A stretch of 64,000 nt of DNA from Amantichitinum ursilacus. GTDB lineage: Bacteria > Pseudomonadota > Gammaproteobacteria > Burkholderiales > Chitinibacteraceae. Position 1 is the stretch's first letter, and each line of letters opens with the position of its first letter. Shown in pieces: positions 1 to 64,000 of the stretch. The DNA lies in assembly GCF_001294205.1 (NCBI RefSeq), contig NZ_LAQT01000001.1, positions 1-64,000 on the forward strand, given 5' to 3'. The position numbers and the translations under genes were made by a program. The notes beneath the pieces are model-generated. The model saw only the letters and a list, made by a program, of their open reading frames with translations. It did not search any database and was not told the origin of the DNA.

Positions 1-5
1 GGGCT

Positions 6-269
6 GGGGAAAGCCGGGTTATCCGCTCTCACCACCGGGATGAAATTGCCGGCGTTAACGGCTACGGTTTAACGATGCGCCTCGCATAGGGTGGGTCTCG
101 ACCCACCCATCAAAGCGGCATCGCAGAGCGCGGCTGGCTCGAGTTGCGGCTGTGGATGGTGGGTCTTGACCCACCCTATAACGGTCTGCGCACTGTCATG
201 CCGGGCGGGGGAAAGCCGGGTTATCCGCTCTCACCACGGGATCAAACTGCTGGCTTCAACGGCTGCAGC
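6..269. repeat. Direct duplication around a palindromic module at the 3' end of the flavoprotein gene
   Basis: Bases 6-67 and 208-269 are near-identical over about 62 nt (both begin GGGGAAAGCCGGGTT) with one indel and scattered mismatches. The second copy contains the last codons and stop of the flavoprotein gene; the first is a decayed, non-coding copy lying beyond it. The bipalindromic module at 85-180 lies between the copies, so gene 3' end plus module looks like an old tandem duplication, 202 bp apart. The same arrangement is seen, better preserved, at 39.4-39.8 kb. Confidence 0.7.
85..180. repeat. Bipalindromic module, copy 1
   Basis: Two short hairpins in opposite orientation. The first has arms GGGTGGGTC / GACCCACCC (89-97 and 100-108); the second has arms GGTGGGTC / GACCCACC (158-165 and 168-175). 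The outer ends read CATAGGGTGGG and CCCACCCTATA, so the whole unit is also an imperfect long inverted repeat. The hairpins lack T-runs, so this is not a classic intrinsic terminator. It is one of about eight loci of the same family in the window. Confidence 0.8.
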
Positions 270-1636
270 CCATCCAGCAAGGTCGGTACCAGCTCGCTCA
301 CGGTCGGGTGGATGTGCATCGCGCGCTGCAATACGCGATAACTGGCGCCGGCGCGCATGGTGTCGATAAAGGTATGGATCGCCTCGTCGGCTTCGATGCC
401 CAGAATGCTGGCGCCGATAATGCGTTCGCTGCGTTCATCCACCAGCACCTTCATAAAGCCGGTGGTCTCACCGCGTTCGCGCGCGCGGCCCACGCGTTGC
501 ATCGGCAGCGTGGCGATCAGCGCCGGTTTGGTGGTGCGGCGCACGTCGGATTCCGACAGGCCCACGCGCGCCAGCGGGGGATCAGTAAATACCGCATACG
601 CCATGATGCGGTCGTCCACGCTGCGATGAGCGCCATCAAACAGGTTGGCCGCCACGATCTGATAGTCGTCATACGAGGTATGGGTAAACGCGCCGCGGCC
701 GTTGATGTCGCCGATCGCCCATACGCCCGGCACGCTGGTGCGCAACTGGCCATCCACCGCAATCAAGCCCTGGTGATCGGTGGGCAGATGCGCATAGCCC
801 AGGCCCAGATCATCGGTGTTAGGCGTGCGACCGGTGGCCAGCAATAGATGGCTGGCTTCCAGCACATCGGCCTCCATCCACAATTTGACGCCGCCATGGC
901 CAGTGGGCTCGACATGGCTGGGCTCCGCGCCAAAGCGGAACTGGATGCCCTCGGCGCTGAGCATGTCTTGCATCGCCAGCGCCACATCCTCATCTTCGCG
1001 CCCCAGAATGCGCTGGCCACGTACCAGCACGGTGACGCGACTGCCAAAGCGGCGAAAGATTTGTGCGAATTCCAGCGCAATGTAACTGCCGCCAATGATG
1101 ACCAGATGGCTGGGCAGATTGGTCAGTTCCAGCATGCTGCTGTTGGTGTAATAGCGGACGGTTTCCAGCCCGGCGATTTCGGGGATCAGCGGGCGCGTGC
1201 CGGTGTTGATAAAGATCTTGTCGGCGCTCAGCTGCGCGCTGATCTTGCCGTCCGCGCCAGTGACGCTGACGCTGTGCGCATCAATAAAGCGCGCGTGGCC
1301 GTTAAACACAGTGACATTGTCGGCGCTGCGCAGCCATTGCTCGACGCCCTCGCGCGAGCGGCCAATGATCTCGTCCTTGCGCGTTTTGATGGCGTCCAGA
1401 TCCACGGTAATCGAGCCCTTGATCTGCACGCCCCATTGTTCAGCGTTACGCGCCACATGCGCGGCGCGGGCGCAGGCCACATAAGCCTTGGTGGGCGTGC
1501 AGCCGACGTTAACGCAAGTGCCGCCAAACGCGCCGCGTTCGATGACCGCGGTTTTCAGGCCTTGCGCCCCCAGCTTGACCGCCAGCGGCGCGCCGCCCTG
1601 TCCGGTACCGATTACGATGGCGTCAAATGGGGTCAT
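242..1636 (-). CDS. FAD-dependent pyridine nucleotide-disulfide oxidoreductase (mercuric reductase-like, no HMA domain)
   Basis: A 464-residue class I flavoprotein disulfide reductase. Seen: the N-terminal FAD-binding GTGQGG (10-15), the redox pair in GGTCVNVGCTPTK (Cys41/Cys46), a central NAD(P)H-binding fold (VIIGGSYIALEFA), the second FAD motif AIGDINGRG, and a C-terminal dimerisation domain ending MHIHPTVSELVP. The family includes MerA, dihydrolipoamide and glutathione reductases. The GCTPTK variant, the lack of an N-terminal heavy-metal domain and the lack of a C-terminal Cys-Cys argue against true mercuric reductase, so the electron acceptor is unknown. The start chosen is the ATG at 1636, where homology begins; an in-frame upstream ATG at 1696 would add 20 unrelated residues. 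The gene stands alone, with its 3' end in a duplicated repeat region. Confidence 0.88.
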   Translation of the reverse strand: MTPFDAIVIGTGQGGAPLAVKLGAQGLKTAVIERGAFGGTCVNVGCTPTKAYVACARAAHVARNAEQWGVQIKGSITVDLDAIKTRKDEIIGRSREGVEQWLRSADNVTVFNGHARFIDAHSVSVTGADGKISAQLSADKIFINTGTRPLIPEIAGLETVRYYTNSSMLELTNLPSHLVIIGGSYIALEFAQIFRRFGSRVTVLVRGQRILGREDEDVALAMQDMLSAEGIQFRFGAEPSHVEPTGHGGVKLWMEADVLEASHLLLATGRTPNTDDLGLGYAHLPTDHQGLIAVDGQLRTSVPGVWAIGDINGRGAFTHTSYDDYQIVAANLFDGAHRSVDDRIMAYAVFTDPPLARVGLSESDVRRTTKPALIATLPMQRVGRARERGETTGFMKVLVDERSERIIGASILGIEADEAIHTFIDTMRAGASYRVLQRAMHIHPTVSELVPTLLDGLQPLKPAV

Positions 1637-1818
1637 GGCGGGCTCTTGAGTGGCGTTGGAAGTCCTTATCTTAGTCTGCTGCACCGCACATGCCATCGGT
1701 CGGAAGGGCCCCGTTTGTAAAACTGCGACTTCAGGTTAAAAAATGCTACGGCAAGTAGCTGTAAACGTTGAAGTATTTGCATACACTAGCATTCAGGGCA
1801 GACACAGGCGGAAGCGCA

Positions 1819-1947
1819 ATGGGCGGCGTATTGCATAACCCGGCACGGTCGGGCGTTTGGGGCAAAGTGGCGGCATTTGTGTTGTATTGCGTGGCAACCG
1901 GCCTGCTGGTGCTGCCCGCGCTGGAACAACTGGGAATGCTGTCCTAG
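1819..1947 (+). CDS. Possible 42-residue single-pass membrane peptide
   Basis: A short ORF begins ATG at 1819 behind a purine-rich GGCGGAAG and encodes MGGVLHNPARSGVWGK followed by one hydrophobic stretch (residues about 17-36, rich in A, V, L, C) and a short tail. It is not recognised as any family. Its stop TAG shares the CTAG at 1944-1947 with the stop of the convergent regulator gene, so the two genes end on the same four bases. Small membrane peptides of this type are common but often missed. Support is the ribosome site, the coherent hydrophobic segment and the exact abutment; there is no homology evidence. Confidence 0.35.
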   Translation: MGGVLHNPARSGVWGKVAAFVLYCVATGLLVLPALEQLGMLS

Positions 1948-2924
1948 GCGGCGGCGGGTCGGGCGGACGGGGCCGAGAACGCCGCGCGATAATCGGCTGG
2001 CGACACGCCGATGCGACGCACCAACACTCGTCGCATCAGCTCGGCGCTGCTAAAGCCGCAATCGTAGGCCACCACTTTTAACGGCGCGGCGGTGGTTTCC
2101 AGCAAGCTGCGCGCCAGATCAACACGCGAGCGTTCGACAAATTCATTGGGCGTAATGCCCGTTTCCTGCACAAACACCCGGGCGAAATTGCGCGCGCTCA
2201 TGCCGGCTGCGTCCGCCAGTTGCTCCACGCTGATGCGCTGATTGATGTGCGCCAGCACATAGGCCTGCGCCTTGCCCGAAGCGGTGGCCAGATCGGGCCG
2301 CGCGCTTACGTACGGACTGAATTGCGATTGCCCGCCGCGCCGCTGGGTAAACACCACCAGCCGCTTGGCCACGGCCAGCGCCACATCCGCGCCGTGGTCT
2401 TCCGCGACCAGCGCCAAGGTCAGATCAATGCCTGCGGTAACGCCGGCCGAAGTAAACAACTTGCCATCACGGATATAAATGCGATCCAGCTCCACGCGCG
2501 CTTGCGGATATTGCGCGGCCAGCCGCGGCGCGTTCTGCCAATGCGTGGTGACATGCCGGCCCGCCAGCAAACCGGCGTGCGCCAGCGCAAATGCGCCGGT
2601 ACACACCGAGCCAAAGCGCGCACAAACCTGCGCCGCATCCATCAGAAAGCCCGACAACGCGGCGTCGGGCGCGCGCTCGGGCAGTGCCGGGCCACCGGCC
2701 ACCAGCACCGTGTCAAAGCCCGCCGCGCCTTGCGCAAAAGTCTGATCAGGCAACAAACGCGAACCGTTGGAGGCGCGCACCGGCGCTGGCGTCGCCGCCA
2801 CCAGGCGTACGCGATAGGCCGCATCGGCATCAATAAACGTATTGGCCTCGTCAAACACATCCATCGGCCCGGCCACATCCAGTAACTGCACGCCGGGGAA
2901 GATTGCAATCGCGATATGACGCAT
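1944..2924 (-). CDS. GlxA-family transcriptional regulator (DJ-1/PfpI domain + AraC HTH)
   Basis: A 326-residue regulator. Residues about 4-165 form a DJ-1/PfpI glutaminase-like sensor domain beginning RHIAIAIFPGVQLLDVAGP, with the elbow Cys in GSVCTGAFALA. The C-terminal third is an AraC-type double HTH (INQRISVEQLADAAGMSAR ... VAYDCGFSSAELMRR). GlxA-type proteins sense small metabolites, often nitrogen compounds, and act as transcription factors. The start at 2924 is where the PfpI fold begins; the frame stays open upstream across the neighbouring gene, but that part is antisense shadow. It is divergent from the HD-domain gene starting at 3066, which it probably controls. Confidence 0.9.
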   Translation of the reverse strand: MRHIAIAIFPGVQLLDVAGPMDVFDEANTFIDADAAYRVRLVAATPAPVRASNGSRLLPDQTFAQGAAGFDTVLVAGGPALPERAPDAALSGFLMDAAQVCARFGSVCTGAFALAHAGLLAGRHVTTHWQNAPRLAAQYPQARVELDRIYIRDGKLFTSAGVTAGIDLTLALVAEDHGADVALAVAKRLVVFTQRRGGQSQFSPYVSARPDLATASGKAQAYVLAHINQRISVEQLADAAGMSARNFARVFVQETGITPNEFVERSRVDLARSLLETTAAPLKVVAYDCGFSSAELMRRVLVRRIGVSPADYRAAFSAPSARPAAA

Positions 2925-3065
2925 GCGAGGCCCTTGTTTTAACAGTGTTTTGTGGCGTTGGCAGAAAGCGGCGTATGCATGGCAGCCTGCGGCGTATCGC
3001 CCGCATTGTTGCACGCTGCGCCGGTCTCTAAAGTGGCTGCATACCTTAACGCAGAGCGCCTCACC

Positions 3066-3737
3066 ATGAAAACCGTCGCCGGTATCCTGATCCCCGATAG
3101 CCAGATGGCTCGCGCCGCCACCCAGTTGGTGCGCGATACCGAATCCGATTTGCTGTTCCACCATTCCAGCCGCGTGTTTCTGTTTGGCGCGCTGGCCGGG
3201 CAGCGCAAGCAACTGCGGTTTGATAGCGAGCTGCTGTACATCGGCGCCATGTTCCACGACATGGGCCTGCAAGCACCCTACAGCAGCCCGCATGATCGTT
3301 TTGAAGTCGACGGCGCCAACGCAGCGCGCGACTTTTTGCGTGGCTATCACATCGATGAAGCCGACATCGACCAAGTGTGGGATGCCATCGCCTTGCACAC
3401 CACGCCCGGCATTCCGCAGCACAAAAAACCAGTGGTGGCGCTGGTGACGGCGGGTGTGGAAATGGACGTGCTGGGCCTGGATTACGACGGCTTCAGCGCC
3501 GCCGAACGCAACGCGGTCATCGCCGTGCACCCGCGTGAATCCCACTTTAAAGAAGGCATCATCGACGCGTTTGCCCAAGGCACCAAACACAAGCCGGAAA
3601 GTACCTTCGGCAACGTCAAAGCCGACGTGCTGGCGCTGAAAGACCCGGGCTACAAACGGGTTAATTTCTGCAGCCTGATCCTGGGTTCGGCGTGGAATGA
3701 CGCGCATGTGCATGGGCCGGCCTGCACGCACGCCTGA
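3066..3737 (+). CDS. HD-domain phosphohydrolase-fold protein, cyanamide-hydratase-like
   Basis: A 223-residue protein with an HD metal-binding fold: the first His in LLFHHSSRVF (32/33), the HD pair in MFHDMGL (His64-Asp65), and further acidic and His residues in the helices that follow (DAIALHTTPGI). The layout and the sequence around GLQAPYSSPHDRFEVDGANAAR resemble bacterial relatives of fungal cyanamide hydratase (Ddi2/3), which hydrates nitriles or cyanamide with a metal ion, but the substrate here is not shown. The start at 3066 has a weak ribosome site; an upstream in-frame start at 2952 would add unrelated residues. The divergent GlxA-type regulator suggests induction by a small molecule. 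Confidence 0.75.
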   Translation: MKTVAGILIPDSQMARAATQLVRDTESDLLFHHSSRVFLFGALAGQRKQLRFDSELLYIGAMFHDMGLQAPYSSPHDRFEVDGANAARDFLRGYHIDEADIDQVWDAIALHTTPGIPQHKKPVVALVTAGVEMDVLGLDYDGFSAAERNAVIAVHPRESHFKEGIIDAFAQGTKHKPESTFGNVKADVLALKDPGYKRVNFCSLILGSAWNDAHVHGPACTHA

Positions 3738-3865
3738 CACGGCGTTGAAACCACATCCGACCAGCGCGGTTTGACGCCGCCCCGCTGCGCCCGTACCGTC
3801 ATCCAGTTAAAAAATGCCCGCCGCGCTCACAAGGCGCGCGGGCAACAAACCAAACTGGAGACCCC

Positions 3866-5629
3866 ATGCATCTACGCGCTACCTGGGCGGCTGTGCCGCT
3901 GGCAATTTCGTTAGGCTTGACCACGGCCACTGCGGTCCACGCCGCCATTCCGGACTGGGTGGCGCAGAGCAATGCGCTGGCCATGCCGGTAATGCAGATT
4001 CCGGCTAAATACGAGCCCGAAACCGTATCGAGTTTTGGTCAGGAAGAATTCGATACTGAAGTGGTCGATCTAAAGCCCAAGGTGTATGAACGCCGCCGCG
4101 CCGATAGCGAAAAAGTGCTGGCGCAATTGCTGGTCGAGCAAAAAACCACGCTGCCGCCCAAAGTGCGCCAGGATCTGGAAATTACGCTGGATGCGGTGCA
4201 TCGCAATATGGATACGCAACAGCTGGAACATGATTTATTGCTCGACTATATCGACGTGCCTAAAACCGTCTGGTTTGGTCTGGATACCTTGCTGGAACCG
4301 CGCAATAAAGCGGATCGGCAACGCCGTGCATTGCAACGGCTAAACCGTTATGCCGGTCTGGAAAAGGGTTATACGCCGCTGGTGGATCTGGCCCGCGCCC
4401 GCACCGAAGAAAATATCCAACGTGCGGGGGTGACCGGCCCGTATATCGAAGATTTAAACCAGCAACTCGACAATATTGATGTGATGCTCGATGGCATCAA
4501 AGAGGATTTCACCAAAGCCGGATTAACGGGGTGGGAACAGCCATTTGCCGTGCTCAGCCAGCAATTGCATGCCTATGGCGATTGGGCGCGCAAAACGCTC
4601 ACGCCGCTGGCGCGTAAAACACCACGCCCACCGGCGGCCATCTACGCCAATGATTTGCGCAATTACGGCGTGAGCATTAGCCCGGATGAATTGATCCTGC
4701 GGGCCGGCGCTGATTATCAAGAAGTAAAAGACAGCATGCGCGCAGTGGCCGCGCGGCTGGCCGAGCAGCGCAATTACAAATCTGCCGATTATCACGATGT
4801 GATCCGCGAGCTTAAAAAGCAGCAAGTGCCGGCAGCCGAAATGCTGCCGCATTACCGCGATACGCTGGCGCAAATCGAAGCGATTATCCGGCGTGAACAT
4901 CTGATTACCTTGCCCAATCGCGCCGCGCATATCCGGCCCGCCACTGATGCGGAATCGGCCAGCGTGGGCTCGCCATTCATGAACCCGCCGCGCCTGTTGG
5001 GCAATACCGGCGAATACGGCGAATTCGTGATTACCACGTCCAATCCGCATGCCAAATCGGACGCCAAAATGGATGACGATACCCATGTGGCCGCCTCGTG
5101 GACTTTAACCGCGCATGAAGCGCGACCCGGTCACGAATTGCAGTATTCGTCGATGGTGGAGCAGGGCGTGTCGATTCCGCGTGCCATCTTTGCCGAGAAC
5201 AGCGCCAATGTGGAAGGTTGGGCGGTGTATTGCGAGGCGATGATCGAACCGTATATGCCGCTGGATGCACAATTGATTTCGTTGCAAAACCGCCTGATGC
5301 GCGTGGCGCGCGCATTTCTCGATCCCATGATCAATACCGGCCGTATTACCCCGGAAGAAGCCAAACAAGTATTGATGAACGATGTGGTGCTATCCGAGCC
5401 GTTGGCGCAATCAGAAATCGACCGTTACGCCTTTAACAGCCCCGGCCAGGCCACCGCGTATTACTTCGGTTATACCAATCTGCGTAGCCTGCTGACGCAA
5501 ACGCAATTGGTGCTGGGATCAAAGTTTAAATTGCAGGCATTTAATGACTTTGTGATCAAACAAGGCTTGCTGCCGCCCGAATTGATGCGCAAAGCAGTAA
5601 TGGAAGAATTCGTGCCGTCGCAACAATAA
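3866..5629 (+). CDS. DUF885 family secreted metallopeptidase-like protein
   Basis: A 587-residue exported protein. Residues 1-26 are a signal peptide (MHLRATWAAVPLAISLGL, then VHA before AIPDW). The DUF885 signature is the zinc-binding HEARPGHELQYS near residue 415, followed about 30 residues later by FAENSANVEGWAVYCE, whose Glu supplies the third ligand. The rest is helical with many charged residues, as expected of this gluzincin-like family. Members are assumed to be periplasmic peptidases, and some are linked to cell-wall or peptide turnover. It stands alone, preceded by CTGGAGACCCC as ribosome site and followed by a strong bidirectional terminator. Confidence 0.88.
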   Translation: MHLRATWAAVPLAISLGLTTATAVHAAIPDWVAQSNALAMPVMQIPAKYEPETVSSFGQEEFDTEVVDLKPKVYERRRADSEKVLAQLLVEQKTTLPPKVRQDLEITLDAVHRNMDTQQLEHDLLLDYIDVPKTVWFGLDTLLEPRNKADRQRRALQRLNRYAGLEKGYTPLVDLARARTEENIQRAGVTGPYIEDLNQQLDNIDVMLDGIKEDFTKAGLTGWEQPFAVLSQQLHAYGDWARKTLTPLARKTPRPPAAIYANDLRNYGVSISPDELILRAGADYQEVKDSMRAVAARLAEQRNYKSADYHDVIRELKKQQVPAAEMLPHYRDTLAQIEAIIRREHLITLPNRAAHIRPATDAESASVGSPFMNPPRLLGNTGEYGEFVITTSNPHAKSDAKMDDDTHVAASWTLTAHEARPGHELQYSSMVEQGVSIPRAIFAENSANVEGWAVYCEAMIEPYMPLDAQLISLQNRLMRVARAFLDPMINTGRITPEEAKQVLMNDVVLSEPLAQSEIDRYAFNSPGQATAYYFGYTNLRSLLTQTQLVLGSKFKLQAFNDFVIKQGLLPPELMRKAVMEEFVPSQQ

Positions 5630-5651
5630 GCCGCAGGTTTGCGGTGGATGC

Positions 5652-5688
5652 AAACAGGGCGATTGCGTGCAGCAATCGCCCTGTTTTA
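5652..5688. terminator. Bidirectional intrinsic terminator
   Basis: A perfect 15-bp stem (5652-5666 with 5672-5686; arms AAACAGGGCGATTGC / GCAATCGCCCTGTTT) closes a 5-nt loop and runs into TTTT on the plus strand and into the matching A-run for the minus strand. It sits between the convergent DUF885 and GST genes and can stop both. Confidence 0.92.
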
Positions 5689-5704
5689 TGGCGCGCTGGC
5701 GCGC

Positions 5705-6412
5705 TTATTGCGGCTTGATATTCGCCGCAGTCTGGCCAAACAGAACCTTGCGTTCGTCGTCCGAAAGCTGCACCGCGCCAGGCGCAGGTTTGGCCACATC
5801 CTTGTACGCGCGTTGCGTGGCCGGGCGCGCTTGGATGGTGTTAAACCAACGCAGCAGATTGGGGAAATCTTCGAGCTTTTGATTGTGCGTTTCGTGCGGC
5901 ACGATCCACGGATACGCGGCCATATCGGCAATCGAATATTCGCTGCCCGCAATAAAATCCCGACCTTCCAGTTGTTTGTTCAGCACGCCGTACAAACGAT
6001 TGGTTTCTTTCTCGTAACGCTCAATCGCATAGGGCACACGCTCGGGCGCATAACGGTTGAAGTGACCATTCTGTCCCGCCATCGGGCCCAATCCCGCCAT
6101 TTGCCAGAACAACCATTTCAGCACTTCATATTTGGCGCGTGTTTCCGTCGGCAAAAATTGACCGGTTTTCTCGGCCAGATATTGCAACATCGCACCCGAT
6201 TCAAACAACGCAATCGGCGCGCCGCCATCCGCGGGCGCATGGTCAACCAAGGCCGGCATGCGATTGTTGGGCGAAATTGCCAGAAATTCCGGGGTAAATT
6301 GCTCACCTTTGCCGATATTGACCAGATGCAGCGTGTAGGGCAGACCGGTTTCCTCAAGAAACAACGTCAATTTCAGGCCGTTGGGCGTGGGCCAGTAATA
6401 AAGATCGATCAT
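5705..6412 (-). CDS. Glutathione S-transferase, YfcG/Nu-like class
   Basis: A 235-residue GST. The thioredoxin-fold N-terminus reads MIDLYYWPTPNGLKLTLFLEE, followed by ISPNNRMPALVD (cis-Pro loop) and the glutathione-binding FESGAMLQYLAEKTG; the C-terminal helical domain contains FIAGSEYSIADMAAYPWI. The PNG at the active-site turn instead of Tyr/Ser/Cys is typical of bacterial YfcG/YghU-like GSTs, which act as glutathione-dependent disulfide oxidoreductases. The start at 6412 is the first residue of the fold; the frame is open further upstream without homology. It may be read after the upstream ATPase/TOPRIM pair but is 138 bp away. Confidence 0.9.
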   Translation of the reverse strand: MIDLYYWPTPNGLKLTLFLEETGLPYTLHLVNIGKGEQFTPEFLAISPNNRMPALVDHAPADGGAPIALFESGAMLQYLAEKTGQFLPTETRAKYEVLKWLFWQMAGLGPMAGQNGHFNRYAPERVPYAIERYEKETNRLYGVLNKQLEGRDFIAGSEYSIADMAAYPWIVPHETHNQKLEDFPNLLRWFNTIQARPATQRAYKDVAKPAPGAVQLSDDERKVLFGQTAANIKPQ

Positions 6413-6550
6413 GGAAAGGCTCCGTGGCTGGGAATGCGGGGTCGGTGATGAGGACAGCATCGTGGAAGCAGACCGCGTGCGTTGCGCGCGTCGCTGGGCA
6501 AACTGTGCGGGCGGCGGGCTGGATATCAAGCGGGCCAGTCGTTTGATCGT

Positions 6551-7060
6551 TCAGGCCACGCCGAAATGTCGCAGTACCTCGGCGAGCTGTGGGATGCGAT
6601 CTTTTGCCTCCAATATCCGCCTTTGCGTCAACATAGCGGCGTAGGTTTCCACTTCCATCAAACTGGCTTTCGTGACGGCTTGCATCGCAATTTTGCAAGC
6701 GTTGCTATTAGCCGGAACACGGCGTTGAAGCAAGGTTAGCAACAGGGCTTCAATACATTGGTCAATGACGATTAAAGACCAGCCCTTGGCCAGGATTTCT
6801 TGTTTTATGGCGAGCGGCGCATCAACATCGCCATCGTAGACCACCACGCGATGGGTATATTCGCCGGGCTCCCTCAACGCGGTCCGGCAAACGTGCAGAC
6901 CGCCCATTCCGCCAGCGTCTTTGATGGTGATTTTCGGACCCGCCGCCGCGTGGCCCTGCGACATGAACATTTGCCGAAGAAACTTGAAGAACGCCTCATC
7001 AGTGCGGCCTTCACAAATGATCAATATGGTTTCTCGCTGCTTGACCACTTTCCGGATCAT
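6551..7060 (-). CDS. Compact RloB-like TOPRIM-type protein, partner of the upstream AAA ATPase
   Basis: A 169-residue protein with TOPRIM-like acidic motifs: Glu17 in IICEGRTDEAFFKFL, and Asp76/Asp78/Asp80 in VVVYDGDVD. CIEALLLTLL (102-111) matches the position of the cysteine/glutamate helix seen in RloB-type proteins. TOPRIM folds of this kind form the nuclease or effector half of ATPase-plus-TOPRIM defence pairs (RloAB, AbiL, PARIS, OLD-like). Its ATG overlaps the ATPase stop by one base (TAATG), implying translational coupling. At 169 residues it is shorter than typical RloB or AriB proteins. The effector role is inference; the fold call rests on the motifs. Confidence 0.68.
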   Translation of the reverse strand: MIRKVVKQRETILIICEGRTDEAFFKFLRQMFMSQGHAAAGPKITIKDAGGMGGLHVCRTALREPGEYTHRVVVYDGDVDAPLAIKQEILAKGWSLIVIDQCIEALLLTLLQRRVPANSNACKIAMQAVTKASLMEVETYAAMLTQRRILEAKDRIPQLAEVLRHFGVA

Positions 7061-8229
7061 TAAAAAATCTCCGGAATGGCGCCATACGCTCCCGCAATAT
7101 ACTTGCCCATAAAATTGTCACGGGAGTGAACGCCCTCGACTTGGGAAAGCGCATAAGTTTCAGTGGCATGGTCGTGTTTTTCCACCAGGGTAATCTGGCC
7201 TTTGTGCAGCCGGTTCATCAGTTCGATGGCATGCGTCGCAATGATCAGCTGCGCGTTATGCGGATTAAATTCCTTGCTCAAAAACAATTTAAACAACGCT
7301 TCAAGCATAACCGGATGTAAATCGTCTTCGATCTCGTCCAGCAGAATCAGCGAGCTGTCTTTGATTGCATTGAGCAGAACCCCCAGCAAGCCAAACAATC
7401 GCTTTGTGCCACTTGATTCCGCATACACCGACAGGTTTTTAACCTTGTTGCCCTGCTTGTGCACAAAGTAGGGTATCCAGATACCTGAGGTGCCGGTTTC
7501 CAGCAATTGAATGTCGTCGATGCAGATGTCAAATCGTTTTAAAACTGACAATACGGCGGGCACCAATTCGGGATCGCCCGCTAGAATCTCTGCCGAGCGT
7601 TCGATCAAAAAATCACCGGGTAATTTAGCTTTTTCACCCGCCGGATACATATTGCCCGACCAGGCACCCAGCTCAAGTTGGGTATGCAATACCTCCATTC
7701 CACCTTCATTGTGTTGGCGCAGCCACGCCAGCAAAGAGCAATTTTTGCGCACCAGGCGCGCGCTTTTTGCATTAATGCCCTGAATAAAATAGCTAGCGGT
7801 GGTTTCGTCCCAATCGCGACTGAATATCCGGCTAAACAATCGACTTGTTTTCTTTTTCAGACTCTCTAAGACAACTTGCTCTGGAGTGACCGCCAGCTGG
7901 TATTCATAGATTTCGCCATCAGACTCAAAGGTGATGCGGAATTCGCTGATGTCAGACTGGCTGAACATATGCGGCTCAAAGCCGGTCGGTGCGTCCGGAG
8001 CCAACGAAAACGACATCAGCGTGAAATAAGACAGCGCATTGAGCGCATGCAGAATATTGGTTTTGCCCGACGCGTTGGCGCCTACCAACAATTGCGCCTT
8101 GGATAATCGCTGGCCACTGGGCGCGATAAAAGATGTGTTGTCGTCGCCTTGGCCAGGCGTCACGCGCAGGTCGATTTCCAGCGCTTCCTTGATGGACAGA
8201 TAGTTTGAGATCGAGAACCGATGAATCAT
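7060..8229 (-). CDS. AAA15/AAA21-type ATPase, RloA-like, probable defence system sensor
   Basis: A 389-residue ABC-like ATPase beginning MIHRFSISNYLSIKEALEIDL, the usual start of AAA15/RecF-like proteins. Seen: Walker A GANASGKT (50-57), Walker B SLILLDEIEDDLHP (Asp298/Glu299), and a switch motif IATHAIELMN near 330. There is no long coiled coil. Such ATPases pair with TOPRIM proteins in RloAB, AbiL, PARIS and OLD-type anti-phage systems, and the next gene here is just such a protein. Both genes appear visibly less GC-rich than their neighbours, suggesting transfer. The upstream 230 bp is AT-rich and shared with the divergent ABC transporter gene. Confidence 0.82.
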   Translation of the reverse strand: MIHRFSISNYLSIKEALEIDLRVTPGQGDDNTSFIAPSGQRLSKAQLLVGANASGKTNILHALNALSYFTLMSFSLAPDAPTGFEPHMFSQSDISEFRITFESDGEIYEYQLAVTPEQVVLESLKKKTSRLFSRIFSRDWDETTASYFIQGINAKSARLVRKNCSLLAWLRQHNEGGMEVLHTQLELGAWSGNMYPAGEKAKLPGDFLIERSAEILAGDPELVPAVLSVLKRFDICIDDIQLLETGTSGIWIPYFVHKQGNKVKNLSVYAESSGTKRLFGLLGVLLNAIKDSSLILLDEIEDDLHPVMLEALFKLFLSKEFNPHNAQLIIATHAIELMNRLHKGQITLVEKHDHATETYALSQVEGVHSRDNFMGKYIAGAYGAIPEIF

Positions 8230-8455
8230 GGCCTGCTCCGGATAAAAATGCTTTTTTATGCTTAATTGTGTCGAGCATAGCCTCCGTGGCGCGCTGCAGC
8301 AAGCACGGGTCAGGCAGAAATTTATCGGTAGGCAATCTATAAATAAGATAAAAATCTATAAAGATAAATTTATATAATTTGTAAGTTTATAAGAAAAGCC
8401 TCACGATCGCTTCCTGTTTGCACTTCCAAACCCCACCGCACAGGAAAAAACGATC
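8230..8455. promoter_or_regulatory. AT-rich divergent promoter region
   Basis: Between the divergent ATPase and binding-protein genes lies a strongly AT-rich stretch (about 8325-8395, with ATAAATTTATATAATTTG and similar) in otherwise GC-rich DNA. It plausibly carries promoters for both directions. I cannot assign a single -35/-10 pair with confidence. Confidence 0.4.
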
Positions 8456-9274
8456 ATGAAAACGACGCTGCTTGCTGCCTTGCTGGCCACCGCGCTTATC
8501 CCCGCCATTGCCATGGCCGACCGGCTGGATGACATCAAAAAGGCGGGCGTGCTGCGCGTTGCCGCGTTTGATGGCAACCCGCCGTTTGGGTTTGTCGATG
8601 AAAAAACCCACAAGATCGTCGGTCTGGATGTGGATTACGCCAACGAAGTGGCCAAGCGCCTGGGCGTCAAGCTCGAAATTACGCCCACCAATCCGGCCAA
8701 CCGCATTCCGCTGCTGGCGGCCAACAAAGTGGATCTGGTGTTTGCCAATTTCACCATCACCGATGAGCGCGCCAAAGTCATCGATTTCAGCGTGCCGTAC
8801 TTCGCCTCGGGCCAGCAGTTTCTGGCGAAGAAGGGCACGTTAAAGAACCCGCAGCAAATCACCAGCCTGCGTGTGGGCGCGGACAAGGGCACCACCATGG
8901 AAGCCACGCTGCGCCAGAAATACCCGAGCGCGCAGGTGGTGCTGTTTGATGACACCCCGTTTGCGCTGGCCGCGTTGCGCAATGGCAATGTGCAGGCGAT
9001 TACGCAGGATGGCTCCAAACTGGTGGCGATTCTGGGCGCGTTGCCGGACAAGGATAAGTACGAAATCCCACCGTTCTCGATTTCAGAAGAACTGGAAGGC
9101 GTGGGCGTGCCCAAGGGCGAGACGCGTCTGGTGGCGTTTCTGAATGACACGTTGCACGACCTCGAAAAAACCGGCTCGGCGCAGACCATTTATGACCGCT
9201 GGTTTGGCCCGACCACCAAAGCGCCGCTGCCGCGTCTGTTCAAGATTGGCGATGCGCATATCCGCGCCGAATAA
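8456..9274 (+). CDS. Polar amino-acid ABC transporter substrate-binding protein
   Basis: A 272-residue periplasmic binding protein of the SBP_bac_3 type. The signal peptide is MKTTLLAALLATALIPAIAMA, and the mature protein starts DRLDDIKKAGVLRVAAFDGNPPFGF. The family ligand motifs are present: GLDVDYANEVAKRLG, NRIPLLAANKVDLVFANFTITDERAKVIDFS, and a C-terminal Arg/Asp lobe. It binds an amino acid or similar small polar solute. Two permease genes follow at once, so the three form one operon; no ATP-binding gene is linked. Good start context (GGAAAAAACGATC before ATG). Confidence 0.92.
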   Translation: MKTTLLAALLATALIPAIAMADRLDDIKKAGVLRVAAFDGNPPFGFVDEKTHKIVGLDVDYANEVAKRLGVKLEITPTNPANRIPLLAANKVDLVFANFTITDERAKVIDFSVPYFASGQQFLAKKGTLKNPQQITSLRVGADKGTTMEATLRQKYPSAQVVLFDDTPFALAALRNGNVQAITQDGSKLVAILGALPDKDKYEIPPFSISEELEGVGVPKGETRLVAFLNDTLHDLEKTGSAQTIYDRWFGPTTKAPLPRLFKIGDAHIRAE

Positions 9275-9286
9275 GGTCAGCCCGAC

Positions 9287-9982
9287 ATGACTGCAATTGC
9301 ATGGCTGGACCGGCCGTATCTGCTGTTGTTAGGCCATGGTCTGGCCGTGACGATTGTGCTGGCGGCGGTGTGCGTTACGTTGGCGCTGGCGTTGGGTTTT
9401 GCGCTGGCGCTGGCGGGGCGGCACCGCTGGGGGCTGCCGTTAACGCATGCGTATACGGCGGCGTTTCGCAATACGCCGTTGTTGCTGCAACTGTTTTTCT
9501 GGTACTTCGGCGCGATGGCCTTGCTGCCCGAAGCGGCGCGTGTATGGCTGAACAGCCCGCACGCCTTGTGGCCCACGCCCGAAACGCTGGCGGCCACGCT
9601 GGGCCTTACCCTGTATACCGCCGCCTATTTTGCCGAAGACATCCGCGCCGGTTTGCGCGGTGTACCGGCGGGGCAATGGGAAGCGGCGTTGGCCATCGGT
9701 TTGCGTCCGGCGCAGGCGTTCCGCTTTGTGGTGCTGCCGCAAGCACTGCGCATTTCCGCGCCCGCGCTGATCGGCCAGATCATGAATGCGGTCAAAAATT
9801 CTTCGTTGACCATGGCGATTGGCATGGCCGAGCTGTCCTACACCTCGCGCCAGGTGGAATCCGCCACCTTCAAGACCTTCCAGGCGTTTGGCTTTGCCAC
9901 GCTGGGCTATGTGCTGTTGATTGTATTGATCGAAACCGGCTGGCAAATCTGGCGTCGGCAAAGGCCCGTATGGACGCGTTAA
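9287..9982 (+). CDS. Amino-acid ABC transporter permease, first subunit
   Basis: A 231-residue inner-membrane permease of the HisM/GltJ type, with about five hydrophobic segments. The N-terminal helix is LLLLGHGLAVTIVLAAVCVTLA; FRNTPLLLQLFFWYFG is the classical start of this family's permease domain, and the EAA loop reads GQWEAALAIGLRPAQAFRFVVLPQALR. It starts 12 bp after the binding protein and overlaps the next permease by 13 bp, so heterodimer subunits are translated together. Substrate class follows the binding protein. Confidence 0.92.
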   Translation: MTAIAWLDRPYLLLLGHGLAVTIVLAAVCVTLALALGFALALAGRHRWGLPLTHAYTAAFRNTPLLLQLFFWYFGAMALLPEAARVWLNSPHALWPTPETLAATLGLTLYTAAYFAEDIRAGLRGVPAGQWEAALAIGLRPAQAFRFVVLPQALRISAPALIGQIMNAVKNSSLTMAIGMAELSYTSRQVESATFKTFQAFGFATLGYVLLIVLIETGWQIWRRQRPVWTR

Positions 9983-10662
9983 GCAGCTGGGATGTCATCA
10001 AAAACAATCTACCGTGGTTGCTGTGGGGCGCTTGGCCCGACGGCCCATTGGGTGGGCTGGCGCTGACCGTGGTGCTGGCGGCGGGCTCGGCGCTGGGCTC
10101 GGCGGTGCTGGGCCTGGCGCTCGGTATTTTGCTGGCGGTGCTGCGCGGCGTGCCGCGCCATGCCTTGCTGGGTACGCTGGCGTTCCTGCGCGCCATTCCG
10201 GTGTTGATGCTGATTTTCTGGGTGTATTTTTTGCTGCCGATCTGCCTGCATATCGACGTGCCAGGCGTGTGGTCGGTGATGTGCGCGCTCACGCTGATCA
10301 GCGCCGCGTATCTGGCGCACGCGGTGTATGCCGGCATCGAGGGCATCAGCAAAGGCCAGTGGGAAGCCGCATTGGCGACCGGCCTGACGCACTGGCAAAC
10401 GCTGCGGCTGGTGATTTTGCCGCAGGCACTGCGCATGATGGCGCCGTCGTTTATTAACCAGTGGGTCACGCTGATCAAGGATACGTCGCTGGCGTATATC
10501 GTCGGCGTGGGCGAGCTGGCGATGGTGACCGCGCAAGTGAGCAATCGCGTGATGATTTATCCGGCGCAACTGTTTTTGTTTGCTGGCGTTTTGTATTTTG
10601 CGCTGTGCCAGGGCGTCACTTGGGCCGGTAACCGCGTCGCTAAAACTGCGTGGCAGTCATAG
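9970..10662 (+). CDS. Amino-acid ABC transporter permease, second subunit
   Basis: A 230-residue permease of the HisQ/GltK type: LALTVVLAAGSALGSAVLGLALGILLAV as an early helix, FLRAIPVLMLIFWVYFLLP, and the EAA loop GQWEAALATGLTHWQTLRLVILPQALR. The ATG at 9970 lies within the end of the preceding gene. The stop TAG (10660-10662) is formed by the first bases of a palindromic module (CATAGGGTGGG), so the present C-terminus KTAWQS may have been set by insertion of that repeat. No ATPase gene follows; the array of repeats begins instead, so the transporter must borrow an ATP-binding subunit from elsewhere. Confidence 0.92.
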   Translation: MDALSSWDVIKNNLPWLLWGAWPDGPLGGLALTVVLAAGSALGSAVLGLALGILLAVLRGVPRHALLGTLAFLRAIPVLMLIFWVYFLLPICLHIDVPGVWSVMCALTLISAAYLAHAVYAGIEGISKGQWEAALATGLTHWQTLRLVILPQALRMMAPSFINQWVTLIKDTSLAYIVGVGELAMVTAQVSNRVMIYPAQLFLFAGVLYFALCQGVTWAGNRVAKTAWQS

Positions 10663-11125
10663 GGTGGGACTAGTCCCACCATTCAAAGACCCTGATTAGC
10701 AGGCAACCGTACGCGTTTTGCTTATCGGCTTTGATGGGTGGGTCATGACCCACCCTATGCAATTCAAAGAACGCGTGGTCATAGGGTGGGACTAGTCCCA
10801 CCATTCAAAGACCCTGATTAGCAGGCAACCGTACGCGTTTTGCTTATCGGCTTTGATGGGTGGGTCATGACCCACCCTATGCAATTCAAAGAACGCGTGG
10901 TCATAGGGTGGGACTAGTCCCACCATTCAAAGGCGCTAATCAGCACGCGACCGTATGCGTTTTGCTCATCCGCTTTAACTGGTGGGTCATGACCCACCCT
11001 ATGCAATTCAAAGAACGCATAGTCATAGGGTGGGACTAGATCCACCATTCAAAGACGCTAATCAGCACGCGACCGTATGCGTTTTGCTCATCCGCTTTAA
11101 CTGGTGGGTCACGACCCACCCTATG
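10658..11125. repeat. Four tandem 122-bp units, each a bipalindromic module
   Basis: Four units start at 10658, 10780, 10902 and 11024, exactly 122 bp apart. Each has a 102-bp module (hairpin GGTGGGACTAGTCCCACC near its left end, hairpin GGTGGGTCATGACCCACC near its right end, outer ends CATAGGGTGGG / CCCACCCTATG) and, in the first three, a 20-bp linker beginning CAATTCAAAGAACGC. Units 1 and 2 are virtually identical; 3 and 4 share a different internal version. This suggests stepwise tandem amplification. The array lies between an ABC permease stop and the stop of a convergent TetR gene. No ORF of note lies inside. Confidence 0.93.
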
Positions 11126-11127
11126 CA

Positions 11128-11760
11128 TCACGCGGCGTAGCCAGCCAGGAACATGCGCACGGCTGGCGCGACAATATCCTCCAGCGTCTCGCCACGCTGC
11201 ACCGCTTGCGCATCGCCATCCAGCAGGTAATACGGCCCCAGCGTGCAGAGATTGATGAACTGCACGGTGGCGATCTGCACATTGCCGATGCGCAGCGCGC
11301 CACGTTCATGCAGCGCCGAAAAATAGCGCAGCAGCGGATAGCGCAGCTGGTCGTTTAAATGCGCTACCACCTCATCCAGCGCCGCCAGTTTGTTTTTATG
11401 CGCAATCACCAGCCGCGTCAGCGCCAGGCCGCGTGCGCCGGTGGCGCTGAGCGCAATATGGCGCGCCGCTGCATCCAGCACGGCCGCAGGTTCGGCATCC
11501 AGATCCAGCAGATCGGTCAGCCGCTCGGCAAATGTGCCGTAGCCGCGCAATAACGACGCGCGCAGCAAGCCTTCCTTACCCCCAAAATTTCGGTAAATGG
11601 TGTGCTTGGCCACACCCGCCGCCTTGGCAATGCCCTCCAGGCTGGCGGCTTCAAAGCCTTTGGCGATGAACTCGTCGGTGGCGACGTCCACCAGCATGGC
11701 GTGGCGTTCCGCCTGCGTGGCGGCGCTGGGGCGTCCGGGCGATACAACGGTTTTTTGCAT
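11128..11760 (-). CDS. TetR-family repressor
   Basis: A 210-residue TetR/AcrR-type regulator. The HTH lies at about residues 20-65: ERHAMLVDVATDEFIAKGF, then AASLEGIAKAAGVAKHTIYR and the typical NFGGKEGLLRASL. The C-terminal half is the helical ligand and dimer domain. It diverges from an MFS transporter gene with a perfect 20-bp palindrome between them, the usual layout for a repressor of its neighbour. Its stop is three bases from the end of the 122-bp array. Confidence 0.92.
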   Translation of the reverse strand: MQKTVVSPGRPSAATQAERHAMLVDVATDEFIAKGFEAASLEGIAKAAGVAKHTIYRNFGGKEGLLRASLLRGYGTFAERLTDLLDLDAEPAAVLDAAARHIALSATGARGLALTRLVIAHKNKLAALDEVVAHLNDQLRYPLLRYFSALHERGALRIGNVQIATVQFINLCTLGPYYLLDGDAQAVQRGETLEDIVAPAVRMFLAGYAA

Positions 11761-11894
11761 GTGCGGTGCTTCCAGCTCGGGCCGAGATGCGCCTAAGCGA
11801 TTGATAGGACTGCGCTTTCTGGTCTAAGCGCGCCAGAAAGTTATAAATATAACAAATCAGTATTTAAAAACAGTTCAATGGCTCGATAGATTAT

Positions 11895-11914
11895 ATGGAA
11901 CGACAGCGTTCCAT
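11895..11914. promoter_or_regulatory. Candidate TetR operator palindrome
   Basis: ATGGAACGACAGCGTTCCAT: two perfect 8-bp arms around a 4-bp spacer, flanked by AT-rich DNA that looks like a promoter (ATAAATATAACAAATCAG upstream at about 11842). It lies 135 bp upstream of the TetR start and 77 bp upstream of the MFS start. Size and symmetry fit operators of the TetR family. Confidence 0.6.
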
Positions 11915-11990
11915 TAAATATCACCGGCAACGCTGCAAACCAACTCCACCGGGATCATGCCATGCAAACGACGTTTTTCAAGGCTTTATC

Positions 11991-13355
11991 ATGAACGCGC
12001 CGCAATTGTCCTTTAACGCCGCCGCGCCGCAGCACGCCGCCAGCGGCCCGCATGCATGGCTGTTTGGCCGTGGCCCTACCTGGCGCGCGTTCAGCTTGCT
12101 CACTCTATTAATGCTGTTCGATTTTGCCGATCGCATGATCATCGCCGCGCTGTTGCCCGCCATCAAAGCCGAATGGCATATCAGCGATGCGCAAGCCGGT
12201 TTGCTCAACTCGGTGCTGACGCTGGGCATGATTGTGTTTGCCTTCCCTACCTCGCTGGTCATCGACCGCTGGAGCCGCGTTAAAACCGCCAGCCTGATGG
12301 GCGCAATCTGGAGCATCGCCAGCGCGCTCGGCGGTCTGGCGGGCAGCTTTGGTCAACTGGCCAGCGCACGCGCCGCCGTCGGCCTGGGGGAGGCCGGTTA
12401 TGCGCCGGCCGCGTATTCGTGGATTGCCGCAGCGTTTCCGCAACGTCGGCGCCAGTTTGCCATGGGCCTGTTTACCGCTGGCGCGCCGATCGGCATGGCG
12501 TTGGGGGTGGCGGCGGGTGGTTATATCGCCACGCATTACGGCTGGCGCCATGCCTTTGGCGTGGTGGCTTTGCCGGGCCTGGTGGTGGCGGCGCTGTTGT
12601 TCAAGGCGCGCGATTATCACCATGCCGATGTCAGCGTCAGCAGCACGCAAACGCCCGCCGACTGGCGGCGCGCCATCCTGCGCACGCCGTCTTTGCTGGC
12701 GGCCTATGTGCACACGGCGATGGGCATGCTGCAGTGGGTGCCGGTGTTCTACTTTCTGCCGACGTATTTCAACCGCCTGGCCGGTTTGCCGGTGCAACGC
12801 GCGTCGTTGCTGACGGGGGGCTTGATGTTGTTGCCGGTGCTGGGCTCGCCGTTGGGTGGCTGGATTATGGATCAGCTGAGTGCGCGCTATGTACGCAGCA
12901 AAATCGGCTTTGCCGCCATCACGGGCGGGATTTCCACCGTGCTGTATCTGGCCGCCTTTAGCCTGGCGTTAAGCTGGCAGCAGCAATACGCGCTGATGGT
13001 GCTGGCCACGCTGATCGGCTCCACCGGCAGCACCGCCGCGCTGAGCATGACGCAAGAGCTGGTCCACCCCGGCGCGCGGGCGTTCTCGGGGACTTGCGCG
13101 GTGGTGTCGGCCGCCGTGCTGGGCTCGCTGCCGGGGCCGTTTCTGACCGGCCTGGCTTCGGATCATTTTGGCCTGGGCGTGGCGCTGACCGGCGTCACCG
13201 GCATCGCAGGCGCATTGGCGCTGGCGTCGCTGTACGTGGCGTGGCGGCATTACCCGGCGGATTTAAGCCGCAACGCCGGGCTGGGCGTGATCGCGCTGAG
13301 CACTGGCCCCGACATTGCGCCCCCCGCCGGCGCAAACATCGCACCGGCGGCCTGA
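11991..13355 (+). CDS. Major facilitator superfamily transporter
   Basis: A 454-residue inner-membrane carrier with about 12 hydrophobic segments. Seen: an early acidic/aromatic helix TLLMLFDFADRMIIAALLP, the loop motif IDRWSRVKTASLMGAIWS between TM2 and TM3, GEAGYAPAAYSWIAAAFP in TM4, and a second-half repeat after AIL RTPSLL. It resembles sugar-phosphate/anion or aromatic-acid MFS carriers (ACS-like, DFADR motif), so uptake is as likely as efflux. Start chosen at ATG 11991; an in-frame ATG at 11895 lies inside the palindromic operator and gives a hydrophilic extension without homology. Probably controlled by the divergent TetR. Confidence 0.88.
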   Translation: MNAPQLSFNAAAPQHAASGPHAWLFGRGPTWRAFSLLTLLMLFDFADRMIIAALLPAIKAEWHISDAQAGLLNSVLTLGMIVFAFPTSLVIDRWSRVKTASLMGAIWSIASALGGLAGSFGQLASARAAVGLGEAGYAPAAYSWIAAAFPQRRRQFAMGLFTAGAPIGMALGVAAGGYIATHYGWRHAFGVVALPGLVVAALLFKARDYHHADVSVSSTQTPADWRRAILRTPSLLAAYVHTAMGMLQWVPVFYFLPTYFNRLAGLPVQRASLLTGGLMLLPVLGSPLGGWIMDQLSARYVRSKIGFAAITGGISTVLYLAAFSLALSWQQQYALMVLATLIGSTGSTAALSMTQELVHPGARAFSGTCAVVSAAVLGSLPGPFLTGLASDHFGLGVALTGVTGIAGALALASLYVAWRHYPADLSRNAGLGVIALSTGPDIAPPAGANIAPAA

Positions 13356-13486
13356 TCCCGCACCGCGTTTCTTTTTCCCTTTAATTCCACAGTCGCTTGT
13401 CTGCCTTGTGCCCCGCGCACGAGCGGGGACGGCTGTGCCTTGTAAAGCCGTACTTCTTTCAATCTGACGCAATCAGGAGCAAGACC

Positions 13487-14434
13487 ATGAGCACGATTAC
13501 CGTACATAAAGTCGCTGGCCGCATCGGCGCAGAAATCCGTGGCGTACAACTTGGCCGCCATCTGCCCGCCGAGAGCCTGGACGTTATCCATCAAGCCTTG
13601 CTGGCGCACAAAGTGGTGTTTTTTCGTGGCCAGACGCTGGACGACGCCGAGCAACAAGCCTTTGCGCAATTGCTGGGCAAACCGGTGTCGCATCCCACCG
13701 TGCCCACCGTGCAAGGCACCGATTATGTGATGGCATTGGATTCCGCCCACGGTGGTCGCGCCAATGCCTGGCACACCGACATCACCTTTACTGCCGCCTA
13801 CCCGAAAGCGTCGATTTTGCGCGCGGTTAAAGTGCCGGAAAGCGGCGGCGATACCACCTGGGCCAACACGCACACCGCGTATGAAGACCTGCCTCCGCAA
13901 CTACGCGCGCTGGCCGATAGCTTGTGGGCCGTGCACAGCAACGAATTCGACTACACCGCCGCCAATATCAACCCCAAAGACGTGGATGCCGCCGCGCTGA
14001 AGCGCTACAAGGACGTGTTTGCGTCCACCGTGTACGAGACCGAGCATCCGGTGGTGCATGTGCATCCGGAAACCGGCGAGCGCCATCTGTTGCTGGGCCA
14101 GTTCGTCAAGCGCTTTAAAGACCTGAAGCTGACCGAGTTCGCGCCGCTGTACGCCATCCTGCAAAGCTACGTCACGCGGCTGGAAAACACCGTGCGCTGG
14201 CATTGGCAAGCCGGTGATGTGGCGATCTGGGATAACCGCGCCACCCAGCATTACGCCATCAATGATTACGCCGATGCGCATCGCGTAATGCACCGCGTGA
14301 CGGTGGCCGGCACGGTGCCGGTGTCGCTGGATGGCGGCGTCAGCCAGACCACGGTGAAGGGCGCGCCCGCAGCGCCGCAGCCCGATGCGCCCAAGGCCAC
14401 CGCGCCTGCGCAGGCCGAAACCGCCACCGCTTGA
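13487..14434 (+). CDS. TauD/TfdA-type Fe(II)/2-oxoglutarate dioxygenase
   Basis: A 315-residue non-haem iron dioxygenase. Iron ligands are visible: HxD in AWHTDITF (His96, Asp98) and the distal His in TQHYAINDY, with the 2-oxoglutarate Arg in MHRVTVAG. The family hydroxylates taurine, alkyl sulfates, alkyl sulfonates or chlorophenoxy acids next to the heteroatom, releasing sulfite or a similar group. The last 35 residues are a Pro/Ala-rich tail not normal for the family. AGGAGC sits 7 nt before ATG 13487. It is followed by a TonB-dependent receptor, suggesting uptake and cleavage of the same compound. Confidence 0.9.
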
Positions 14435-14440
14435 TGCTGA

Positions 14441-14471
14441 CACCCGCCGCGCTGCCACGGCGCGGCGGGTG
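14441..14471. other. GC-rich hairpin between the dioxygenase and receptor genes
   Basis: Perfect 11-bp arms CACCCGCCGCG / CGCGGCGGGTG with a 9-nt loop, 7 bp after the dioxygenase stop. There is no proper T-run (CCGATTTCC follows), so it may act as an mRNA stabiliser or weak attenuator rather than a terminator. Confidence 0.5.
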
Positions 14472-14501
14472 CCGATTTCCTTATCCCGGACACCCGACCC
14501 C

Positions 14502-16865
14502 ATGACCCCACCCCGTTTGATGCCGTTGCCGCTGGCCGCCCTGATCGCCACGCTGGCGGCGCAAGGCGCATTGGCCGACACCTCCACCGCCGTCGCGGCC
14601 AACGCCGGTAGCACGGCCGTTATCGCGCCCGAAGCCACCGTCGAAGCCGTTACCGTGACTGCGCGGCGGCGGCTGGAACAGGCGCAAGACGTGCCCGCGC
14701 CGATCAGCACGCTGAAGGGCAGCACGCTGGAGCAACAACATCTGTATCAGGTGCAGGATTTGCAGCAGTTGCTGCCCAACACCAATGCCGCCTTTATCCA
14801 CGCGCGCCAGTCCAGCCTGGCGGTGCGCGGGCTGGGCAACAATCCGGCCAACGAGGGGCTGGAGGGCAGTGTGGGCGTGGTGCTCGACAATGTGTTTCTG
14901 GGTCGGCCCGGCATGGCGGTGTTTGATCTGCTCGATATTGATCAGCTGGAATTGCTGCGCGGCCCGCAAGGCACGCTGTTTGGCAAGAACACCACGGCAG
15001 GCGTGCTGAATATCAGCAGCAAAGCGCCGTCGTTTACGCCGTCGGCCAGCGTGGACGCCAGCTATGGCAGCCGCAATACGCAGCAATATCACGCGCGCGC
15101 CACCGGCGCGGTCAGCGACAGCACCGCCGTCAGCGCTGCGGTTTATAAAACGCGCGACGACGGTTGGCTAAGCAACCAGAACGACGGGCAAAAACTCAAC
15201 GCCATCGACCGCAGCGGCGCGCGTGCCCAGGTCTTGTGGGTGCCGCACGATGATTTTTCGCTGCGCGTGATTGCCGATTACAACCAGGAAGATTCCACCA
15301 CCGGCACCATGCAGGTTTACGGCCAAGGGCCAGTGGCGCCGGGCAAAAAGCCATGGGCGGTGGCGGCGGCCGCTGCGGGCGCAACCGGCCTGGCCACCGA
15401 CTTTAACAACGCCGACGTCAATATCGACGGCGTGCAGCAAGCAGTGGTGCACCAGGGCGGCTTGTCGGCGGAAGCAACGTGGAATCTGCGCGGCTACACG
15501 CTCACCTCGATTACCGCGTGGCGCAAATGGGATTTCCGCCCGCACAACGATGTGGATTTCAGCAATGCGCCAGGCATGCTCGACGCTGGCTTTGATGTGG
15601 ACGACCAGCAGGTGTCACAAGAATTGCGATTGGCATCGCCCAGCGGCGGCCCGGTCGATTATGTGACCGGCGCGTATTACTTTCACCAGCGCGCCAGCAA
15701 CGTTAATTTCAGTGATTACGGCAGCCAGGCCGATACGTTTCTGGGCACGCCCAACGGCCTGTTCAACAACGTCAGCACGCGCTCGTACGGCCTGGCCGAG
15801 ACCGACAGTTATGCGCTGTTTGGCCAGGCCACCTGGCACGCCACGCAAACGCTGGATCTGACCGCGGGCGTGCGTATCACCACCGAAGACAAATCCGCGC
15901 GCGTCTACCGCGTGGCCCCGGTGGGTGGCGCGCAAGTCAAAGCGCTGGTGGCGGCGCGCAATTTGCCTGCGTATGCAGGTGCTTGGGATTCGGGCGATCT
16001 GAGCGATCGGTCCACCGCGCCGTCGGGCTTGCTGAGCGCGGCGTGGCATCTCACGCCCGATGTGTTGGCTTATGCCACCGTGGCGCATGGCGAAAAATCG
16101 GGCGGCTATAACATCAACGGCGTGGCCGGTGGGCCTAACCTGGGCGCGGATTCTTTGCGCGTCGATCCCGAAAAAGCCGATGACGGCGAATTGGGCATCA
16201 AGAGCGAATGGCTGCAGCACCGCTTGCTGCTTAACGCCAATCTGTATCTGACGCGTGTGACCGGCTACCAGACCAATACTTATCTGACCAACCCGGTTAC
16301 CGGCCTACCGGTGGCGGCAATGACCAATGCGGGCGACGTGCGCAGCAAAGGCATCGAGTTCGACATCAAGGCGGTGCCGCTGCCTGCGTGGCAGATCGGT
16401 CTGAATGGGTCATACAACAGCGCCACCTACGGTTCGTTTACGCGCGCGCCGTGCTCGGCCGAACAACAGGCCACCGGCGCAACCGTGTGCGATCTGTCCG
16501 GCCAGCCGCTCAATGGCGCGCCGCGCTGGATACTTAATCTGGGCAGTAGTTACGAATGGGGTGTCGGCGCGGGCTTGCGCCAATACGCCAGCGCCAATTA
16601 CGGCTGGCGCTCGGGCAGTTATGGCGATTTGTCGGATTCGCAGTATTCGTGGATTCCGGCTTATGGCCTGGCCAATATCGCCACCGGGCTCAAAGGCAAA
16701 CTGGGCAACGGCGACCAGTGGGAGGCGTCGCTGTGGGTAAAGAATCTGTTTGATAAACGCTATGCGCTAACGGTGAACACCGCGCCACTGGCAGGTGGCT
16801 TGTACACCGCTTCGGTGGGCGCGCCGCGCACGCTGGGTGGCACGTTGTTGTATGCATTCAAGTAA
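14502..16865 (+). CDS. TonB-dependent outer-membrane receptor
   Basis: A 787-residue receptor. The signal peptide is MTPPRLMPLPLAALIATLAAQGALA; a TonB-box-like VEAVTVTARR follows, then the plug domain (ISTLKGSTLEQQHLYQVQDLQQLL, LLRGPQGTLFGKNTTAGVLNI) and a 22-strand type barrel with aromatic C-terminus LLYAFK. It imports a ligand across the outer membrane using TonB energy. It follows the TauD-like gene by 67 bp. It is of the fungal-siderophore/pesticin-like general class often annotated for catecholates, but linkage to a dioxygenase points to an organosulfur or similar substrate; that is inference. Confidence 0.92.
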   Translation: MTPPRLMPLPLAALIATLAAQGALADTSTAVAANAGSTAVIAPEATVEAVTVTARRRLEQAQDVPAPISTLKGSTLEQQHLYQVQDLQQLLPNTNAAFIHARQSSLAVRGLGNNPANEGLEGSVGVVLDNVFLGRPGMAVFDLLDIDQLELLRGPQGTLFGKNTTAGVLNISSKAPSFTPSASVDASYGSRNTQQYHARATGAVSDSTAVSAAVYKTRDDGWLSNQNDGQKLNAIDRSGARAQVLWVPHDDFSLRVIADYNQEDSTTGTMQVYGQGPVAPGKKPWAVAAAAAGATGLATDFNNADVNIDGVQQAVVHQGGLSAEATWNLRGYTLTSITAWRKWDFRPHNDVDFSNAPGMLDAGFDVDDQQVSQELRLASPSGGPVDYVTGAYYFHQRASNVNFSDYGSQADTFLGTPNGLFNNVSTRSYGLAETDSYALFGQATWHATQTLDLTAGVRITTEDKSARVYRVAPVGGAQVKALVAARNLPAYAGAWDSGDLSDRSTAPSGLLSAAWHLTPDVLAYATVAHGEKSGGYNINGVAGGPNLGADSLRVDPEKADDGELGIKSEWLQHRLLLNANLYLTRVTGYQTNTYLTNPVTGLPVAAMTNAGDVRSKGIEFDIKAVPLPAWQIGLNGSYNSATYGSFTRAPCSAEQQATGATVCDLSGQPLNGAPRWILNLGSSYEWGVGAGLRQYASANYGWRSGSYGDLSDSQYSWIPAYGLANIATGLKGKLGNGDQWEASLWVKNLFDKRYALTVNTAPLAGGLYTASVGAPRTLGGTLLYAFK

Positions 16866-16915
16866 GGCGGTTGCCGCCATGGCCCGGAACAGAGGACATG
16901 GCGGCGGCAAGCCAT

Positions 16916-18613
16916 TCAGGCTGCGTTGCCCCGCAACGACCACAAGGTGCGGACCAGGCTCGCCAGTCGGAACGGCAACAGCCACCACGGCAGGCCCAGC
17001 AGCAAGATATCTTTGACCAGCGTGGCTGGCGGAATCGGGTTACTGGTCAAATCGCTGTTCAGCGGTCCGAGCGCCATCGACAGGGTGTACACGGCGGGCA
17101 ACACGCTGCCGGCCAGCAACACGGCGATCTCGTCGATCACGCGCGGATGAAACACGCCGGGCGCAATGCGATTGGTCCACGCCAGCAAAAACAACTGGAT
17201 GCGGCGCGCAATACTCGGCACGAAGTCGTTACCCAGATGCCATAGCACCACCGTCAGCAGCACGCCGCTGAGCAAGCCGCCCAGCACCACCGGCAACCAG
17301 AACGTCAGCGGGTAGCCCGGCCAGTCTTCCACCCCGCTCATCTGGCTGATCGCATACATGATGCAAAGGGCGCCGGGCACGCTTAACCAGCCCAGGTTGC
17401 GCAGCGGTTGGTCGCCCAACTGGGGACGGGGTTTGCGCCAGAATTCGCGTGCGTCCGGGTCCAGCTTTGCGGCGAGCGCAGGGTGCTGCGTTTCAATCTC
17501 TTCAAGCATCGCGCGGGCATGTTGCTGTACCGGTTTGAGCAACGATGCGACAAACGCCAGGCCAGGTTCATGCGGCTGGCGTAAGAGCGCTCGCGCTGCC
17601 CAGCGGGCGTGACGCGCGTCGGCTGTTTTGGGCGATGGGTCATCCGCAAACGCGCGTAGTCCGGCTTCGTAGTCGCGCTCGTTTTGCTCAAAGCGCGCCG
17701 CCTGCACGCGCTGCAGAAAAAAGTCGACCAGACGCGGTTCGATCCGGCGCAAGTGCGCCAGATCTTGCCATTCAAAGAACGCCGCGATGGCGTCGATGAC
17801 CGGCAACGGGGCCATCACGGGTTCCACCAGCCCCAGCATCAGGCCCATTTCAAACCACGGGCGGTCTTCCAGTCCGTCAATTTGCTGCTCGGACAATACG
17901 GACGTGATATGTGCGACGGCGGCTTCTGGCGCGATATCGGCCGCAAAGCCACGCGCCACGGCTTCGGCCTGCAGCCGGATGCGATATTGCGCCACGCGCT
18001 GCAGCCAGGTGCGCTGCTCGCGCGTCAGCGTAAGGTCATCACGCCAGCCCAGCTCGGTGCTGGCGTGGTCGATGGCGCTGAGCGGGGTTTCTTTGCGCGC
18101 CATCATCGCGTTCAGCACCGCATGCGCAAATTGCTGGCGCACCATTGCCAGGCTGGCCAGTGGATAGCCGAGGCAGCGGGCCAGCGCGCTCTGCAGGGCG
18201 GGCAGGTCGTCGGCATCCAGCGCCGGGTTCAGTTCGTCGGCCCAGGCGCGTACGGTTTGCGCGGTGTGGTCCAGCGCGGCGCTGATGACGTCGCCTGCTG
18301 CGGGTGCTGCGGGTTCGGGTTGGGGGTCGGATTGGGGGGTGACGAGGGCGGTATCTGCTGGTGGCAACGGCGCGGCGTCCGAGGGCCCATCCGCGCTGTC
18401 GGCGAGCGCCGCGTCCGCGCTGGTGGTGGCCAGTTGCGGCGCCAGTTCCAGTGCCGTTTCATAAGCGTCGCGCAGACGCTGAAACGCCGTGGCGTCCACT
18501 TCCGGCCGATGGATTTTGGCCAGCCGCGCATAGGCACGTTTGATCTCGCGCGTATCCGGCGTCGGCGCGATTTCGAGCACGGCCCACGCCGCGTGTTGCG
18601 CCACGTCGCTCAC
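16916..18613 (-). CDS. J-like domain membrane protein, partner of HscC-type Hsp70 (DjlB/DjlC-like)
   Basis: A 565-residue protein with an N-terminal J-like region: WAVLEIAPTPDTREIKRAYARL, then HRPEVDATAFQRLRDAYETAL. The canonical HPD loop that triggers Hsp70 ATPase is replaced by RPE (HRPEVD). A low-complexity Ala/Pro/Asp linker follows (about 65-105), then a helical region, and near the C-terminus three or four hydrophobic segments (GALCIMYAISQ, LTFWLPVVLGGLLSGVLLTVV, AVLLAGSVLPAVYTLSM, ILLLGLPWWLLPF). The gene overlaps the hscC-like gene by 4 bp (ATGA), so the two are coupled. E. coli HscC works with membrane J proteins DjlB and DjlC, which this resembles in layout. Confidence 0.8.
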   Translation of the reverse strand: MSDVAQHAAWAVLEIAPTPDTREIKRAYARLAKIHRPEVDATAFQRLRDAYETALELAPQLATTSADAALADSADGPSDAAPLPPADTALVTPQSDPQPEPAAPAAGDVISAALDHTAQTVRAWADELNPALDADDLPALQSALARCLGYPLASLAMVRQQFAHAVLNAMMARKETPLSAIDHASTELGWRDDLTLTREQRTWLQRVAQYRIRLQAEAVARGFAADIAPEAAVAHITSVLSEQQIDGLEDRPWFEMGLMLGLVEPVMAPLPVIDAIAAFFEWQDLAHLRRIEPRLVDFFLQRVQAARFEQNERDYEAGLRAFADDPSPKTADARHARWAARALLRQPHEPGLAFVASLLKPVQQHARAMLEEIETQHPALAAKLDPDAREFWRKPRPQLGDQPLRNLGWLSVPGALCIMYAISQMSGVEDWPGYPLTFWLPVVLGGLLSGVLLTVVLWHLGNDFVPSIARRIQLFLLAWTNRIAPGVFHPRVIDEIAVLLAGSVLPAVYTLSMALGPLNSDLTSNPIPPATLVKDILLLGLPWWLLPFRLASLVRTLWSLRGNAA

Positions 18614-20325
18614 AGCAATACCTCGCCTTCCAGATCAGTCAGCACGCGGTGCAAGGCCTTGCGGCCTTCCTCGATCAGGCGCTCGTCCTGGGTTTCGAGA
18701 ATGGCGCGAAACTGGCTGAGCGCTTCGCCCACCACCACGCGTTCGTGGCCCAGCGTTTCCTGGTAAAGCCGTGCGGCGCGGTTCAGCAAAAATGTGTTTT
18801 CGGTTTGCGCGCGCGGGTGGATCTTCAGCGCGGCCAGTTTTTCCAGTTGCGCTTGCACTTCGTCCGCCGACAACGCACCCGGCGTTTTTTCGATCAGCAG
18901 GCGTTTTTTCTCACCGCTTTCCGGCACCACGCATTCGGTTTCGAGCAGGCCATCAATGGTGTAGGTAAAGCGCACTTCGATATCCACCGCACCGGCCGGG
19001 CGCGGCGGCACGTCCAGTTCAAGTTCGCCCAGAAATACGTTGTCTTTTACTTCGCGCGATTCGCCCTGGTAAATCTTGAACAGCACGCTTTTCTGGTTAT
19101 CACGCACCGTGTATACGGTTTCGCTGCGGCTGACGGGCACCACGGTATTGCGCTCGATAATCGGCAGATACAAGCCGCCCTGAAACTGGCCCGGGCCGTA
19201 CTGGCGCGAGGTTTCGATGCCCAGGGTATAGGGGCAGACATCGGTCATGACCACTTCGCGCAGTGCCGCATCGCGCGACTTGAGTCCGGCTTGCACCGCG
19301 GCACCCATCGCGACGATTTCATCGGGGTTGAGATGCACGGCAGGCAGGCGGCCGAACAGACGCGCCACCATACGTCGTACCAGCGGCATGCGCGACGCAC
19401 CGCCGGCCAGCACAATCTCGTCCAGATCGGCCAGCTTCAGGCGGCTGTCGCGCAGGGCGCGTTCCAGTGGCTTGCGCAGGCGCACCAGCAAGGGGTCGAT
19501 CAGACGGGCGTAGTCGTCTTCGCGCACGGTCCAGCTAAACGGGTGGTCTTGCCAGACCAGGCTGAATTCCACACTGGTCTGATCGGTGAGCGCGCGCTTA
19601 ACGCGTTCGGCTTCCTTGCGCACCAGCTGGCGGAACTGATCGCCCTGGCGATGCGCCGGGTCCAGCAGGCGTTTCAGGTCAGGATGCTGTTGCACAAAGC
19701 CTTCGATCAGCACACTGACAAAGTCTTCGCCGCCCAGAAAGTTATCGCCGGCGCTGGCGCGCACTTCCATCACGCCATCAAACAATTCCAGGATCGACAC
19801 ATCAAACGTGCCGCCGCCCAGATCGAACACCAGAAACGTGGATTCGGCTTCGCGCTGATGCAGGCCGTAGGCCAGTGCGGCGGCAGTGGGTTCGTTGAGC
19901 AGGCTGGCTACTTTCAGACCCGCCAGTTCGCCCGCGTGGCGCGTGGCTTTGCGCTGCGCATCGCTAAAGTACGCGGGCACGGTAATCACGGCTTCGGTGA
20001 CCGGCTCGCCGAGAAAGCGCTCGGCATCGGCTTTAAGGGATTGCAGCACCAGTGCCGACAGTTCTTCGGGCCGAAAGCGTTGCGTGCCCAGCGTGGTTTG
20101 GTGCGCGCTGCCCATATAGCGTTTGAACACGGCGGCCGTGTGTTGCGGGTGCGTAATCAGGCGCTCGCGGGCGGGCAGACCCACCAGCACGCGGCCCTCA
20201 TCGTCCAGCCCCACCACTGAAGGCGTCAGCGTTTGCCCCAGCGCGTTGGGAATTAATTGCGCCGCGCCATCGCGCCAGACGGCGCACAGGCTGTTGGTGG
20301 TGCCAAGGTCGATACCGATGAGCAT
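18610..20325 (-). CDS. hscC: HscC-type Hsp70 chaperone
   Basis: A 571-residue Hsp70. The nucleotide-binding domain starts [19 protein letters not shown] and has [27 protein letters not shown] and [16 protein letters not shown], and [16 protein letters not shown]. The substrate domain follows [11 protein letters not shown] and is short, with no long C-terminal lid, as in HscC rather than DnaK. Start at ATG 20325 matches the usual beginning of HscC; an ATG 18 bp upstream would add RKNLT. It is followed directly by its probable J-like co-chaperone. Clients of HscC are poorly known. Confidence 0.9.
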
Positions 20326-20464
20326 GGTCAGGTTCTTGCGCATAAAAACGCGCCGCAAACGGGCGCAACGCGCGTATTTCAGCACGCGCTAATGCGCTGC
20401 CTCAACCTGCATGGGCGCGGGTGTAGGTTTTGATACAACAGGCGGCGGCGTGCCGCGCGATCGT

Positions 20465-21091
20465 CTAGTCGAAAGACACGCTGCCGATGCCATGCGTGGT
20501 CACATCGCGCTTGGCGGGCTTGCCGCTGATATCGACAGAGCCGACACCATTGACCGTGACCGCCACGCTTTCGCTGGCATAGGCCTTCACCGAGCCGGTG
20601 CCTGCAATGGTGATGACAGCGTCTTTGGCGGTCAGCTTTTTCAGATCAATATCGCCCGCGCCTTTTACGCTTGCGTTGATGTGATGCACCGCGCCCGTGG
20701 CGCTGATGCTGCCCGCGCCCGCAATGCGCGTGTTAAACGCCGCGCCCGTCAAGCCAGTGGCTTTGAAGTTGCCGGCGCCATCAATCGATACCCCGGTCAG
20801 CAACGGCCCGGTGGCGACCACACGCACGCCGTGATGGAAGTCGCTGCCTGATTTGGCGTCGATGGTCAGCTCGCCATTGCTCACGCTCAACACCAACTGG
20901 CTCAGCATCTCGGCCGAGGCCGATACCTGCAGGCTGGCGGTGGGGCCGACCGTGTAGGTCATGTCGACCGGCGCTTTGATGCGGATTTCGGTAAAGCGCG
21001 CCAGCTGGCGGGTTTCGGTCTGGTCGGCGCCGTAAGCGCTGCCCAGGCAGGACAGCAACGCAGCGGCGATAAGGGTACGGCTTGGCAACAT
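20465..21091 (-). CDS. Exported DUF2807 (head-GIN-type) protein
   Basis: A 208-residue secreted protein with signal peptide MLPSRTLIAAALLSCLGSAYGA. The body is repetitive beta structure typical of DUF2807: pairs such as GVSIDGAGNFKATGL, TRIAGAGSISATG, ASVKGAGDIDLKKL, TIAGTGSVKAYA, TVNGVGSVDISG, each a rung of a beta-helix. Function unknown; such proteins sit in the periplasm or outer membrane. The start at 21091 has AGGA 8 nt upstream, better than the ATG at 21100. The gene stands alone on the minus strand next to the AHSA1-like gene. Confidence 0.82.
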   Translation of the reverse strand: MLPSRTLIAAALLSCLGSAYGADQTETRQLARFTEIRIKAPVDMTYTVGPTASLQVSASAEMLSQLVLSVSNGELTIDAKSGSDFHHGVRVVATGPLLTGVSIDGAGNFKATGLTGAAFNTRIAGAGSISATGAVHHINASVKGAGDIDLKKLTAKDAVITIAGTGSVKAYASESVAVTVNGVGSVDISGKPAKRDVTTHGIGSVSFD

Positions 21092-21137
21092 GTTCAACAT
21101 CCTGTGGCTACAAAAAAGAATCCGACGCGCCCGGCGC

Positions 21138-21542
21138 TTATTGCGCTTCGACGTGCTTTTTAAAATTGTTAAGGATGGCCTGCCAGCCTTGCTGTTGCTG
21201 CTCGACCGGGTATTCGGTTTCGGCCTCAAACGTCACGCGCACCGTCACGCCTGCCGGCGTCTCGGCAAACACCACTTGCGCCGTGCGATCGCCAAACGCG
21301 TATTCAATCAGCTGGTTTTCCACGATCTTTGTATAGGTGCCGGCAAAGTCAAAACCCATGCTGCGGTCCTTGGCTTCCATGCGCGAAGAAAACGCGCCGC
21401 CTTCGCGCAAATCAACGTGGGCGGAGGTGGTGTGCCAGTCATCCGATGCGGCATTCCATTGCACGATGTCTGCCGGAGTCAGATAAGCGCGCCACACCTG
21501 AGCGACGGGCGCGGCGACGGTGGTTTCTACGGTGATCTGCAT
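21138..21542 (-). CDS. SRPBCC/AHSA1-like (polyketide-cyclase fold) protein
   Basis: A 134-residue START-fold protein. N-terminus MQITVETTVAAPVAQVWRAYLTPADIVQWNAAS and the C-terminal GWQAILNNFKKHVEAQ are characteristic of the AHSA1/SRPBCC family, which forms a hydrophobic pocket. The central strand is DLREGGAFSSRMEAKDRSMGFDFAGTYTKI with ENQLIEYAFGDRTAQVVF. No specific ligand or function can be given. Reads in the same direction as the DUF2807 gene, 46 bp upstream of it. Confidence 0.85.
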   Translation of the reverse strand: MQITVETTVAAPVAQVWRAYLTPADIVQWNAASDDWHTTSAHVDLREGGAFSSRMEAKDRSMGFDFAGTYTKIVENQLIEYAFGDRTAQVVFAETPAGVTVRVTFEAETEYPVEQQQQGWQAILNNFKKHVEAQ

Positions 21543-21788
21543 GGCGGTGTTTTCCTTGAGTGACGACTGTACCCGGCATGGGGCGGCAGCGCCGCGCGGT
21601 CTGGACTACGCGGCCGGGTGGCTTAGTTTAGGCAAGAAAAAGCCCACGCGCAGCAGTCTGTTTATGTGGTGTGGCCTGACCGGGTTATCGTTCGTTGGTA
21701 TTAGTGCGCTTATAGTCACAGACAATTCTGCGCGAACAGGCACCGGGCCTATGATGGCGCTTTGTTTGACCACAGCAAGGAAAACGCA

Positions 21789-22361
21789 ATGCAAGCGATT
21801 GAGTGTGAAATCACGCCTTTATCGGCGGCCGAAGTCGAGCGCTTACAGGCGGTCGCGGTGCGTATTGATCTGGATTTCAGCCATGCGCTGCAGTGGCTCG
21901 CTACGCTGCCCGAGTGGGAGCGGCAAGCGGATCTGGCTGATCTGGAAACGGTGGCTGACGCATGCGAGCGTGGTGAGCTCGTCTTGCCGCCCGCGACTGC
22001 GGCGCGACCAGCGCAAGCCGAAACGGATGCCGTTGCCGCAACACGAGCCGGGATAGCCTCTGCGGCGGCCGCCCTTGACCCGGCCGAGGCCGACTATTAC
22101 GCCCGAGCCAGCGCCTTGTGTGAGCGCGGCGATCTGGTTTTTGCGGATTTTGTCGACTATGCCGCCCGGCTATGCGATGAAGCGCGGGCGGAAGCGATGG
22201 AAGAGCTGGAATTGATCGTCAACGATTTGCAGCCCGGTGAGGCGGCTTATTCAGCGGATGAGGCCGTCGTCATCACGCGCCTGCTGGTGCGCAAACGGGT
22301 TGACGCCCTCAAAGCATGGCAACAATCAGGCTTGCCTGCTGCATCCGGAACAACACTATGA
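21789..22361 (+). CDS. Hypothetical protein, Ala/Glu-rich, helical
   Basis: A 190-residue soluble protein that I do not recognise. It is rich in Ala, Glu, Leu and Asp and looks all-helical, with an Ala-rich central part (ATRAGIASAAAALDPAEADYYARA). AAGGA lies 7 nt before ATG 21789. Its stop overlaps the next start (ATGA), suggesting a two-gene operon. No signal peptide or membrane segment. Possible link to toxin-antitoxin or regulatory roles cannot be argued from sequence alone. Confidence 0.6.
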   Translation: MQAIECEITPLSAAEVERLQAVAVRIDLDFSHALQWLATLPEWERQADLADLETVADACERGELVLPPATAARPAQAETDAVAATRAGIASAAAALDPAEADYYARASALCERGDLVFADFVDYAARLCDEARAEAMEELELIVNDLQPGEAAYSADEAVVITRLLVRKRVDALKAWQQSGLPAASGTTL

Positions 22362-22741
22362 GTACGGCGGCGGTGACTTTCTCAGAGGCCGCCGTGCGAG
22401 AGGTAGCGGAGCTGGCGGCAAACCATGCGGAATGCATCGTGTATCAGGTGGATCGCGCTGTTGATGTCGAACTCATTACCGACCGATTCATCTGCCATTG
22501 CTATATCGAACCCGGATTACAGCTGCGGCCACCGCGCCACACCAGCTTCGGCTCGCCGATCCGTGGCTTTCGGCGCAGGGGCTCGGGTTATGCGGCGCGC
22601 TTCCAGTTCTTTCATATGCAGCGCGCGTATCGGTGGACGACCTGCCGCTACAGCGGCATTGCCCAAGTCAGCTTTAGTGAGCAACGCCTTGCTGGTGTCC
22701 GCGTAATTGCGGTCAAACACCAACGTAATGTGCAGAAATAA
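22358..22741 (+). CDS. Doubtful ORF downstream of the hypothetical gene
   Basis: A 127-residue frame starting in the ATGA overlap. The first 45 residues (MSTAAVTFSEAAVREVAELA ...) look like normal protein; after about residue 50 the composition becomes Arg-rich and irregular (RRRGSGYAARFQFFHMQ), which suggests a frameshift or decayed 3' end, or that the reading frame is spurious there. A minus-strand frame (22517-22723, VFDRNYADTSKALLTKAD) also looks protein-like over part of this stretch. Not assigned. Confidence 0.3.
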   Translation: MSTAAVTFSEAAVREVAELAANHAECIVYQVDRAVDVELITDRFICHCYIEPGLQLRPPRHTSFGSPIRGFRRRGSGYAARFQFFHMQRAYRWTTCRYSGIAQVSFSEQRLAGVRVIAVKHQRNVQK

Positions 22742-22876
22742 AATACGGGTGGCTCAGCGGCAATGGTGAGCCTCCCGCACGCATAAACTTCATGCAAAAG
22801 TTTGATTGGTAAGCCAACTCGCAGCCACATAGCCTTCAGGCCACAACACCCAACGACTCTTGCCTGGAGCGCCCTC

Positions 22877-23578
22877 ATGAATACCCCCGTTACCCCGCAA
22901 CTGGCTCCGCAAGCCAGCACCGACAACGCCAGCCTGCAACAACTGTTGGCCGATCTGCACGCCCAGCGCGTCGCCACCTGGGCGCCGGAGGATCTGGCCG
23001 TCAACGTTAACCAGCGCGCTACGCTGGTGGCCCAACACAACCGTGCCGCCACCGCGCAGATTGGCGATGTATTGCCCGACTTTAGTGTGCAAGAAGTGAA
23101 TGGCGAGCTGGTCTCGCTGGATGAGCTAACCGCAACGGGCCCGGCTGTGCTGGTGTTCTTCCGCTTTGCCGGTTGTCCGGCATGCAATATCGCGCTGCCG
23201 TATTACCAGCGCGCGTTGCAACCGGCGCTGCAGCAGCTGGGCATTCCGCTGCTGGCGCTGAGCCCGCAACGCAGTGACCGCCTGGTCGAGATCAAACAAC
23301 GGCATCAGTTTGATTTTCGGGTGGCCACCGACCGCGACAACGCACTGGCGCGCCACCTCGGCATTCTTTATGAATTCGACCAGGCATCGCGCGATGCGGC
23401 CACTGCCAAGGGCAATCCGATCGGCGATGTAACCGGCACCGGCACATGGGAACTGCCCAAGCCGACGGTGTTGGTGGTCGATCAGCACAAGACCATCCGC
23501 TATATCGATGTCGCGCCCGACTGGTTATTGCGCACCGAAGCCGAGCCGATTATCCAGGCTGCGGCAGCGGCGCGTTAA
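22877..23578 (+). CDS. AhpC/TSA-type peroxiredoxin-like protein
   Basis: A 233-residue thioredoxin-fold protein. After a 70-residue N-terminal helical part, the fold starts IGDVLPDFSVQEVNGELVSL, with the active-site motif FFRFAGCPACNIALPYY: Cys-Pro-Ala-Cys rather than the lone Cys of a standard peroxiredoxin. PLLALSPQRSDRLVEIKQRHQFDF and TWELPKPTVLVVDQ are typical of AhpC/TSA relatives. Likely a thiol peroxidase or disulfide reductase. It is convergent with, and overlaps by 4 bp, the LysR gene of the sulfur cluster. Confidence 0.8.
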   Translation: MNTPVTPQLAPQASTDNASLQQLLADLHAQRVATWAPEDLAVNVNQRATLVAQHNRAATAQIGDVLPDFSVQEVNGELVSLDELTATGPAVLVFFRFAGCPACNIALPYYQRALQPALQQLGIPLLALSPQRSDRLVEIKQRHQFDFRVATDRDNALARHLGILYEFDQASRDAATAKGNPIGDVTGTGTWELPKPTVLVVDQHKTIRYIDVAPDWLLRTEAEPIIQAAAAAR

Positions 23579-24504
23579 ACCGCGAGCGAGAAGGCGGTCC
23601 GGGCATGGATGGCCGGGCCGAAACCGGCGGCGATGGCGGCACCAAACTGGTTAACCGGCGGCAGCAAATTGCCCAGGCCTGCCAGGCGCACCAACCACAA
23701 ATTAACGTCAAGTTTGAAGTCGGTTAGTTGCAGCGCCACCAGCTGTTCGTGGTGGCGGCTGGCGGCCAGCAAGGAGCGCGGGGCCAGGCCGATGCCGATG
23801 CCTTGCGCCACCAGCCCTAGCTGCAATTCGGTGCCAAAGGTGTCCAGATTGACTTGCATATCCAGACCCTGGCTGGCCAGCGCGCGTTGCAGGCGGCTTC
23901 TAAATCCGCAGCCTTCCGGGTTCAGAATCCAGCCGCGTTTATGCAGATCACGCAGGCTGTAGCGGGTTTCGGCATCAAAGTCGCTGCGGCGGCCCACCGG
24001 CACCATTTCCAGCGCCAACAAATTATCGACGGCCAGATGTTCTGGAAAAGCATAGGTGTTCGGCATCAGCACGGTGGCGGCATCCAGTTCACCGGCCGCC
24101 ACGGCGGCGATCAGTTTGGTGCTCCAGTTGGTGGACAAGCGCGCCTGTACATCGGGAAAGCGCTCCGACAGTTGTTTGAGCGCATCCACCAGCACGTAAT
24201 CGCCGATCACCTGGGTGATGCCCAAGCGTAGATCACCGGCCGGCGCGGCATCGCTGGCGGCCAGTTTCTTTAGCGCCTCCAGTTCGCGCAACACGGCGCG
24301 ACATTGTTCGAAGACGCGTCGGCCCATCGGCGTGGGGCGCGGCGGTTTGGTGTTGCGATCCAGCAAATCCACGCCCAGCGCCTGTTCCAGGTTCTGGATG
24401 CGCCGCGTAATGGCGGGTTGGGTGATATGTAAAACGTCAGCCGCGTGGCTGACCGATTGACGCTGCACGACGGCAACAAACGCTTTGATGTCTTCGGTTT
24501 TCAT
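23575..24504 (-). CDS. LysR-family regulator of the organosulfur operon
   Basis: A 309-residue LysR protein: HTH MKTEDIKAFVAVVQRQS ... ADVLHITQPAITRRIQNLE, and a periplasmic-binding-like effector domain with LRLGITQVIGDYVLVDAL. Start at ATG 24504; an in-frame GTG at 24513 lies within a palindrome. It diverges from 14 sulfur-related genes, so it is the obvious candidate regulator. Related regulators (Cbl, CysB and the LysR genes next to ssu/sfn clusters) respond to sulfate starvation signals. Confidence 0.9.
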   Translation of the reverse strand: MKTEDIKAFVAVVQRQSVSHAADVLHITQPAITRRIQNLEQALGVDLLDRNTKPPRPTPMGRRVFEQCRAVLRELEALKKLAASDAAPAGDLRLGITQVIGDYVLVDALKQLSERFPDVQARLSTNWSTKLIAAVAAGELDAATVLMPNTYAFPEHLAVDNLLALEMVPVGRRSDFDAETRYSLRDLHKRGWILNPEGCGFRSRLQRALASQGLDMQVNLDTFGTELQLGLVAQGIGIGLAPRSLLAASRHHEQLVALQLTDFKLDVNLWLVRLAGLGNLLPPVNQFGAAIAAGFGPAIHARTAFSLAV

Positions 24505-24512
24505 GTCTCTCA

Positions 24513-24529
24513 CGCATGAAAATCATGCG
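24513..24529. promoter_or_regulatory. Palindrome upstream of the LysR gene
   Basis: CGCATGAAAATCATGCG: 7-bp perfect arms around AAA, directly upstream of the LysR start and about 90 bp upstream of the candidate operon promoter. The dyad and position fit a LysR autoregulatory/activation site. Confidence 0.5.
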
Positions 24530-24599
24530 AACAATGCATTGGATTAATCATCCTGACATGGATAAAGTGGTCTGTAAATAACCCAATCGAACAAAGATT

Positions 24600-24626
24600 T
24601 TGACTGTAATGCATTTTAATTATAAC
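24600..24626 (+). promoter_or_regulatory. Candidate sigma-70-type promoter of the organosulfur operon
   Basis: TTGACT at 24600-24605 and TATAAC at 24621-24626 with a 15-bp spacer, in an AT-rich stretch 50-80 bp upstream of the first gene. The short spacer fits a promoter that needs an activator such as the adjacent LysR. Confidence 0.45.
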
Positions 24627-24678
24627 AATGCAGGCAGCAAAACCCGGCTTCGAACCCTTGGTGTTTACGGAGAACGCG

Positions 24679-25509
24679 ATGTCTTTGTCTTTGCCTCAAA
24701 CCGGTCTGCCCAACAGCAGCGCCGCGCCGCGCTGGCGTATCCAGGCGCGCCATTTCAGCGGCTTGTCACGCTTTGCCAGCCCGCTGGTGCTGCTGGTGAT
24801 CTGGGAAGTGGCCAGCCGCACCGGCCTGTTGCCCGCGCACATCATTGCTGCGCCCACCTCCATCGTGTCCACCTTCGCCGATATGGTCGCCTCGGGCGAA
24901 CTGCCACGGCATCTGTGGGTATCGCTGGCGCGCGTGGCCAAAGGCCTGGCGCTGTCGATCACGCTGGGCACCGTGCTGGCGCTGGTGGCCGGGCTATCGC
25001 GCAAAGGCGAACTGATTGTGGACGCGCCCTTGCAGATGCTGCGCACGCTGCCGTTTCTGGCGCTGGTGCCGCTGTTCATCCTGTGGTTTGGCATCGGCGA
25101 GGCGCCCAAGCTGGCGCTGATTACCTTCGGCACGATTTTTCCGGTCTACCTCAACCTGTACAGCGGTATCCGCAGCATCGACAGCAAGCTGATCGAAGCG
25201 GGCATCAGCCTGGGGTTAAGCCGCAGCGAACTGATCACGCATGTAATTCTGCCCGGCGCGTTGCCGTCCTTCCTGGTGGGCCTGCGTTACGCGCTGGGCA
25301 TCGGTTGGCTTAGCCTGGTGGTGGTGGAACAAATCAACGCCACCGAAGGCATCGGTTATCTGGTCGGCAGCGCGCGGGACTTTATGCGCACCGACATCAT
25401 CGTGGTGTGCTTGCTGGTGTACAGCCTGCTGGGGCTGTTGACCGATGCGCTGGTACGTCTGATCGAACGTCATGCCCTGGCGTGGCGCCCATCCTTTCTG
25501 CGGAGCTAA
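24679..25509 (+). CDS. SsuC-like sulfonate ABC transporter permease
   Basis: A 276-residue inner-membrane permease, first gene of the operon. Six hydrophobic segments are visible, starting FASPLVLLVIWEVASRTGLLP, with the loop IIAAPTSIVSTFADM typical of SsuC/TauC/NrtB-type permeases and the EAA loop EAGISLGLSRSELITHVILPGALPSFLVGLR. Imports sulfonates or related compounds with SsuB-like ATPase (next gene) and the SsuA-like protein encoded 8 kb downstream. ACGGAGAA precedes ATG 24679. Confidence 0.9.
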   Translation: MSLSLPQTGLPNSSAAPRWRIQARHFSGLSRFASPLVLLVIWEVASRTGLLPAHIIAAPTSIVSTFADMVASGELPRHLWVSLARVAKGLALSITLGTVLALVAGLSRKGELIVDAPLQMLRTLPFLALVPLFILWFGIGEAPKLALITFGTIFPVYLNLYSGIRSIDSKLIEAGISLGLSRSELITHVILPGALPSFLVGLRYALGIGWLSLVVVEQINATEGIGYLVGSARDFMRTDIIVVCLLVYSLLGLLTDALVRLIERHALAWRPSFLRS

Positions 25510-25511
25510 TC

Positions 25512-26357
25512 ATGACGACGACACCCGATTTTATCGTCCCGGCCAACACCATTACCCCCGCCAACCAGCCCGATACGTTGCAGCCGCAACTGGCGGTCAG
25601 CGCACGCAATGTGGTGCGCCAGTTTGGCCAGCGCAAAGTGCTGGATGGTCTCAATCTCGACATCAAGGCTGGCGAATTTGTGGCGTTGCTGGGCCGCTCC
25701 GGCTGCGGCAAGACCACGCTATTGCGCTCGCTGGTGGGCATTGATCAGGTCAGCAGCGGCACGCTGACCATGGCGCCGCAGCGCGCTGCGGTATTTCAGG
25801 AACCGCGCCTGATGTTGTGGAAGCGCGCCTGGCGCAATGTGGCGCTGGGTGTGCGCAAGCCCAACCTCAAACAACTGGCGCTGGACGCATTGGCCGAAGT
25901 GGGCCTGAGCGAACGCGCTGAAGCCTGGCCCGCCACCTTGTCCGGCGGCGAAGCGCAGCGCGTGGCGCTGGCGCGTGCCTTGGTGCGCGAGCCGCAACTG
26001 CTGTTGCTGGATGAGCCATTTGCCGCACTCGACGCGCTCACTCGCATCCGCATGCATCAACTGATACTGGCGCTGTGGCAAAAGCACAAACCGGCCGTGC
26101 TGCTGGTAACGCATGACGTGGACGAAGCGTTGTTGCTGGCTGACCGCATCCTGGTGCTGGCCGATGGCAAAGTCGCCGCCGAAATCCCCAACACCGCCGC
26201 CCGGCCGCGCCACGCCGATGACCCGGCGCTGCAACGCAAACGCCGCGAACTGTTGGGATTGCTGGGTGTGGAAGAAGCCGCACCGTTTGTGGCCAGCAGC
26301 GCCGAGGCCAGCCAGCCCATCACCGCACATACCCCGCCGGAGCGCGTTGCAGCATGA
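25512..26357 (+). CDS. SsuB-like ABC transporter ATP-binding protein
   Basis: A 281-residue ABC ATPase. Walker A GRSGCGKTTLL, Q-loop in AAVFQEPRLMLWKRAWRNV (a phrase typical of SsuB/TauB), signature LSGGEAQRVALARAL, Walker B LLLLDEPFAALDALTR, and H-loop LLVTHDVDEAL. It has a 30-residue N-terminal extension and an Ala-rich tail. Start is 3 bp after the permease stop; the last bases overlap the next start (ATGA). Energises import by the permease. Confidence 0.93.
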   Translation: MTTTPDFIVPANTITPANQPDTLQPQLAVSARNVVRQFGQRKVLDGLNLDIKAGEFVALLGRSGCGKTTLLRSLVGIDQVSSGTLTMAPQRAAVFQEPRLMLWKRAWRNVALGVRKPNLKQLALDALAEVGLSERAEAWPATLSGGEAQRVALARALVREPQLLLLDEPFAALDALTRIRMHQLILALWQKHKPAVLLVTHDVDEALLLADRILVLADGKVAAEIPNTAARPRHADDPALQRKRRELLGLLGVEEAAPFVASSAEASQPITAHTPPERVAA

Positions 26358-27556
26358 CCACCACCATCACCCCCAACGTGACCAACCCCAGCGCGGTTCG
26401 CGTCGAACTCGATAGCCCGGCGTGGGATGAATTGCTGAGCCAGATTACCCGGCAACTGGCGCAAACCGCCGCGCAGCATGATCGCGACGGCAGCTTTCCG
26501 CATGCCAATTTTGATTATCTGCAACAGCACGGTTTGCTGGCGCTGACGGTGCCCAAAGCATTGGGCGGCTATGAGGCCAGCCTGAGCCAGACCGCGGCCG
26601 TCATCCACGCCGTGGCGCGCGGCGAGCCGTCCACCGCGCTGGTATTAGTGATGCAATATCTGTTTCAGCTATCGATTGCGCGTAACGAAAACTGGCCCGC
26701 GCATTTGCGTGAGCGCGTTGCAGCCGAAGCCGTCAAAGACGGCGCCTTGATCAATGCCCTGCGCGTCGAACCCGAGCTGGGCACCCCCGCGCGCGGTGGT
26801 TTGCCCGGCACGATTGCGCGGCGTACGCCGGAAGGTTGGCGCATCAGCGGCACCAAGATTTATTCGACCGGCATTCCGCGGTTGACGTGGCTGGCGGTAT
26901 GGGCGCGCTCGGACGACGCCGACCCCTTGGTGGGCGCATGGCTGGTGCACCGCGATACGCCGGGCATTACGGTGGTCGAGGATTGGGATCATCTGGGCAT
27001 GCGCGCCAGCGGTAGTCATCGCGTGGTGTTTGATGACGTGCTGGTGCCGCTGGAGCATGCGGTGGAAGTGGCGCCGGCCAGCCAGCCCAGCAAACCGGAT
27101 GGCGCGTTCTACAGCTGGATCAGCGTGTTGTTGTCCACCTTGTATGACGGTGTGGCGCATGCCGCGCGTGACTGGTTTGTGCAATGGGCGCACGGCCGCG
27201 TGCCCGCCAATCTGGGCGCGCCCTTGTCGAGCTTGCCGCGCTTTCAGGAAGGCCTGGGCGAAGTGGAAGCGTTGTTGTTCGCCAACCGCGCCGTGCTCGA
27301 TGCCGCCGCGCTGGGCCGCACCCGTCCGGCCGATCAGGGCCTGATCAAATACACCGTCACCGGCAACGCCATTGCCGCCGTGCAAAAAATCGCCGAGCTC
27401 ACCGGCAACCCCGGGCTGAGCCGGCACAACCCGCTGGAACGCCATCTGCGCGATGTGCTGTGCAGCCGCATCCATACCCCGCAAAACGACGCGATTCTGA
27501 CCACTGCCGGCAAGGCCGCATTCGCCGCCGCCGCCGCGCAACCCCGGAGCCACTGA
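26354..27556 (+). CDS. Acyl-CoA-dehydrogenase-fold flavoprotein (SfnB/DszC-like monooxygenase)
   Basis: A 400-residue flavoprotein of the acyl-CoA dehydrogenase superfamily. The helical N-domain has DYLQQHGLLALTVPKALGG; the central domain has WRISGTKIYSTGIPRLTWLAVWAR; DWDHLGMRASGSHRVVFDDV follows, and the C-domain has GNAIAAVQKIAELTGNPGLSR. Loss of the catalytic Glu region and linkage to sulfonate genes point to the SfnB/DszC/Acad-like monooxygenase group rather than true beta-oxidation. Members use FMNH2 and O2 to desulfurise organosulfur compounds. Overlaps the ATPase gene (ATGA). Confidence 0.83.
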   Translation: MTTTITPNVTNPSAVRVELDSPAWDELLSQITRQLAQTAAQHDRDGSFPHANFDYLQQHGLLALTVPKALGGYEASLSQTAAVIHAVARGEPSTALVLVMQYLFQLSIARNENWPAHLRERVAAEAVKDGALINALRVEPELGTPARGGLPGTIARRTPEGWRISGTKIYSTGIPRLTWLAVWARSDDADPLVGAWLVHRDTPGITVVEDWDHLGMRASGSHRVVFDDVLVPLEHAVEVAPASQPSKPDGAFYSWISVLLSTLYDGVAHAARDWFVQWAHGRVPANLGAPLSSLPRFQEGLGEVEALLFANRAVLDAAALGRTRPADQGLIKYTVTGNAIAAVQKIAELTGNPGLSRHNPLERHLRDVLCSRIHTPQNDAILTTAGKAAFAAAAAQPRSH

Positions 27557-27558
27557 CC

Positions 27559-28674
27559 ATGTCTGTCCAGTTCATCGGTTTTATCTCGCATCAAGAAGTC
27601 AGCGAAGCGCTGGCGCCCACCGGCCCGCTGATCAACAAGGCGTGGATCCGCGCCGTGGCGCAAGCGCACGAATACGCCGGTTTTGACCGCGCGCTGGTGG
27701 CCTATGGCAGCACCATGCCCGACGCCATCCAGATCGCCGCTTATGCTGCGCAGCACACCAGAAAGCTCAATCTGCTGATCGCGCATCGGCCCGGTTTTAG
27801 CGTGCCGACGCTGGCCGCGCGCAACCTGGCCACGCTGGACCAGTTCAGCGGCGGCCGCGTGGCGGTGCACATCATCACCGGCGGCAGCGATGCCGAGCAG
27901 CAACGCGATGGCGACTTTCTCGACCATGACCAACGCTATCGCCGCACCGACGAATATCTGAGCATCGCGCGCAAAACCTGGACCAGCGCCGAACCGTTTG
28001 ATTACGACGGCGAGTTCTATCAGATCAAAGGCAATGTCTCGGCCATCAAGCCGGTGCAACAACCGCATCTGCCGATCTTTTTTGGTGGCTCGTCCGACAT
28101 CGCCATCGATATCGCCGGCAAGCACGCCGATGTGTATGCGCTGTGGGGCGAGCCGCTGGCCGCAGTGGCCGAAACCATCGCCAAAGTGCGCGCCGCCGCG
28201 GTACGCCACGGCCGCGCGGCGGATGCGATCAAGTTCAGCCTGTCGCTGCGCCCGATTCTGGCCGAAACCGAAGACGCGGCATGGGCCAAGGCCGATCGCA
28301 TTCTGGATGCGGCGCGCGAACGCGTGCAGCACAACCCGCTGTTTGCCCAACGCGGCGCGCCGCAAAACGTCGGTTCGCAGCGCTTGTTGCAGGCGGCCGA
28401 GCAGGGCGCGGTGGTGGACCAACGCTTGTGGACCGAGATCGCCAAGCTGACCGGCGCGGCGGGCAATTCGACCTCGCTGGTCGGCACGGCCGAGCAAGTG
28501 GCCGATAGCTTGATCGAGTACTACAAGCTGGGCATTACCACCTTCCTGATCCGCGGCTTTGACCCGCTGCAAGACGCGCTGCAATACGGCCGCGAACTGC
28601 TGCCGCTGGTGCGCGCCAAAGTCGCCGCACTCGACCAAACCAAAGCCAAAGCCACCGAGCTAACCGCCGCGTAG
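27559..28674 (+). CDS. FMNH2-dependent alkanesulfonate monooxygenase-like protein (LLM class), paralogue 1
   Basis: A 371-residue luciferase-like monooxygenase of the SsuD type: VQFIGFISHQE at the N-terminus, ALVAYGSTMPDAIQIAAYAAQHT, LIAHRPGFSVPTLAARNLATLDQFSGGRVAVHIITGG, and DQRYRRTDEYLSIARKTWT. Cleaves C-S bonds of sulfonates to sulfite and aldehyde, needing reduced flavin from a reductase that is not encoded in the window. The stop TAG (28672-28674) is formed by the first bases of a palindromic module. A paralogue follows after that module. Confidence 0.9.
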   Translation: MSVQFIGFISHQEVSEALAPTGPLINKAWIRAVAQAHEYAGFDRALVAYGSTMPDAIQIAAYAAQHTRKLNLLIAHRPGFSVPTLAARNLATLDQFSGGRVAVHIITGGSDAEQQRDGDFLDHDQRYRRTDEYLSIARKTWTSAEPFDYDGEFYQIKGNVSAIKPVQQPHLPIFFGGSSDIAIDIAGKHADVYALWGEPLAAVAETIAKVRAAAVRHGRAADAIKFSLSLRPILAETEDAAWAKADRILDAARERVQHNPLFAQRGAPQNVGSQRLLQAAEQGAVVDQRLWTEIAKLTGAAGNSTSLVGTAEQVADSLIEYYKLGITTFLIRGFDPLQDALQYGRELLPLVRAKVAALDQTKAKATELTAA

Positions 28675-28749
28675 GGTGGGTCTAGACCCACCACCCAAAG
28701 CCGCAGAGATGGACACCACTTTGTGCGGTGGGTCTCGACCCACCCTATG
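28671..28749. repeat. Bipalindromic module (short form) between two monooxygenase genes
   Basis: Hairpins GGTGGGTCTAGACCCACC and GGTGGGTCTCGACCCACC in opposite orientation, outer ends GTAGGGTGGG / CCCACCCTATG, about 79 bp. It forms the stop of the upstream monooxygenase and lies 48 bp before the next start. It may lower or stabilise intercistronic mRNA in the middle of the operon. Confidence 0.88.
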
Positions 28750-28796
28750 GTTCGCTGTCCCAGCCGTACATGAATTGTGATCAAGGACTATCCAAC

Positions 28797-29888
28797 ATGA
28801 CCGTCGAATTTATCGGACTCGTTTCAACCCAGGACGCCAGCGAAAGCCTGTTGGCGCAAGGCCCGGTGGGCGATGTGCAATACGTGGCTGCCAGCGCCAC
28901 CGCGCAAGAAAATGCCGGCTTTGACCGCGTGCTGATCGGCTATCACAGCCAGTCGCCCGATGGCTTCCAGATTGCCTCGCAAATCGCCTTCAACACCGAA
29001 ACGCTAAGCCCGCTGCTGGCGCATCGCCCCGGCTTTGTTTCGCCCACGGTGGCGGCGCGCGCTTTCGCGACGCTGGACCAGCTTAGCGACGGCCGCCTTT
29101 CTATTAACGTGATCAGCGGCGGTGACGACGTCGAGCAAGCACGTGACGGCGATTACCTCAGCCACGACGAACGCTACGCGCGCACCGACGAATACCTCGA
29201 TGTGCTGAAAAAAACCTGGAGCGCCACCGCGCCGTTTGACCATGACGGCAAGTACTACCAGGTGCGCGGCTTGTTTAATCCGGTCAAGCCGGTGGGCGAT
29301 ATCCCGATCTATTTTTCCGGCGCCTCGGACGCCGCCATCCGCGTGGCGGGCAAGCATGCCGACGTGTACATGCTGTGGGGCGAAACCGTGGACAGCGTGC
29401 GCGATGTGATCCGTAAAGTGCGCGCCGCCGCCGCTGAATACGGCCGCGAAAACCACATCCGCTTTAGCCTGTCGTTCCGCCCGGTGCTGGCGCACAGCGA
29501 AGAAGCCGCTTGGGATCGCGCGGACCGGATTCTGCAAGCCGCGCGCGAGAACCTGGACAAGTCGGACTTCTTTAAACGCCGCCCGCAGCAACCGCAAAAC
29601 GAAGGCTCCAAGCGCTTGCTGGCGCTGGCGGGCGAAGGCCGTGTGGCAGACCAACGTTTGTGGACCGAGATCGCCGCGCTGACCGGCGCACGCGGCAATT
29701 CCACTGGCCTGGTCGGCACGCCCGAGCAAGTAGCCGAATCGCTGCTGGCGTATTACGACCTGGGCGTGACCACCTTTCTGGTGCGCGGGTTTGATCCGCT
29801 GGAAGACGCGGTGCTGTACGGCCGTCATCTGATTCCGCTGGTGCGGCGTCTGGTGGCCGAGCGCGCGCACGAACGCGTGGCGGCCTGA
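28797..29888 (+). CDS. FMNH2-dependent alkanesulfonate monooxygenase-like protein (LLM class), paralogue 2
   Basis: A 363-residue LLM protein clearly paralogous to the upstream one (shared VEFIGLVS, NAGFDRVLIGYHS, LLAHRPGFVSPTVAARAFATLDQLSDGRLS, HDERYARTDEYLDVLKKTW, AGKHADVYMLWGE) yet well diverged, so the pair may act on different sulfonates or form a two-step path. SsuD chemistry (FMNH2 + O2, sulfite release) is known for the family; the substrate here is not known. Starts at ATG 28797; only 1 bp separates its stop from the next gene. Confidence 0.9.
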   Translation: MTVEFIGLVSTQDASESLLAQGPVGDVQYVAASATAQENAGFDRVLIGYHSQSPDGFQIASQIAFNTETLSPLLAHRPGFVSPTVAARAFATLDQLSDGRLSINVISGGDDVEQARDGDYLSHDERYARTDEYLDVLKKTWSATAPFDHDGKYYQVRGLFNPVKPVGDIPIYFSGASDAAIRVAGKHADVYMLWGETVDSVRDVIRKVRAAAAEYGRENHIRFSLSFRPVLAHSEEAAWDRADRILQAARENLDKSDFFKRRPQQPQNEGSKRLLALAGEGRVADQRLWTEIAALTGARGNSTGLVGTPEQVAESLLAYYDLGVTTFLVRGFDPLEDAVLYGRHLIPLVRRLVAERAHERVAA

Positions 29889-29889
29889 C

Positions 29890-30843
29890 ATGAGCGACGC
29901 CATTGTCATCGCTAGCCAGCTGGACGACCGGCTAAACCAACTGGTGCGCGAACGCGTGCCCGGCGCGCAGGTGATTGAAGTTGCGCCAGGCGCGATCCAT
30001 GCGCTGCCGACGGAAGCCGAAGTGCTGTTTGTGCGGCCGCTGGGCCCGCACGGTGTCGACCTCAGCGCGCCGCCGCCGCCGGGCTGGCCGTTTGGCGTGC
30101 GCTGGGTGCAACTGGCGTCGGCCGGCATCGATTTTTATCCGGGCTGGTTGTTCGATGGCCCGGTGGTGACCTCGGCGCGGGGCACGGCCGCCGAGCCGAT
30201 CGCCGAGTTTGCCCTGGCGACGATTTTTGCCGCCGCCAAACATTTGCCGGATTCCTGGATTCATCAAGCCAACGACTGGAAATGGCAACCGGTGACGCTG
30301 TTGAAAGGCAGCACGCTGGGCATCTTCGGCTTTGGCGCCATCGGCCAGGCCTTGGCGCGCAAGGCCTTGGCGTTGGGCTTCAAGGTGATCACCGTGCGCC
30401 GCACCGATGCCGAACCCGAAGTCGCGGGCGTGCAGCGCGTGGCCGATATCGGCGCGCTGTTTGCCCAAGCCGACCACGTGGTGCTGGCGGCACCGGCCAC
30501 CGCCGCCACACGCCATATCGTCAACGCTCAAGTATTGGCGCAGGCCAAACCGGGCTTGCATCTGGTGAACGTGGCGCGCGGCAGTCTGATCGACGACGAC
30601 GCGCTGTTGGGCGCATTGGCCGCGGGCAAGATCGCGCTGGCCTCGCTGGACGTCACCGAGCCCGAACCGTTGCCGGCCGACCATCCGTATTACTCGCATC
30701 CGCGCGTGCGTTTGTCGCCGCATACGTCCGCGATTTCGCCGGGGATTTTCGCCAACCTGGCCGATCGCTTTATCCAGAATCTGCAGGCCTGGCGCAGCGG
30801 GGCCACGTTAACCGACGTGGTCGATCCGCAACGCGGCTATTAA
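29890..30843 (+). CDS. D-2-hydroxyacid dehydrogenase
   Basis: A 317-residue NAD(P)-dependent dehydrogenase. Rossmann motif GIFGFGAIGQALARKAL near residue 142, catalytic Arg in NVARGSLIDDDALL, Glu in DVTEPEPLPADHP, and His in RLSPHTSAISP. The substrate domain is short, as in glyoxylate/hydroxypyruvate-reductase-like members. It probably processes the aldehyde or keto acid left after C-S cleavage. Follows the second monooxygenase by 1 bp. Confidence 0.9.
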   Translation: MSDAIVIASQLDDRLNQLVRERVPGAQVIEVAPGAIHALPTEAEVLFVRPLGPHGVDLSAPPPPGWPFGVRWVQLASAGIDFYPGWLFDGPVVTSARGTAAEPIAEFALATIFAAAKHLPDSWIHQANDWKWQPVTLLKGSTLGIFGFGAIGQALARKALALGFKVITVRRTDAEPEVAGVQRVADIGALFAQADHVVLAAPATAATRHIVNAQVLAQAKPGLHLVNVARGSLIDDDALLGALAAGKIALASLDVTEPEPLPADHPYYSHPRVRLSPHTSAISPGIFANLADRFIQNLQAWRSGATLTDVVDPQRGY

Positions 30844-30866
30844 CCGAACAACCCAGGAAAACCGTC

Positions 30867-31685
30867 ATGAGCACCGCCACCCTCGAACGTCCGCGTCCCT
30901 CGGTCTACGGCTTTGCCAAAGACAACAATCCGTTTCGGCTGAAGAGCGTGCCGACCGCACCCACCATCGAGGCCGAACGCCTGCATCGCAAGCAACGGCT
31001 GGCCGCGTCGTTCCGGCTGTTTGCGCTGTATGGCTACGACATGGGCGGCGCGGGCCATATCACCGCGCGTGATCCGGAATGGCCCGACCATTTCTGGGTT
31101 AACCCGGTGGGCGTGTATTTCGGCCATATCCGCGTGTCCGATCTGCTGCTGGTTAACCACCACGGCGACATTGTGCAAGGCGAGGGCCAGTTGAACCGTG
31201 CCGCGTTTGCCATTCACAGCCAGCTGCATATCGCGCGACCCGATGTGGTGGCCGCTGCGCATGCGCATTCGCTGTACGGCAAGGCGTTTTCGTCACTGGG
31301 CAAATTGCTGGAACCGATCACCCAGGATGCATGCGCCTTCTACGACAACCATGTGCTGTTCGACGATTACACCGGCGTGGTGCTGGATACCAGCGAAGGC
31401 AAACGCATTGCCGCAGCGCTGGGCCACAAAAAGGCCGCCATCCTGCAAAACCACGGCATTTTGACGGTGGGCGAAACGGTGGAAGCGGCGGTGTGGCGCT
31501 ATATCGCGATGGACGATGCCGCGCGTACGCAGTTGATTGCCGAAGCGGCGGGCACGATCAAACCGCTATCGCACGAAGTGGCCTTGCACACGGCAGGCCA
31601 GGTCGGCGGCGAGGTGGGCAGCTGGTTCAGCTTCCAGCCGTTGTGGGATCGCGTGTTGCGCGATCAGCCTGATTTCCTGGAGTAA
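30867..31685 (+). CDS. Class II aldolase/adducin family protein
   Basis: A 272-residue zinc aldolase fold: the metal HxH in VAAAHAHSLYGKAF, third His in AAILQNHGILTVGE, and the conserved GAGHITARDPE near residue 56 for phosphate or substrate binding. GQLNRAAFAIHSQLHIARPDV is typical of the family. Sugar- and C3-aldol cleavage or decarboxylation is possible; in this operon it likely handles the carbon skeleton. AGGAAAACC precedes ATG 30867. Confidence 0.88.
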   Translation: MSTATLERPRPSVYGFAKDNNPFRLKSVPTAPTIEAERLHRKQRLAASFRLFALYGYDMGGAGHITARDPEWPDHFWVNPVGVYFGHIRVSDLLLVNHHGDIVQGEGQLNRAAFAIHSQLHIARPDVVAAAHAHSLYGKAFSSLGKLLEPITQDACAFYDNHVLFDDYTGVVLDTSEGKRIAAALGHKKAAILQNHGILTVGETVEAAVWRYIAMDDAARTQLIAEAAGTIKPLSHEVALHTAGQVGGEVGSWFSFQPLWDRVLRDQPDFLE

Positions 31686-31690
31686 CCAGC

Positions 31691-32446
31691 ATGACGCTCG
31701 CGCTCAATTTCGCCTTGCCTTCGCTGACGCCGCCGGTCTCCGGCTCGCGTGTTAAACGCTGGGGCCGCAGTGGTTATGCCGTGTCGTTTGCATTGCACGG
31801 CGTGGCGGCGGCGTTGGCGCTGGCGTGGACGTTTCACCATATCGAACCGGCTGCGCCCATTGATAAGCCGATTGAACTGGTGATCGAAAAACCGCAACCC
31901 GAGCCGCCTAAACCGAAAGAAATTGTGCCGCCCAAGCCGCAGCCCTTGCAGCCGCCGTTGCCGGCGCCAGCGCCGAAAACCGTGGCTGCACCGCGGCCAG
32001 CCCCCGCGCCGGCACCCGCGCCGACCGTGGCGCCGCCAGTGAATGCCGAACCGGTGGCCGAAACACCGCCGCCGCCGCCGCCGCCAGCTCCGGCGCCGGT
32101 TGCTGCGCCCGCACCCGCGCCGGCTCCGGTGGCAAAGGCCAGCGCGAGCGATGGCATCCCCACCGATTACGTCAACAAAGTATTCGCGCGCATCAACCGC
32201 ATTGCGGCGGGGCATTACCCGAAGGCGGCGCAGTTGCGCGGGCAGGAAGGGCGGGTGGTGTATCACCTGGTGTTAAGCCCGGCCGGTGAGTTGCTCAGTT
32301 ATGAGCTGGAGCCCAGCGGGGTGGAGAGCCTGGACAAAGCGGCGGAAGAGGCGCTGAAGGCTGCCGCGCCGTTTCCCAAGCTGCCGGATCTGGGGGCGAG
32401 TAGTTACAAGTTGACTGGCGCGATTGCGTACAAGTTGGGCGCATGA
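31691..32446 (+). CDS. tonB: TonB protein dedicated to this operon
   Basis: A 251-residue TonB: one N-terminal membrane helix (SFALHGVAAALALAWTF), a long Pro-rich linker (EKPQPEPPKPKEIVPPKPQ and further PAPAP runs) that spans the periplasm, and a TonB C-terminal domain (KVFARINRIAAGHYPKAAQL ... EGRVVYHLVLSPAGELLSYE). Transmits proton-motive force to outer-membrane receptors. Placed 5 bp after the aldolase and followed by exbB and exbD; a TonB set inside a sulfur operon is unusual and suggests it serves the receptor gene downstream. Confidence 0.92.
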   Translation: MTLALNFALPSLTPPVSGSRVKRWGRSGYAVSFALHGVAAALALAWTFHHIEPAAPIDKPIELVIEKPQPEPPKPKEIVPPKPQPLQPPLPAPAPKTVAAPRPAPAPAPAPTVAPPVNAEPVAETPPPPPPPAPAPVAAPAPAPAPVAKASASDGIPTDYVNKVFARINRIAAGHYPKAAQLRGQEGRVVYHLVLSPAGELLSYELEPSGVESLDKAAEEALKAAAPFPKLPDLGASSYKLTGAIAYKLGA

Positions 32447-32463
32447 GTGAAACAGGACTGCTG

Positions 32464-32526
32464 AGAGAAACGCAGATGTCGCGTTTCTGTTCTTTGGCAT
32501 TGAGTGGTGGGTCGCGACCCACCCTA
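32464..32526. repeat. Hairpin and half palindromic module between tonB and exbB
   Basis: First an 8-bp stem AGAAACGC / GCGTTTCT (32466-32473 with 32481-32488) followed by GTTCTTT, which could act as a weak attenuator. Then a single right-half module GGTGGGTCGCGACCCACCCTAT ends at 32526. The left half of the module is missing. Confidence 0.65.
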
Positions 32527-32583
32527 TTTTGCGCACACAAAATTTGACGAAATAAGTTGTTAACCATCCCTGGAGATCTTGTT

Positions 32584-33375
32584 ATGGCAACCGAAATTCC
32601 TTTGGCAGGCGCTGCCGTCGCTGCCCATTTGTCGCCGTTGGCGTTGTTTTTGCAGGCCGATAGCGTGGTCAAGGCAATCATGATTTTGCTGGCGGTGGCG
32701 TCCGTCGCCAGCTGGGGCGTAATTCTGGACAAGCTGCTCAAGTTTGGCCGTTTGCAAAAGCAGGCGCGGGCATGGTTGGCGGGGGCGGCCAGCGAGCCGT
32801 CGTTGCGGCCGCTGGAAAACGAACTGGCCACGCATCCCGATGACCCGTTTGCGCGTATCCACAGCGCGATTACCGCCGAGTGGCGCGAAAGCCATCGCCG
32901 CGGCCTGACCGGCAATAGCCACGACAAAGACAGCCTGAAAGAACGCCTGAACCGCGTCGGCCAGATTGCCTTGGGCGTGGAAATCGAACGCCTGCAAAAG
33001 GGGCTGCAAGTGCTGGCCACCATTGGTTCGGTGGCGCCGTTTGTGGGTTTGTTTGGCACAGTGTGGGGCATTATCAACGCCTTCCAGGGCATTGCCGCCA
33101 CCAACAACACCAGCCTGGCGGTGGTGGCGCCCGGCATCGCCGAAGCACTGTTTGCCACCGCGCTAGGTCTGGTGGCCGCCATCCCGGCCGTGGTGGCGTA
33201 TAACCGCGCTGCGGGCGATCTGGGCAACTATGCCAACCGCCTCGGCACGCTGATCGGGCTGACCGAAGTGGAATTGTCGCGGCGCTTGTCCGCCAACGAA
33301 GCGCCGTCGGTGCGCGTGCAGCAAGACCCGGCACGTCGCAGCGAAATCGGCCAGCTTGCCGCTGAGGCCGCATAA
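32584..33375 (+). CDS. exbB: ExbB-like proton channel protein
   Basis: A 263-residue MotA/TolQ/ExbB family protein with three membrane segments: IMILLAVASVASWGVILD; the family core GLQVLATIGSVAPFVGLFGTVWGIINAFQ; and ALFATALGLVAAIPAVVAYN. Forms the pentameric ExbB channel with ExbD and TonB. Starts at ATG 32584 after CTGGAGATCTTGTT; followed 2 bp later by exbD. Confidence 0.93.
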   Translation: MATEIPLAGAAVAAHLSPLALFLQADSVVKAIMILLAVASVASWGVILDKLLKFGRLQKQARAWLAGAASEPSLRPLENELATHPDDPFARIHSAITAEWRESHRRGLTGNSHDKDSLKERLNRVGQIALGVEIERLQKGLQVLATIGSVAPFVGLFGTVWGIINAFQGIAATNNTSLAVVAPGIAEALFATALGLVAAIPAVVAYNRAAGDLGNYANRLGTLIGLTEVELSRRLSANEAPSVRVQQDPARRSEIGQLAAEAA

Positions 33376-33377
33376 CC

Positions 33378-33815
33378 ATGGGCGCAAAACTGGCAGGCAA
33401 TACCAATCCGCTGGTGCCGAGTGCGGTCAGCGAAATCAATGTCACGCCGCTGGTGGATGTGATGCTGGTGCTGTTGATCGTGTTTATGGTGGCCGCGCCG
33501 TTAATGGCCACCGGCATCAATGTCGATCTGCCCAAGGCCAACGCCAAGCCGCTGACCGACCCCAAGCCGCCTTTGGTGGTCAGCCTCGATGCCGCAGGCA
33601 AGGTTTATATCGACAAGACGCCGGTGGGCGCCAGCGGTTTGCTGGTGGCGCTGCAAGCCGCATCGGGTGGCGATCATGAGCGTCATATCCACGTCAAAGG
33701 CGACCGCAGCATTGCCTACGGCAAGGTGGTGGAAACCATGGGCCAGATCAGTGACGCCGGGTTTAACAAAGTGGCGCTGGTGTCTGAAGCGCCCAAATCC
33801 GCCAGCGCGCAGTGA
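33378..33815 (+). CDS. exbD: ExbD-like protein
   Basis: A 145-residue ExbD: the single membrane helix carries the essential Asp in NVTPLVDVMLVLLIVFMVAA (Asp27 region), followed by the periplasmic domain GINVDLPKANAKPL ... RHIHVKGDRSIAYGKVVETM. Couples proton flow through ExbB to TonB. Its stop is 8 bp before the next ATG. Confidence 0.93.
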   Translation: MGAKLAGNTNPLVPSAVSEINVTPLVDVMLVLLIVFMVAAPLMATGINVDLPKANAKPLTDPKPPLVVSLDAAGKVYIDKTPVGASGLLVALQAASGGDHERHIHVKGDRSIAYGKVVETMGQISDAGFNKVALVSEAPKSASAQ

Positions 33816-33823
33816 GCCGACCC

Positions 33824-34813
33824 ATGACCGATTTTCAATTTGATGCAGGCCGTCGTCACAGTCTGGGTTTGCTGAGCGGGGCAGCGCTGGCTTTGGCCAG
33901 TTGGCCGCTGGCCGCGCGCGCCGCCACCGCCGGCCTGAGCGATATCGATTTACGTATCGCCAGATTCAAAGGCGATAACTCATATTTTCTGAAAGACGCG
34001 GGCTTGCCCAATCCGCCGTATCGCGCCAATTACGCCGAATTCTCGGGTGGCAATCTGATTGTTGAGGCCATCAGCGCGGGGTCGATTGATGTGGGCGGCA
34101 TGAGCGAGATTCCGCCGATCTTTGCCGTGCAAGCCAATACGCCGTTGCGGTTGGTGGCGGTGCTGAAAGGCGACGTCAATAACCAGGTGATGCTGGTGCC
34201 GAAAGGCTCGGCGATCAAAGACGTGGGCGAATTGAAAGGCAAGCGCATTGGCTATGTGCGCTCGACCACCTCGCATTACTTTTTGCTGCGTTTATTGCGC
34301 GAAAAGGGTCTCGGCTTTAGCGATGTGACGCCGGTGTCGTTGTCGCCGCAGGATGGCCTGGCCGCATTCCAGAGCGGGCAACTGGATGCGTGGGTGGTGT
34401 ATGGCTTGGTGGTGCAATTTGCCCAAGCCAAAGGCGCGCGGGTGTTAAAAACCGCCAATGGTTATTTGTCCGGCAATTATTTGATGGCCGCGCACAAAGA
34501 TGCCCTGGCCGACCCGTTGCGGCGCGAAGCCATCGGCATTCATTTGCAACGCGAACAACAGGTTTATCAGTGGCAAACCGCGCATCCCGATCTGTGGGCC
34601 GCGCGTGCCAGCCAGATTACCGGCGTGCCCAGCAGCATTTTTCTGGATGAATTCCATCAACGCAGCACCGATCCGCGTCTCGTCAAAATCGACGATGCCG
34701 CCATCAAATCGCAACAAGCCGTGGCCGATTTATTTGCCGATAACGGCGTGATTCCCAAACGCGTGAATGTGGCGCCGTTGTGGGACAAACAATTAAACAG
34801 CGTACTGGCTTAA
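33824..34813 (+). CDS. SsuA-like sulfonate-binding periplasmic protein
   Basis: A 329-residue ABC binding protein. The leader GRRHSLGLLSGAALALASWPLAARA has a twin Arg, so Tat export is possible. The mature part has the SsuA/TauA-type ligand cleft: YAEFSGGNLIVEAISAGSIDVGGMSEIPPIFA and LKGKRIGYVRSTTSHYFLLRLLREKGL, and AFQSGQLDAWVVY. It completes the ABC importer whose permease and ATPase are the first two genes of the operon. A GTG overlapping the exbD stop is also in frame, but ATG 33824 gives the better leader. Confidence 0.9.
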   Translation: MTDFQFDAGRRHSLGLLSGAALALASWPLAARAATAGLSDIDLRIARFKGDNSYFLKDAGLPNPPYRANYAEFSGGNLIVEAISAGSIDVGGMSEIPPIFAVQANTPLRLVAVLKGDVNNQVMLVPKGSAIKDVGELKGKRIGYVRSTTSHYFLLRLLREKGLGFSDVTPVSLSPQDGLAAFQSGQLDAWVVYGLVVQFAQAKGARVLKTANGYLSGNYLMAAHKDALADPLRREAIGIHLQREQQVYQWQTAHPDLWAARASQITGVPSSIFLDEFHQRSTDPRLVKIDDAAIKSQQAVADLFADNGVIPKRVNVAPLWDKQLNSVLA

Positions 34814-34852
34814 GCCTGACGCCATAAAACCAGACTTTCAGGGACTCATAAG

Positions 34853-37015
34853 ATGATCAATTCCGAACGCCTGTCCGGGCGAGCGTCGGGGGCGTTTGCG
34901 CCCAAACCGGCTGCGGTTTATATCGCCGTGCTGGCGGCATTGGCCAGCCCGGCCTTTGCTGCGGATAGCGCCGATACCATTCCCGATGTGACCGTGACCG
35001 CGCAGCACAAAGAAGAAAGCCTGCAAAAAACGCCGATTGCCATTAGCGCATTCAGCGAACAGCAACTGGAAGATCAGGGCATTGATTCGGTGCGCGATCT
35101 AGCGGGCCGCGTGCCCAATCTGAATATGCCGCGCGCGTCGATCAGCTACAGCACGCAAACCTATTCGCTGCGCGGCATTGGCGAATCCGATCCGATCCAG
35201 GAATCGGCGGTGGCGGTGTATGCCGATGATTTGTATATTCCGCGCGCCATTTCGTCGATGCTCGACTTTAACGACGTGCAACAAGTGGAAGTACTGCGCG
35301 GGCCGCAAGGCACCTTGTACGGCCGCAATTCCTCGGCGGGCGCAGTACGCGTGATTACCGCCGACCCGGATGAAACCACGCGCGGTTATGTGCAGGTGAG
35401 CGGCGGCAATTACAACGCGGCCAATTTGCGCGCCCTGGTCAGCGGCCCGATCAAAGACGATGTGCTGTTTGGCAGCGCGTCGATTATCCGGCTAACGCGC
35501 GACGGCACCAGTTGGGACCCCACGCGCGGCCAGGATGTTAACAATGTGGATATCACCGCGTTTCGCGGCAAATTGCGCGCCAAACCGGATGAGCAATGGG
35601 ATGTGCAATTAACCATTAACGCGTTGGTGGATCGCAGTGATACCACCAGCTATACGCCGCGCAATCAGGGCCCGGGCACGTATAACCCGTATCTGACCTT
35701 GTCTTCATTAAGCCCGGAAAATGGCTTGAATCAGGGCTCGGCCGTGCTGCGCGCGATTGATCAGATTAACGATCATTTGCAGTTCAAATCGGTGACGGCG
35801 TATTCGGCATTTAACCAGCCGGTGGATTACGACAATTCGGGCCAGGCCGCTGTGATCCAGCAAAACCTGATTCACTACAAGCAGCATTATTTCACCCAGG
35901 AATTCCAACTTAACGGCAATTACGATCGCTTTGATTTCAGCACCGGCTTGTTCTTTTATCACGAGAATTTCCTCGCCGATCGCAACAACAATACCTATAG
36001 CGTGGCCAGCAACAAGGTCAGCCGGTTTGGCGAATACAGCACCACCGTGACCGATAGCGTGGCGCTGTATGGCCAGGGCGATTACAAGATCACCGATCAA
36101 TGGCGCGCCACCCTGGGTTTGCGTTTTACCGAAGAGAAAAAAGACTTCGATTACAGCCATCTGTTTTTGAATGCGCAGCAACAAGTGACGGGCACCGATT
36201 TCCAGACCTCGGACAATCATCGCTGGTCCAGCTTTACCCCCAAGATTGGTGTGGATTACCAATGGACGCCGGTGATTAACCAGTACGCCTATATTGCGCG
36301 CGGCTTTAAAGCGGGTGGTTACGACAACCGTGCGCCGAGTGCATTGGCCGCCACCACACCGTTTTCGCCCGAAACCGTCACCACCTATGAAACCGGCGTA
36401 AAAAGCGATTGGCTGAATCGCAAACTGCGCGTGAATGCCGATGTGTTCTACAACGATTATTCGGATTTGCAGGCGACTGCGCTGGACCCATCAACCGGCG
36501 TATCACAACGCTTTAATGCGGCCGGTGCGCATACCTGGGGTGTGGAACTGGAAACCAGCGCGCGGCCGGTTACGGGCTTGTCGATTTCCGCCAATGTGGC
36601 TTATCTGCATGCGGTGTATGACGACTTCGTTAATGCCGGTGGCGCCGGGACCAATGCGGCGGGCAAAGATCTGACCTATTCGCCGACCTGGAATGCCAGC
36701 GCTGCCATTGGATATGTATTGCCGATTTCCAGCTTGCCGGGCGCGTGGAAAGTGAATGCGGATATCCAGTTCCAGACCAGCTCGTACGCCAATCCGATGA
36801 ATACCGATCCCTTCAAAATCCCGACGCAGAAATTTATTAACGCCAATACCAGCTACACCTCGGCGGATGGGCATTGGGTAACGACATTCTCGGTCAGCAA
36901 TCTGCTGAACGACGCGTTTGTGCAATCGGCGTCGTATACGCCGGGCACGACGGCCAATTACGCCAATTACAACGCGCCGCGTACGTTCTTGTTGAGCGAG
37001 CAATACAACTTTTGA
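34853..37015 (+). CDS. TonB-dependent receptor of the organosulfur operon
   Basis: A 720-residue outer-membrane receptor. The leader ends YIAVLAALASPAFAA; a TonB-box-like IPDVTVTAQHKEES follows, then plug (LQKTPIAISAFSEQQLEDQG, VEVLRGPQGTLYGRNSSAGAVRVITA) and a barrel with terminal RTFLLSEQYNF. Smaller than many siderophore receptors and near the size of the sulfur-starvation-type receptors. Lies between the SsuA-like protein and the thiol dioxygenase, so its ligand is probably the same organosulfur compound. Confidence 0.92.
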   Translation: MINSERLSGRASGAFAPKPAAVYIAVLAALASPAFAADSADTIPDVTVTAQHKEESLQKTPIAISAFSEQQLEDQGIDSVRDLAGRVPNLNMPRASISYSTQTYSLRGIGESDPIQESAVAVYADDLYIPRAISSMLDFNDVQQVEVLRGPQGTLYGRNSSAGAVRVITADPDETTRGYVQVSGGNYNAANLRALVSGPIKDDVLFGSASIIRLTRDGTSWDPTRGQDVNNVDITAFRGKLRAKPDEQWDVQLTINALVDRSDTTSYTPRNQGPGTYNPYLTLSSLSPENGLNQGSAVLRAIDQINDHLQFKSVTAYSAFNQPVDYDNSGQAAVIQQNLIHYKQHYFTQEFQLNGNYDRFDFSTGLFFYHENFLADRNNNTYSVASNKVSRFGEYSTTVTDSVALYGQGDYKITDQWRATLGLRFTEEKKDFDYSHLFLNAQQQVTGTDFQTSDNHRWSSFTPKIGVDYQWTPVINQYAYIARGFKAGGYDNRAPSALAATTPFSPETVTTYETGVKSDWLNRKLRVNADVFYNDYSDLQATALDPSTGVSQRFNAAGAHTWGVELETSARPVTGLSISANVAYLHAVYDDFVNAGGAGTNAAGKDLTYSPTWNASAAIGYVLPISSLPGAWKVNADIQFQTSSYANPMNTDPFKIPTQKFINANTSYTSADGHWVTTFSVSNLLNDAFVQSASYTPGTTANYANYNAPRTFLLSEQYNF

Positions 37016-37029
37016 TTGAAGGAAGCGCC

Positions 37030-37659
37030 ATGACCGCCGCCATCGCCCCCGTCACCACGCCGGACCTGATCGACGCCAAACAACGCCTGCGCCAGTTTGT
37101 GCATCAAGTCAGCGCGGCGGTATCGCAAACGCCCGACGAAGCACCGTTGCTGGACCAGGTGGCGACGGCGCTGGCGGCGCTGGTGCGCCACGACGACTGG
37201 CTGCCTGCCGAATTTGCCCAACCCGACCCCGAACGCTATCGCCAGTACGCCTTGTACGTGGATGGGGCAGAGCGCTTTTCGGTGGTCAGCTTTGTCTGGG
37301 GGCCGGGGCAGCGCACGCCGATCCATGACCACACCGTGTGGGGCGCGATCGGCGTGCTGCGCGGCGCGGAAACCAGCCAGGCGTTTGCGCCTGCGGCCGA
37401 TGGCAGTTGGCAGGCGCACGGCGCGCCGCATCGGCTGGAGCCGGGCCAGGTGGAAACCGTGTCGCCGCGCATCGGCGATGTGCATCAGGTCAGCAATGCG
37501 TTTGCCGACCAGGTATCAATCAGCATCCATGTTTATGGCGGCAATATCGGCGCGGTGGCGCGCCATACCTTTGACCCGAAGGGCACGGTCAAGCCGTTTG
37601 TTTCGGGTTATTCCAACACGCATTTGCCCAATATCTGGGCCGGCCCGCTGGGCCGCTAA
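37030..37659 (+). CDS. Thiol dioxygenase (cysteine dioxygenase / 3-mercaptopropionate dioxygenase-like)
   Basis: A 209-residue cupin-type thiol dioxygenase. Iron ligands: HxH in PIHDHTVWGAIGVLRG and a His in GDVHQVSNAF; SIHVYGG follows in the next strand. PIHDHTVWG is close to bacterial 3-mercaptopropionate dioxygenases such as P. aeruginosa PA2602. These convert a thiol to its sulfinate with O2, without cofactor. Next to it is a rhodanese, as in Pseudomonas (from memory). Start ATG 37030 preceded by GAAGGAAGC. Confidence 0.88.
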   Translation: MTAAIAPVTTPDLIDAKQRLRQFVHQVSAAVSQTPDEAPLLDQVATALAALVRHDDWLPAEFAQPDPERYRQYALYVDGAERFSVVSFVWGPGQRTPIHDHTVWGAIGVLRGAETSQAFAPAADGSWQAHGAPHRLEPGQVETVSPRIGDVHQVSNAFADQVSISIHVYGGNIGAVARHTFDPKGTVKPFVSGYSNTHLPNIWAGPLGR

Positions 37660-37674
37660 CCAGGAGACGCCAAG

Positions 37675-39282
37675 ATGAATGCCCCTTTGGCCGCAGCATC
37701 CACGCCCACTTTTGCCGTCACCACCGGCGCAGCGGTACGCGCCGCCTTAAGCGCGGGCCAGGAAATCGCCTTGCTGGATGTGCGCGAAGAAGCGCCGTTT
37801 GCGCTGGCGCACCCCTTGTTCGCCGCCAATCTGCCGCTGGGCCGCATCGAGCTGGAAGCGCTGGAGCGCATTCCGCGCCTGAGTACGCAACTGGTTATTT
37901 ACGATAACGGCGAAGGCCTGGCCGTGCGTGCGGCGCAGCGCTTGCAGCAACTGGGCTATACGCAAATCAGCTTGTTGGCCGATGGGCTGGCAGGCTGGCG
38001 AAATGGCGGCGGCGAGATTTTTCAGGATGTAAATGCGCCGAGCAAAGCGTTTGGCGAACTGGTGGAAGCGCAGCGACATACGCCGTCGCTAAGCGCCGAG
38101 GAAGTGCAGGCGCTGCTGGACGCCAAAGCCGATGTGGTGGTGGTGGATGCGCGCCGCTTTGATGAATACAACACCATGAATATCCCCGGTTCGCGCAGCG
38201 TGCCCGGCGGCGAACTGGTGCTGCGGATTCGTGATCTGGCGCCCGACCCGGCCACGCGGGTGATCGTTAACTGCGCTGGCCGCACGCGCAGCATTATCGG
38301 CACGCAATCGCTGGTGAATGCGGGCTTGCCCAATCCGGTAACCGCCCTGCGCAATGGCACCATCGGCTGGACGCTGGCCGGGCAATCGCTGGAACGCGGC
38401 CAGACGCGGCGTGCGGGGGACTATTCGCCGGATGCGCGCGCCTGGGCCGCGCCGCAAGCGCGGGATCTGGCGGACCGCACCGGCGTGCAACGGCTGGATC
38501 TGGCCGGGTTGCGCCAGCTGCAGGCCGAGACGCATCGCACCACGTATCTATTTGATGTGCGTGATCCCGCCGAATATGCGGCGGGACATTTGCCTGCCTT
38601 TATCAATGCGCCGGGCGGGCAACTGGTGCAGGAAACCGATCATGTCGCCCCGGTGCGCGGCGCCCGTATCGTGCTGGTCGATGACGACGGCGTGCGGGCC
38701 AATATGGCGGCGCACTGGCTGGCGCAAATGAACTGGACGGTGTGGGTACTGGATGGCGTCGCGGCCAAGGCGTTTAGCGAAACCGGCGCACGCGTGCCGC
38801 TGCGGCCCGCCGTGGGCAACGTCGCGCGCATTACGCCGCGCCAGGTGCAGCCGCAATTGCAGAACGGCCGCGTGGTGCTGGTGGATTTGTCGCCCAGCCC
38901 GCGCTATCGCAAGGGGCATATCGCGGGCGCGTGGTTTGCGTTGCGCACGGGTCTGGAGCACGCCGATCTACCCGCCGCCGAGCATTACGTGCTGACCTCC
39001 ACCGACGGCGTGCTGGCCGCCTACGCCGCAGCGGAACACCCCACGCTGCACGGCGCACGCGTGAGTGTGCTGGATGGCGGCAACCAGGCGTGGCTTGACG
39101 CAAAACTGCCGCTGGAAACCGAAAACGCGCGCTACGCCAGCGCAGCGGAAGACGTGTACCGCCGGCCGTATGAGGGCACCGATAACGCAGTGGCGGCGAT
39201 GCAAGCGTACCTGGATTGGGAGTACGGGCTGGTGGCGCAACTCGGCATCGACGGCACCCACGGCTTTAAAGTGCTGCAATGA
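37675..39282 (+). CDS. Four-domain rhodanese-family sulfurtransferase
   Basis: A 535-residue protein made of four rhodanese domains (about 18-110, 135-240, 280-375, 385-490). Only the second has an active-site Cys, in VIVNCAGRTRSIIG; at the same place domain 1 reads IYDNGEG, domain 3 LVDDDGV and domain 4 VLTSTDG, so three are catalytically dead and may be structural. Known rhodaneses of this size (PA2603-like) pair with thiol dioxygenases. Probably transfers or scavenges sulfane sulfur from the oxidised thiol. Last gene of the operon; a palindromic module begins 3 bp after the stop. Confidence 0.9.
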   Translation: MNAPLAAASTPTFAVTTGAAVRAALSAGQEIALLDVREEAPFALAHPLFAANLPLGRIELEALERIPRLSTQLVIYDNGEGLAVRAAQRLQQLGYTQISLLADGLAGWRNGGGEIFQDVNAPSKAFGELVEAQRHTPSLSAEEVQALLDAKADVVVVDARRFDEYNTMNIPGSRSVPGGELVLRIRDLAPDPATRVIVNCAGRTRSIIGTQSLVNAGLPNPVTALRNGTIGWTLAGQSLERGQTRRAGDYSPDARAWAAPQARDLADRTGVQRLDLAGLRQLQAETHRTTYLFDVRDPAEYAAGHLPAFINAPGGQLVQETDHVAPVRGARIVLVDDDGVRANMAAHWLAQMNWTVWVLDGVAAKAFSETGARVPLRPAVGNVARITPRQVQPQLQNGRVVLVDLSPSPRYRKGHIAGAWFALRTGLEHADLPAAEHYVLTSTDGVLAAYAAAEHPTLHGARVSVLDGGNQAWLDAKLPLETENARYASAAEDVYRRPYEGTDNAVAAMQAYLDWEYGLVAQLGIDGTHGFKVLQ

Positions 39283-39284
39283 TT

Positions 39285-39747
39285 CATAGGGTGGGTCGTG
39301 ACCCACCTATTAAAGCCGCGAAGAAGAACCCTGCAAATAGCGGTGTTTATCTCAATGGCTTTGTATGGTGGGTCTTGACCCACCCTATGCCGCGTTGAAT
39401 TTTTCGGAGAGTTTTTGGGTTTCGAATTGTTCGACGACGTAGTCGACAAAGGCTTGGTTGACTCATAGGGTGGGTCAAGACCCACCTATCAAAGCCGTGA
39501 AGAAGAACCCTGCGAACGGCGCGGTTTATCTGAATGGCTTTGAATGGTGGGTCCAGACCCACCCTATGCCGCGTTAAATTTTTCGGAGAGTTTTTGGGTT
39601 TTGAATTGTTCGACGACGTAGTCTACGAAGGCGTGGTTGACTCATAGGGTGGGTCAAGACCCACCATACAAAGCCGTGAAGAAGAACCCTGCAAGTAGCG
39701 GGGTTTATCTTGATGGCTTTGAGTGGTGGGTCCAGACCCACCCTATG
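39285..39747. repeat. Three bipalindromic modules with two duplicated copies of the LysR 3' end
   Basis: Modules of 105 bp lie at 39285-39389, 39464-39568 and 39643-39747, exactly 179 bp apart. The 74-bp segments between them (39390-39463 and 39569-39642) are copies of the last bases of the LysR gene that starts on the minus strand at 40663, encoding the C-terminal EKFNAA region, with a few mismatches. Thus gene end plus module was amplified in tandem. The third module overlaps the LysR stop by its TAG. A rare case where the duplicated part can be recognised. Confidence 0.95.
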
Positions 39748-40663
39748 CCGCGTTAAATTTTTCGGCGAGTTTTTGGGTTTCGAATTGTTCGACGACGTAG
39801 TCGACGAAGGCGCGGGTTTTGCCGGGGAGCAGGCGTTGGGCGGCGTAGTAGATCGACAGGTTGCCGTTGTCGACGTACCAGTCCGGCAGCACCCGCACCA
39901 CGTGGCCGCTGGCGATGTAGGCGCTGGCGAAGGGCATGCTGACCAGCGCCACGCCGAGGCCCTGCGCGGCGGCAAGACAGGCGGCGTCGGAGTCGCTCAT
40001 GGCAATGTCGGGGCGCAGTTCCAGCGCGGCGGTGCTTTGGTTTCGGTGCGTCAGCGGCCAGCTGCGTACGCGGCCCGATTGTGGCGAGCGGATGACGATG
40101 CCGTGGCAGTCGCGTAATTGCGCCGGGTGGTCCAGCGGGTGCGCGGCGGCATAGCCGGGGGATGCCACCAGCACCCGATGCGCCGGGCCGAGCTTGCGCG
40201 CCACCACGCCTTGCGGCAGTTCAAAACCACCACCCAAAGCGGCATCAAAACCTTGCGCAATCAGATCGACCTGGCGGTTATCAAAATGCCAGTCGGGCCG
40301 GATATCGGGATAGCGCGTCAGAAACTCGCCCAGCAAGGGCACCAGATACAAACGGCCAAACCCGGGCCCTACGCTGACGCGCAACGTGCCACTGGGCCGA
40401 CCTTGCGCGCTGGCCAGATTGGCCACCGCGTTCTGGATGGTGGCCAAGCTGCCGCCCACCTCATCCAGAAATTGCTGGCCGGCCTCAGTCAGCGCCAGAT
40501 GTCTGGTACTGCGCTGAAACAAGCGCATGCCTACACTGGTTTCCAGCCGCGCCACATTCTTGCTGACCGCCGCAGCGCTTAAACCCAGGCGGCGCGCGGC
40601 TTCGGCAAAGCTGCCGAGCTCTGCGCTGCGCACAAAGCACTCGATACTGGCAAAGCTTTCCAT
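39743..40663 (-). CDS. LysR-family regulator of the adjacent SDR gene
   Basis: A 306-residue LysR protein: HTH MESFASIECFVRSAELGSF, EAARRLGLSAAAVSKNVARLE, then RLFQRSTRHLALTEAG and the effector domain from SGTLRVSVGPGFGRLYLVPLLGEFL. CrgA/DhcR-like subgroup. Its last codons are AEKFNAA and the stop TAG comes from the module end CATAGGG. It diverges from the SDR gene, which it likely controls. Confidence 0.92.
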   Translation of the reverse strand: MESFASIECFVRSAELGSFAEAARRLGLSAAAVSKNVARLETSVGMRLFQRSTRHLALTEAGQQFLDEVGGSLATIQNAVANLASAQGRPSGTLRVSVGPGFGRLYLVPLLGEFLTRYPDIRPDWHFDNRQVDLIAQGFDAALGGGFELPQGVVARKLGPAHRVLVASPGYAAAHPLDHPAQLRDCHGIVIRSPQSGRVRSWPLTHRNQSTAALELRPDIAMSDSDAACLAAAQGLGVALVSMPFASAYIASGHVVRVLPDWYVDNGNLSIYYAAQRLLPGKTRAFVDYVVEQFETQKLAEKFNAA

Positions 40664-40792
40664 AGCAATATTCGTAACCTTGAGTTGTGGCTGATATGCC
40701 CGATTATGCGCTTATCACGGCCTAATCGCAGGCGGATACTGCCTCTTAACGAAACAGGGCATCCCGCCCTGACAGCACCGGAGACAAACATC

Positions 40793-41536
40793 ATGGCTCG
40801 CAAATTTGAAGGCAAAGTGGCATTGGTTCAGGGCGGTTCGCGCGGTATCGGCGCGGCGGTGGTCCAGAAACTGGCCAGCGAGGGCGCGACCGTCGCATTT
40901 ACTTATATCAGCAGCCCGGCCAAGGCCGATGCGTTGGTGGCGCAAGTGCAAGCGGTGGGCGGCAAGGCGCTGGCCATCCAGGCGGACAGCAGCAATGCCG
41001 ATGCCGTGCGCCAGGCCGTCGACGCCACCGTGGAAGCGTTTGGCCGGCTCGATATTCTGGTCAATAACGCGGGCGTGTTGCATCTGGGCGCACTGGATGA
41101 TTTCAAGCTGGAAGACTTTGATCGCACCATCGCCGTCAACGTGCGTAGCGTGTTTGTGGCGACGCAGGCGGCGGCCAGATATCTGGGCGAGGGTGGCCGC
41201 ATTATCAATATCGGCAGCACCAACGCCGACCGCATGCCGTTTGAAGGCGGCGCGGTGTATGCGATGAGCAAGTCGGCGCTGGTGGGGTTGGTCAAAGGCC
41301 TGGCACGCGATCTGGGCCCGCGCGGCATTACCGTGAACAACGTCCACCCCGGCCCGATTGATACCGATATGAACCCGGCTGATAGCGACTTTGCCAGCAG
41401 CCTGATTGGCTTGATGGCGGTGGGGCGTTATGGCCATGCCAGTGAAGTGGCGGATTTTGTCGCTTTCCTGGCTGGCCCCGACGCGGGCTATATCACCGGC
41501 GGCCAGCACTATATCGACGGCGGCTTCAGCGCTTAA
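40793..41536 (+). CDS. Short-chain dehydrogenase/reductase
   Basis: A 247-residue SDR: cofactor motif GGSRGIGAA (residues 13-21, with Q where T is usual before it), NNAGVLHLG, catalytic Ser in INIGSTNADRMPF and Tyr-x-x-x-Lys in VYAMSKSALVGL, and the C-terminal AGYITGGQHYIDGGFSA. NAD(P)-dependent alcohol/ketone reductase; substrate unknown. GGAGACAAACATC precedes ATG 40793. Divergent LysR suggests inducible expression. Confidence 0.92.
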   Translation: MARKFEGKVALVQGGSRGIGAAVVQKLASEGATVAFTYISSPAKADALVAQVQAVGGKALAIQADSSNADAVRQAVDATVEAFGRLDILVNNAGVLHLGALDDFKLEDFDRTIAVNVRSVFVATQAAARYLGEGGRIINIGSTNADRMPFEGGAVYAMSKSALVGLVKGLARDLGPRGITVNNVHPGPIDTDMNPADSDFASSLIGLMAVGRYGHASEVADFVAFLAGPDAGYITGGQHYIDGGFSA

Positions 41537-41545
41537 GCGCCTGCC

Positions 41546-41650
41546 GTGGGCCTAGACCCGCCACTCAACGCCGCTAAAGCAACGCGCACGGGATTGCGTG
41601 CGGGTTGATGGCGTTGATGGGTGGGTTTAGACGGGGAACGCCGAGTCCCA
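41546..41650. repeat. Degenerate bipalindromic module
   Basis: Left part GTGGGCCTAGACCCGCCACTCAACGCCGC and right part GATGGGTGGGTTTAGACGGGG keep the family pattern (hairpin, CTCAAC for TTCAAAG, opposite-facing second half) but the right hairpin is replaced by an insert ending GCCGAGTCCCA. It lies just after the SDR stop, again at a gene 3' end. Confidence 0.6.
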
Positions 41651-41810
41651 GGCAATGAATACGCTGAGGGTTGAGCGGGCGGGCGCCTCACAGCGCGCCG
41701 CCCGCATGGACTACAGCGCTATCCAAGCTAGCCCGGCAGCGACGGGCGCCTTGTCTGCGCGATGATCATCGCAACGGTCTGATGACCACCCGCATATCAA
41801 GGAGCCCGCA

Positions 41811-42341
41811 ATGACTGGCAATCTTTTTTCTGGCGAAGACAGCCGCACGCATGTAGCGGCCATGTTTGATTCTGAATCGCTGGCAGCCACCGCCGCCGCC
41901 AGCCTGCGCGCCGACACCGGCATGGATGCACCGCAAGTGGAGGTGGTGCAACCGCACGAAGCCCACTTTGGCCGCAAGCTGGAACCGGAATCGCGCGGCA
42001 TCGTCCGCACTGCCATTCGTGCACACAGCATGTTTGGCGGCATCGGCTTGGCGCTGGGTGTAGCCCTGTTTGGCGTGCTGTATTCGCAAGACCTGCCCGC
42101 GATTGTGTCGAACCCGCTGCCGGCCGTGGCCAGCTGCGCGTTCTTTGGCATGGTGTTTGGTTTGCTGATTGGTGGCGTGGTGACGGTGCGCCCGGATCAT
42201 CAAATGGTGATCACGCCGGTGCGCGAAGCGGTGCAGGGCGGCCGTTGGGCCGTGGTGGCGCATCCGCGCTCGGCCCGCCAGGCCGATGCCGCACTGCGCG
42301 TGCTGCGTAACATGACCAACGACGTGGTGCGCTCGGCCTAA
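41811..42341 (+). CDS. Hypothetical membrane protein with two TM segments
   Basis: A 176-residue protein: soluble N-terminal part with HVAAMFDSESLAATAAASLR (like an alpha-beta ferredoxin-like element), two hydrophobic segments (about 74-92 and 104-125, GGIGLALGVALFGVLY and FFGMVFGLLIGGVVTV), and a C-terminal part with VVAHPRSARQADAALRVLR. The pattern is of a small stress-type membrane protein (general-stress YflT/DUF1269-like layout), but I do not recognise a specific family. AAGGAG at 41799 gives a strong ribosome site. Confidence 0.7.
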   Translation: MTGNLFSGEDSRTHVAAMFDSESLAATAAASLRADTGMDAPQVEVVQPHEAHFGRKLEPESRGIVRTAIRAHSMFGGIGLALGVALFGVLYSQDLPAIVSNPLPAVASCAFFGMVFGLLIGGVVTVRPDHQMVITPVREAVQGGRWAVVAHPRSARQADAALRVLRNMTNDVVRSA

Positions 42342-42399
42342 GCGCCAGCCCGTGGACTGCTGCGGGGTAACGCGCCCTACGGTCAAGCAGCAAGCTGCG

Positions 42400-42493
42400 G
42401 ATAGGGTGGGTCGTGACCCACCATTCAAAGTGGCTTGCCAGGATAAGAGCGCCTGGAAATGGCTTTGAGTGGTGGGTCGAGACCCACCCTATG
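42400..42493. repeat. Bipalindromic module next to a gene fragment
   Basis: A 94-bp module: ATAGGGTGGGTCGTGACCCACC at the left and GGTGGGTCGAGACCCACCCTATG at the right, with inner CATTCAAAG and CTTTGAGTGG as inverted copies. It is followed at once by a fragment of a MocR-type gene. Confidence 0.9.
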
Positions 42494-42495
42494 CG

Positions 42496-42650
42496 GTGGA
42501 GCGCGCGTGGGGGCGCTGCCATGCCGAGCAGGTGATCATCACCACCGGTATTCACCAGTCGGTGGATCTGGCGGTGCGGCTGCTGAGTGATCCGGGCGAC
42601 GAGGTCTGGGCCGAAGACCCGTGTTACTGGGGCGTGCGCAGCGTGCGCGA
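42496..42650 (+). pseudogene. Fragment of a MocR/PdxR-type regulator (aminotransferase domain)
   Basis: About 50 codons encode AEQVIITTGIHQSVDLAVRL then LSDPGDEVWAEDPCYWGVRSV, the pyridoxal-phosphate fold of GntR/MocR-type regulators. Nothing of the HTH or the PLP-binding Lys remains. It is cut at the left by the palindromic module and on the right runs into the 3' end of the S41-like gene. A remnant of a deleted gene, and a marker of rearrangement at this site. Confidence 0.78.
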
Positions 42651-42654
42651 TTTG

Positions 42655-43974
42655 CTACCTCGGCTTTTGCGTGGCCAACCACGCCAAAGCCGCATTGAGC
42701 GCCACATCGTTGTGGCGCTCAATGTCTTGTGCGGTGGGAATGGCAGTCTGGTCCGGGATCACGCCGACGCCTTCGATGCGTTTGCCGCCGGGCAAGGTCA
42801 TATCGATTTCGCTATAGGCCAACGCGCCGCCCCCCGGCAGTGGGTCGTAGCCCATAAACCCCAACAGACAGCCGCAACTGGTCGCGCCAAATACTTGAGC
42901 GCGGCCGATGGCTTGCGCCGCACCCGCCACCAGCTCGGATGCGCTGGCCGAGCGCATATCGGTCAGAATCGCCAACGGCGCAGTTACCGTCTTGCCGACC
43001 GGTTGCAATACGGGGTCGGCGTCCCACAGGCTGAAACCCAACAAGCGCACCGAGCCGCCATTGCGCGTAATCACATGCCCGCCTGCCTGCGGTGTGCTGA
43101 CAAAGCGGCCGAGCAAATCCATCGCCATGGCGGCATCGCCGCCGCCGTTGCTACGCAAATCGATGATCACGCCGGGCGCATCAGTGGCCTTATCCAGTTG
43201 GTCCATCAAACGTTGGCGCAAGCCACGCTCGAAGCCGGAAAAGCGTAGATACACCACGCCATTGGCCAGCTTGTGATGGATTAACCACGGCGGCGCTTCG
43301 GATTCCTCATTGCGCAAAGTCACCTGATAACGCGAGCCATCGGGCCGCCGCAACGCCAGCGTGCGCGTCTTGCCCAAGGTGGGCGCATTCAGCTCGCGCT
43401 CGGCGTAGATGGTGCGTGTCCACGGCGTGGAACCGCCGCGGGTATTGGCCAGCGTACGCTGCCACCAGGCGTCGGCCGTCTCGCCATCGATCTGTTCCAG
43501 CTGATCGCCCGCGCGCACGCCAAACAGCGCTGCTTGCGTCACCGGCGAAACGCCGCGAATCACAAAATGCCCATCGATGATTTGCACACCGATACCCAGG
43601 CCGGCGGCTTGTTGCTGGCGGATTTCGGCGTATTGCGCCGGCGTTTCCACGCGCGTGTGCGCATCGTTTAACTCGCCCGCCATGCGGTTAAGCGTTTTCC
43701 AGAATGCTTCGTCGCTGGCGGCATCCAGCGCGAGCGGCTGATACCGCGCGCGCACCGCTTTCCAGTCCAGTCCGTGTAATTTGGGATCGACGTAATAGTC
43801 GCGCAACGTGGTCCAGACCTGATCGAAAGCCGCCTGGCGCAGCGCGGGCGTCATTTCGGGGGCGGGCGTGCTGGGGGCAAGCTGGCGGCTGAGTTCGCGC
43901 GCAATCAGATGATGCGAATCGACCACGGCGCAGCCCGACAAAGCCAACAGCAGCAAGCTAACCAGTAAGCGCAT
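42655..43974 (-). CDS. S41-type (tail-specific protease-like) lipoprotein
   Basis: A 439-residue protein with lipoprotein signal MRLLVSLLLLALSGC. A tail-protease fold follows: PDZ-like GIGVQIIDGHFVIRGVSPVTQAALFGVRAGDQL, core VVYLRFSGFERGLRQRL, LRSNGGGDAAMAMDLLGRF, and the nucleophile region RSASASELVAGAAQAIG. The next conserved stretch reads VFGATSCGCLLG where CtpA-type enzymes have GKG, so the Lys of the Ser-Lys dyad is missing and the catalytic mode or activity is uncertain. Start ATG 43974; upstream frame is not homologous. Confidence 0.82.
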   Translation of the reverse strand: MRLLVSLLLLALSGCAVVDSHHLIARELSRQLAPSTPAPEMTPALRQAAFDQVWTTLRDYYVDPKLHGLDWKAVRARYQPLALDAASDEAFWKTLNRMAGELNDAHTRVETPAQYAEIRQQQAAGLGIGVQIIDGHFVIRGVSPVTQAALFGVRAGDQLEQIDGETADAWWQRTLANTRGGSTPWTRTIYAERELNAPTLGKTRTLALRRPDGSRYQVTLRNEESEAPPWLIHHKLANGVVYLRFSGFERGLRQRLMDQLDKATDAPGVIIDLRSNGGGDAAMAMDLLGRFVSTPQAGGHVITRNGGSVRLLGFSLWDADPVLQPVGKTVTAPLAILTDMRSASASELVAGAAQAIGRAQVFGATSCGCLLGFMGYDPLPGGGALAYSEIDMTLPGGKRIEGVGVIPDQTAIPTAQDIERHNDVALNAALAWLATQKPR

Positions 43975-44039
43975 AAACGCATTCTGCAAAAAGAAAGAAG
44001 CCGCAGCGTAATCGGCTGCGGCCGGATGGGGCAAGCGGC

Positions 44040-44810
44040 TTAAACCGGGCGCGCCAGCAACACCATGCTTTCCGGGCTAAAGCTCAGGTCGTCTTCCAGT
44101 TGCAGATACGCTTTCACTTCGGGCGACGCACCTTGCAACAGCGTACGGATGGCATTGACGTACACCTCGGGCGTGCGCATGCGGGCAATCCACGAGGCAA
44201 ATTCCAGCCGCACGCGCCGTACGCGCAAGCCGATCACTTCAAAGCCGGCGGCGGTGACGGCGGCGCGCCATTCGGCTTCGCTCAGGTCGCGCACATGGCT
44301 GGGGTCGCGCAGCAATTCAATCGCTTGCAAATGGGTATCGCATACCGGGCTGGCCGGGCCGAGGATGTCCATCATCACAAACTGGCCGTCCGCTTTGATC
44401 ACGCGCCGTGCTTCGCGCATTGCAGCCGGGATATCGGACCAGTGATGCGCGCTGTAGCGACTACAGACCAGATCAAATTGCGCATCGGCAAACGGCAGCG
44501 ATTGCGACGCGGCTTGTTGCGTGGTCAGGTTGCTAAAACCACGCGCGGCGGCGGCTTCGGCCACCGTGGCCAACATACCGGGCGTGATGTCGCTGGCAAT
44601 CACATGGCCGGCAAACGGTGCGATGGTAAACGCGGCATGGCCCGCGCCACAGCCGATATCCAGCGCCTGCGCCGGCTTTTGCTGCTGCGCCACACCGGCC
44701 AGACATTGCAGATCCTCGCCTTGCGCATGTACCGCGCTGGTCAAATAGGCGCTGGCGACGGGGTCGAATTGTTGGGTGACTTGCTGGTCGTGATTGGCTT
44801 GGGCGGTCAT
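44040..44810 (-). CDS. Class I SAM-dependent methyltransferase (UbiE/MenG-like fold)
   Basis: A 256-residue methyltransferase: SAM motif ALDIGCGAGHAAFTIAPFAG, acidic HVIASDITPGML, FDLVCSRYSAHHWSDI, and EARRVIKADGQFVMMDI. Substrate not known. 65 bp upstream of the S41-like gene on the same strand and possibly co-transcribed. C-terminal half is less typical of UbiE. Confidence 0.85.
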   Translation of the reverse strand: MTAQANHDQQVTQQFDPVASAYLTSAVHAQGEDLQCLAGVAQQQKPAQALDIGCGAGHAAFTIAPFAGHVIASDITPGMLATVAEAAAARGFSNLTTQQAASQSLPFADAQFDLVCSRYSAHHWSDIPAAMREARRVIKADGQFVMMDILGPASPVCDTHLQAIELLRDPSHVRDLSEAEWRAAVTAAGFEVIGLRVRRVRLEFASWIARMRTPEVYVNAIRTLLQGASPEVKAYLQLEDDLSFSPESMVLLARPV

Positions 44811-44949
44811 TGGGTAGCGCTCCTTGGTGGGTGGAGAACACCTTAAACCGGGTATGGCGGCTTAAACAGACCAGTGTTTATGCTGGTATTGAAACCACCT
44901 TGATCATGGTGGTGAGTGGCGCGCTGGTTTACGGTTGGCGGGTATAAGC

Positions 44950-45101
44950 AAAGAAAAAGCCCGCTTCAGAAGAAGCGGGCCCAAATATCCAACCAGACAA
45001 ACACGGAGATGACGCGCCTGCCTGCGCGTCGGAAACCATAGTGCGCCAACGTCGCTGTTTTGAGAGCCAGGTTGATGCCTGGGGACCGCGCCTGGGTAGC
45101 T
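44950..45101 (-). repeat. Terminator-bearing repeat, copy 1; possible small RNA read on the minus strand
   Basis: One of three near-copies. Read on the minus strand it contains a hairpin around CCCCAGGCATCAACCTGG, the perfect hairpin GACGCGCAGGCAGGCGCGTC, the single-stranded CATCTCCGTGTTTGTCTGG, then an intrinsic terminator: GCCCGCTTC / GAAGCGGGC followed by TTTTTC. No comparable T-run exists on the plus strand. Sequence between the structures is nearly identical in all three copies. The frame through it (MVSDAQAGASSPCLSGW) is present in each copy but I take this as a by-product. Confidence 0.75.
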
Positions 45102-45545
45102 GGCCGGGCGCGTTGGGCTGCGTACGTTTTAGCGATCTGATCGACCGAACGACTTTCTGCTCAAAATTGACCCAAAAACGCTGCGCCTTTCGTCTGCTGA
45201 TGGTCGGATGAACGTTCGTTTTTTCGCCCTGGAAGGTCGCGAAAGCCAGCCGAGATCAATAATCCGCATTTGCGAGACGCGTAAGCACAAAACGAGCCGT
45301 TGTGGTTTGACCGGGTCGGTGGCGGCGATCTGTGTGGCAACGCTATCATTGAGCCCAAATCCATTGCGTTCAATAGGTTATGGCACGGCCGCGTCGCAGC
45401 ATTCGTCGTGCCGGGCCAGGTGGTGGCCGTCTTTGTAGCGATGCGACAGCGCCCTCGCTGGCGCTAACCGCGTTTTTGCGGTCCTTCCTTTCCGGTATTT
45501 CAGTTTATTAATTACAAATAATTGCAGCAGCAGGAGCATCAATTC
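45102..45545. other. Intergenic region upstream of the orphan binding protein
   Basis: About 440 bp with no recognisable gene; short open frames on both strands show no family features. It contains the palindromic GAACGTTC at about 45209 and near its right end an AT-rich stretch (CAGTTTATTAATTACAAATAATTG) that may hold the promoter for the next gene. Confidence 0.6.
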
Positions 45546-46424
45546 GTGGGCATCAGCAAAACCGTAGCTTCCATTCTGGGTGTGGCTTTTTGCCTCGCCA
45601 CCGCCGCCAGCCAGGCCGATACGCTGGACCGGATTAAAACCAGTGGCGAAATCAAGATTGGTTATCGCAGTTCGTCGATGCCGCTGTCGTGGTCAGCCGA
45701 CGGCACACCGACCGGATTTATGGTGGCGCTGTGCGAAAAAATCGTGACGGAACAAATCAGCACCGCGCTGCATAAGCCCATCAAGATTACCTATGTGCCG
45801 GTGACGGTGCAGACGCGGTTTCAGTTGCTGGACCAGCAGGCCATCGATATGGAATGCGGTTCAACCACGGTGACGCTGGAACGGATGAAGCAGGTGGATT
45901 TTTCGCTGGCCACATATATCACCACATCGCGGCTGGTCAGTTTAAAGAAGACCGGCGCGCTGAATCTGTCGACCATGAATGGCCGCGTTCTGGCGGTGCA
46001 GACTGGGTCCAGCCATGCTGAGTTGATCTCGAAAATGCTGGGCGGCGCCAGATTGTTGCAGGTGCCTGATGCCGCGCGTGGCGTGGAAGCCGTGGCCAAT
46101 GGCAAAGCAGCGGCTTATGTCGATGCTGAAAACCTGATCCTGAGCGCCATAAAGGCCAACCATTTGCAGCCTGCGGATTTCACCATGGGCACGTCGTTAT
46201 CGGTGGAGCCGTTTGCCATCGTTACGCGCAAGGGCGATACCGGGCTGGAGAAGCTGATTGATCAGGGGCTGCGCAAGGCGTTCTCGCATTCGGAGGCCAC
46301 GGTGACCTTGCTGCAAGGCTATAGCACGCAAATGGGCGCGGACATTAATGCGTTGACGCGCGACGCTATCCGCAATCCGTCGCGCAGCCACGAATGCAGC
46401 ATGCTGGAAGCGGTGACCTGCTAA
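45546..46424 (+). CDS. Orphan amino-acid ABC-type substrate-binding protein (GTG start)
   Basis: A 292-residue SBP_bac_3 protein: leader GISKTVASILGVAFCLATAASQA, then DTLDRIKTSGEIKIGYRSSSMPLSW, GFMVALCEKIVTEQI, VQTRFQLLDQQAIDMECGSTTVTLERMKQVDFS. Similar to glutamate/aspartate-binding GltI. GTG 45546 has AGGAG with a 9-nt spacer, which decides it over the upstream TTG. No permease or ATPase is near, and a chemoreceptor gene lies 1.6 kb away, so a sensory role is possible. Confidence 0.85.
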   Translation: MGISKTVASILGVAFCLATAASQADTLDRIKTSGEIKIGYRSSSMPLSWSADGTPTGFMVALCEKIVTEQISTALHKPIKITYVPVTVQTRFQLLDQQAIDMECGSTTVTLERMKQVDFSLATYITTSRLVSLKKTGALNLSTMNGRVLAVQTGSSHAELISKMLGGARLLQVPDAARGVEAVANGKAAAYVDAENLILSAIKANHLQPADFTMGTSLSVEPFAIVTRKGDTGLEKLIDQGLRKAFSHSEATVTLLQGYSTQMGADINALTRDAIRNPSRSHECSMLEAVTC

Positions 46425-46438
46425 GCCGCGGCGGCGCC

Positions 46439-46600
46439 AAAGAAAAAGCCCGCTTCCAAAGAAGCGGGCCCAAGTAAATACAAGTTCCAACCAGACAAAC
46501 ACGGAGATGACGCGCCTGCCTGCGCGTCGGAAACCATAGTGCGCCGTTGTTGCTGATTTGTGAGCCAGGGCGACGCCTGGGGAGTATGCCTGGGTAGGCG
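46439..46600 (-). repeat. Terminator-bearing repeat, copy 2
   Basis: Same element as at 44950, with a 6-nt internal variant (AGTAAATACAAGTTCC). Minus-strand terminator: GCCCGCTTC TTTG GAAGCGGGC then TTTTTC. The GACGCGC..GCGCGTC hairpin and GGAGATGACG stretch are identical to copy 1. It lies between the convergent binding-protein and parvulin-like genes, where it could terminate the latter. Confidence 0.75.
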
Positions 46601-46620
46601 CGCTGCCCCGGTCGGCGCGC

Positions 46621-47556
46621 TTAGCTGAAGGAAAAGTCGCAGCCGCATTCGTCAGCGTTCATGCCCAGGTCCGGCCATCTGACATCCACCAAAGGTTGCC
46701 CCGGCGTGGGCGCGATCTTGATCACAGCGGCTTTACGTGTCGCTTCAAACGGATCGTAATTGCGCGATTTATCCTGATTTTCGAGACGCGCTTTCAGCTT
46801 GTCATGGATCTCGGCCAGTGGGGGCAGTGGCTCGGGGCCGAGACTGTTAAGTTTGACCACTTCCCAACCGCCCACGGTTTTGATGGGTGCCGATATTTCG
46901 CCCTTTTTAAGCGCCAGAACCGCCTTGGTGAAGGCCGGATCGTAATCCTGCATCTGCTGGAGCGTGACGCGGTCGGACTCATACGCCGGACGCATCGCTT
47001 TGGGCAGCAAGGGGTTGCCCTCTTCTCTGAAGCGCTCCGGATCGGCGCTCAATCTTTTATGAAATTGTTCGGCCAATGCGCTGCTGCTGAAGATAGCGCG
47101 TTGCACGCTGTAACTACGTTTGGCTTCATTTTGCATGAGCTCTTTTGCGTATAGCTCGGCGATCCGGGCTTCCGTCACCACCGGTTTTGCAGGCGGGATC
47201 AACGCGGCGGCGTACCAATAGGCGTCGTCCGTCGTCAGCAGCCGGCTGAGTGCGCCAAATTCAGGTAACTGGCTGATTGCGGTGGGCGCTTTAAGCAGCG
47301 TGTTCAGATATTGGCGATCCATGGTCATGCGGATCAGGCGTTTGAGACTGCCATTACGCGAGCAGGCAGCACGGGAAGAATTGGCGCTGCATTCGCCAAT
47401 AGCGACCCGGGCGCGCTGGATAATGGCGACATCGGATTCATCAATGCTATCGCCATTGACGATGGCCGCGGGCGCGGCAAGCGCCTGGCCACAAAGCAGG
47501 GCGGTGGATAAAAGCAGCGCGGATTTCAGCGGATTGAGGCGGTTGGACAGGGTCAT
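46621..47556 (-). CDS. Periplasmic parvulin-like peptidyl-prolyl isomerase homologue
   Basis: A 311-residue exported protein: leader SALLLSTALLCGQALA, AAIVNGDSIDESDVAI at the start as in SurA/PrsA-type proteins, and a parvulin-like domain from RSYSVQRAIFSSSALAEQF with ISAPIKTVGGWEVVKLNSLGPEPLPPLAEI. Several Cys pairs (GECSANSSRAACSRN, DECGCDF) are unusual and could form disulfides. A chaperone role in the periplasm is likely. Terminated probably by repeat copy 2. Confidence 0.78.
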   Translation of the reverse strand: MTLSNRLNPLKSALLLSTALLCGQALAAPAAIVNGDSIDESDVAIIQRARVAIGECSANSSRAACSRNGSLKRLIRMTMDRQYLNTLLKAPTAISQLPEFGALSRLLTTDDAYWYAAALIPPAKPVVTEARIAELYAKELMQNEAKRSYSVQRAIFSSSALAEQFHKRLSADPERFREEGNPLLPKAMRPAYESDRVTLQQMQDYDPAFTKAVLALKKGEISAPIKTVGGWEVVKLNSLGPEPLPPLAEIHDKLKARLENQDKSRNYDPFEATRKAAVIKIAPTPGQPLVDVRWPDLGMNADECGCDFSFS

Positions 47557-47673
47557 CGCAGGGCTCCACAAAGGAAAGGGAGCGTGCGACTATCGGCGCG
47601 GCCCTGCGCCTGCACTATAAGAATCTACTCAAAAAGCCGCTGCAGCCTGGCGATGGGCGCGCGCCCTACGTGC

Positions 47674-47829
47674 AAAGAAAAAAGCCCGCTTCCAGAAGAA
47701 GCGGGCCCAAATATCCAACCAGACAAACACGGAGATGACGCGCCTGCCTGCGCGTCGGAAACCATAGTGCGCTTTTCGCAATCGGTTGTGAGCCAGGACG
47801 ATGCCTGGGGAGCGCGCTTGGGAAGTGCG
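47674..47829 (-). repeat. Terminator-bearing repeat, copy 3
   Basis: Third copy of the element at 44950: terminator GCCCGCTTC TTCT GGAAGCGGGC then TTTTTTC on the minus strand, and identical CCAACCAGACAAACACGG and GACGCGCCTGCCTGCGCGTC stretches. It lies in a 500-bp gap upstream of a chemoreceptor gene, with no minus-strand gene directly upstream of it, so here it is not simply the terminator of a gene. Confidence 0.75.
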
Positions 47830-48056
47830 GTGCCTATTTGCTTTCGATAATCGACAGTAAATGGGGCGCTGTGTCATTCGTGTTACGTGTTACAGAAATT
47901 AACCCAGCAATCGTCAGCAACTGTTTATTCTGCGGATTCTCACAAAAAAACGGATGAGCCGGATCGCATGATCCGTGCAGCCCGCGTAAGGCAGCCGCTA
48001 GAGTATGCCGCGCGCATCCGTATAAGCCCTTCAGAGTCTGGATCCGGAGTAAGCCC
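47830..48056. other. Upstream region of the chemoreceptor gene
   Basis: No gene seen. The stretch contains AT-rich patches (GTTTATTCTGCGGATTCTCACAAAAAAACGG) likely to hold the promoter and ends with CCGGAGTAAGCCC as ribosome site of the next gene. From 47557 to 47673 there is likewise no gene. Confidence 0.5.
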
Positions 48057-49670
48057 ATGAGTATCAAATCGAAACTGGTTTCGCTGGTTGGCGTTACGCT
48101 GCTATTGCTGTTGGTTTTGGGTATTAACGGTTTGTACTGGATGAGGGATATCCAGAGCGCGTTTGAGACCACTTACAAAGACCGCGTGGTGTGTCTGGGC
48201 CAGCTTAAAAACGTGGCTGAGATGTACACGGTGAACGTAATCGGCACGGCGCAAAAGCTGAATGCGCGCAGCATGAGCTGGGATCGCGCCACTGCCAATC
48301 TGGCCGAGGCGCGCAGCAATATCGGGCGCAACTGGAAAGCCTATAGCGCCACCTATATGCCGCCCGAAGAGAAAACGCTGTTTGCTGAAGCCAGCACCAA
48401 CATCCAGGCCGCCGATGCAGCAATTACGCAACTCGAAAAGTTGATTGCCAGCAAAGACCGCGTGGGCCTTGATACCTTTGCCCGCAATGACATCTACAGC
48501 ACCATCGAGCCGGTGCAGCAAAGCATCAACAAGCTGATTACGCTGCAGCTCAAAGTCGCAAAACAGAACTTTGATCAGAGCGAGGCTGATTACGCGCGCG
48601 CCGAGGCGATTTCGATTGCGCTGATTGCCGCTGCCATCCTGATCGCCGCCATCTGGTCGATCAGCATCGTCAAAACCTTGTCCGGCAAGATCGGGCGGCT
48701 GAACACGGCCTTGGGCCATGCGCGCGATCATAACGATCTGACCGTGCGTGCGCCGGTGGCGGGCAAGGATGAAGTCGACAGCATTGCGCGTGCCTATAAC
48801 GCGCTGGCGGACAATATGCAGACGCTGGTGCAGTCGGTGTCCACCGCAGTCAGCACCGTTTCGCGCGAAGTGGGGCAACTGGCCGAAACCACCGAGCAGA
48901 TCAATCGTGCGGCGGCGGCCGGGGCTGAATCCACCAGCAGCATGGCGGCGGCGGTGGAGCAGGTGACCGTCAGCATCGCGCATGTGGCCGACAACGCCAG
49001 CGACGCGCGCCAGCTTAGCGAAGCGGCGCGCCAGAGCGCCAGCAGTGGCGGTGAAGAGATTGTGGCCACGGTCGCCAATATTCGCGAAATTGACCAGGCC
49101 ATCGCCGAGGCCGGCCGCATGGTGGGCATGCTGGGCGAGGATACGCAACGCGTGACTGCGATTGTCGCGGTGATCAAGGACGTGGCGGACCAGACCAATT
49201 TGCTGGCGCTGAATGCGGCGATCGAAGCGGCGCGTGCGGGTGAACAGGGCCGCGGTTTTGCCGTGGTGGCGGATGAAGTGCGCAAGCTGGCCGAGCGTAC
49301 CGCGCTGGCGACGGTGGATATCCGCAACACCGTGGAACAGATCGGCAGCAGCAGTCAGGACGTGGCGCGCGCCATGGCGGCCACGGTGGAGCGCGCGCAC
49401 GAATGCGCCTCGACCGCCGAACGCGCGGGCGCCGCCATCGAAGCGATTGATCGCGACGTTAACGCGGGCGGCAGCGCTATCGGCGGCATCGCCCAGGCAT
49501 TACAAGAACACAAATCGGGCGCGCAATTGATTGCACAACAGGTGGAGCGCGTTTCGCAAATGACAGACGAGAATACGGCCGTGGTTGGCTCAATCAACGA
49601 GGCCGCGCGGCGCTTGCGCGATCTGGCCGGTACCTTGCAAACCGGCGTGGGGCGTTTTCGTATCGCGTAA
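48057..49670 (+). CDS. Methyl-accepting chemotaxis protein
   Basis: A 537-residue receptor: TM1 (about 7-28, [19 protein letters not shown]), a 4-helix-bundle periplasmic ligand domain with [23 protein letters not shown]2 (about 184-205), HAMP ([25 protein letters not shown]), and signalling hairpin tip [38 protein letters not shown] split here as two parts of one conserved stretch. Ligand not known. Ends without the pentapeptide tether for CheR. Terminator at 49698. Confidence 0.92.
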
Positions 49671-49700
49671 CAGCGGCCTCATTGCATGTACGAACGTGAA

Positions 49701-49735
49701 AAAGCCAGCCGCGATATCGGGGCTGGCTTTGTTTT
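49701..49735. terminator. Bidirectional intrinsic terminator
   Basis: 10-bp stem AAAGCCAGCC / GGCTGGCTTT (49701-49710 and 49721-49730), 10-nt loop, then GTTTT; the A-run before it serves the minus strand. Separates the chemoreceptor from the convergent small gene. Confidence 0.88.
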
Positions 49736-49764
49736 ATCTCGGTATTCGTACTGCGGACAGTGCC

Positions 49765-50016
49765 TTAACAGGCCTGGCCCACTGCGGCATCCATGGCGCC
49801 GGCGCTCATTGCCATGCTGTTGAGCGTGGCGGCATGCAACAGGATGGCTGCATCCCCGCGTTGCAGGCTGGCGTAGGGGCCGCCCACTTCGTGGTTGTTC
49901 TGGAACAAGTACAGACCGGCAAAACGCCCGATGCCCGATTCGTCCACGCGCAGGCATTCGCGCAATTCGTACCCGTTGTCGCGCCGATAAGCTTTGGACC
50001 ATCGCGTCATTGCCAT
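49765..50016 (-). CDS. Small hypothetical protein (83 aa)
   Basis: A soluble protein MAMTRWSKAYRRDNGYELRE ... GGPYASLQRGDAAILLHAATL. GGAGG lies 7 nt upstream of its ATG at 50016. Not recognised; ends in Cys after an Ala/Met-rich helix. First of two or three small minus-strand genes here. Confidence 0.5.
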   Translation of the reverse strand: MAMTRWSKAYRRDNGYELRECLRVDESGIGRFAGLYLFQNNHEVGGPYASLQRGDAAILLHAATLNSMAMSAGAMDAAVGQAC

Positions 50017-50069
50017 ACTGCCTCCTCGCCCTTTAACTCGACCTGAAAGCCTGCTTTATTGCCGCGCGC

Positions 50070-50327
50070 TTAACGCGGCATCCGGAAATCGGCACCGCGC
50101 CGGGGCGGCGGTGCAAAGCGCGGCTGCCGCGCGATATCGACGTATTCGGCTGCATCGTGGGCCTGCCCGATAAATTCGAACGGCCCTGCCAGTACGTCGC
50201 CACTACGGCTTTTGACCACAAACCCCAAGCGCCCGGCCACACGGCCTTGCGCATCCACCGCGACCTTTTCTTCGACCACGGCATTGAGGGACTGATGACC
50301 CGTTGGAATAAAATCAATATTTATCAT
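50070..50327 (-). CDS. Small hypothetical protein (85 aa)
   Basis: MINIDFIPTGHQSLNAVVEE at the start and GRLGFVVKSRSGDVLAGPFEF in the middle suggest a beta-rich fold; tail Arg/Pro-rich. No recognised family and no clear ribosome site. It stands between the other small gene and the AbiTii-like gene on the same strand. Confidence 0.4.
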   Translation of the reverse strand: MINIDFIPTGHQSLNAVVEEKVAVDAQGRVAGRLGFVVKSRSGDVLAGPFEFIGQAHDAAEYVDIARQPRFAPPPRRGADFRMPR

Positions 50328-50445
50328 TGTAATGCTGACGTCAACTTATCTAAGTGAGCAGTAACGTCTCACGTCAATATTGCAAACATGCGTACGCGGT
50401 GCGACCTGGTCCGACACACGGCGTGTCGGCTGTCGCGCGCCGCCA

Positions 50446-51105
50446 TCAGGCGACAGCTCGCCCTTGACGCGCAAACACAGATGCAGGTTGTGCGCTGTTG
50501 GCCGAGGCCAGATGCGCAAAATCGGGTTGGCGTACCGTGGCGCCCAAGCGGCCCGGACGCGCATCGGCGGCCAGTGCACGGCTATGAATTTCGATTTCGG
50601 TCAGCGCACGCAGCAAACGAGCGCGGATGGCGTTGACCAGATCATGGATGGCGTGGCGGTTCATCGAGCGCCATGCGGCGACGCAACGCATGCCTGCGGC
50701 AAACGGTTGGCCATCGTCCAGCTTGCGCAAATGATGTTGTGGCCAGATATCTTGCAGTTCGTCATCGCGGCGGCCATGCAGCAGCGGCAGATAATCCGCA
50801 ATGCCATTGCGCAGATGCGCCTTGTTAACGCCTTCGCGCAGATCTTCCGGCACAAAGTCCGCCGGCACCATCACGCGGCTGACCTGAATATGGTTGCCAC
50901 GCAGTTGGGCGTACGATTGCACTTGCACCACGCGATAGCTGGGCAGTGCTTTATTAAGGGGATAACCGCTGAGCTCCAGCTCCAGCCAGTCGCGAACCTG
51001 TTTTACGTTCGATTCGACCGCCAGGCGATGGCATTGGCGCATCACACGCACCAGATCATTGCTGTTATGAAGGATGTCATCGCGGAGAGTTTTCAGCGTA
51101 GTCAT
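50446..51105 (-). CDS. AbiTii-like protein
   Basis: A 219-residue protein whose N-terminal 110 residues match the AbiTii pattern: DDILHNSNDLVRVMRQCHRLA, WLELELSGYPLNKALPSYRVV, then YAQLRGN and EDLREGVNKAHLRNGIADYLPLL. A helix HAIHDLVNAIRARLLRALTEIE follows, also usual in the family. AbiTii is one half of the lactococcal AbiT abortive-infection system; solitary relatives occur widely. The last 35 residues are irregular. A defence role is inferred. Confidence 0.68.
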   Translation of the reverse strand: MTTLKTLRDDILHNSNDLVRVMRQCHRLAVESNVKQVRDWLELELSGYPLNKALPSYRVVQVQSYAQLRGNHIQVSRVMVPADFVPEDLREGVNKAHLRNGIADYLPLLHGRRDDELQDIWPQHHLRKLDDGQPFAAGMRCVAAWRSMNRHAIHDLVNAIRARLLRALTEIEIHSRALAADARPGRLGATVRQPDFAHLASANSAQPASVFARQGRAVA

Positions 51106-51436
51106 TGTTTGTTTCCTCGCTCTTGTTGTCAGCCGGCTTATCGGGGAGTAAGCACTAACGGGTTTGGTTGACCGAACTTTAAGGTTTCAACGCAATGCAT
51201 GATGTAGGCCGTTGAGAAGCCTGGATTGACGGCCTGGCTCGCATTCGCCACCAGGACAATTCCTACAACGGCTTAAAAATAAAAACATCAATAAAATCAA
51301 TGCATTGAGTTATGTTTTGGTCCATTGTGCCGCCGCCGTTCGTCGGTTGGCTCCTACAGAGATATCAGTCTGGCCTTGCTGGCTATCGCAGTGCAGCAAA
51401 AGCAGTATCGGGGGGTTTTCAAAAAATGGGTGCCCA
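51106..51436. promoter_or_regulatory. Upstream region of opgG
   Basis: 330 bp without a gene. An AT-rich patch at about 51275-51315 (AAAAATAAAAACATCAATAAAATCAATGC) is the best promoter candidate for the glucan genes; nothing else specific is seen. Confidence 0.45.
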
Positions 51437-52942
51437 ATGAAACCGCACTTGCTGAATACGGCCACGTTGCTGGCCGCCGTCGCGCTGACGTCAACCGGCG
51501 CGTACGCCCTGGATTTCAATACCATTGCCGCGCAAGCGCAGGCATTAGCCAACAAGTCTTACCAGAAACCCGAGGCGATTCCGGATTCGCTGAAACAGCT
51601 TGATTACGATCAACTGCGCGATATCCGCTGGAACCCGAACAACAATTACTGGAAGAAAGAAAAGCTGCCGTTTGAAATGGCGTTCTTTCATCTGGGGCGT
51701 TATTTTGACGCCCCAGTGCATATCAACGAAGTGGTGGGCAACCAGGTCAAGCCCATCCACTTTGACCCGGCCTTGTTTGATTACGGCAAAAACAAGCTGG
51801 ATACCAAGGCGTTAAAAGACGTCGGCTTTGCTGGTTTCCGCCTGCATTACCCGATCAATACGCCTGCGTATAAAGATGAAGTGATCAGCTTTCTGGGTGC
51901 CAGCTATTTCCGCGCAGTGGGCAAAGGCCAGCATTACGGCTTGTCGGCCCGTGGCCTGGCAGTGGATACCGGTGCGCAATCGGGCGAAGAGTTTCCGCGC
52001 TTTAAAGAGTTCTGGCTGGTGCGGCCCGCCGCCAAAGACAAGCAGATTGTGGTGTACGCCTTACTGGATTCGCCGCGCGTCACCGGCGCTTACCGGTTCG
52101 TGCTGAAACCTGACGTCAGCACCACCATGGACGTGACGGCGCGGATTTATACGCGCGACAAGATCGACAAGGTGGGCATTGCGCCGTTAACCAGCATGTT
52201 CTTCTTTGGCGCTAATCAACACGCCAAATACGAAGACTATCGGCCGCAAGTACATGATTCTGAAGGTTTGTCAGTGGCCGCTGGCAATGGGGAGTGGATC
52301 TGGCGACCCCTGACCAATCCAACCCGCCTTAGCGTGACTTCGTTTGCGACTACAGACCCTAAGGGCTTCGGGCTGATGCAACGCTCGCGCGGTTTCGATC
52401 AATATGAAGACCTTGAAGCACGCTACGAGCAACGTCCGAGCGCGTGGATCGAGCCGCAAGGCAAGTGGGGCGCAGGCCGCGTCGAGCTGGTGCAGATTCC
52501 GGAAGGCGACGAGACCAACGACAACATCGTGGCGTACTGGGTGCCGGCCAAACCGCTGGAACCGAAAAAAGCGTTCGATTTTTCTTATCGCTTGTCGTGG
52601 CAAAAGAATGTGGAAACCCATCCGCCACTGGCGTGGGTGGCACAAACCCGCCAAGGCCGCGGTTATATGAACAAGCCGGATGACAACCTCGAATACGCGG
52701 TTGATTTTAACGGCCCGACGCTGGCCAAACTGCAAGGCGAACCGCAACCGGATGTCTCGGTGGACGCCAACGGCCAGTTGCTGGAAAAGCGTGTATTCAA
52801 AAACGACGTCAGCAATGGCTGGCGTCTGGTCATGCGCATCAAACGTATTGATCCGGCCAAGCCGATCGAATTGCGCGCAGCACTCAAATCCAATAACCAG
52901 GTCGCGACAGAAACCTGGAGTTACCTGGTGCCTGGCCAGTAA
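51437..52942 (+). CDS. opgG: Periplasmic glucan biosynthesis protein G (OpgG/MdoG)
   Basis: A 501-residue exported protein: leader LLNTATLLAAVALTSTGAYA, then LDFNTIAAQAQALANKSYQ and the OpgG core LDYDQLRDIRWNPNNNYW, FFHLGRYFDAPVHINEV, GFAGFRLHYPINTP, FLGASYFRAVGKGQHYGLSARGLA split into familiar pieces. Works with OpgH to make osmoregulated periplasmic beta-glucans. ATG 51437 starts the leader; upstream frame is unrelated. Length fits MdoG (about 510). Confidence 0.95.
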   Translation: MKPHLLNTATLLAAVALTSTGAYALDFNTIAAQAQALANKSYQKPEAIPDSLKQLDYDQLRDIRWNPNNNYWKKEKLPFEMAFFHLGRYFDAPVHINEVVGNQVKPIHFDPALFDYGKNKLDTKALKDVGFAGFRLHYPINTPAYKDEVISFLGASYFRAVGKGQHYGLSARGLAVDTGAQSGEEFPRFKEFWLVRPAAKDKQIVVYALLDSPRVTGAYRFVLKPDVSTTMDVTARIYTRDKIDKVGIAPLTSMFFFGANQHAKYEDYRPQVHDSEGLSVAAGNGEWIWRPLTNPTRLSVTSFATTDPKGFGLMQRSRGFDQYEDLEARYEQRPSAWIEPQGKWGAGRVELVQIPEGDETNDNIVAYWVPAKPLEPKKAFDFSYRLSWQKNVETHPPLAWVAQTRQGRGYMNKPDDNLEYAVDFNGPTLAKLQGEPQPDVSVDANGQLLEKRVFKNDVSNGWRLVMRIKRIDPAKPIELRAALKSNNQVATETWSYLVPGQ

Positions 52943-53160
52943 GGCCATCGGCGACCGGTAAATCAAGAACGGCGCGGCTGCAGCAGCAGACCGCCGCCGC
53001 CAACACAATAAAAATCAGTTGGGCAAGGGACGTACCGTGCGTGGCTCCGGGGCTGCGCACATTCTGCTGGCCGCGCCATCAACGCGGCCGGGCAGTCGTA
53101 CACACGCGCATTACCAAGGCCGACACGGCCACGCGCGGTGTCACATGAGGAAAAAGCACT

Positions 53161-55620
53161 ATGGATATGGCTATGCCCGATTCGCTGCGGGCTTACTTGC
53201 AGCGATTACCGTTAGAAGCGGATGAGCGCGAACGCCTGCGCGAACGCATCGAAGCGGGCGACCCCGAGACCATCCCGCTGGCTGGGCCTCACCGTGAGCT
53301 ACGTGGCGGCATGTACATGCTGCCTAATGCTGTGCCGGTGGAGTCGGTGGTGGCGCGTCTGTCGCTGAGCCACAAACTTGATCGCGAAGACCTGAATCGC
53401 GCCAGTGGCCGCGATGCCAGCGGCCGCGAAACTGCGATCCCGGCATACCACCGCGTGTTGCGCACCATGCCGCCGATCAAACGGACCTCGATGGCGCCGC
53501 GCCTGTGGCCGTTTGGTGTGCCGCATGCGGCCAATAAAGCGCACAAGCAGGATCACGCCAGCATCAAACCGCCCGCGGGCCCGTGGGCACATTGGAAACG
53601 CGCGGCGCTGCTCCGCCGCATCATCTTTATGTTGTTGATTGTGGTGCAGGATGGCGCCGCCACCTGGAGCATGGCCAACGTGATGCCGTACCAGGGTTAC
53701 GGCAAGCTGGAAGCGCCGGCCTTGTTGCTGTTTGCCATTCTGTTTGGCTGGGTTTGCACCGGTTTCTGGACTGCAGTGGCTGGCTTTTTGACGCTGACGG
53801 TGTTGCCCGACAAATACAACCTGAGCAAGCTGGTGGATACGCGCAAGGCCATTCCGCAAAACGCGCGCACCGCTATCGTGATGCCGATCTGCAATGAAGA
53901 CGTGGGCCGCGTGTTTGCCGGTATCCGCGCCACGTGGGAATCGCTGCAACGCACGGGTCAGGCATCGCATTTTGATTTCTTTGTCTTGAGCGACAGTAAC
54001 GACCCCGATCTACGCCCCGCTGAAACCGCGGCATGGCTGGATTTGTGCAAAAACGTGGATGGCTTTGGCCGCATCTTTTATCGCTGGCGCAAGCATCGGC
54101 TGCGCCGCAAAAGCGGCAATATCGCTGATTTCTGCCGCCGGTGGGGCGCCAACTATCGCTATATGGTGGTGATGGATGCCGATAGCGTGATGACCGGCGA
54201 TTGCCTGACCGGCCTGGTGCGGCGCATGGAAGCTTGCCCCGACGCCGGCATTATCCAGACCCAACCGCGTTGCGTGGGGCGCGATACCTTGCATGCGCGC
54301 ATCCAGCAATTTGCCAATGCCGCGTACGGCCCCATGTTTGCCGCGGGCGTGCATTTCTGGCAATTGGGCGAGGCCTTGTATTGGGGCCATAACGCCATTA
54401 TCCGCGTCGACCCCTTCGTTAAATTATGCGCATTGGGCAAGCTGCCGAATGATGAAGAAGTGTTGTCGCATGACTTTGTTGAAGCCGCTTTAATGCGCCG
54501 CGCTGGCTGGGGCGTGTGGATTGCTTATGATCTGGAAGGCAGTTACGAAGAGGTGCCGACCAATCTGATCGAAGAATTGCAGCGCGATGCGCGTTGGTGC
54601 CACGGCAATATGCTGAATGCGCGCTTTGTATTGGCGCGCGGATTGCAATCGTCGCAACGTGGGGTGTTTGTATCAGGCGTGATGTCGTATTTTTCGGCGC
54701 CGCTGTGGTTTTGTTTTCTGGTGCTTTCTACCGCACTGTTAGCGGTCAATATTCTGGTGGTGCCCGATTATTTTTCGCATCCGGACCAGTTGTTTCCGCA
54801 ATGGCCGCAATTCAAACCGCGCGAGGCAATTGCCTTGTTTACTGCCACCGCATCCTTGCTGTATTTGCCCAAGATTTTGAGCCTGATGCTGATTGGTTTG
54901 CGCGGCGAGGGTAAACGCTTTGGCGGGATGTTTACGCTGTTCGGCAATATGCTCGAAGAGATTATTTTTTCGATGCTGTTTGCGCCGGTGCGGATGTTGT
55001 TCCATTCGCGCTTTGTTATGGCGGCTGTGATGGGCCAGAAAATTCGCTGGAAATCACCGGCACGTGAAGACGCTGCGCTGGAGTGGGGCCAGGCCGCCAA
55101 ACGCTTTGCGCTGCCGACTGCGTTAGGGCTGGTGTGGGGCGTGGGCGTGTATTGGCTCAGCCATGCGTATTTCTGGTGGATGTTCCCGATTCTGATTGCG
55201 CTGGTGTTGTCGATTCCGTTGGCGGTGTTTACCAGTGGTTCGCATGTCGGCAAGCGTTTGCGCAAAGCCGGGCATTTTGTCATCCCGGAAGAAACGCGCC
55301 CGCCGATCGAAACCGCGCGCACCGCCTATTACACGCGTAAAGCAGGCGAGGGCCCCGGCTTTGTGGATGCGGTGGCTGACCCGATCATTAACGCCAGCGT
55401 GTGCGCGGCAGGCAGTCTGCGCCGCAAGAGCTCCGGCATTGTGCGACACCATCGTGACAAGCGTATCCGCCATGCATTGACGGCCGGGCCGGAAGCATTA
55501 AGCGCAGAAGAGAAGAACCATCTGCTGAACGACACCGCCGCGTTGGCCGAGCTGCACTACGCGGTGTGGAGCGCCAAAGACGCGCACCCTGACTGGCTGC
55601 ACAGCATCAAACCCGCGTAA
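53161..55620 (+). CDS. opgH: Glucan glucosyltransferase H (OpgH/MdoH)
   Basis: An 819-residue inner-membrane GT2 enzyme. Eight or so TM segments; UDP-glucose site with Asp in VVMDADSVMTGD and the motif QRDARWCHGN (Q-x-x-R-W type), and PICNEDVGRVFAGI near residue 240. It polymerises the beta-1,2-glucan backbone and exports it. Follows opgG by 218 bp, of which nothing is coding. Good ribosome site GAGGAAAAAG. Confidence 0.95.
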   Translation: MDMAMPDSLRAYLQRLPLEADERERLRERIEAGDPETIPLAGPHRELRGGMYMLPNAVPVESVVARLSLSHKLDREDLNRASGRDASGRETAIPAYHRVLRTMPPIKRTSMAPRLWPFGVPHAANKAHKQDHASIKPPAGPWAHWKRAALLRRIIFMLLIVVQDGAATWSMANVMPYQGYGKLEAPALLLFAILFGWVCTGFWTAVAGFLTLTVLPDKYNLSKLVDTRKAIPQNARTAIVMPICNEDVGRVFAGIRATWESLQRTGQASHFDFFVLSDSNDPDLRPAETAAWLDLCKNVDGFGRIFYRWRKHRLRRKSGNIADFCRRWGANYRYMVVMDADSVMTGDCLTGLVRRMEACPDAGIIQTQPRCVGRDTLHARIQQFANAAYGPMFAAGVHFWQLGEALYWGHNAIIRVDPFVKLCALGKLPNDEEVLSHDFVEAALMRRAGWGVWIAYDLEGSYEEVPTNLIEELQRDARWCHGNMLNARFVLARGLQSSQRGVFVSGVMSYFSAPLWFCFLVLSTALLAVNILVVPDYFSHPDQLFPQWPQFKPREAIALFTATASLLYLPKILSLMLIGLRGEGKRFGGMFTLFGNMLEEIIFSMLFAPVRMLFHSRFVMAAVMGQKIRWKSPAREDAALEWGQAAKRFALPTALGLVWGVGVYWLSHAYFWWMFPILIALVLSIPLAVFTSGSHVGKRLRKAGHFVIPEETRPPIETARTAYYTRKAGEGPGFVDAVADPIINASVCAAGSLRRKSSGIVRHHRDKRIRHALTAGPEALSAEEKNHLLNDTAALAELHYAVWSAKDAHPDWLHSIKPA

Positions 55621-55621
55621 T

Positions 55622-55732
55622 CATAGGGTGGATCATGATCCACCATTCAAAGCCAACGACTCGAAGCGCAATGGCGCGTGTCCACGGCTTTGGATGGTGG
55701 GTCTTGAGGGGGATGCCGAGCCCCACCCTATG
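55622..55732. repeat. Bipalindromic module with an inserted hairpin
   Basis: Left half CATAGGGTGGATCATGATCC then ACCATTCAAAGCC, right half GGCTTTGGATGGTGGGTCTTGA interrupted by GGGGGATGCCGAG before CCCCACCCTATG. Left hairpin carries a compensated change (GGATC/GATCC) that keeps pairing, a sign of selection for the stem. Lies 2 bp after the opgH stop. Confidence 0.88.
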
Positions 55733-55875
55733 CCATTTGCTCTCGGCTTCTTGTTGTCGCCGCGCTATGCCTGTAGGGCGTCTGCCCCCGCAAAGCTGCG
55801 CCACTCGCCGACAGCCGTGTCGGCGCACTGTCTCCACAATCCACCATAACCACAATAACGAGGGAGACCGCCCCC

Positions 55876-57855
55876 ATGGCGCGCACGCGGAGAATATGGC
55901 CCAAACTGGTCATTGTGCTGTTGGTGATATTGGCCATCCTGGCCTGGTTGTTTAGCTGGAATCTGTTGCGCGGTCCGATTGCGCGCAAAGTCACCGAAGC
56001 CACCGGACGCAGTGCCGCCATCAATGGCGACCTGCACGTCAAATTATCGTTTACCCAATCACCGTGGATTACTGCCGATAACGTGCAATTGGGCAATCCG
56101 GATTGGGCAACCAATAAAAACATGTTTACCGCCGATCGACTGGCGCTGCAATTACGCTTTTGGCCGCTGTTAAGCGGCAAGGTGGAGTTGCCCGAAATCG
56201 TATTGGAAAACCCGGTGGTGGCGGTAGAGAAAAACGCCGATGGCACTTTGGCCAGCTGGAATATGACCGCAGACGGCAAACCTGCGCCTGCCACCGCCAG
56301 TTCCGCCAGCAGCAATAAAGTGGCGTTGGGCCATCTGCAAATCCATAACGGCAAAGTGCATTATCAAGACCCGAAGCCGAAAGACGTGGTGGACGGCACG
56401 ATCAGCACGTTTAGCCCCGGCGCCGGTCAGGAAGACATGATCCGCGTGAGCGCCAATGGCCAGTTTCAGCAAATGAAACTGAACCTGGGCGGCACGGGCG
56501 GCGCGTTGCTGGATTTGCGTGATCCGTCCAAACCTTATCCGCTGGATGCCAGTGGCACGGTAGGCGAAACAAAATTCGCCGCCAAAGGCACCGTCACGGA
56601 TCCTGGCCATTTAAGCGGCATGCATCTGGATTTTAAAATCAGCGGCGCTAGCTTAAGCCAGCTGTATCAGATTGCGCATGTGCCATTGCCCGCCACACCG
56701 GCCTATTCATTGGCCGGTTTGCTGGAACACCATGCCGAGGTGTGGAATCTGCAAGGCTTTAGCGGCCGCGTGGGGAATAGCGATCTGAATGGGGATTTCT
56801 CGATTGATCGCGCCCCCAAACCGCAATATATCAAGGCCAATCTGACCTCTAAAAATCTGGATATGAAAGATTTGTCCGGCTTTATTGGCGCGCGTAATGA
56901 CAAGGGTAAAACCGAAGTGCCGGCGGGCGATAAGGTATTGCCGCAGTCTGAATTTGATCTGGAAAAGATCAATGCCGCCAACGGTGATATCTGGTTTAAA
57001 GGCCAGCATTTAAAAACAGATCGGCTGCCGCTAAACAATCTGGTGGCGCATATGGTGCTGGATAACGGTCGGCTGACGCTGGACCCGCTGAATGTGGAAG
57101 TGGCCAGTGGGCAGGTCAACAGCAAAATCGGGCTGGATACCAGCGCCAAGCCGTTGAAGGTGAAAGCCGATGTGAAGGCGGCCAAGCTGCAACTGCGTGA
57201 GCTGTTCCCGGAAATGAAAATCCAGAAAGCCAACGTCGGTACCGTCGGCGGCCAGGCCACCATCGCTACTCAAGGTAATTCGGTGGCGCAAATGCTGGGC
57301 GCGGCCAACGGCAATGCGGCTGTGATCATGAATGGCGGCGCGGTCAGCAAGCTGATCCTGCGTTTGTCCAACCTTGATCTGGCCAACACGCTGCCGATTT
57401 TGTTGACGGGCGATAAAGAGGTGCCGGTGCGCTGCTTTGTTGGCGATCTGGGCGTGAAGAATGGCGATGCCACCATCCGCACGCTGATTCTGGATACCGA
57501 AAAGCAGGTGATCAACGGCACGGGCACGATCAACTTCAAGGATGAAAAGATGAACATCCAGTTGACCAGTACGCCCAAAGACAAGAGCCTGGCGGCGTTC
57601 CGGGGCCCGATTCTGGTGGATGGTACCTTCAAGCATCCGAGCGCACGACCGGCCGTGGGCCAACTGGCAGGGCGTAGTGGGGTAGCGGTGGCGCTGGGGG
57701 TGTTGGTGAACCCGATTGCGGCACTGATTCCGCTGATCGACCTGGGCGGTGCCAAGGATACCGATTGCGGCGCGATGATCCACCAGGCTTCGAGTAATTC
57801 GACCAAAGACTCGGCCGACAAGGCCAGCAACAAGGTCAAACCGCAAGTGAAGTAA
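55876..57855 (+). CDS. AsmA family inner-membrane protein
   Basis: A 659-residue protein: N-terminal TM LVIVLLVILAILAWLFSW, then the AsmA domain (RKVTEATGRSAAINGDLHV, LGNPDWATNKNMFTADRLAL, ENPVVAVEKNADGTLASWNM) and the C-terminal AsmA_2 part with GTVGGQATIATQGNSVAQML and LILDTEKQVINGTGTINFKDE. Belongs to the AsmA/YhjG group of bridge-like proteins involved in envelope lipid homeostasis. Ends with a Lys-rich tail. Terminator at 57882. Confidence 0.9.
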   Translation: MARTRRIWPKLVIVLLVILAILAWLFSWNLLRGPIARKVTEATGRSAAINGDLHVKLSFTQSPWITADNVQLGNPDWATNKNMFTADRLALQLRFWPLLSGKVELPEIVLENPVVAVEKNADGTLASWNMTADGKPAPATASSASSNKVALGHLQIHNGKVHYQDPKPKDVVDGTISTFSPGAGQEDMIRVSANGQFQQMKLNLGGTGGALLDLRDPSKPYPLDASGTVGETKFAAKGTVTDPGHLSGMHLDFKISGASLSQLYQIAHVPLPATPAYSLAGLLEHHAEVWNLQGFSGRVGNSDLNGDFSIDRAPKPQYIKANLTSKNLDMKDLSGFIGARNDKGKTEVPAGDKVLPQSEFDLEKINAANGDIWFKGQHLKTDRLPLNNLVAHMVLDNGRLTLDPLNVEVASGQVNSKIGLDTSAKPLKVKADVKAAKLQLRELFPEMKIQKANVGTVGGQATIATQGNSVAQMLGAANGNAAVIMNGGAVSKLILRLSNLDLANTLPILLTGDKEVPVRCFVGDLGVKNGDATIRTLILDTEKQVINGTGTINFKDEKMNIQLTSTPKDKSLAAFRGPILVDGTFKHPSARPAVGQLAGRSGVAVALGVLVNPIAALIPLIDLGGAKDTDCGAMIHQASSNSTKDSADKASNKVKPQVK

Positions 57856-57881
57856 CGCTGCGCGACCTATCCAGCGCGCAT

Positions 57882-57920
57882 AAAAAAGCCCGGCCAGCTT
57901 ATCGCTGCCCCGGGCTTTTT
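57882..57920. terminator. Bidirectional intrinsic terminator
   Basis: Stem AAAAAGCCCGG / CCGGGCTTTTT with a 16-nt loop between the convergent AsmA and PiT genes; A- and T-runs on both sides allow action in both directions. Confidence 0.9.
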
Positions 57921-57941
57921 ATTGGCATCGCCGCTATGGAT

Positions 57942-59417
57942 TTAGCTGCCGATAAAGCGGGTGGCAATCCAGAACAAACCAGCCGCCAACGCCATCGATG
58001 CAGGCAAAGTCAGCACCCAGGCCAAGCCGATATTGCGCACGGTGGAACCTTGCAGGCCGCTGCGGTTGGCCAGCATGGTGCCCGCCACGCCCGAGGACAA
58101 GACGTGCGTGGTGGAAACCGGCAGGCCGAACATATTGGCGACGGCAATCGACAGCGCCGCCACGATTTGCGCCGACAAACCCTGGCTATAGGTCATGCCG
58201 GTTTTGCCGATTTTTTCGCCCACCGTTTTAACTACACGCCGCCAGCCAATCATGGTGCCGACGCCCAGCGCCAGGGCCACTGCCAGAATCACCCAGAACG
58301 GCGAGTATTCGGTGGTCAGCGTCAGGTCTTTGCGCAGACGGCTTAAATCTTCTTTGTCTTCGCTCGAAATCCCTTTCAGGCCACCGACTTTTTTGGCGGT
58401 ATCGTCGAGGCACAACAGGGTCTGGCGTACGCGATTGCGGTCATTGGCGGCCAGATCGCGATACGAGTGCACGCCATCCAGCGTGGTCAGCAAATCGGCA
58501 ATCAGCGGCTCGTTCAGTTTGGGGTCGCAGCGGAAACGCTCGGGCACTTCGCTGGTCGGGGCTTTGCCCAGCGCCAGATATTCGCCCAGCGTGGCGGGAT
58601 TGCGTTGGTAGAACTGGCGCAAATGGATGGCCGCATCGCGCGTGCGTTCGATCTGGTACGCAGTGGCGTCGAGATCCACCACAAACTTGGCGGGCACAAT
58701 GCCGATCAGCACCAGCATGATCAGACCGATGCCTTTCTGGCCATCGTTGGAACCGTGGGCAAAGCTCATGCACATGGCCGAAACCACCAGCACCAGACGA
58801 GTCCAGAACGGCGGATGCTTTTTGCCATCGACCAGTTTGCGTTGCTCCGGCGTCTTGTGCATGCCGGAATCGGGGCGCAGCTTTTTAAGCGCAAGCAACA
58901 ACCCCCCGGCCGCCACCACGCCCACCAGCGGCGACACCACCAGCGACAAGCCTATATCGACAGCCTTGCCCCAGTTGATGCCATCGCGGATCGACGTGTG
59001 CGTCAGCCATGCATTGGCCAGACCCACGCCGAGAATCGAACCAATCAGCGTATGCGAACTGGACGCCGGCAAACCCAGATACCAGGTGCCGAAATTCCAC
59101 AGAATGGCGGAAGCCAGCAACGCAAACACCATCACCAGGCCATGGCTGGTGCTGACGTTGATCAGCAAATCCACGGGCAGCAAATGCACGATGGCATACG
59201 CCACGCCCAAGCCACCCAACAACACGCCCGCAAAGTTGAACAGGCCGGACAACACCACCGCCAGATGCGGCGGCATGGCCTTGGTGTAGATCACCGTGGC
59301 GACCGCGTTGGCCGTATCGTGAAAGCCGTTGATAAATTCGAAAGCCAGCACGAACAACAGAGCCAACGCCAGGCTACAAGCCACGGAGAGCGGAATTCCG
59401 CTAAAGAGATCAGGCAT
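57942..59417 (-). CDS. pitA: PiT-family inorganic phosphate transporter
   Basis: A 491-residue carrier with about ten hydrophobic segments and the two PiT repeats: FEFINGFHDTANAVATVIYT near residue 27 and VANMFGLPVSTTHVLSSGV near 432; GLPASSSHTLIGSILGVG and SFAHGSNDGQKGIGL also typical. Central soluble loop of about 150 residues as in E. coli PitA (499 residues). Takes up phosphate with protons, as metal-phosphate. Confidence 0.93.
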   Translation of the reverse strand: MPDLFSGIPLSVACSLALALLFVLAFEFINGFHDTANAVATVIYTKAMPPHLAVVLSGLFNFAGVLLGGLGVAYAIVHLLPVDLLINVSTSHGLVMVFALLASAILWNFGTWYLGLPASSSHTLIGSILGVGLANAWLTHTSIRDGINWGKAVDIGLSLVVSPLVGVVAAGGLLLALKKLRPDSGMHKTPEQRKLVDGKKHPPFWTRLVLVVSAMCMSFAHGSNDGQKGIGLIMLVLIGIVPAKFVVDLDATAYQIERTRDAAIHLRQFYQRNPATLGEYLALGKAPTSEVPERFRCDPKLNEPLIADLLTTLDGVHSYRDLAANDRNRVRQTLLCLDDTAKKVGGLKGISSEDKEDLSRLRKDLTLTTEYSPFWVILAVALALGVGTMIGWRRVVKTVGEKIGKTGMTYSQGLSAQIVAALSIAVANMFGLPVSTTHVLSSGVAGTMLANRSGLQGSTVRNIGLAWVLTLPASMALAAGLFWIATRFIGS

Positions 59418-59930
59418 TTAGAAACAGCAAAGAACGGGAATGGCGGCGATTATCCCAGAAGTCGGCGACGAACGTTGGACTACGTAACAAAATTGTCATG
59501 GGCGGTTGACAGGGATCAAACGCGGCTGCAAGGCGGGTCATGGCCGGGTCAGGCGGGCTACGTCTGGATGTAATTTTCTGCGATGCGTTGTGGCAGCACG
59601 GCGGCTTATCTTGCGAGACCTTTGCAAGCAGGTTTCGGTGCCGGGCTGCCGGATTGGCCAGCAACAGAATTTGCCCGACCTTCAACCTGCGCCCCGCTTG
59701 GGAACGCAACCCGACGCCTCCATAGGCCGAAAGCCAGGTGACTACTCATTTCTCGCCGAAGAAGCTGCGATCGGCTGGCGGTTGAACAGGCTATCCGCTT
59801 GATAAAAGACCCCTGCGATTTTTGAGGGGTCTTTTTAGGCTCAACGCCACGCTACAAAATCACTCGCAGCACACAGGCATATGTCGAGACGGCAAGATGC
59901 CGATGGTCAAGCTCGGGCCGGCTGCAAATT
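59418..59930. other. Intergenic region with a strong terminator and no clear gene
   Basis: 513 bp. A plus-strand frame (59506-59802, 98 residues, Arg/Cys-rich N-terminal half, then SFLAEEAAIGWRLNRLSA) stops two bases before the terminator at 59804 but shows no family features. Whether this is a small gene, a small RNA or spacer cannot be decided by eye. Confidence 0.45.
59804..59836. terminator. Intrinsic terminator
   Basis: 11-bp stem AAAAGACCCCT / AGGGGTCTTTT (59804-59814, 59825-59835), 10-nt loop, T-run on both strands. Terminates the toxin-antitoxin mRNA from the right and any transcript coming from the left. Confidence 0.88.
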
Positions 59931-60248
59931 TCAAACCGGCTTTCCGTGTGGCGCATTCGTTTGCTCAATAGTCATACGAACGGTGGTGCCAATCCGCGCA
60001 GCCATTTCAATCAATGTATCCAGCGTAAATTTGTCTGCTTTGCCGCGGACGAGATCAGAGACGCGTGATTGTCGCGTGCCAAGTACCTCTGCGGCTTCGA
60101 TTTGCGTCCATTCTTTCTCCCGGATGGCCCGTTCGATCGCCACCATCAGATCGACGCGCATGGCCATCACCTTCGCAACTTCAGGATCAAAGCCTAGATC
60201 TTCAAATACATTGTCTGATGCGTGGGTAAGCTCAAGTGCCATATTCAT
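59931..60248 (-). CDS. XRE-type HTH antitoxin (HigA-like)
   Basis: A 105-residue protein with HTH at about 42-75: IREKEWTQIEAAEVLGTRQS then RVSDLVRGKADKFTLDTLIEMAA. Layout fits HigA-type antitoxins of reverse-order toxin-antitoxin pairs: it follows the toxin gene and overlaps it by 4 bp (ATGA). It probably binds toxin and represses the shared promoter near 60630. Confidence 0.85.
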   Translation of the reverse strand: MNMALELTHASDNVFEDLGFDPEVAKVMAMRVDLMVAIERAIREKEWTQIEAAEVLGTRQSRVSDLVRGKADKFTLDTLIEMAARIGTTVRMTIEQTNAPHGKPV

Positions 60249-60610
60249 CTCCTGATCGCCTCAAGTTCCTGGTAGCGCTCGCGTGCCAGGCGCATCACGT
60301 CTGCAGGTGTTTTATTGGTTTTTTTCTGAAAGGCATGAATGACATAGACGCCCTCCGCGAAGCGGGCGACGTACAACACGCGCCACCAGCCCTCTGCGGT
60401 CTGAGTACAGATTTCATAACACCCTGCGCCCACCGCTTTCATCGGCGCAACATCTTTGGGCATCTCTCCCCATTGCACGTAGCGCAACGCCTGGCCGATT
60501 TGATGGCGTGCCTCGTCAGGAAATTGCCGTACATCTCGCTGCGTTGAGCCAACCCAGATCAACGGTTTGCGCGAGGGCGCGTCTTGCGCCCGAACCCACC
60601 TGCTTGCCAT
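60245..60610 (-). CDS. RelE/ParE-superfamily toxin (phage Gp49/HigB-like)
   Basis: A 121-residue protein: LIWVGSTQRDVRQFPDEARHQIG, PMKAVGAGCYEICTQTAEGWWRVLYVAR, and VYVIHAFQKKTNKTPADVMRLARERYQELEA, the pattern of the Gp49-like toxin family that cleaves mRNA on ribosomes. Toxin-first order with the HigA-like gene. AT-rich promoter with palindrome AAGTACTT at 60635-60642. Confidence 0.87.
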   Translation of the reverse strand: MASRWVRAQDAPSRKPLIWVGSTQRDVRQFPDEARHQIGQALRYVQWGEMPKDVAPMKAVGAGCYEICTQTAEGWWRVLYVARFAEGVYVIHAFQKKTNKTPADVMRLARERYQELEAIRR

Positions 60611-60721
60611 AATGCAACGCCCCCCAAAATATCAAAGTACTTATATATTTTCAAGGGCATGCTGAGCCACCCGAGCGAAGGGCGCCACGCTATTTGTTAC
60701 ATTACGGCATCGTCATTTGCA

Positions 60722-62218
60722 TCAAGACGAACAAGACACCGACAAATCATTCGCCCAGTTTGGTGGCAGCCCCGCGTAGTCATCAAACTGCGGTTGTTCA
60801 TCAAACGGGTGGCGCAGGCATTCGGCCAGTCGTTGCAGTTCGCTCAGATCGCCTTCATCACGTGCTTTGCGGATGGCTTGTTCGGCCAGGTGGTTGCGCA
60901 GTATGTATTTGGGATTGGCGGCGCGCATGCGGTCGCGTAATGCGGCGGGGTCGCTGCGGTCCGCACGGCTTTGCCATTGGGCGAACCAGGCGTCAAAGCC
61001 CTTGCGATCCAGCACCTGGTCGCGTAATTGCGCCGGTATGCTGCCTTTCTCGGCATACGGCGCGTGGTCACTCAGCGCGCGCCAGAATACGGTCCAGTCG
61101 GTGCGGCCCGCTTGCAGCAAATTGAACAGATGCGTGAGCGGCTCCCAATCGGCTTCTTGCCAATCCGCGTAACCCAGTTTGCGACGGAATTGCTCGGCGA
61201 AGGCGGCTTCAAATTGCGGCTGGAACTGGTGCAAGGCGGCGATGGCCTCTTCTTTGCTATCGAGTAACGGCAGCAACGCTTGCGCTAGTGCTTGCAGATT
61301 CCATAAGCCGATTTGCGGCTGTTGGTTATAGGCGTAGCGGCCTGCCGTGTCGGAATGGTTGCAGATATGCCCCGCGTCATAACCATCCAGAAAGCCAAAT
61401 GGGCCGTAATCGATAGTCAAACCCAGGATCGACATATTGTCGGTGTTCATTACGCCATGGCAGAAGCCCACCGCTTGCCATTGCGCCATCAGGCTGGCGG
61501 TGCGCGTAATCACGGCTTCCAGCAAAGCCTGGTAGGGATTGTTAGCCTCTTTGCATTCGGGGTAGTGATTGACGATGGTCCACACCGCCAACGCGCGCAG
61601 GCCTTCGTGATCATCGTGGTGGCTGTAAAACTCGAAGTGGCCAAAGCGCACAAACGTGGGCGCGGTGCGTGCGACCACGGCCGCGGTTTCCACGCTTTCG
61701 CGCCACACCGGTTGCGGCGATCCGACCAGGCTGAGCGCGCGCGTGGTGGGAATGCCGAGGCCGAACATGGCTTCGGAGCATAGGTATTCGCGAATGCTGG
61801 AGCGCAGCACTGCGCGGCCGTCGGCGTGGCGCGAGTAGGGCGTGGGGCCTGCGCCTTTTAGCTGGATTTCCTGGATTACGCCGTCGCGATCCGGCGTTTC
61901 CGCGATCAAGATGGCGCGACCATCGCCCAGTTGGCGTACATACACGCCAAACTGGTGGCCGCAATACACGGTGGCCAATGGCTGGCTGTTGGCGGGAAGG
62001 CGGTTGCCGGCCAGGTATTCGGCCAGCGCGTCATGCGCGGCGGGGTCGGCATCCAGATTCAGCGCTGCAGCCAGTTCGGCGTTCCACAACAACAATTGTG
62101 GTTCGGGCAGCGGGGTGGGCCGCACCAGTGAGTAAAAACGTGCCGGCAAAGCAAAAAAACGGGCTGCCAGCGGCATGCGGTCAAAGGTATGCTTGCGGTT
62201 TTCCAAAGTAGCGCTCAA
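60722..62218 (-). CDS. selO: SelO/YdiU protein adenylyltransferase
   Basis: A 498-residue pseudokinase-fold enzyme: VYCGHQFGVYVRQLGDGRAI then IQLKGAGPTPYSRHADGRAVLRSSIREYLCSEAMFGLGIPTTRAL (given here as the sequence of motifs), FVRFGHFEFYSHHDD, and GVMNTDNMSILGLTIDYGPFGF. Transfers AMP to Ser/Thr/Tyr of target proteins, protecting against redox stress. It ends SVSCSS; the C-terminal Cys replaces the selenocysteine of eukaryotic SelO and matches E. coli. Confidence 0.95.
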   Translation of the reverse strand: MSATLENRKHTFDRMPLAARFFALPARFYSLVRPTPLPEPQLLLWNAELAAALNLDADPAAHDALAEYLAGNRLPANSQPLATVYCGHQFGVYVRQLGDGRAILIAETPDRDGVIQEIQLKGAGPTPYSRHADGRAVLRSSIREYLCSEAMFGLGIPTTRALSLVGSPQPVWRESVETAAVVARTAPTFVRFGHFEFYSHHDDHEGLRALAVWTIVNHYPECKEANNPYQALLEAVITRTASLMAQWQAVGFCHGVMNTDNMSILGLTIDYGPFGFLDGYDAGHICNHSDTAGRYAYNQQPQIGLWNLQALAQALLPLLDSKEEAIAALHQFQPQFEAAFAEQFRRKLGYADWQEADWEPLTHLFNLLQAGRTDWTVFWRALSDHAPYAEKGSIPAQLRDQVLDRKGFDAWFAQWQSRADRSDPAALRDRMRAANPKYILRNHLAEQAIRKARDEGDLSELQRLAECLRHPFDEQPQFDDYAGLPPNWANDLSVSCSS

Positions 62219-62271
62219 ACCTGAGTGAAATTGTCGGGTATTGTAGCATCCAACGTTTACGAGTTCGACCC

Positions 62272-62769
62272 ATGAGCGAAAAGGCCCCCGTCACCGCCGC
62301 CATCCGCGTGCTGCGTCAGCATAAGGCGGCGTACACCGAGCATCTGTACGACTACGAAGAAAAAGGTGGCACCACCGCATCGGCGCGCGAGCTGGGCGTG
62401 GACGAACATACCGTGGTCAAGACGTTGATCATGGAAGACGAAAACAAGCAGCCGCTGGTGGTGTTGATGCATGGCGATTGCGAAGTCAGCACCAAAAATC
62501 TGGCGCGCTTGCGCGGCTGCAAAAGCATCCACCCGTGCAGCCCCGATATCGCCAACAAGCATTCGGGCTATATGGTGGGCGGCACCTCGCCGTTTGGCAC
62601 GCGTAAAGCGATGCCGGTGTATATGCAGGACAGCGTGCTGCAACTGGCGCGCATCTATATTAATGGCGGCAAGCGCGGCTTTCTGGTCGGCATCAGCCCC
62701 GCCGATGTGCAACGCATTCTGCAGCCGACGCTGGTTGACGTGGCCATCCGCCACGGCGATGCAGCCTGA
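62272..62769 (+). CDS. ybaK: Cys-tRNA(Pro)/Cys-tRNA deacylase YbaK
   Basis: A 165-residue YbaK/ProX-type editing domain: Lys in VVKTLIMEDENKQPLVVLMHGDCEVS, NLARLRGCKSIHPCSPD, SGYMVGGTSPFGTRKAMPVYMQ, and INGGKRGFLVGISPADV. Hydrolyses mischarged tRNA. Divergent from selO; followed 40 bp later by the cobalamin gene. Confidence 0.95.
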   Translation: MSEKAPVTAAIRVLRQHKAAYTEHLYDYEEKGGTTASARELGVDEHTVVKTLIMEDENKQPLVVLMHGDCEVSTKNLARLRGCKSIHPCSPDIANKHSGYMVGGTSPFGTRKAMPVYMQDSVLQLARIYINGGKRGFLVGISPADVQRILQPTLVDVAIRHGDAA

Positions 62770-62809
62770 AATCCACTCTTGATATTCGACACCGCTTTCC
62801 GGAAAACCC

Positions 62810-63361
62810 ATGGCAAACCGACTCAGCAAGATCACCACCCGCACGGGCGACGACGGCACCACTGGCTTGGGCGATGGCAGCCGCGTGCACAAAGATCATC
62901 AGCGCGTCCATGCGCTGGGCGAAGTCGATGAACTGAACAGCCAGATTGGTGTGGCGCTGGCCGAAGACCTGCCTGGCGACGCGCGCGAGGTGCTGGTGCG
63001 CGTGCAGCATGATCTGTTTGATATGGGTGGCGAGCTGTGCATTCCGGGCCGCGTGGCATTGACTGATGCGCATCTGCAACGGCTGGAAGACGCGGTGGCG
63101 GCCTTCAACGATAATCTGCCGCCGTTGAAGGAATTCATTCTGCCGGGCGGCAGCCGAAGCTCGGCTGCGCTGCACGTGGCGCGCTGCATTTGCCGTCGCG
63201 CCGAACGTGCGGTGGTGACGCTGGCGCAAGTGGAAGACGTTGCGCCGCATAGCGTGCGTTATCTCAATCGCTTGTCCGATTTGTTGTTTGTGCTGTCGCG
63301 CGTGGCCAATCGCCACGTCGGCCAGTCCGACGTGCTGTGGCAACCGGGGTTGAACGCCTGA
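62810..63361 (+). CDS. Cob(I)alamin adenosyltransferase, PduO type
   Basis: A 183-residue PduO/MMAB-type enzyme: ITTRTGDDGTTGLGDGSRV (ATP binding), VDELNSQIGVALAE, LFDMGGELCIPG, EFILPGGSRSSAALHVARC and ICRRAERAVV, RYLNRLSDLLFVLSRVAN. Makes adenosylcobalamin. Start 62810 has no strong ribosome site. Confidence 0.95.
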   Translation: MANRLSKITTRTGDDGTTGLGDGSRVHKDHQRVHALGEVDELNSQIGVALAEDLPGDAREVLVRVQHDLFDMGGELCIPGRVALTDAHLQRLEDAVAAFNDNLPPLKEFILPGGSRSSAALHVARCICRRAERAVVTLAQVEDVAPHSVRYLNRLSDLLFVLSRVANRHVGQSDVLWQPGLNA

Positions 63362-63420
63362 GCCGCGGCGTTTACCCACCCATCTTTCGTTCCAGCCACT
63401 GACTCTGTACAACAAAAACA

Positions 63421-64000
63421 ATGCGCGATCTTAACTTCTCGGGCTGGCGTAACAACGCGGCGGCCCGCATTCCGGCAGTGCCCTTGCTGGGCTTGCTGTT
63501 GCTGGTGCTGGCGTGGGTATTGCCCGGCCTGATTGGCCATCAGCCGTGGAAACCGGACGAGGGCTATACCTTTGGCCTGGTGCAGCATATTGCGGCCAGC
63601 GGCGACTGGGTGGTGCCCATGCTGGCGGGCGAGCCGTTTATGGAAAAGCCGCCGATCTTTTTCATCACTGCCAGTTGGTGCCTGCAGGCGTTTGGCGGCG
63701 TGCTGCCATTGCACGATGCGGCGCGGCTAGCTGCGGGCATCTGGCTGAGCATCGCACTGGCCGGTCTGGCCCTGGCGGCGCGCCTGGTGTACGGCAAGCA
63801 GGCCGGGCGCTGGGCCATCGTGGTGGCGCTGGGCTGCCTTGGATTGCCATTGCGCGCGCATCAACTGATTACCGATATCGCGTTGTTTGCCGGGATTGCG
63901 TGGGGGCTGTACGCCAAGTTGCTGGCGCCCTCGCGGCCGGTGCTGGCGGGCGTGTTGCTGGGTGTGGCGGGCGCGGTGGCGTTGCTAGCCAAGGGCTTGC
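63421..64000 (+). CDS. ArnT-like GT39 glycosyltransferase, 5' part only
   Basis: The frame from ATG 63421 is open to the window edge (193 codons): MRDLNFSGWRNNAARIPAVP, hydrophobic LLGLLLLVLAWVLPGLIG, then the GT39 signature KPDEGYTFGLVQHI and GDWVVPMLAGEPFMEKPPIFF, with further TM segments. Transfers a sugar from a polyprenyl carrier to lipid A or another target. The 3' end is outside the window. Confidence 0.85.
   Translation, partial: MRDLNFSGWRNNAAARIPAVPLLGLLLLVLAWVLPGLIGHQPWKPDEGYTFGLVQHIAASGDWVVPMLAGEPFMEKPPIFFITASWCLQAFGGVLPLHDAARLAAGIWLSIALAGLALAARLVYGKQAGRWAIVVALGCLGLPLRAHQLITDIALFAGIAWGLYAKLLAPSRPVLAGVLLGVAGAVALLAKGL

Follow-up and report, generated by a model that had tools for sequence, protein, structure and literature searches.

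The minus strand of the window, the 64,000-nt stretch of Amantichitinum ursilacus DNA analysed here, contains three copies of a structured element, c1 (44951-45083), c2 (46440-46581) and c3 (47676-47809). All three were present where an earlier note on this DNA had placed them, with the dyad, GACGCGC stem, ATCTCCGTG and terminator described there, and the neighbouring genes, which had been read as encoding a binding protein, a parvulin-like protein and a chemoreceptor, indeed specify SBP_bac_3, PPIC-type rotamase and MCP proteins. The element, ~135-145 nt in size, consists of a CCAGG-N6-CCTGG dyad, 26 nt of intervening sequence, the hexamer TATGGT, a 20-nt stem-loop, ATCTCCGTG, a short spacer and an intrinsic terminator. 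In c1 the dyad (45067-45082) is followed after 26 nt by the hexamer (45035-45040), which is described as -10-like by position and resemblance only; the corresponding dyads and TATGGT hexamers are located at 46565-46580 and 46533-46538 in c2, and at 47793-47808 and 47761-47766 in c3. The stem-loop (stem 1; GACGCGC/GCGCGUC in the RNA) occupies 45011-45030, 46509-46528 and 47737-47756 in c1, c2 and c3, respectively, while an anti-Shine-Dalgarno-like motif identified by motif search, AUCUCCGUG, is found at 45002-45010, 46500-46508 and 47728-47736. The terminators (44957-44982, 46446-46471 and 47682-47708) are strong stem-loops of 26-27 nt, with 11, 11 and 12 pairs, respectively, and each is followed by a T run.

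The block extending from GCGCAC-TATGGT through GGTTGGA, which covers stem 1 (GACGCGC-AGGCAG-GCGCGTC in each copy) and the pairing stretch, is identical across c1-c3. Outside this block the copies match at only 8-14 of the 20 positions that separate it from the dyad, and at 16-28 of the 50 positions upstream of the dyad, consistent with the earlier description of a near-invariant core with differing flanks. The insert that had been put at 6 nt is in fact 9 nt long and precedes the terminator of c2. When up to three mismatches were allowed CATCTCCGTGTTTGTC occurred three times in the window, each time exactly, compared with a mean of 0.49 in shuffled sequence, where three occurrences were never seen. 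The dyad is also restricted to c1, c2 and c3 within the 64 kb. Rfam searches at gathering thresholds returned no match anywhere in the window, and a sigma-70 scan gave no promoter prediction for any of the three copies.

Copy number and distribution

A covariance model, R1, was built from c1-c3 and two further copies that a DNA search had located in the genome, with the dyad left out, and was then rebuilt with the correct stem register (R2) for searches of the A. ursilacus genome and the order. The genome-wide count and covariance model search that the earlier note had proposed identified seven clear copies, c1-c3 and four outside the window (R2, 60-93 bits; E 1.6e-19 to 2.4e-11), and the same seven were recovered with R1. 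The five next R2 matches scored 17.5-24.2 bits (the best two 24.2 and 23.5), and all were without the dyad. Copies c6 and c7 were discovered by the dyad-free R1, yet in both the dyad is present at the same phase. The sRNAs predicted in the window, with ends that are likewise predictions, extend over ~81 nt in c1 (44951-45031; R1 105.7 bits, R2 92.8 bits), ~90 nt in c2 (46440-46529; R2 93.2 bits) and ~82 nt in c3 (47676-47757; R2 88.8 bits).

No true copy was detected in the 42 other genomes of the family, which were searched with R1 only, its stem one column out of register, under stricter filters (>40 genomes). The R1 match in genome G005 was rejected as a copy, as reading by eye revealed a terminator only. 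The term lineage-specific is used here to mean not found in the ten other genera of the family, the genus itself being represented in the family search by one species. Across 399 evenly sampled genomes of the order, A. ursilacus included, R2 matched two others, at 43.9 bits (G347) and 32.8 bits (G267); the G347 locus is a CUCC double hairpin that lacks the dyad, and the G267 locus contains neither CUCC nor the dyad. The combination of dyad and CTCCGTG was present in at least 116 stretches across named genomes, with very diverse prokaryotes among the matches listed. These are taken to be chance occurrences because R1, applied to 80 of them, gave at best 17.4 bits.

Structure of the predicted RNA

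In the alignment of the seven copies all 106 scorable cells form standard pairs, and five of the 16 pairs, two in stem 1 and three in the terminator, have changed on both sides. On four of five measures of covariation the observed value was reached by none of 500 shuffles, and 135 of them reached it on the remaining measure, which counts further pair types, in a test that is biased in favour of the structure because the alignment was fitted to it. Sliding the alignment by 1-3 columns gave 23-59% pairing. Folded singly, six of the seven copies were better than all of their own 200 shuffles; the fold of c6, for which the start of the input clipped the stem, was no better than shuffled sequence (z -0.88).

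The GACGCGC..GCGCGTC hairpin of the earlier note pairs in all seven copies, although it is not the stem of the minimum-energy fold of c1-c3. There, an alternative 12-bp hairpin, in which the CGUG end of CUCCGUG is paired, is 1.7-2.6 kcal/mol better than the conserved stem. Prefix folding suggests that in these copies the conserved stem would form before its competitor. The layout of a 5' stem, an unpaired CUCC stretch and a terminator hairpin was found, with CUCC partly paired in the minimum-energy fold of c1-c3. Six copies contain CUCCGUG, in place of which c6 has CUCUCUCC, and CUC and the terminator are 27, 36, 27, 21, 16, 22 and 22 nt apart in c1-c7, respectively.

The dyad as a candidate operator

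It could be argued, as in the earlier note, that the dyad (CCAGGC..CCTGG) is the first of three hairpins in a longer RNA of ~130-145 nt. Indeed its halves, a perfect 5-bp inverted repeat, are invariant in all seven copies, and the hairpin is present in the fold predicted for the long form of c3. The predicted 134-nt fold of c1, however, lacks the dyad hairpin and, because the half sites are invariant, there is no covariation, and hence no compensatory change, to set beside that of stem 1 and the terminator. The spacing provides a further argument against the longer RNA. From the end of the dyad to CUC there are 58, 58, 58, 57, 58, 57 and 58 nt in c1-c7, respectively, and, although this length is fixed, the nucleotides that separate the dyad from the -10 region mostly vary. 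Protein-DNA contacts produce such a fixed phase with free intervening sequence, and the dyad is thus probably an operator. Moreover, it also stands alone before unrelated genes. On sequence grounds CCAGG-N6-CCTGG is therefore most likely a DNA operator at the promoter rather than an RNA hairpin and probably not in the RNA; the longer transcript is unlikely and, with its first hairpin read as operator, the sRNA would be ~80-90 nt long. A -10-like hexamer is located 26 bp past the dyad in c1-c5, and the hexamers of c6 (GATGCC) and c7 (TCTACG) are poor. The dyad did not fit the consensus of LuxR-type, LysR-type or sigma-54 sites, all of which had been considered.

The extended pattern CCCAGGN6CCTGG has 23 distinct sites in the A. 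ursilacus genome (30 strand hits, against three for the reversed control), a count that includes six of the sRNA sites and leaves out c7, which carries ACCAGG. Strand hits in the 42 relatives range from 0 to 18 and also exceed the reversed-pattern control, and word bias may explain part of the dyad count. The sites of A. ursilacus tend to avoid ORFs, as would be expected of an operator, and in this differ from those of the four relatives in which hits are most numerous (G021, G002, G013 and G003), all of whose 37 distinct sites were used for comparison. When ORF cover was taken as a proxy for the gene map, only seven of the 23 sites were inside ORFs of at least 150 aa, compared with 35 of the 37 (Fisher p 1.8e-7). 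When the sRNA sites, six in number, were set aside, the figures were 6/17 and 35/37 (p 7.6e-6). By this proxy the HD-GYP site, for example, is counted as covered through the upstream extension of its ORF. With a 100-aa limit 12 of the 23 sites (10 of 17 without those of the sRNAs) and all 37 in the relatives were inside ORFs.

Among the 17 other sites, nine are followed at 43-366 bp by a gene with Pfam support, and these genes specify SCPU (two), DUF3391/HD-GYP, FliL, GH114, DUF1501, DUF1800 (two) and flagellin proteins. One further dyad, without the leading C, precedes a PilZ gene. Of the remaining eight sites, one falls within the sequence coding for exosortase EpsH, two are inside ORFs of 622 and 372 aa, respectively, another is within a terminator, and one separates the genes for RlmJ and a PAS-domain protein. 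Two precede a gene encoding a DUF3683 protein and an ORF that gave no Pfam match, respectively, and the last is situated past the 3' end of an AraC-type gene. Inspection by eye identified a -10-like hexamer 25-26 nt past the dyad at the FliL, HD-GYP and DUF1501 sites, as in c1-c5, and 13-14 nt past it at the GH114 and both SCPU sites. The sRNAs are perhaps part of a surface and motility regulon, a grouping that was drawn post hoc.

Genomic context of the copies

The copies might instead act in cis, as leaders or attenuators, or as 3' untranslated terminators of the preceding gene. Such roles would be in keeping with the position of c1, which ends ~140 nt before the start of a methyltransferase gene, and of c3, ~105-120 nt before that of the rotamase gene, both on the minus strand, and with the observation that c2, c4 and c5 come after ORFs on the same strand. 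Upstream of c1, c3 and c6, however, the next Pfam-supported gene has the opposite orientation and thus these copies are not gene 3' ends; this agrees with the earlier proposal that c3 does not terminate a minus-strand gene, and the copies are not found only as 3' ends of genes. No single arrangement suits all seven, each of which has its own dyad and terminator, and the block that is identical in c1-c3 spans stem 1 and the pairing stretch. A cis role is, therefore, very unlikely. A dispersed REP-like palindromic repeat, spread by copying and without a regulatory role, would be in keeping with multiple, lineage-restricted copies, three of them within 2.9 kb. This reading is more improbable still, however, as the copies number only seven, have stems that change in sequence yet keep pairing, differ in their flanks (c1-c3) and display promoter-like phasing.

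Comparison with known sRNA families

On the evidence of their sequences, the copies are a separate sibling family that resembles known double-hairpin anti-Shine-Dalgarno sRNAs. RF02278, the Betaproteobacteria toxic sRNA, is likewise short, with two hairpins and a CU-rich stretch that shows complementarity to ribosome sites, but contains CUCCUCC-AUCCUCC where six of our copies have CUCCGUG. Against this family c1-c6 score 23.7, 22.3, 21.1, 25.3, 24.5 and 17.4 bits, respectively (cut-off 50; no score was reported for c7). In Burkholderia cenocepacia there are four such RNAs, ncS03, ncS05, ncS27 and ncS62, in a family that is scattered at 3-5 per Burkholderia genome; an upstream motif is common to three of the four, and planktonic growth is slower when ncS27 is overexpressed (PMC5688073). 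Northern blots confirm their expression (PMC4603805), and four double-hairpin RNAs are reported for Herbaspirillum (PMC7011215). Apart from the seven copies, the A. ursilacus genome contains an RF02278-like gene, located at C26 and scoring 48.7 bits, just below the cut-off of 50, with no dyad within 110 nt upstream. RF02278 matches (E up to 0.001) are present in 37 of the 43 family genomes and exceed the cut-off in eight.

The layout of anti-hemB (RF02837) is also similar, and this family gives c1, c3 and c4 their best match below threshold (27.0, 21.5, 27.6, 27.0, 24.6, 15.6 and 21.8 bits for c1-c7; cut-off 49.5). Copy c5 aligns end to end with SorX (RF02784), through stem, CUCC, GUUGGA and terminator, at 35.1 bits (cut-off 46.6), a family that did not appear among those listed for the remaining six copies; the SorY (RF02651) cut-off of 111 was not reached. 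SorX and SorY are akin to the cuckoo/CcsR-type RNAs of alphaproteobacteria. As all reported scores are below the cut-offs of RF02278 and anti-hemB, the copies were assigned to neither. It should be emphasized that sub-threshold Rfam scores alone prove little, since the unrelated Trp leader and suhB families also score ~18-21 bits against the window copies.

Two systems from other lineages provide parallels. Neisseria NmsRA and NmsRB are sibling sRNAs encoded in tandem, and their UC-rich stretches are directed at Shine-Dalgarno regions (PMC5362039). They differ in having three stem-loops, and the corresponding model, NmsRb (Rfam: RcoF1/NgncR163), which matches only the RF02278-like locus, at 28.7 bits against a cut-off of 52, did not appear among the families listed for c1-c3. 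In Sinorhizobium the anti-Shine-Dalgarno sRNA NfeR1 (alpha-r14) has a promoter with a conserved dyad that is bound by LsrB (PMC10746234); that dyad is TGCA-N6-GCAT and the RNA has three anti-Shine-Dalgarno motifs, in contrast with the present family. The titles and opening lines of abstracts among the literature matches listed contained no description of the family.

Candidate targets and Hfq

The genome encodes Hfq (PF17209, 102.7 bits; cut-off 27). For 14 neighbouring or operator-linked genes, with the HD-GYP region placed 3 nt off its ATG, pairing of the motif was not clearly better than that of shuffled sequence (best fraction 0.105). The proposal of sibling sRNAs with an anti-Shine-Dalgarno CUCC is well supported by the seven copies, the covarying stem and terminator and the sub-threshold likeness to four sRNA families. 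Genome-wide, complements of the motif (15-mer, up to two mismatches) were found at 16 sites, four of which are sRNA copies. Among the other 12, inspected by eye, only L200 (two mismatches), just upstream of an ATG, is a faint candidate.

Discussion

The elements c1-c3 are very probably three of seven sibling sRNA genes in the A. ursilacus genome, with none in the close relatives searched. It is likely that these are independent genes for sRNAs of ~80-90 nt that share a 16-bp operator and act in trans, with Hfq, through an anti-Shine-Dalgarno sequence. This reading draws on the copies themselves, the covarying pairs, the fixed spacing, the tendency of the dyad to avoid ORFs and the presence of an Hfq gene. 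Each gene would start a short distance past a promoter with the CCAGG-N6-CCTGG operator at its upstream edge, and one transcription factor may bind this operator and also control motility, c-di-GMP and cell-surface genes. The predicted fold of the transcript is a short stem-loop at the 5' end followed by a terminator hairpin, with CUCCGUG exposed between them, and pairing of this sequence in trans, putatively assisted by Hfq, with Shine-Dalgarno regions (CACGGAG) would lower translation of the target.

A broader scheme is proposed here only tentatively. It is possible that one lineage-specific transcription factor switches the seven redundant anti-Shine-Dalgarno sRNAs together with flagellar, c-di-GMP, pilin-like and exported genes. 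In such a motile-to-attached switch the repressing arm would consist of the sRNAs, a recent construction of this lineage upon an older, single-copy RNA of the RF02278 type.

This study would add a lineage-specific family of seven copies to the little-understood double-hairpin anti-Shine-Dalgarno sRNAs. The candidate operator links these sRNAs to named genes, and thus their function may be testable through one DNA-binding protein.

Both half sites of the dyad CCAGG-N6-CCTGG, the candidate operator upstream of each of the seven predicted sibling small RNAs (sRNAs; copies c1 to c7), are CCWGG (window positions 45067-45083 and neighbours), the sequence of Dcm-type methylation sites, and it is conceivable that the dyad acts as a methylation-sensitive operator. 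Copies c1 and c2 have a third CCCAGG 13 nt further upstream, which c3 has lost. Not every dyad is an operator, because the copy at G000:C34:15984-16001 (L058/L060) of the same genome is itself terminator-like, comprising CCCAGGAGCCCTCCTGGG followed by T8. Within 1 kb of c6 is a cspA thermoregulator (RF01766; L032:555-944; 99.8 bits, cut-off 78). A long inverted repeat, AAAACGGGAGCGTTT...AAACGCTCCCGTTTT (L033:1175-1226), located ~220-270 bp upstream of the c7 dyad, is perhaps a bidirectional terminator.

The motif CUCCUCC-AUCCUCC is carried by a single-copy RF02278-like sRNA (G000:C26:77347-77412, equivalent to L190:2348-2413; minus strand; 48.7 bits). In the RF02278-like loci of relatives the motif region was near-identical in eight of the ten compared, its place having been missed in the other two, L181 and L183; the sequence upstream, unlike the motif region itself, was variable.

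The dyad also accompanies two SCPU pilin-like genes (L042:882-1457 and L056:1561-2124) and one GH114 gene (L044:5-1432). At these genes the −10-like hexamer, judged by eye, follows the dyad by 13-14 nt, a gap approximately one helical turn shorter than at the sRNAs, which may reflect a different mode of control.
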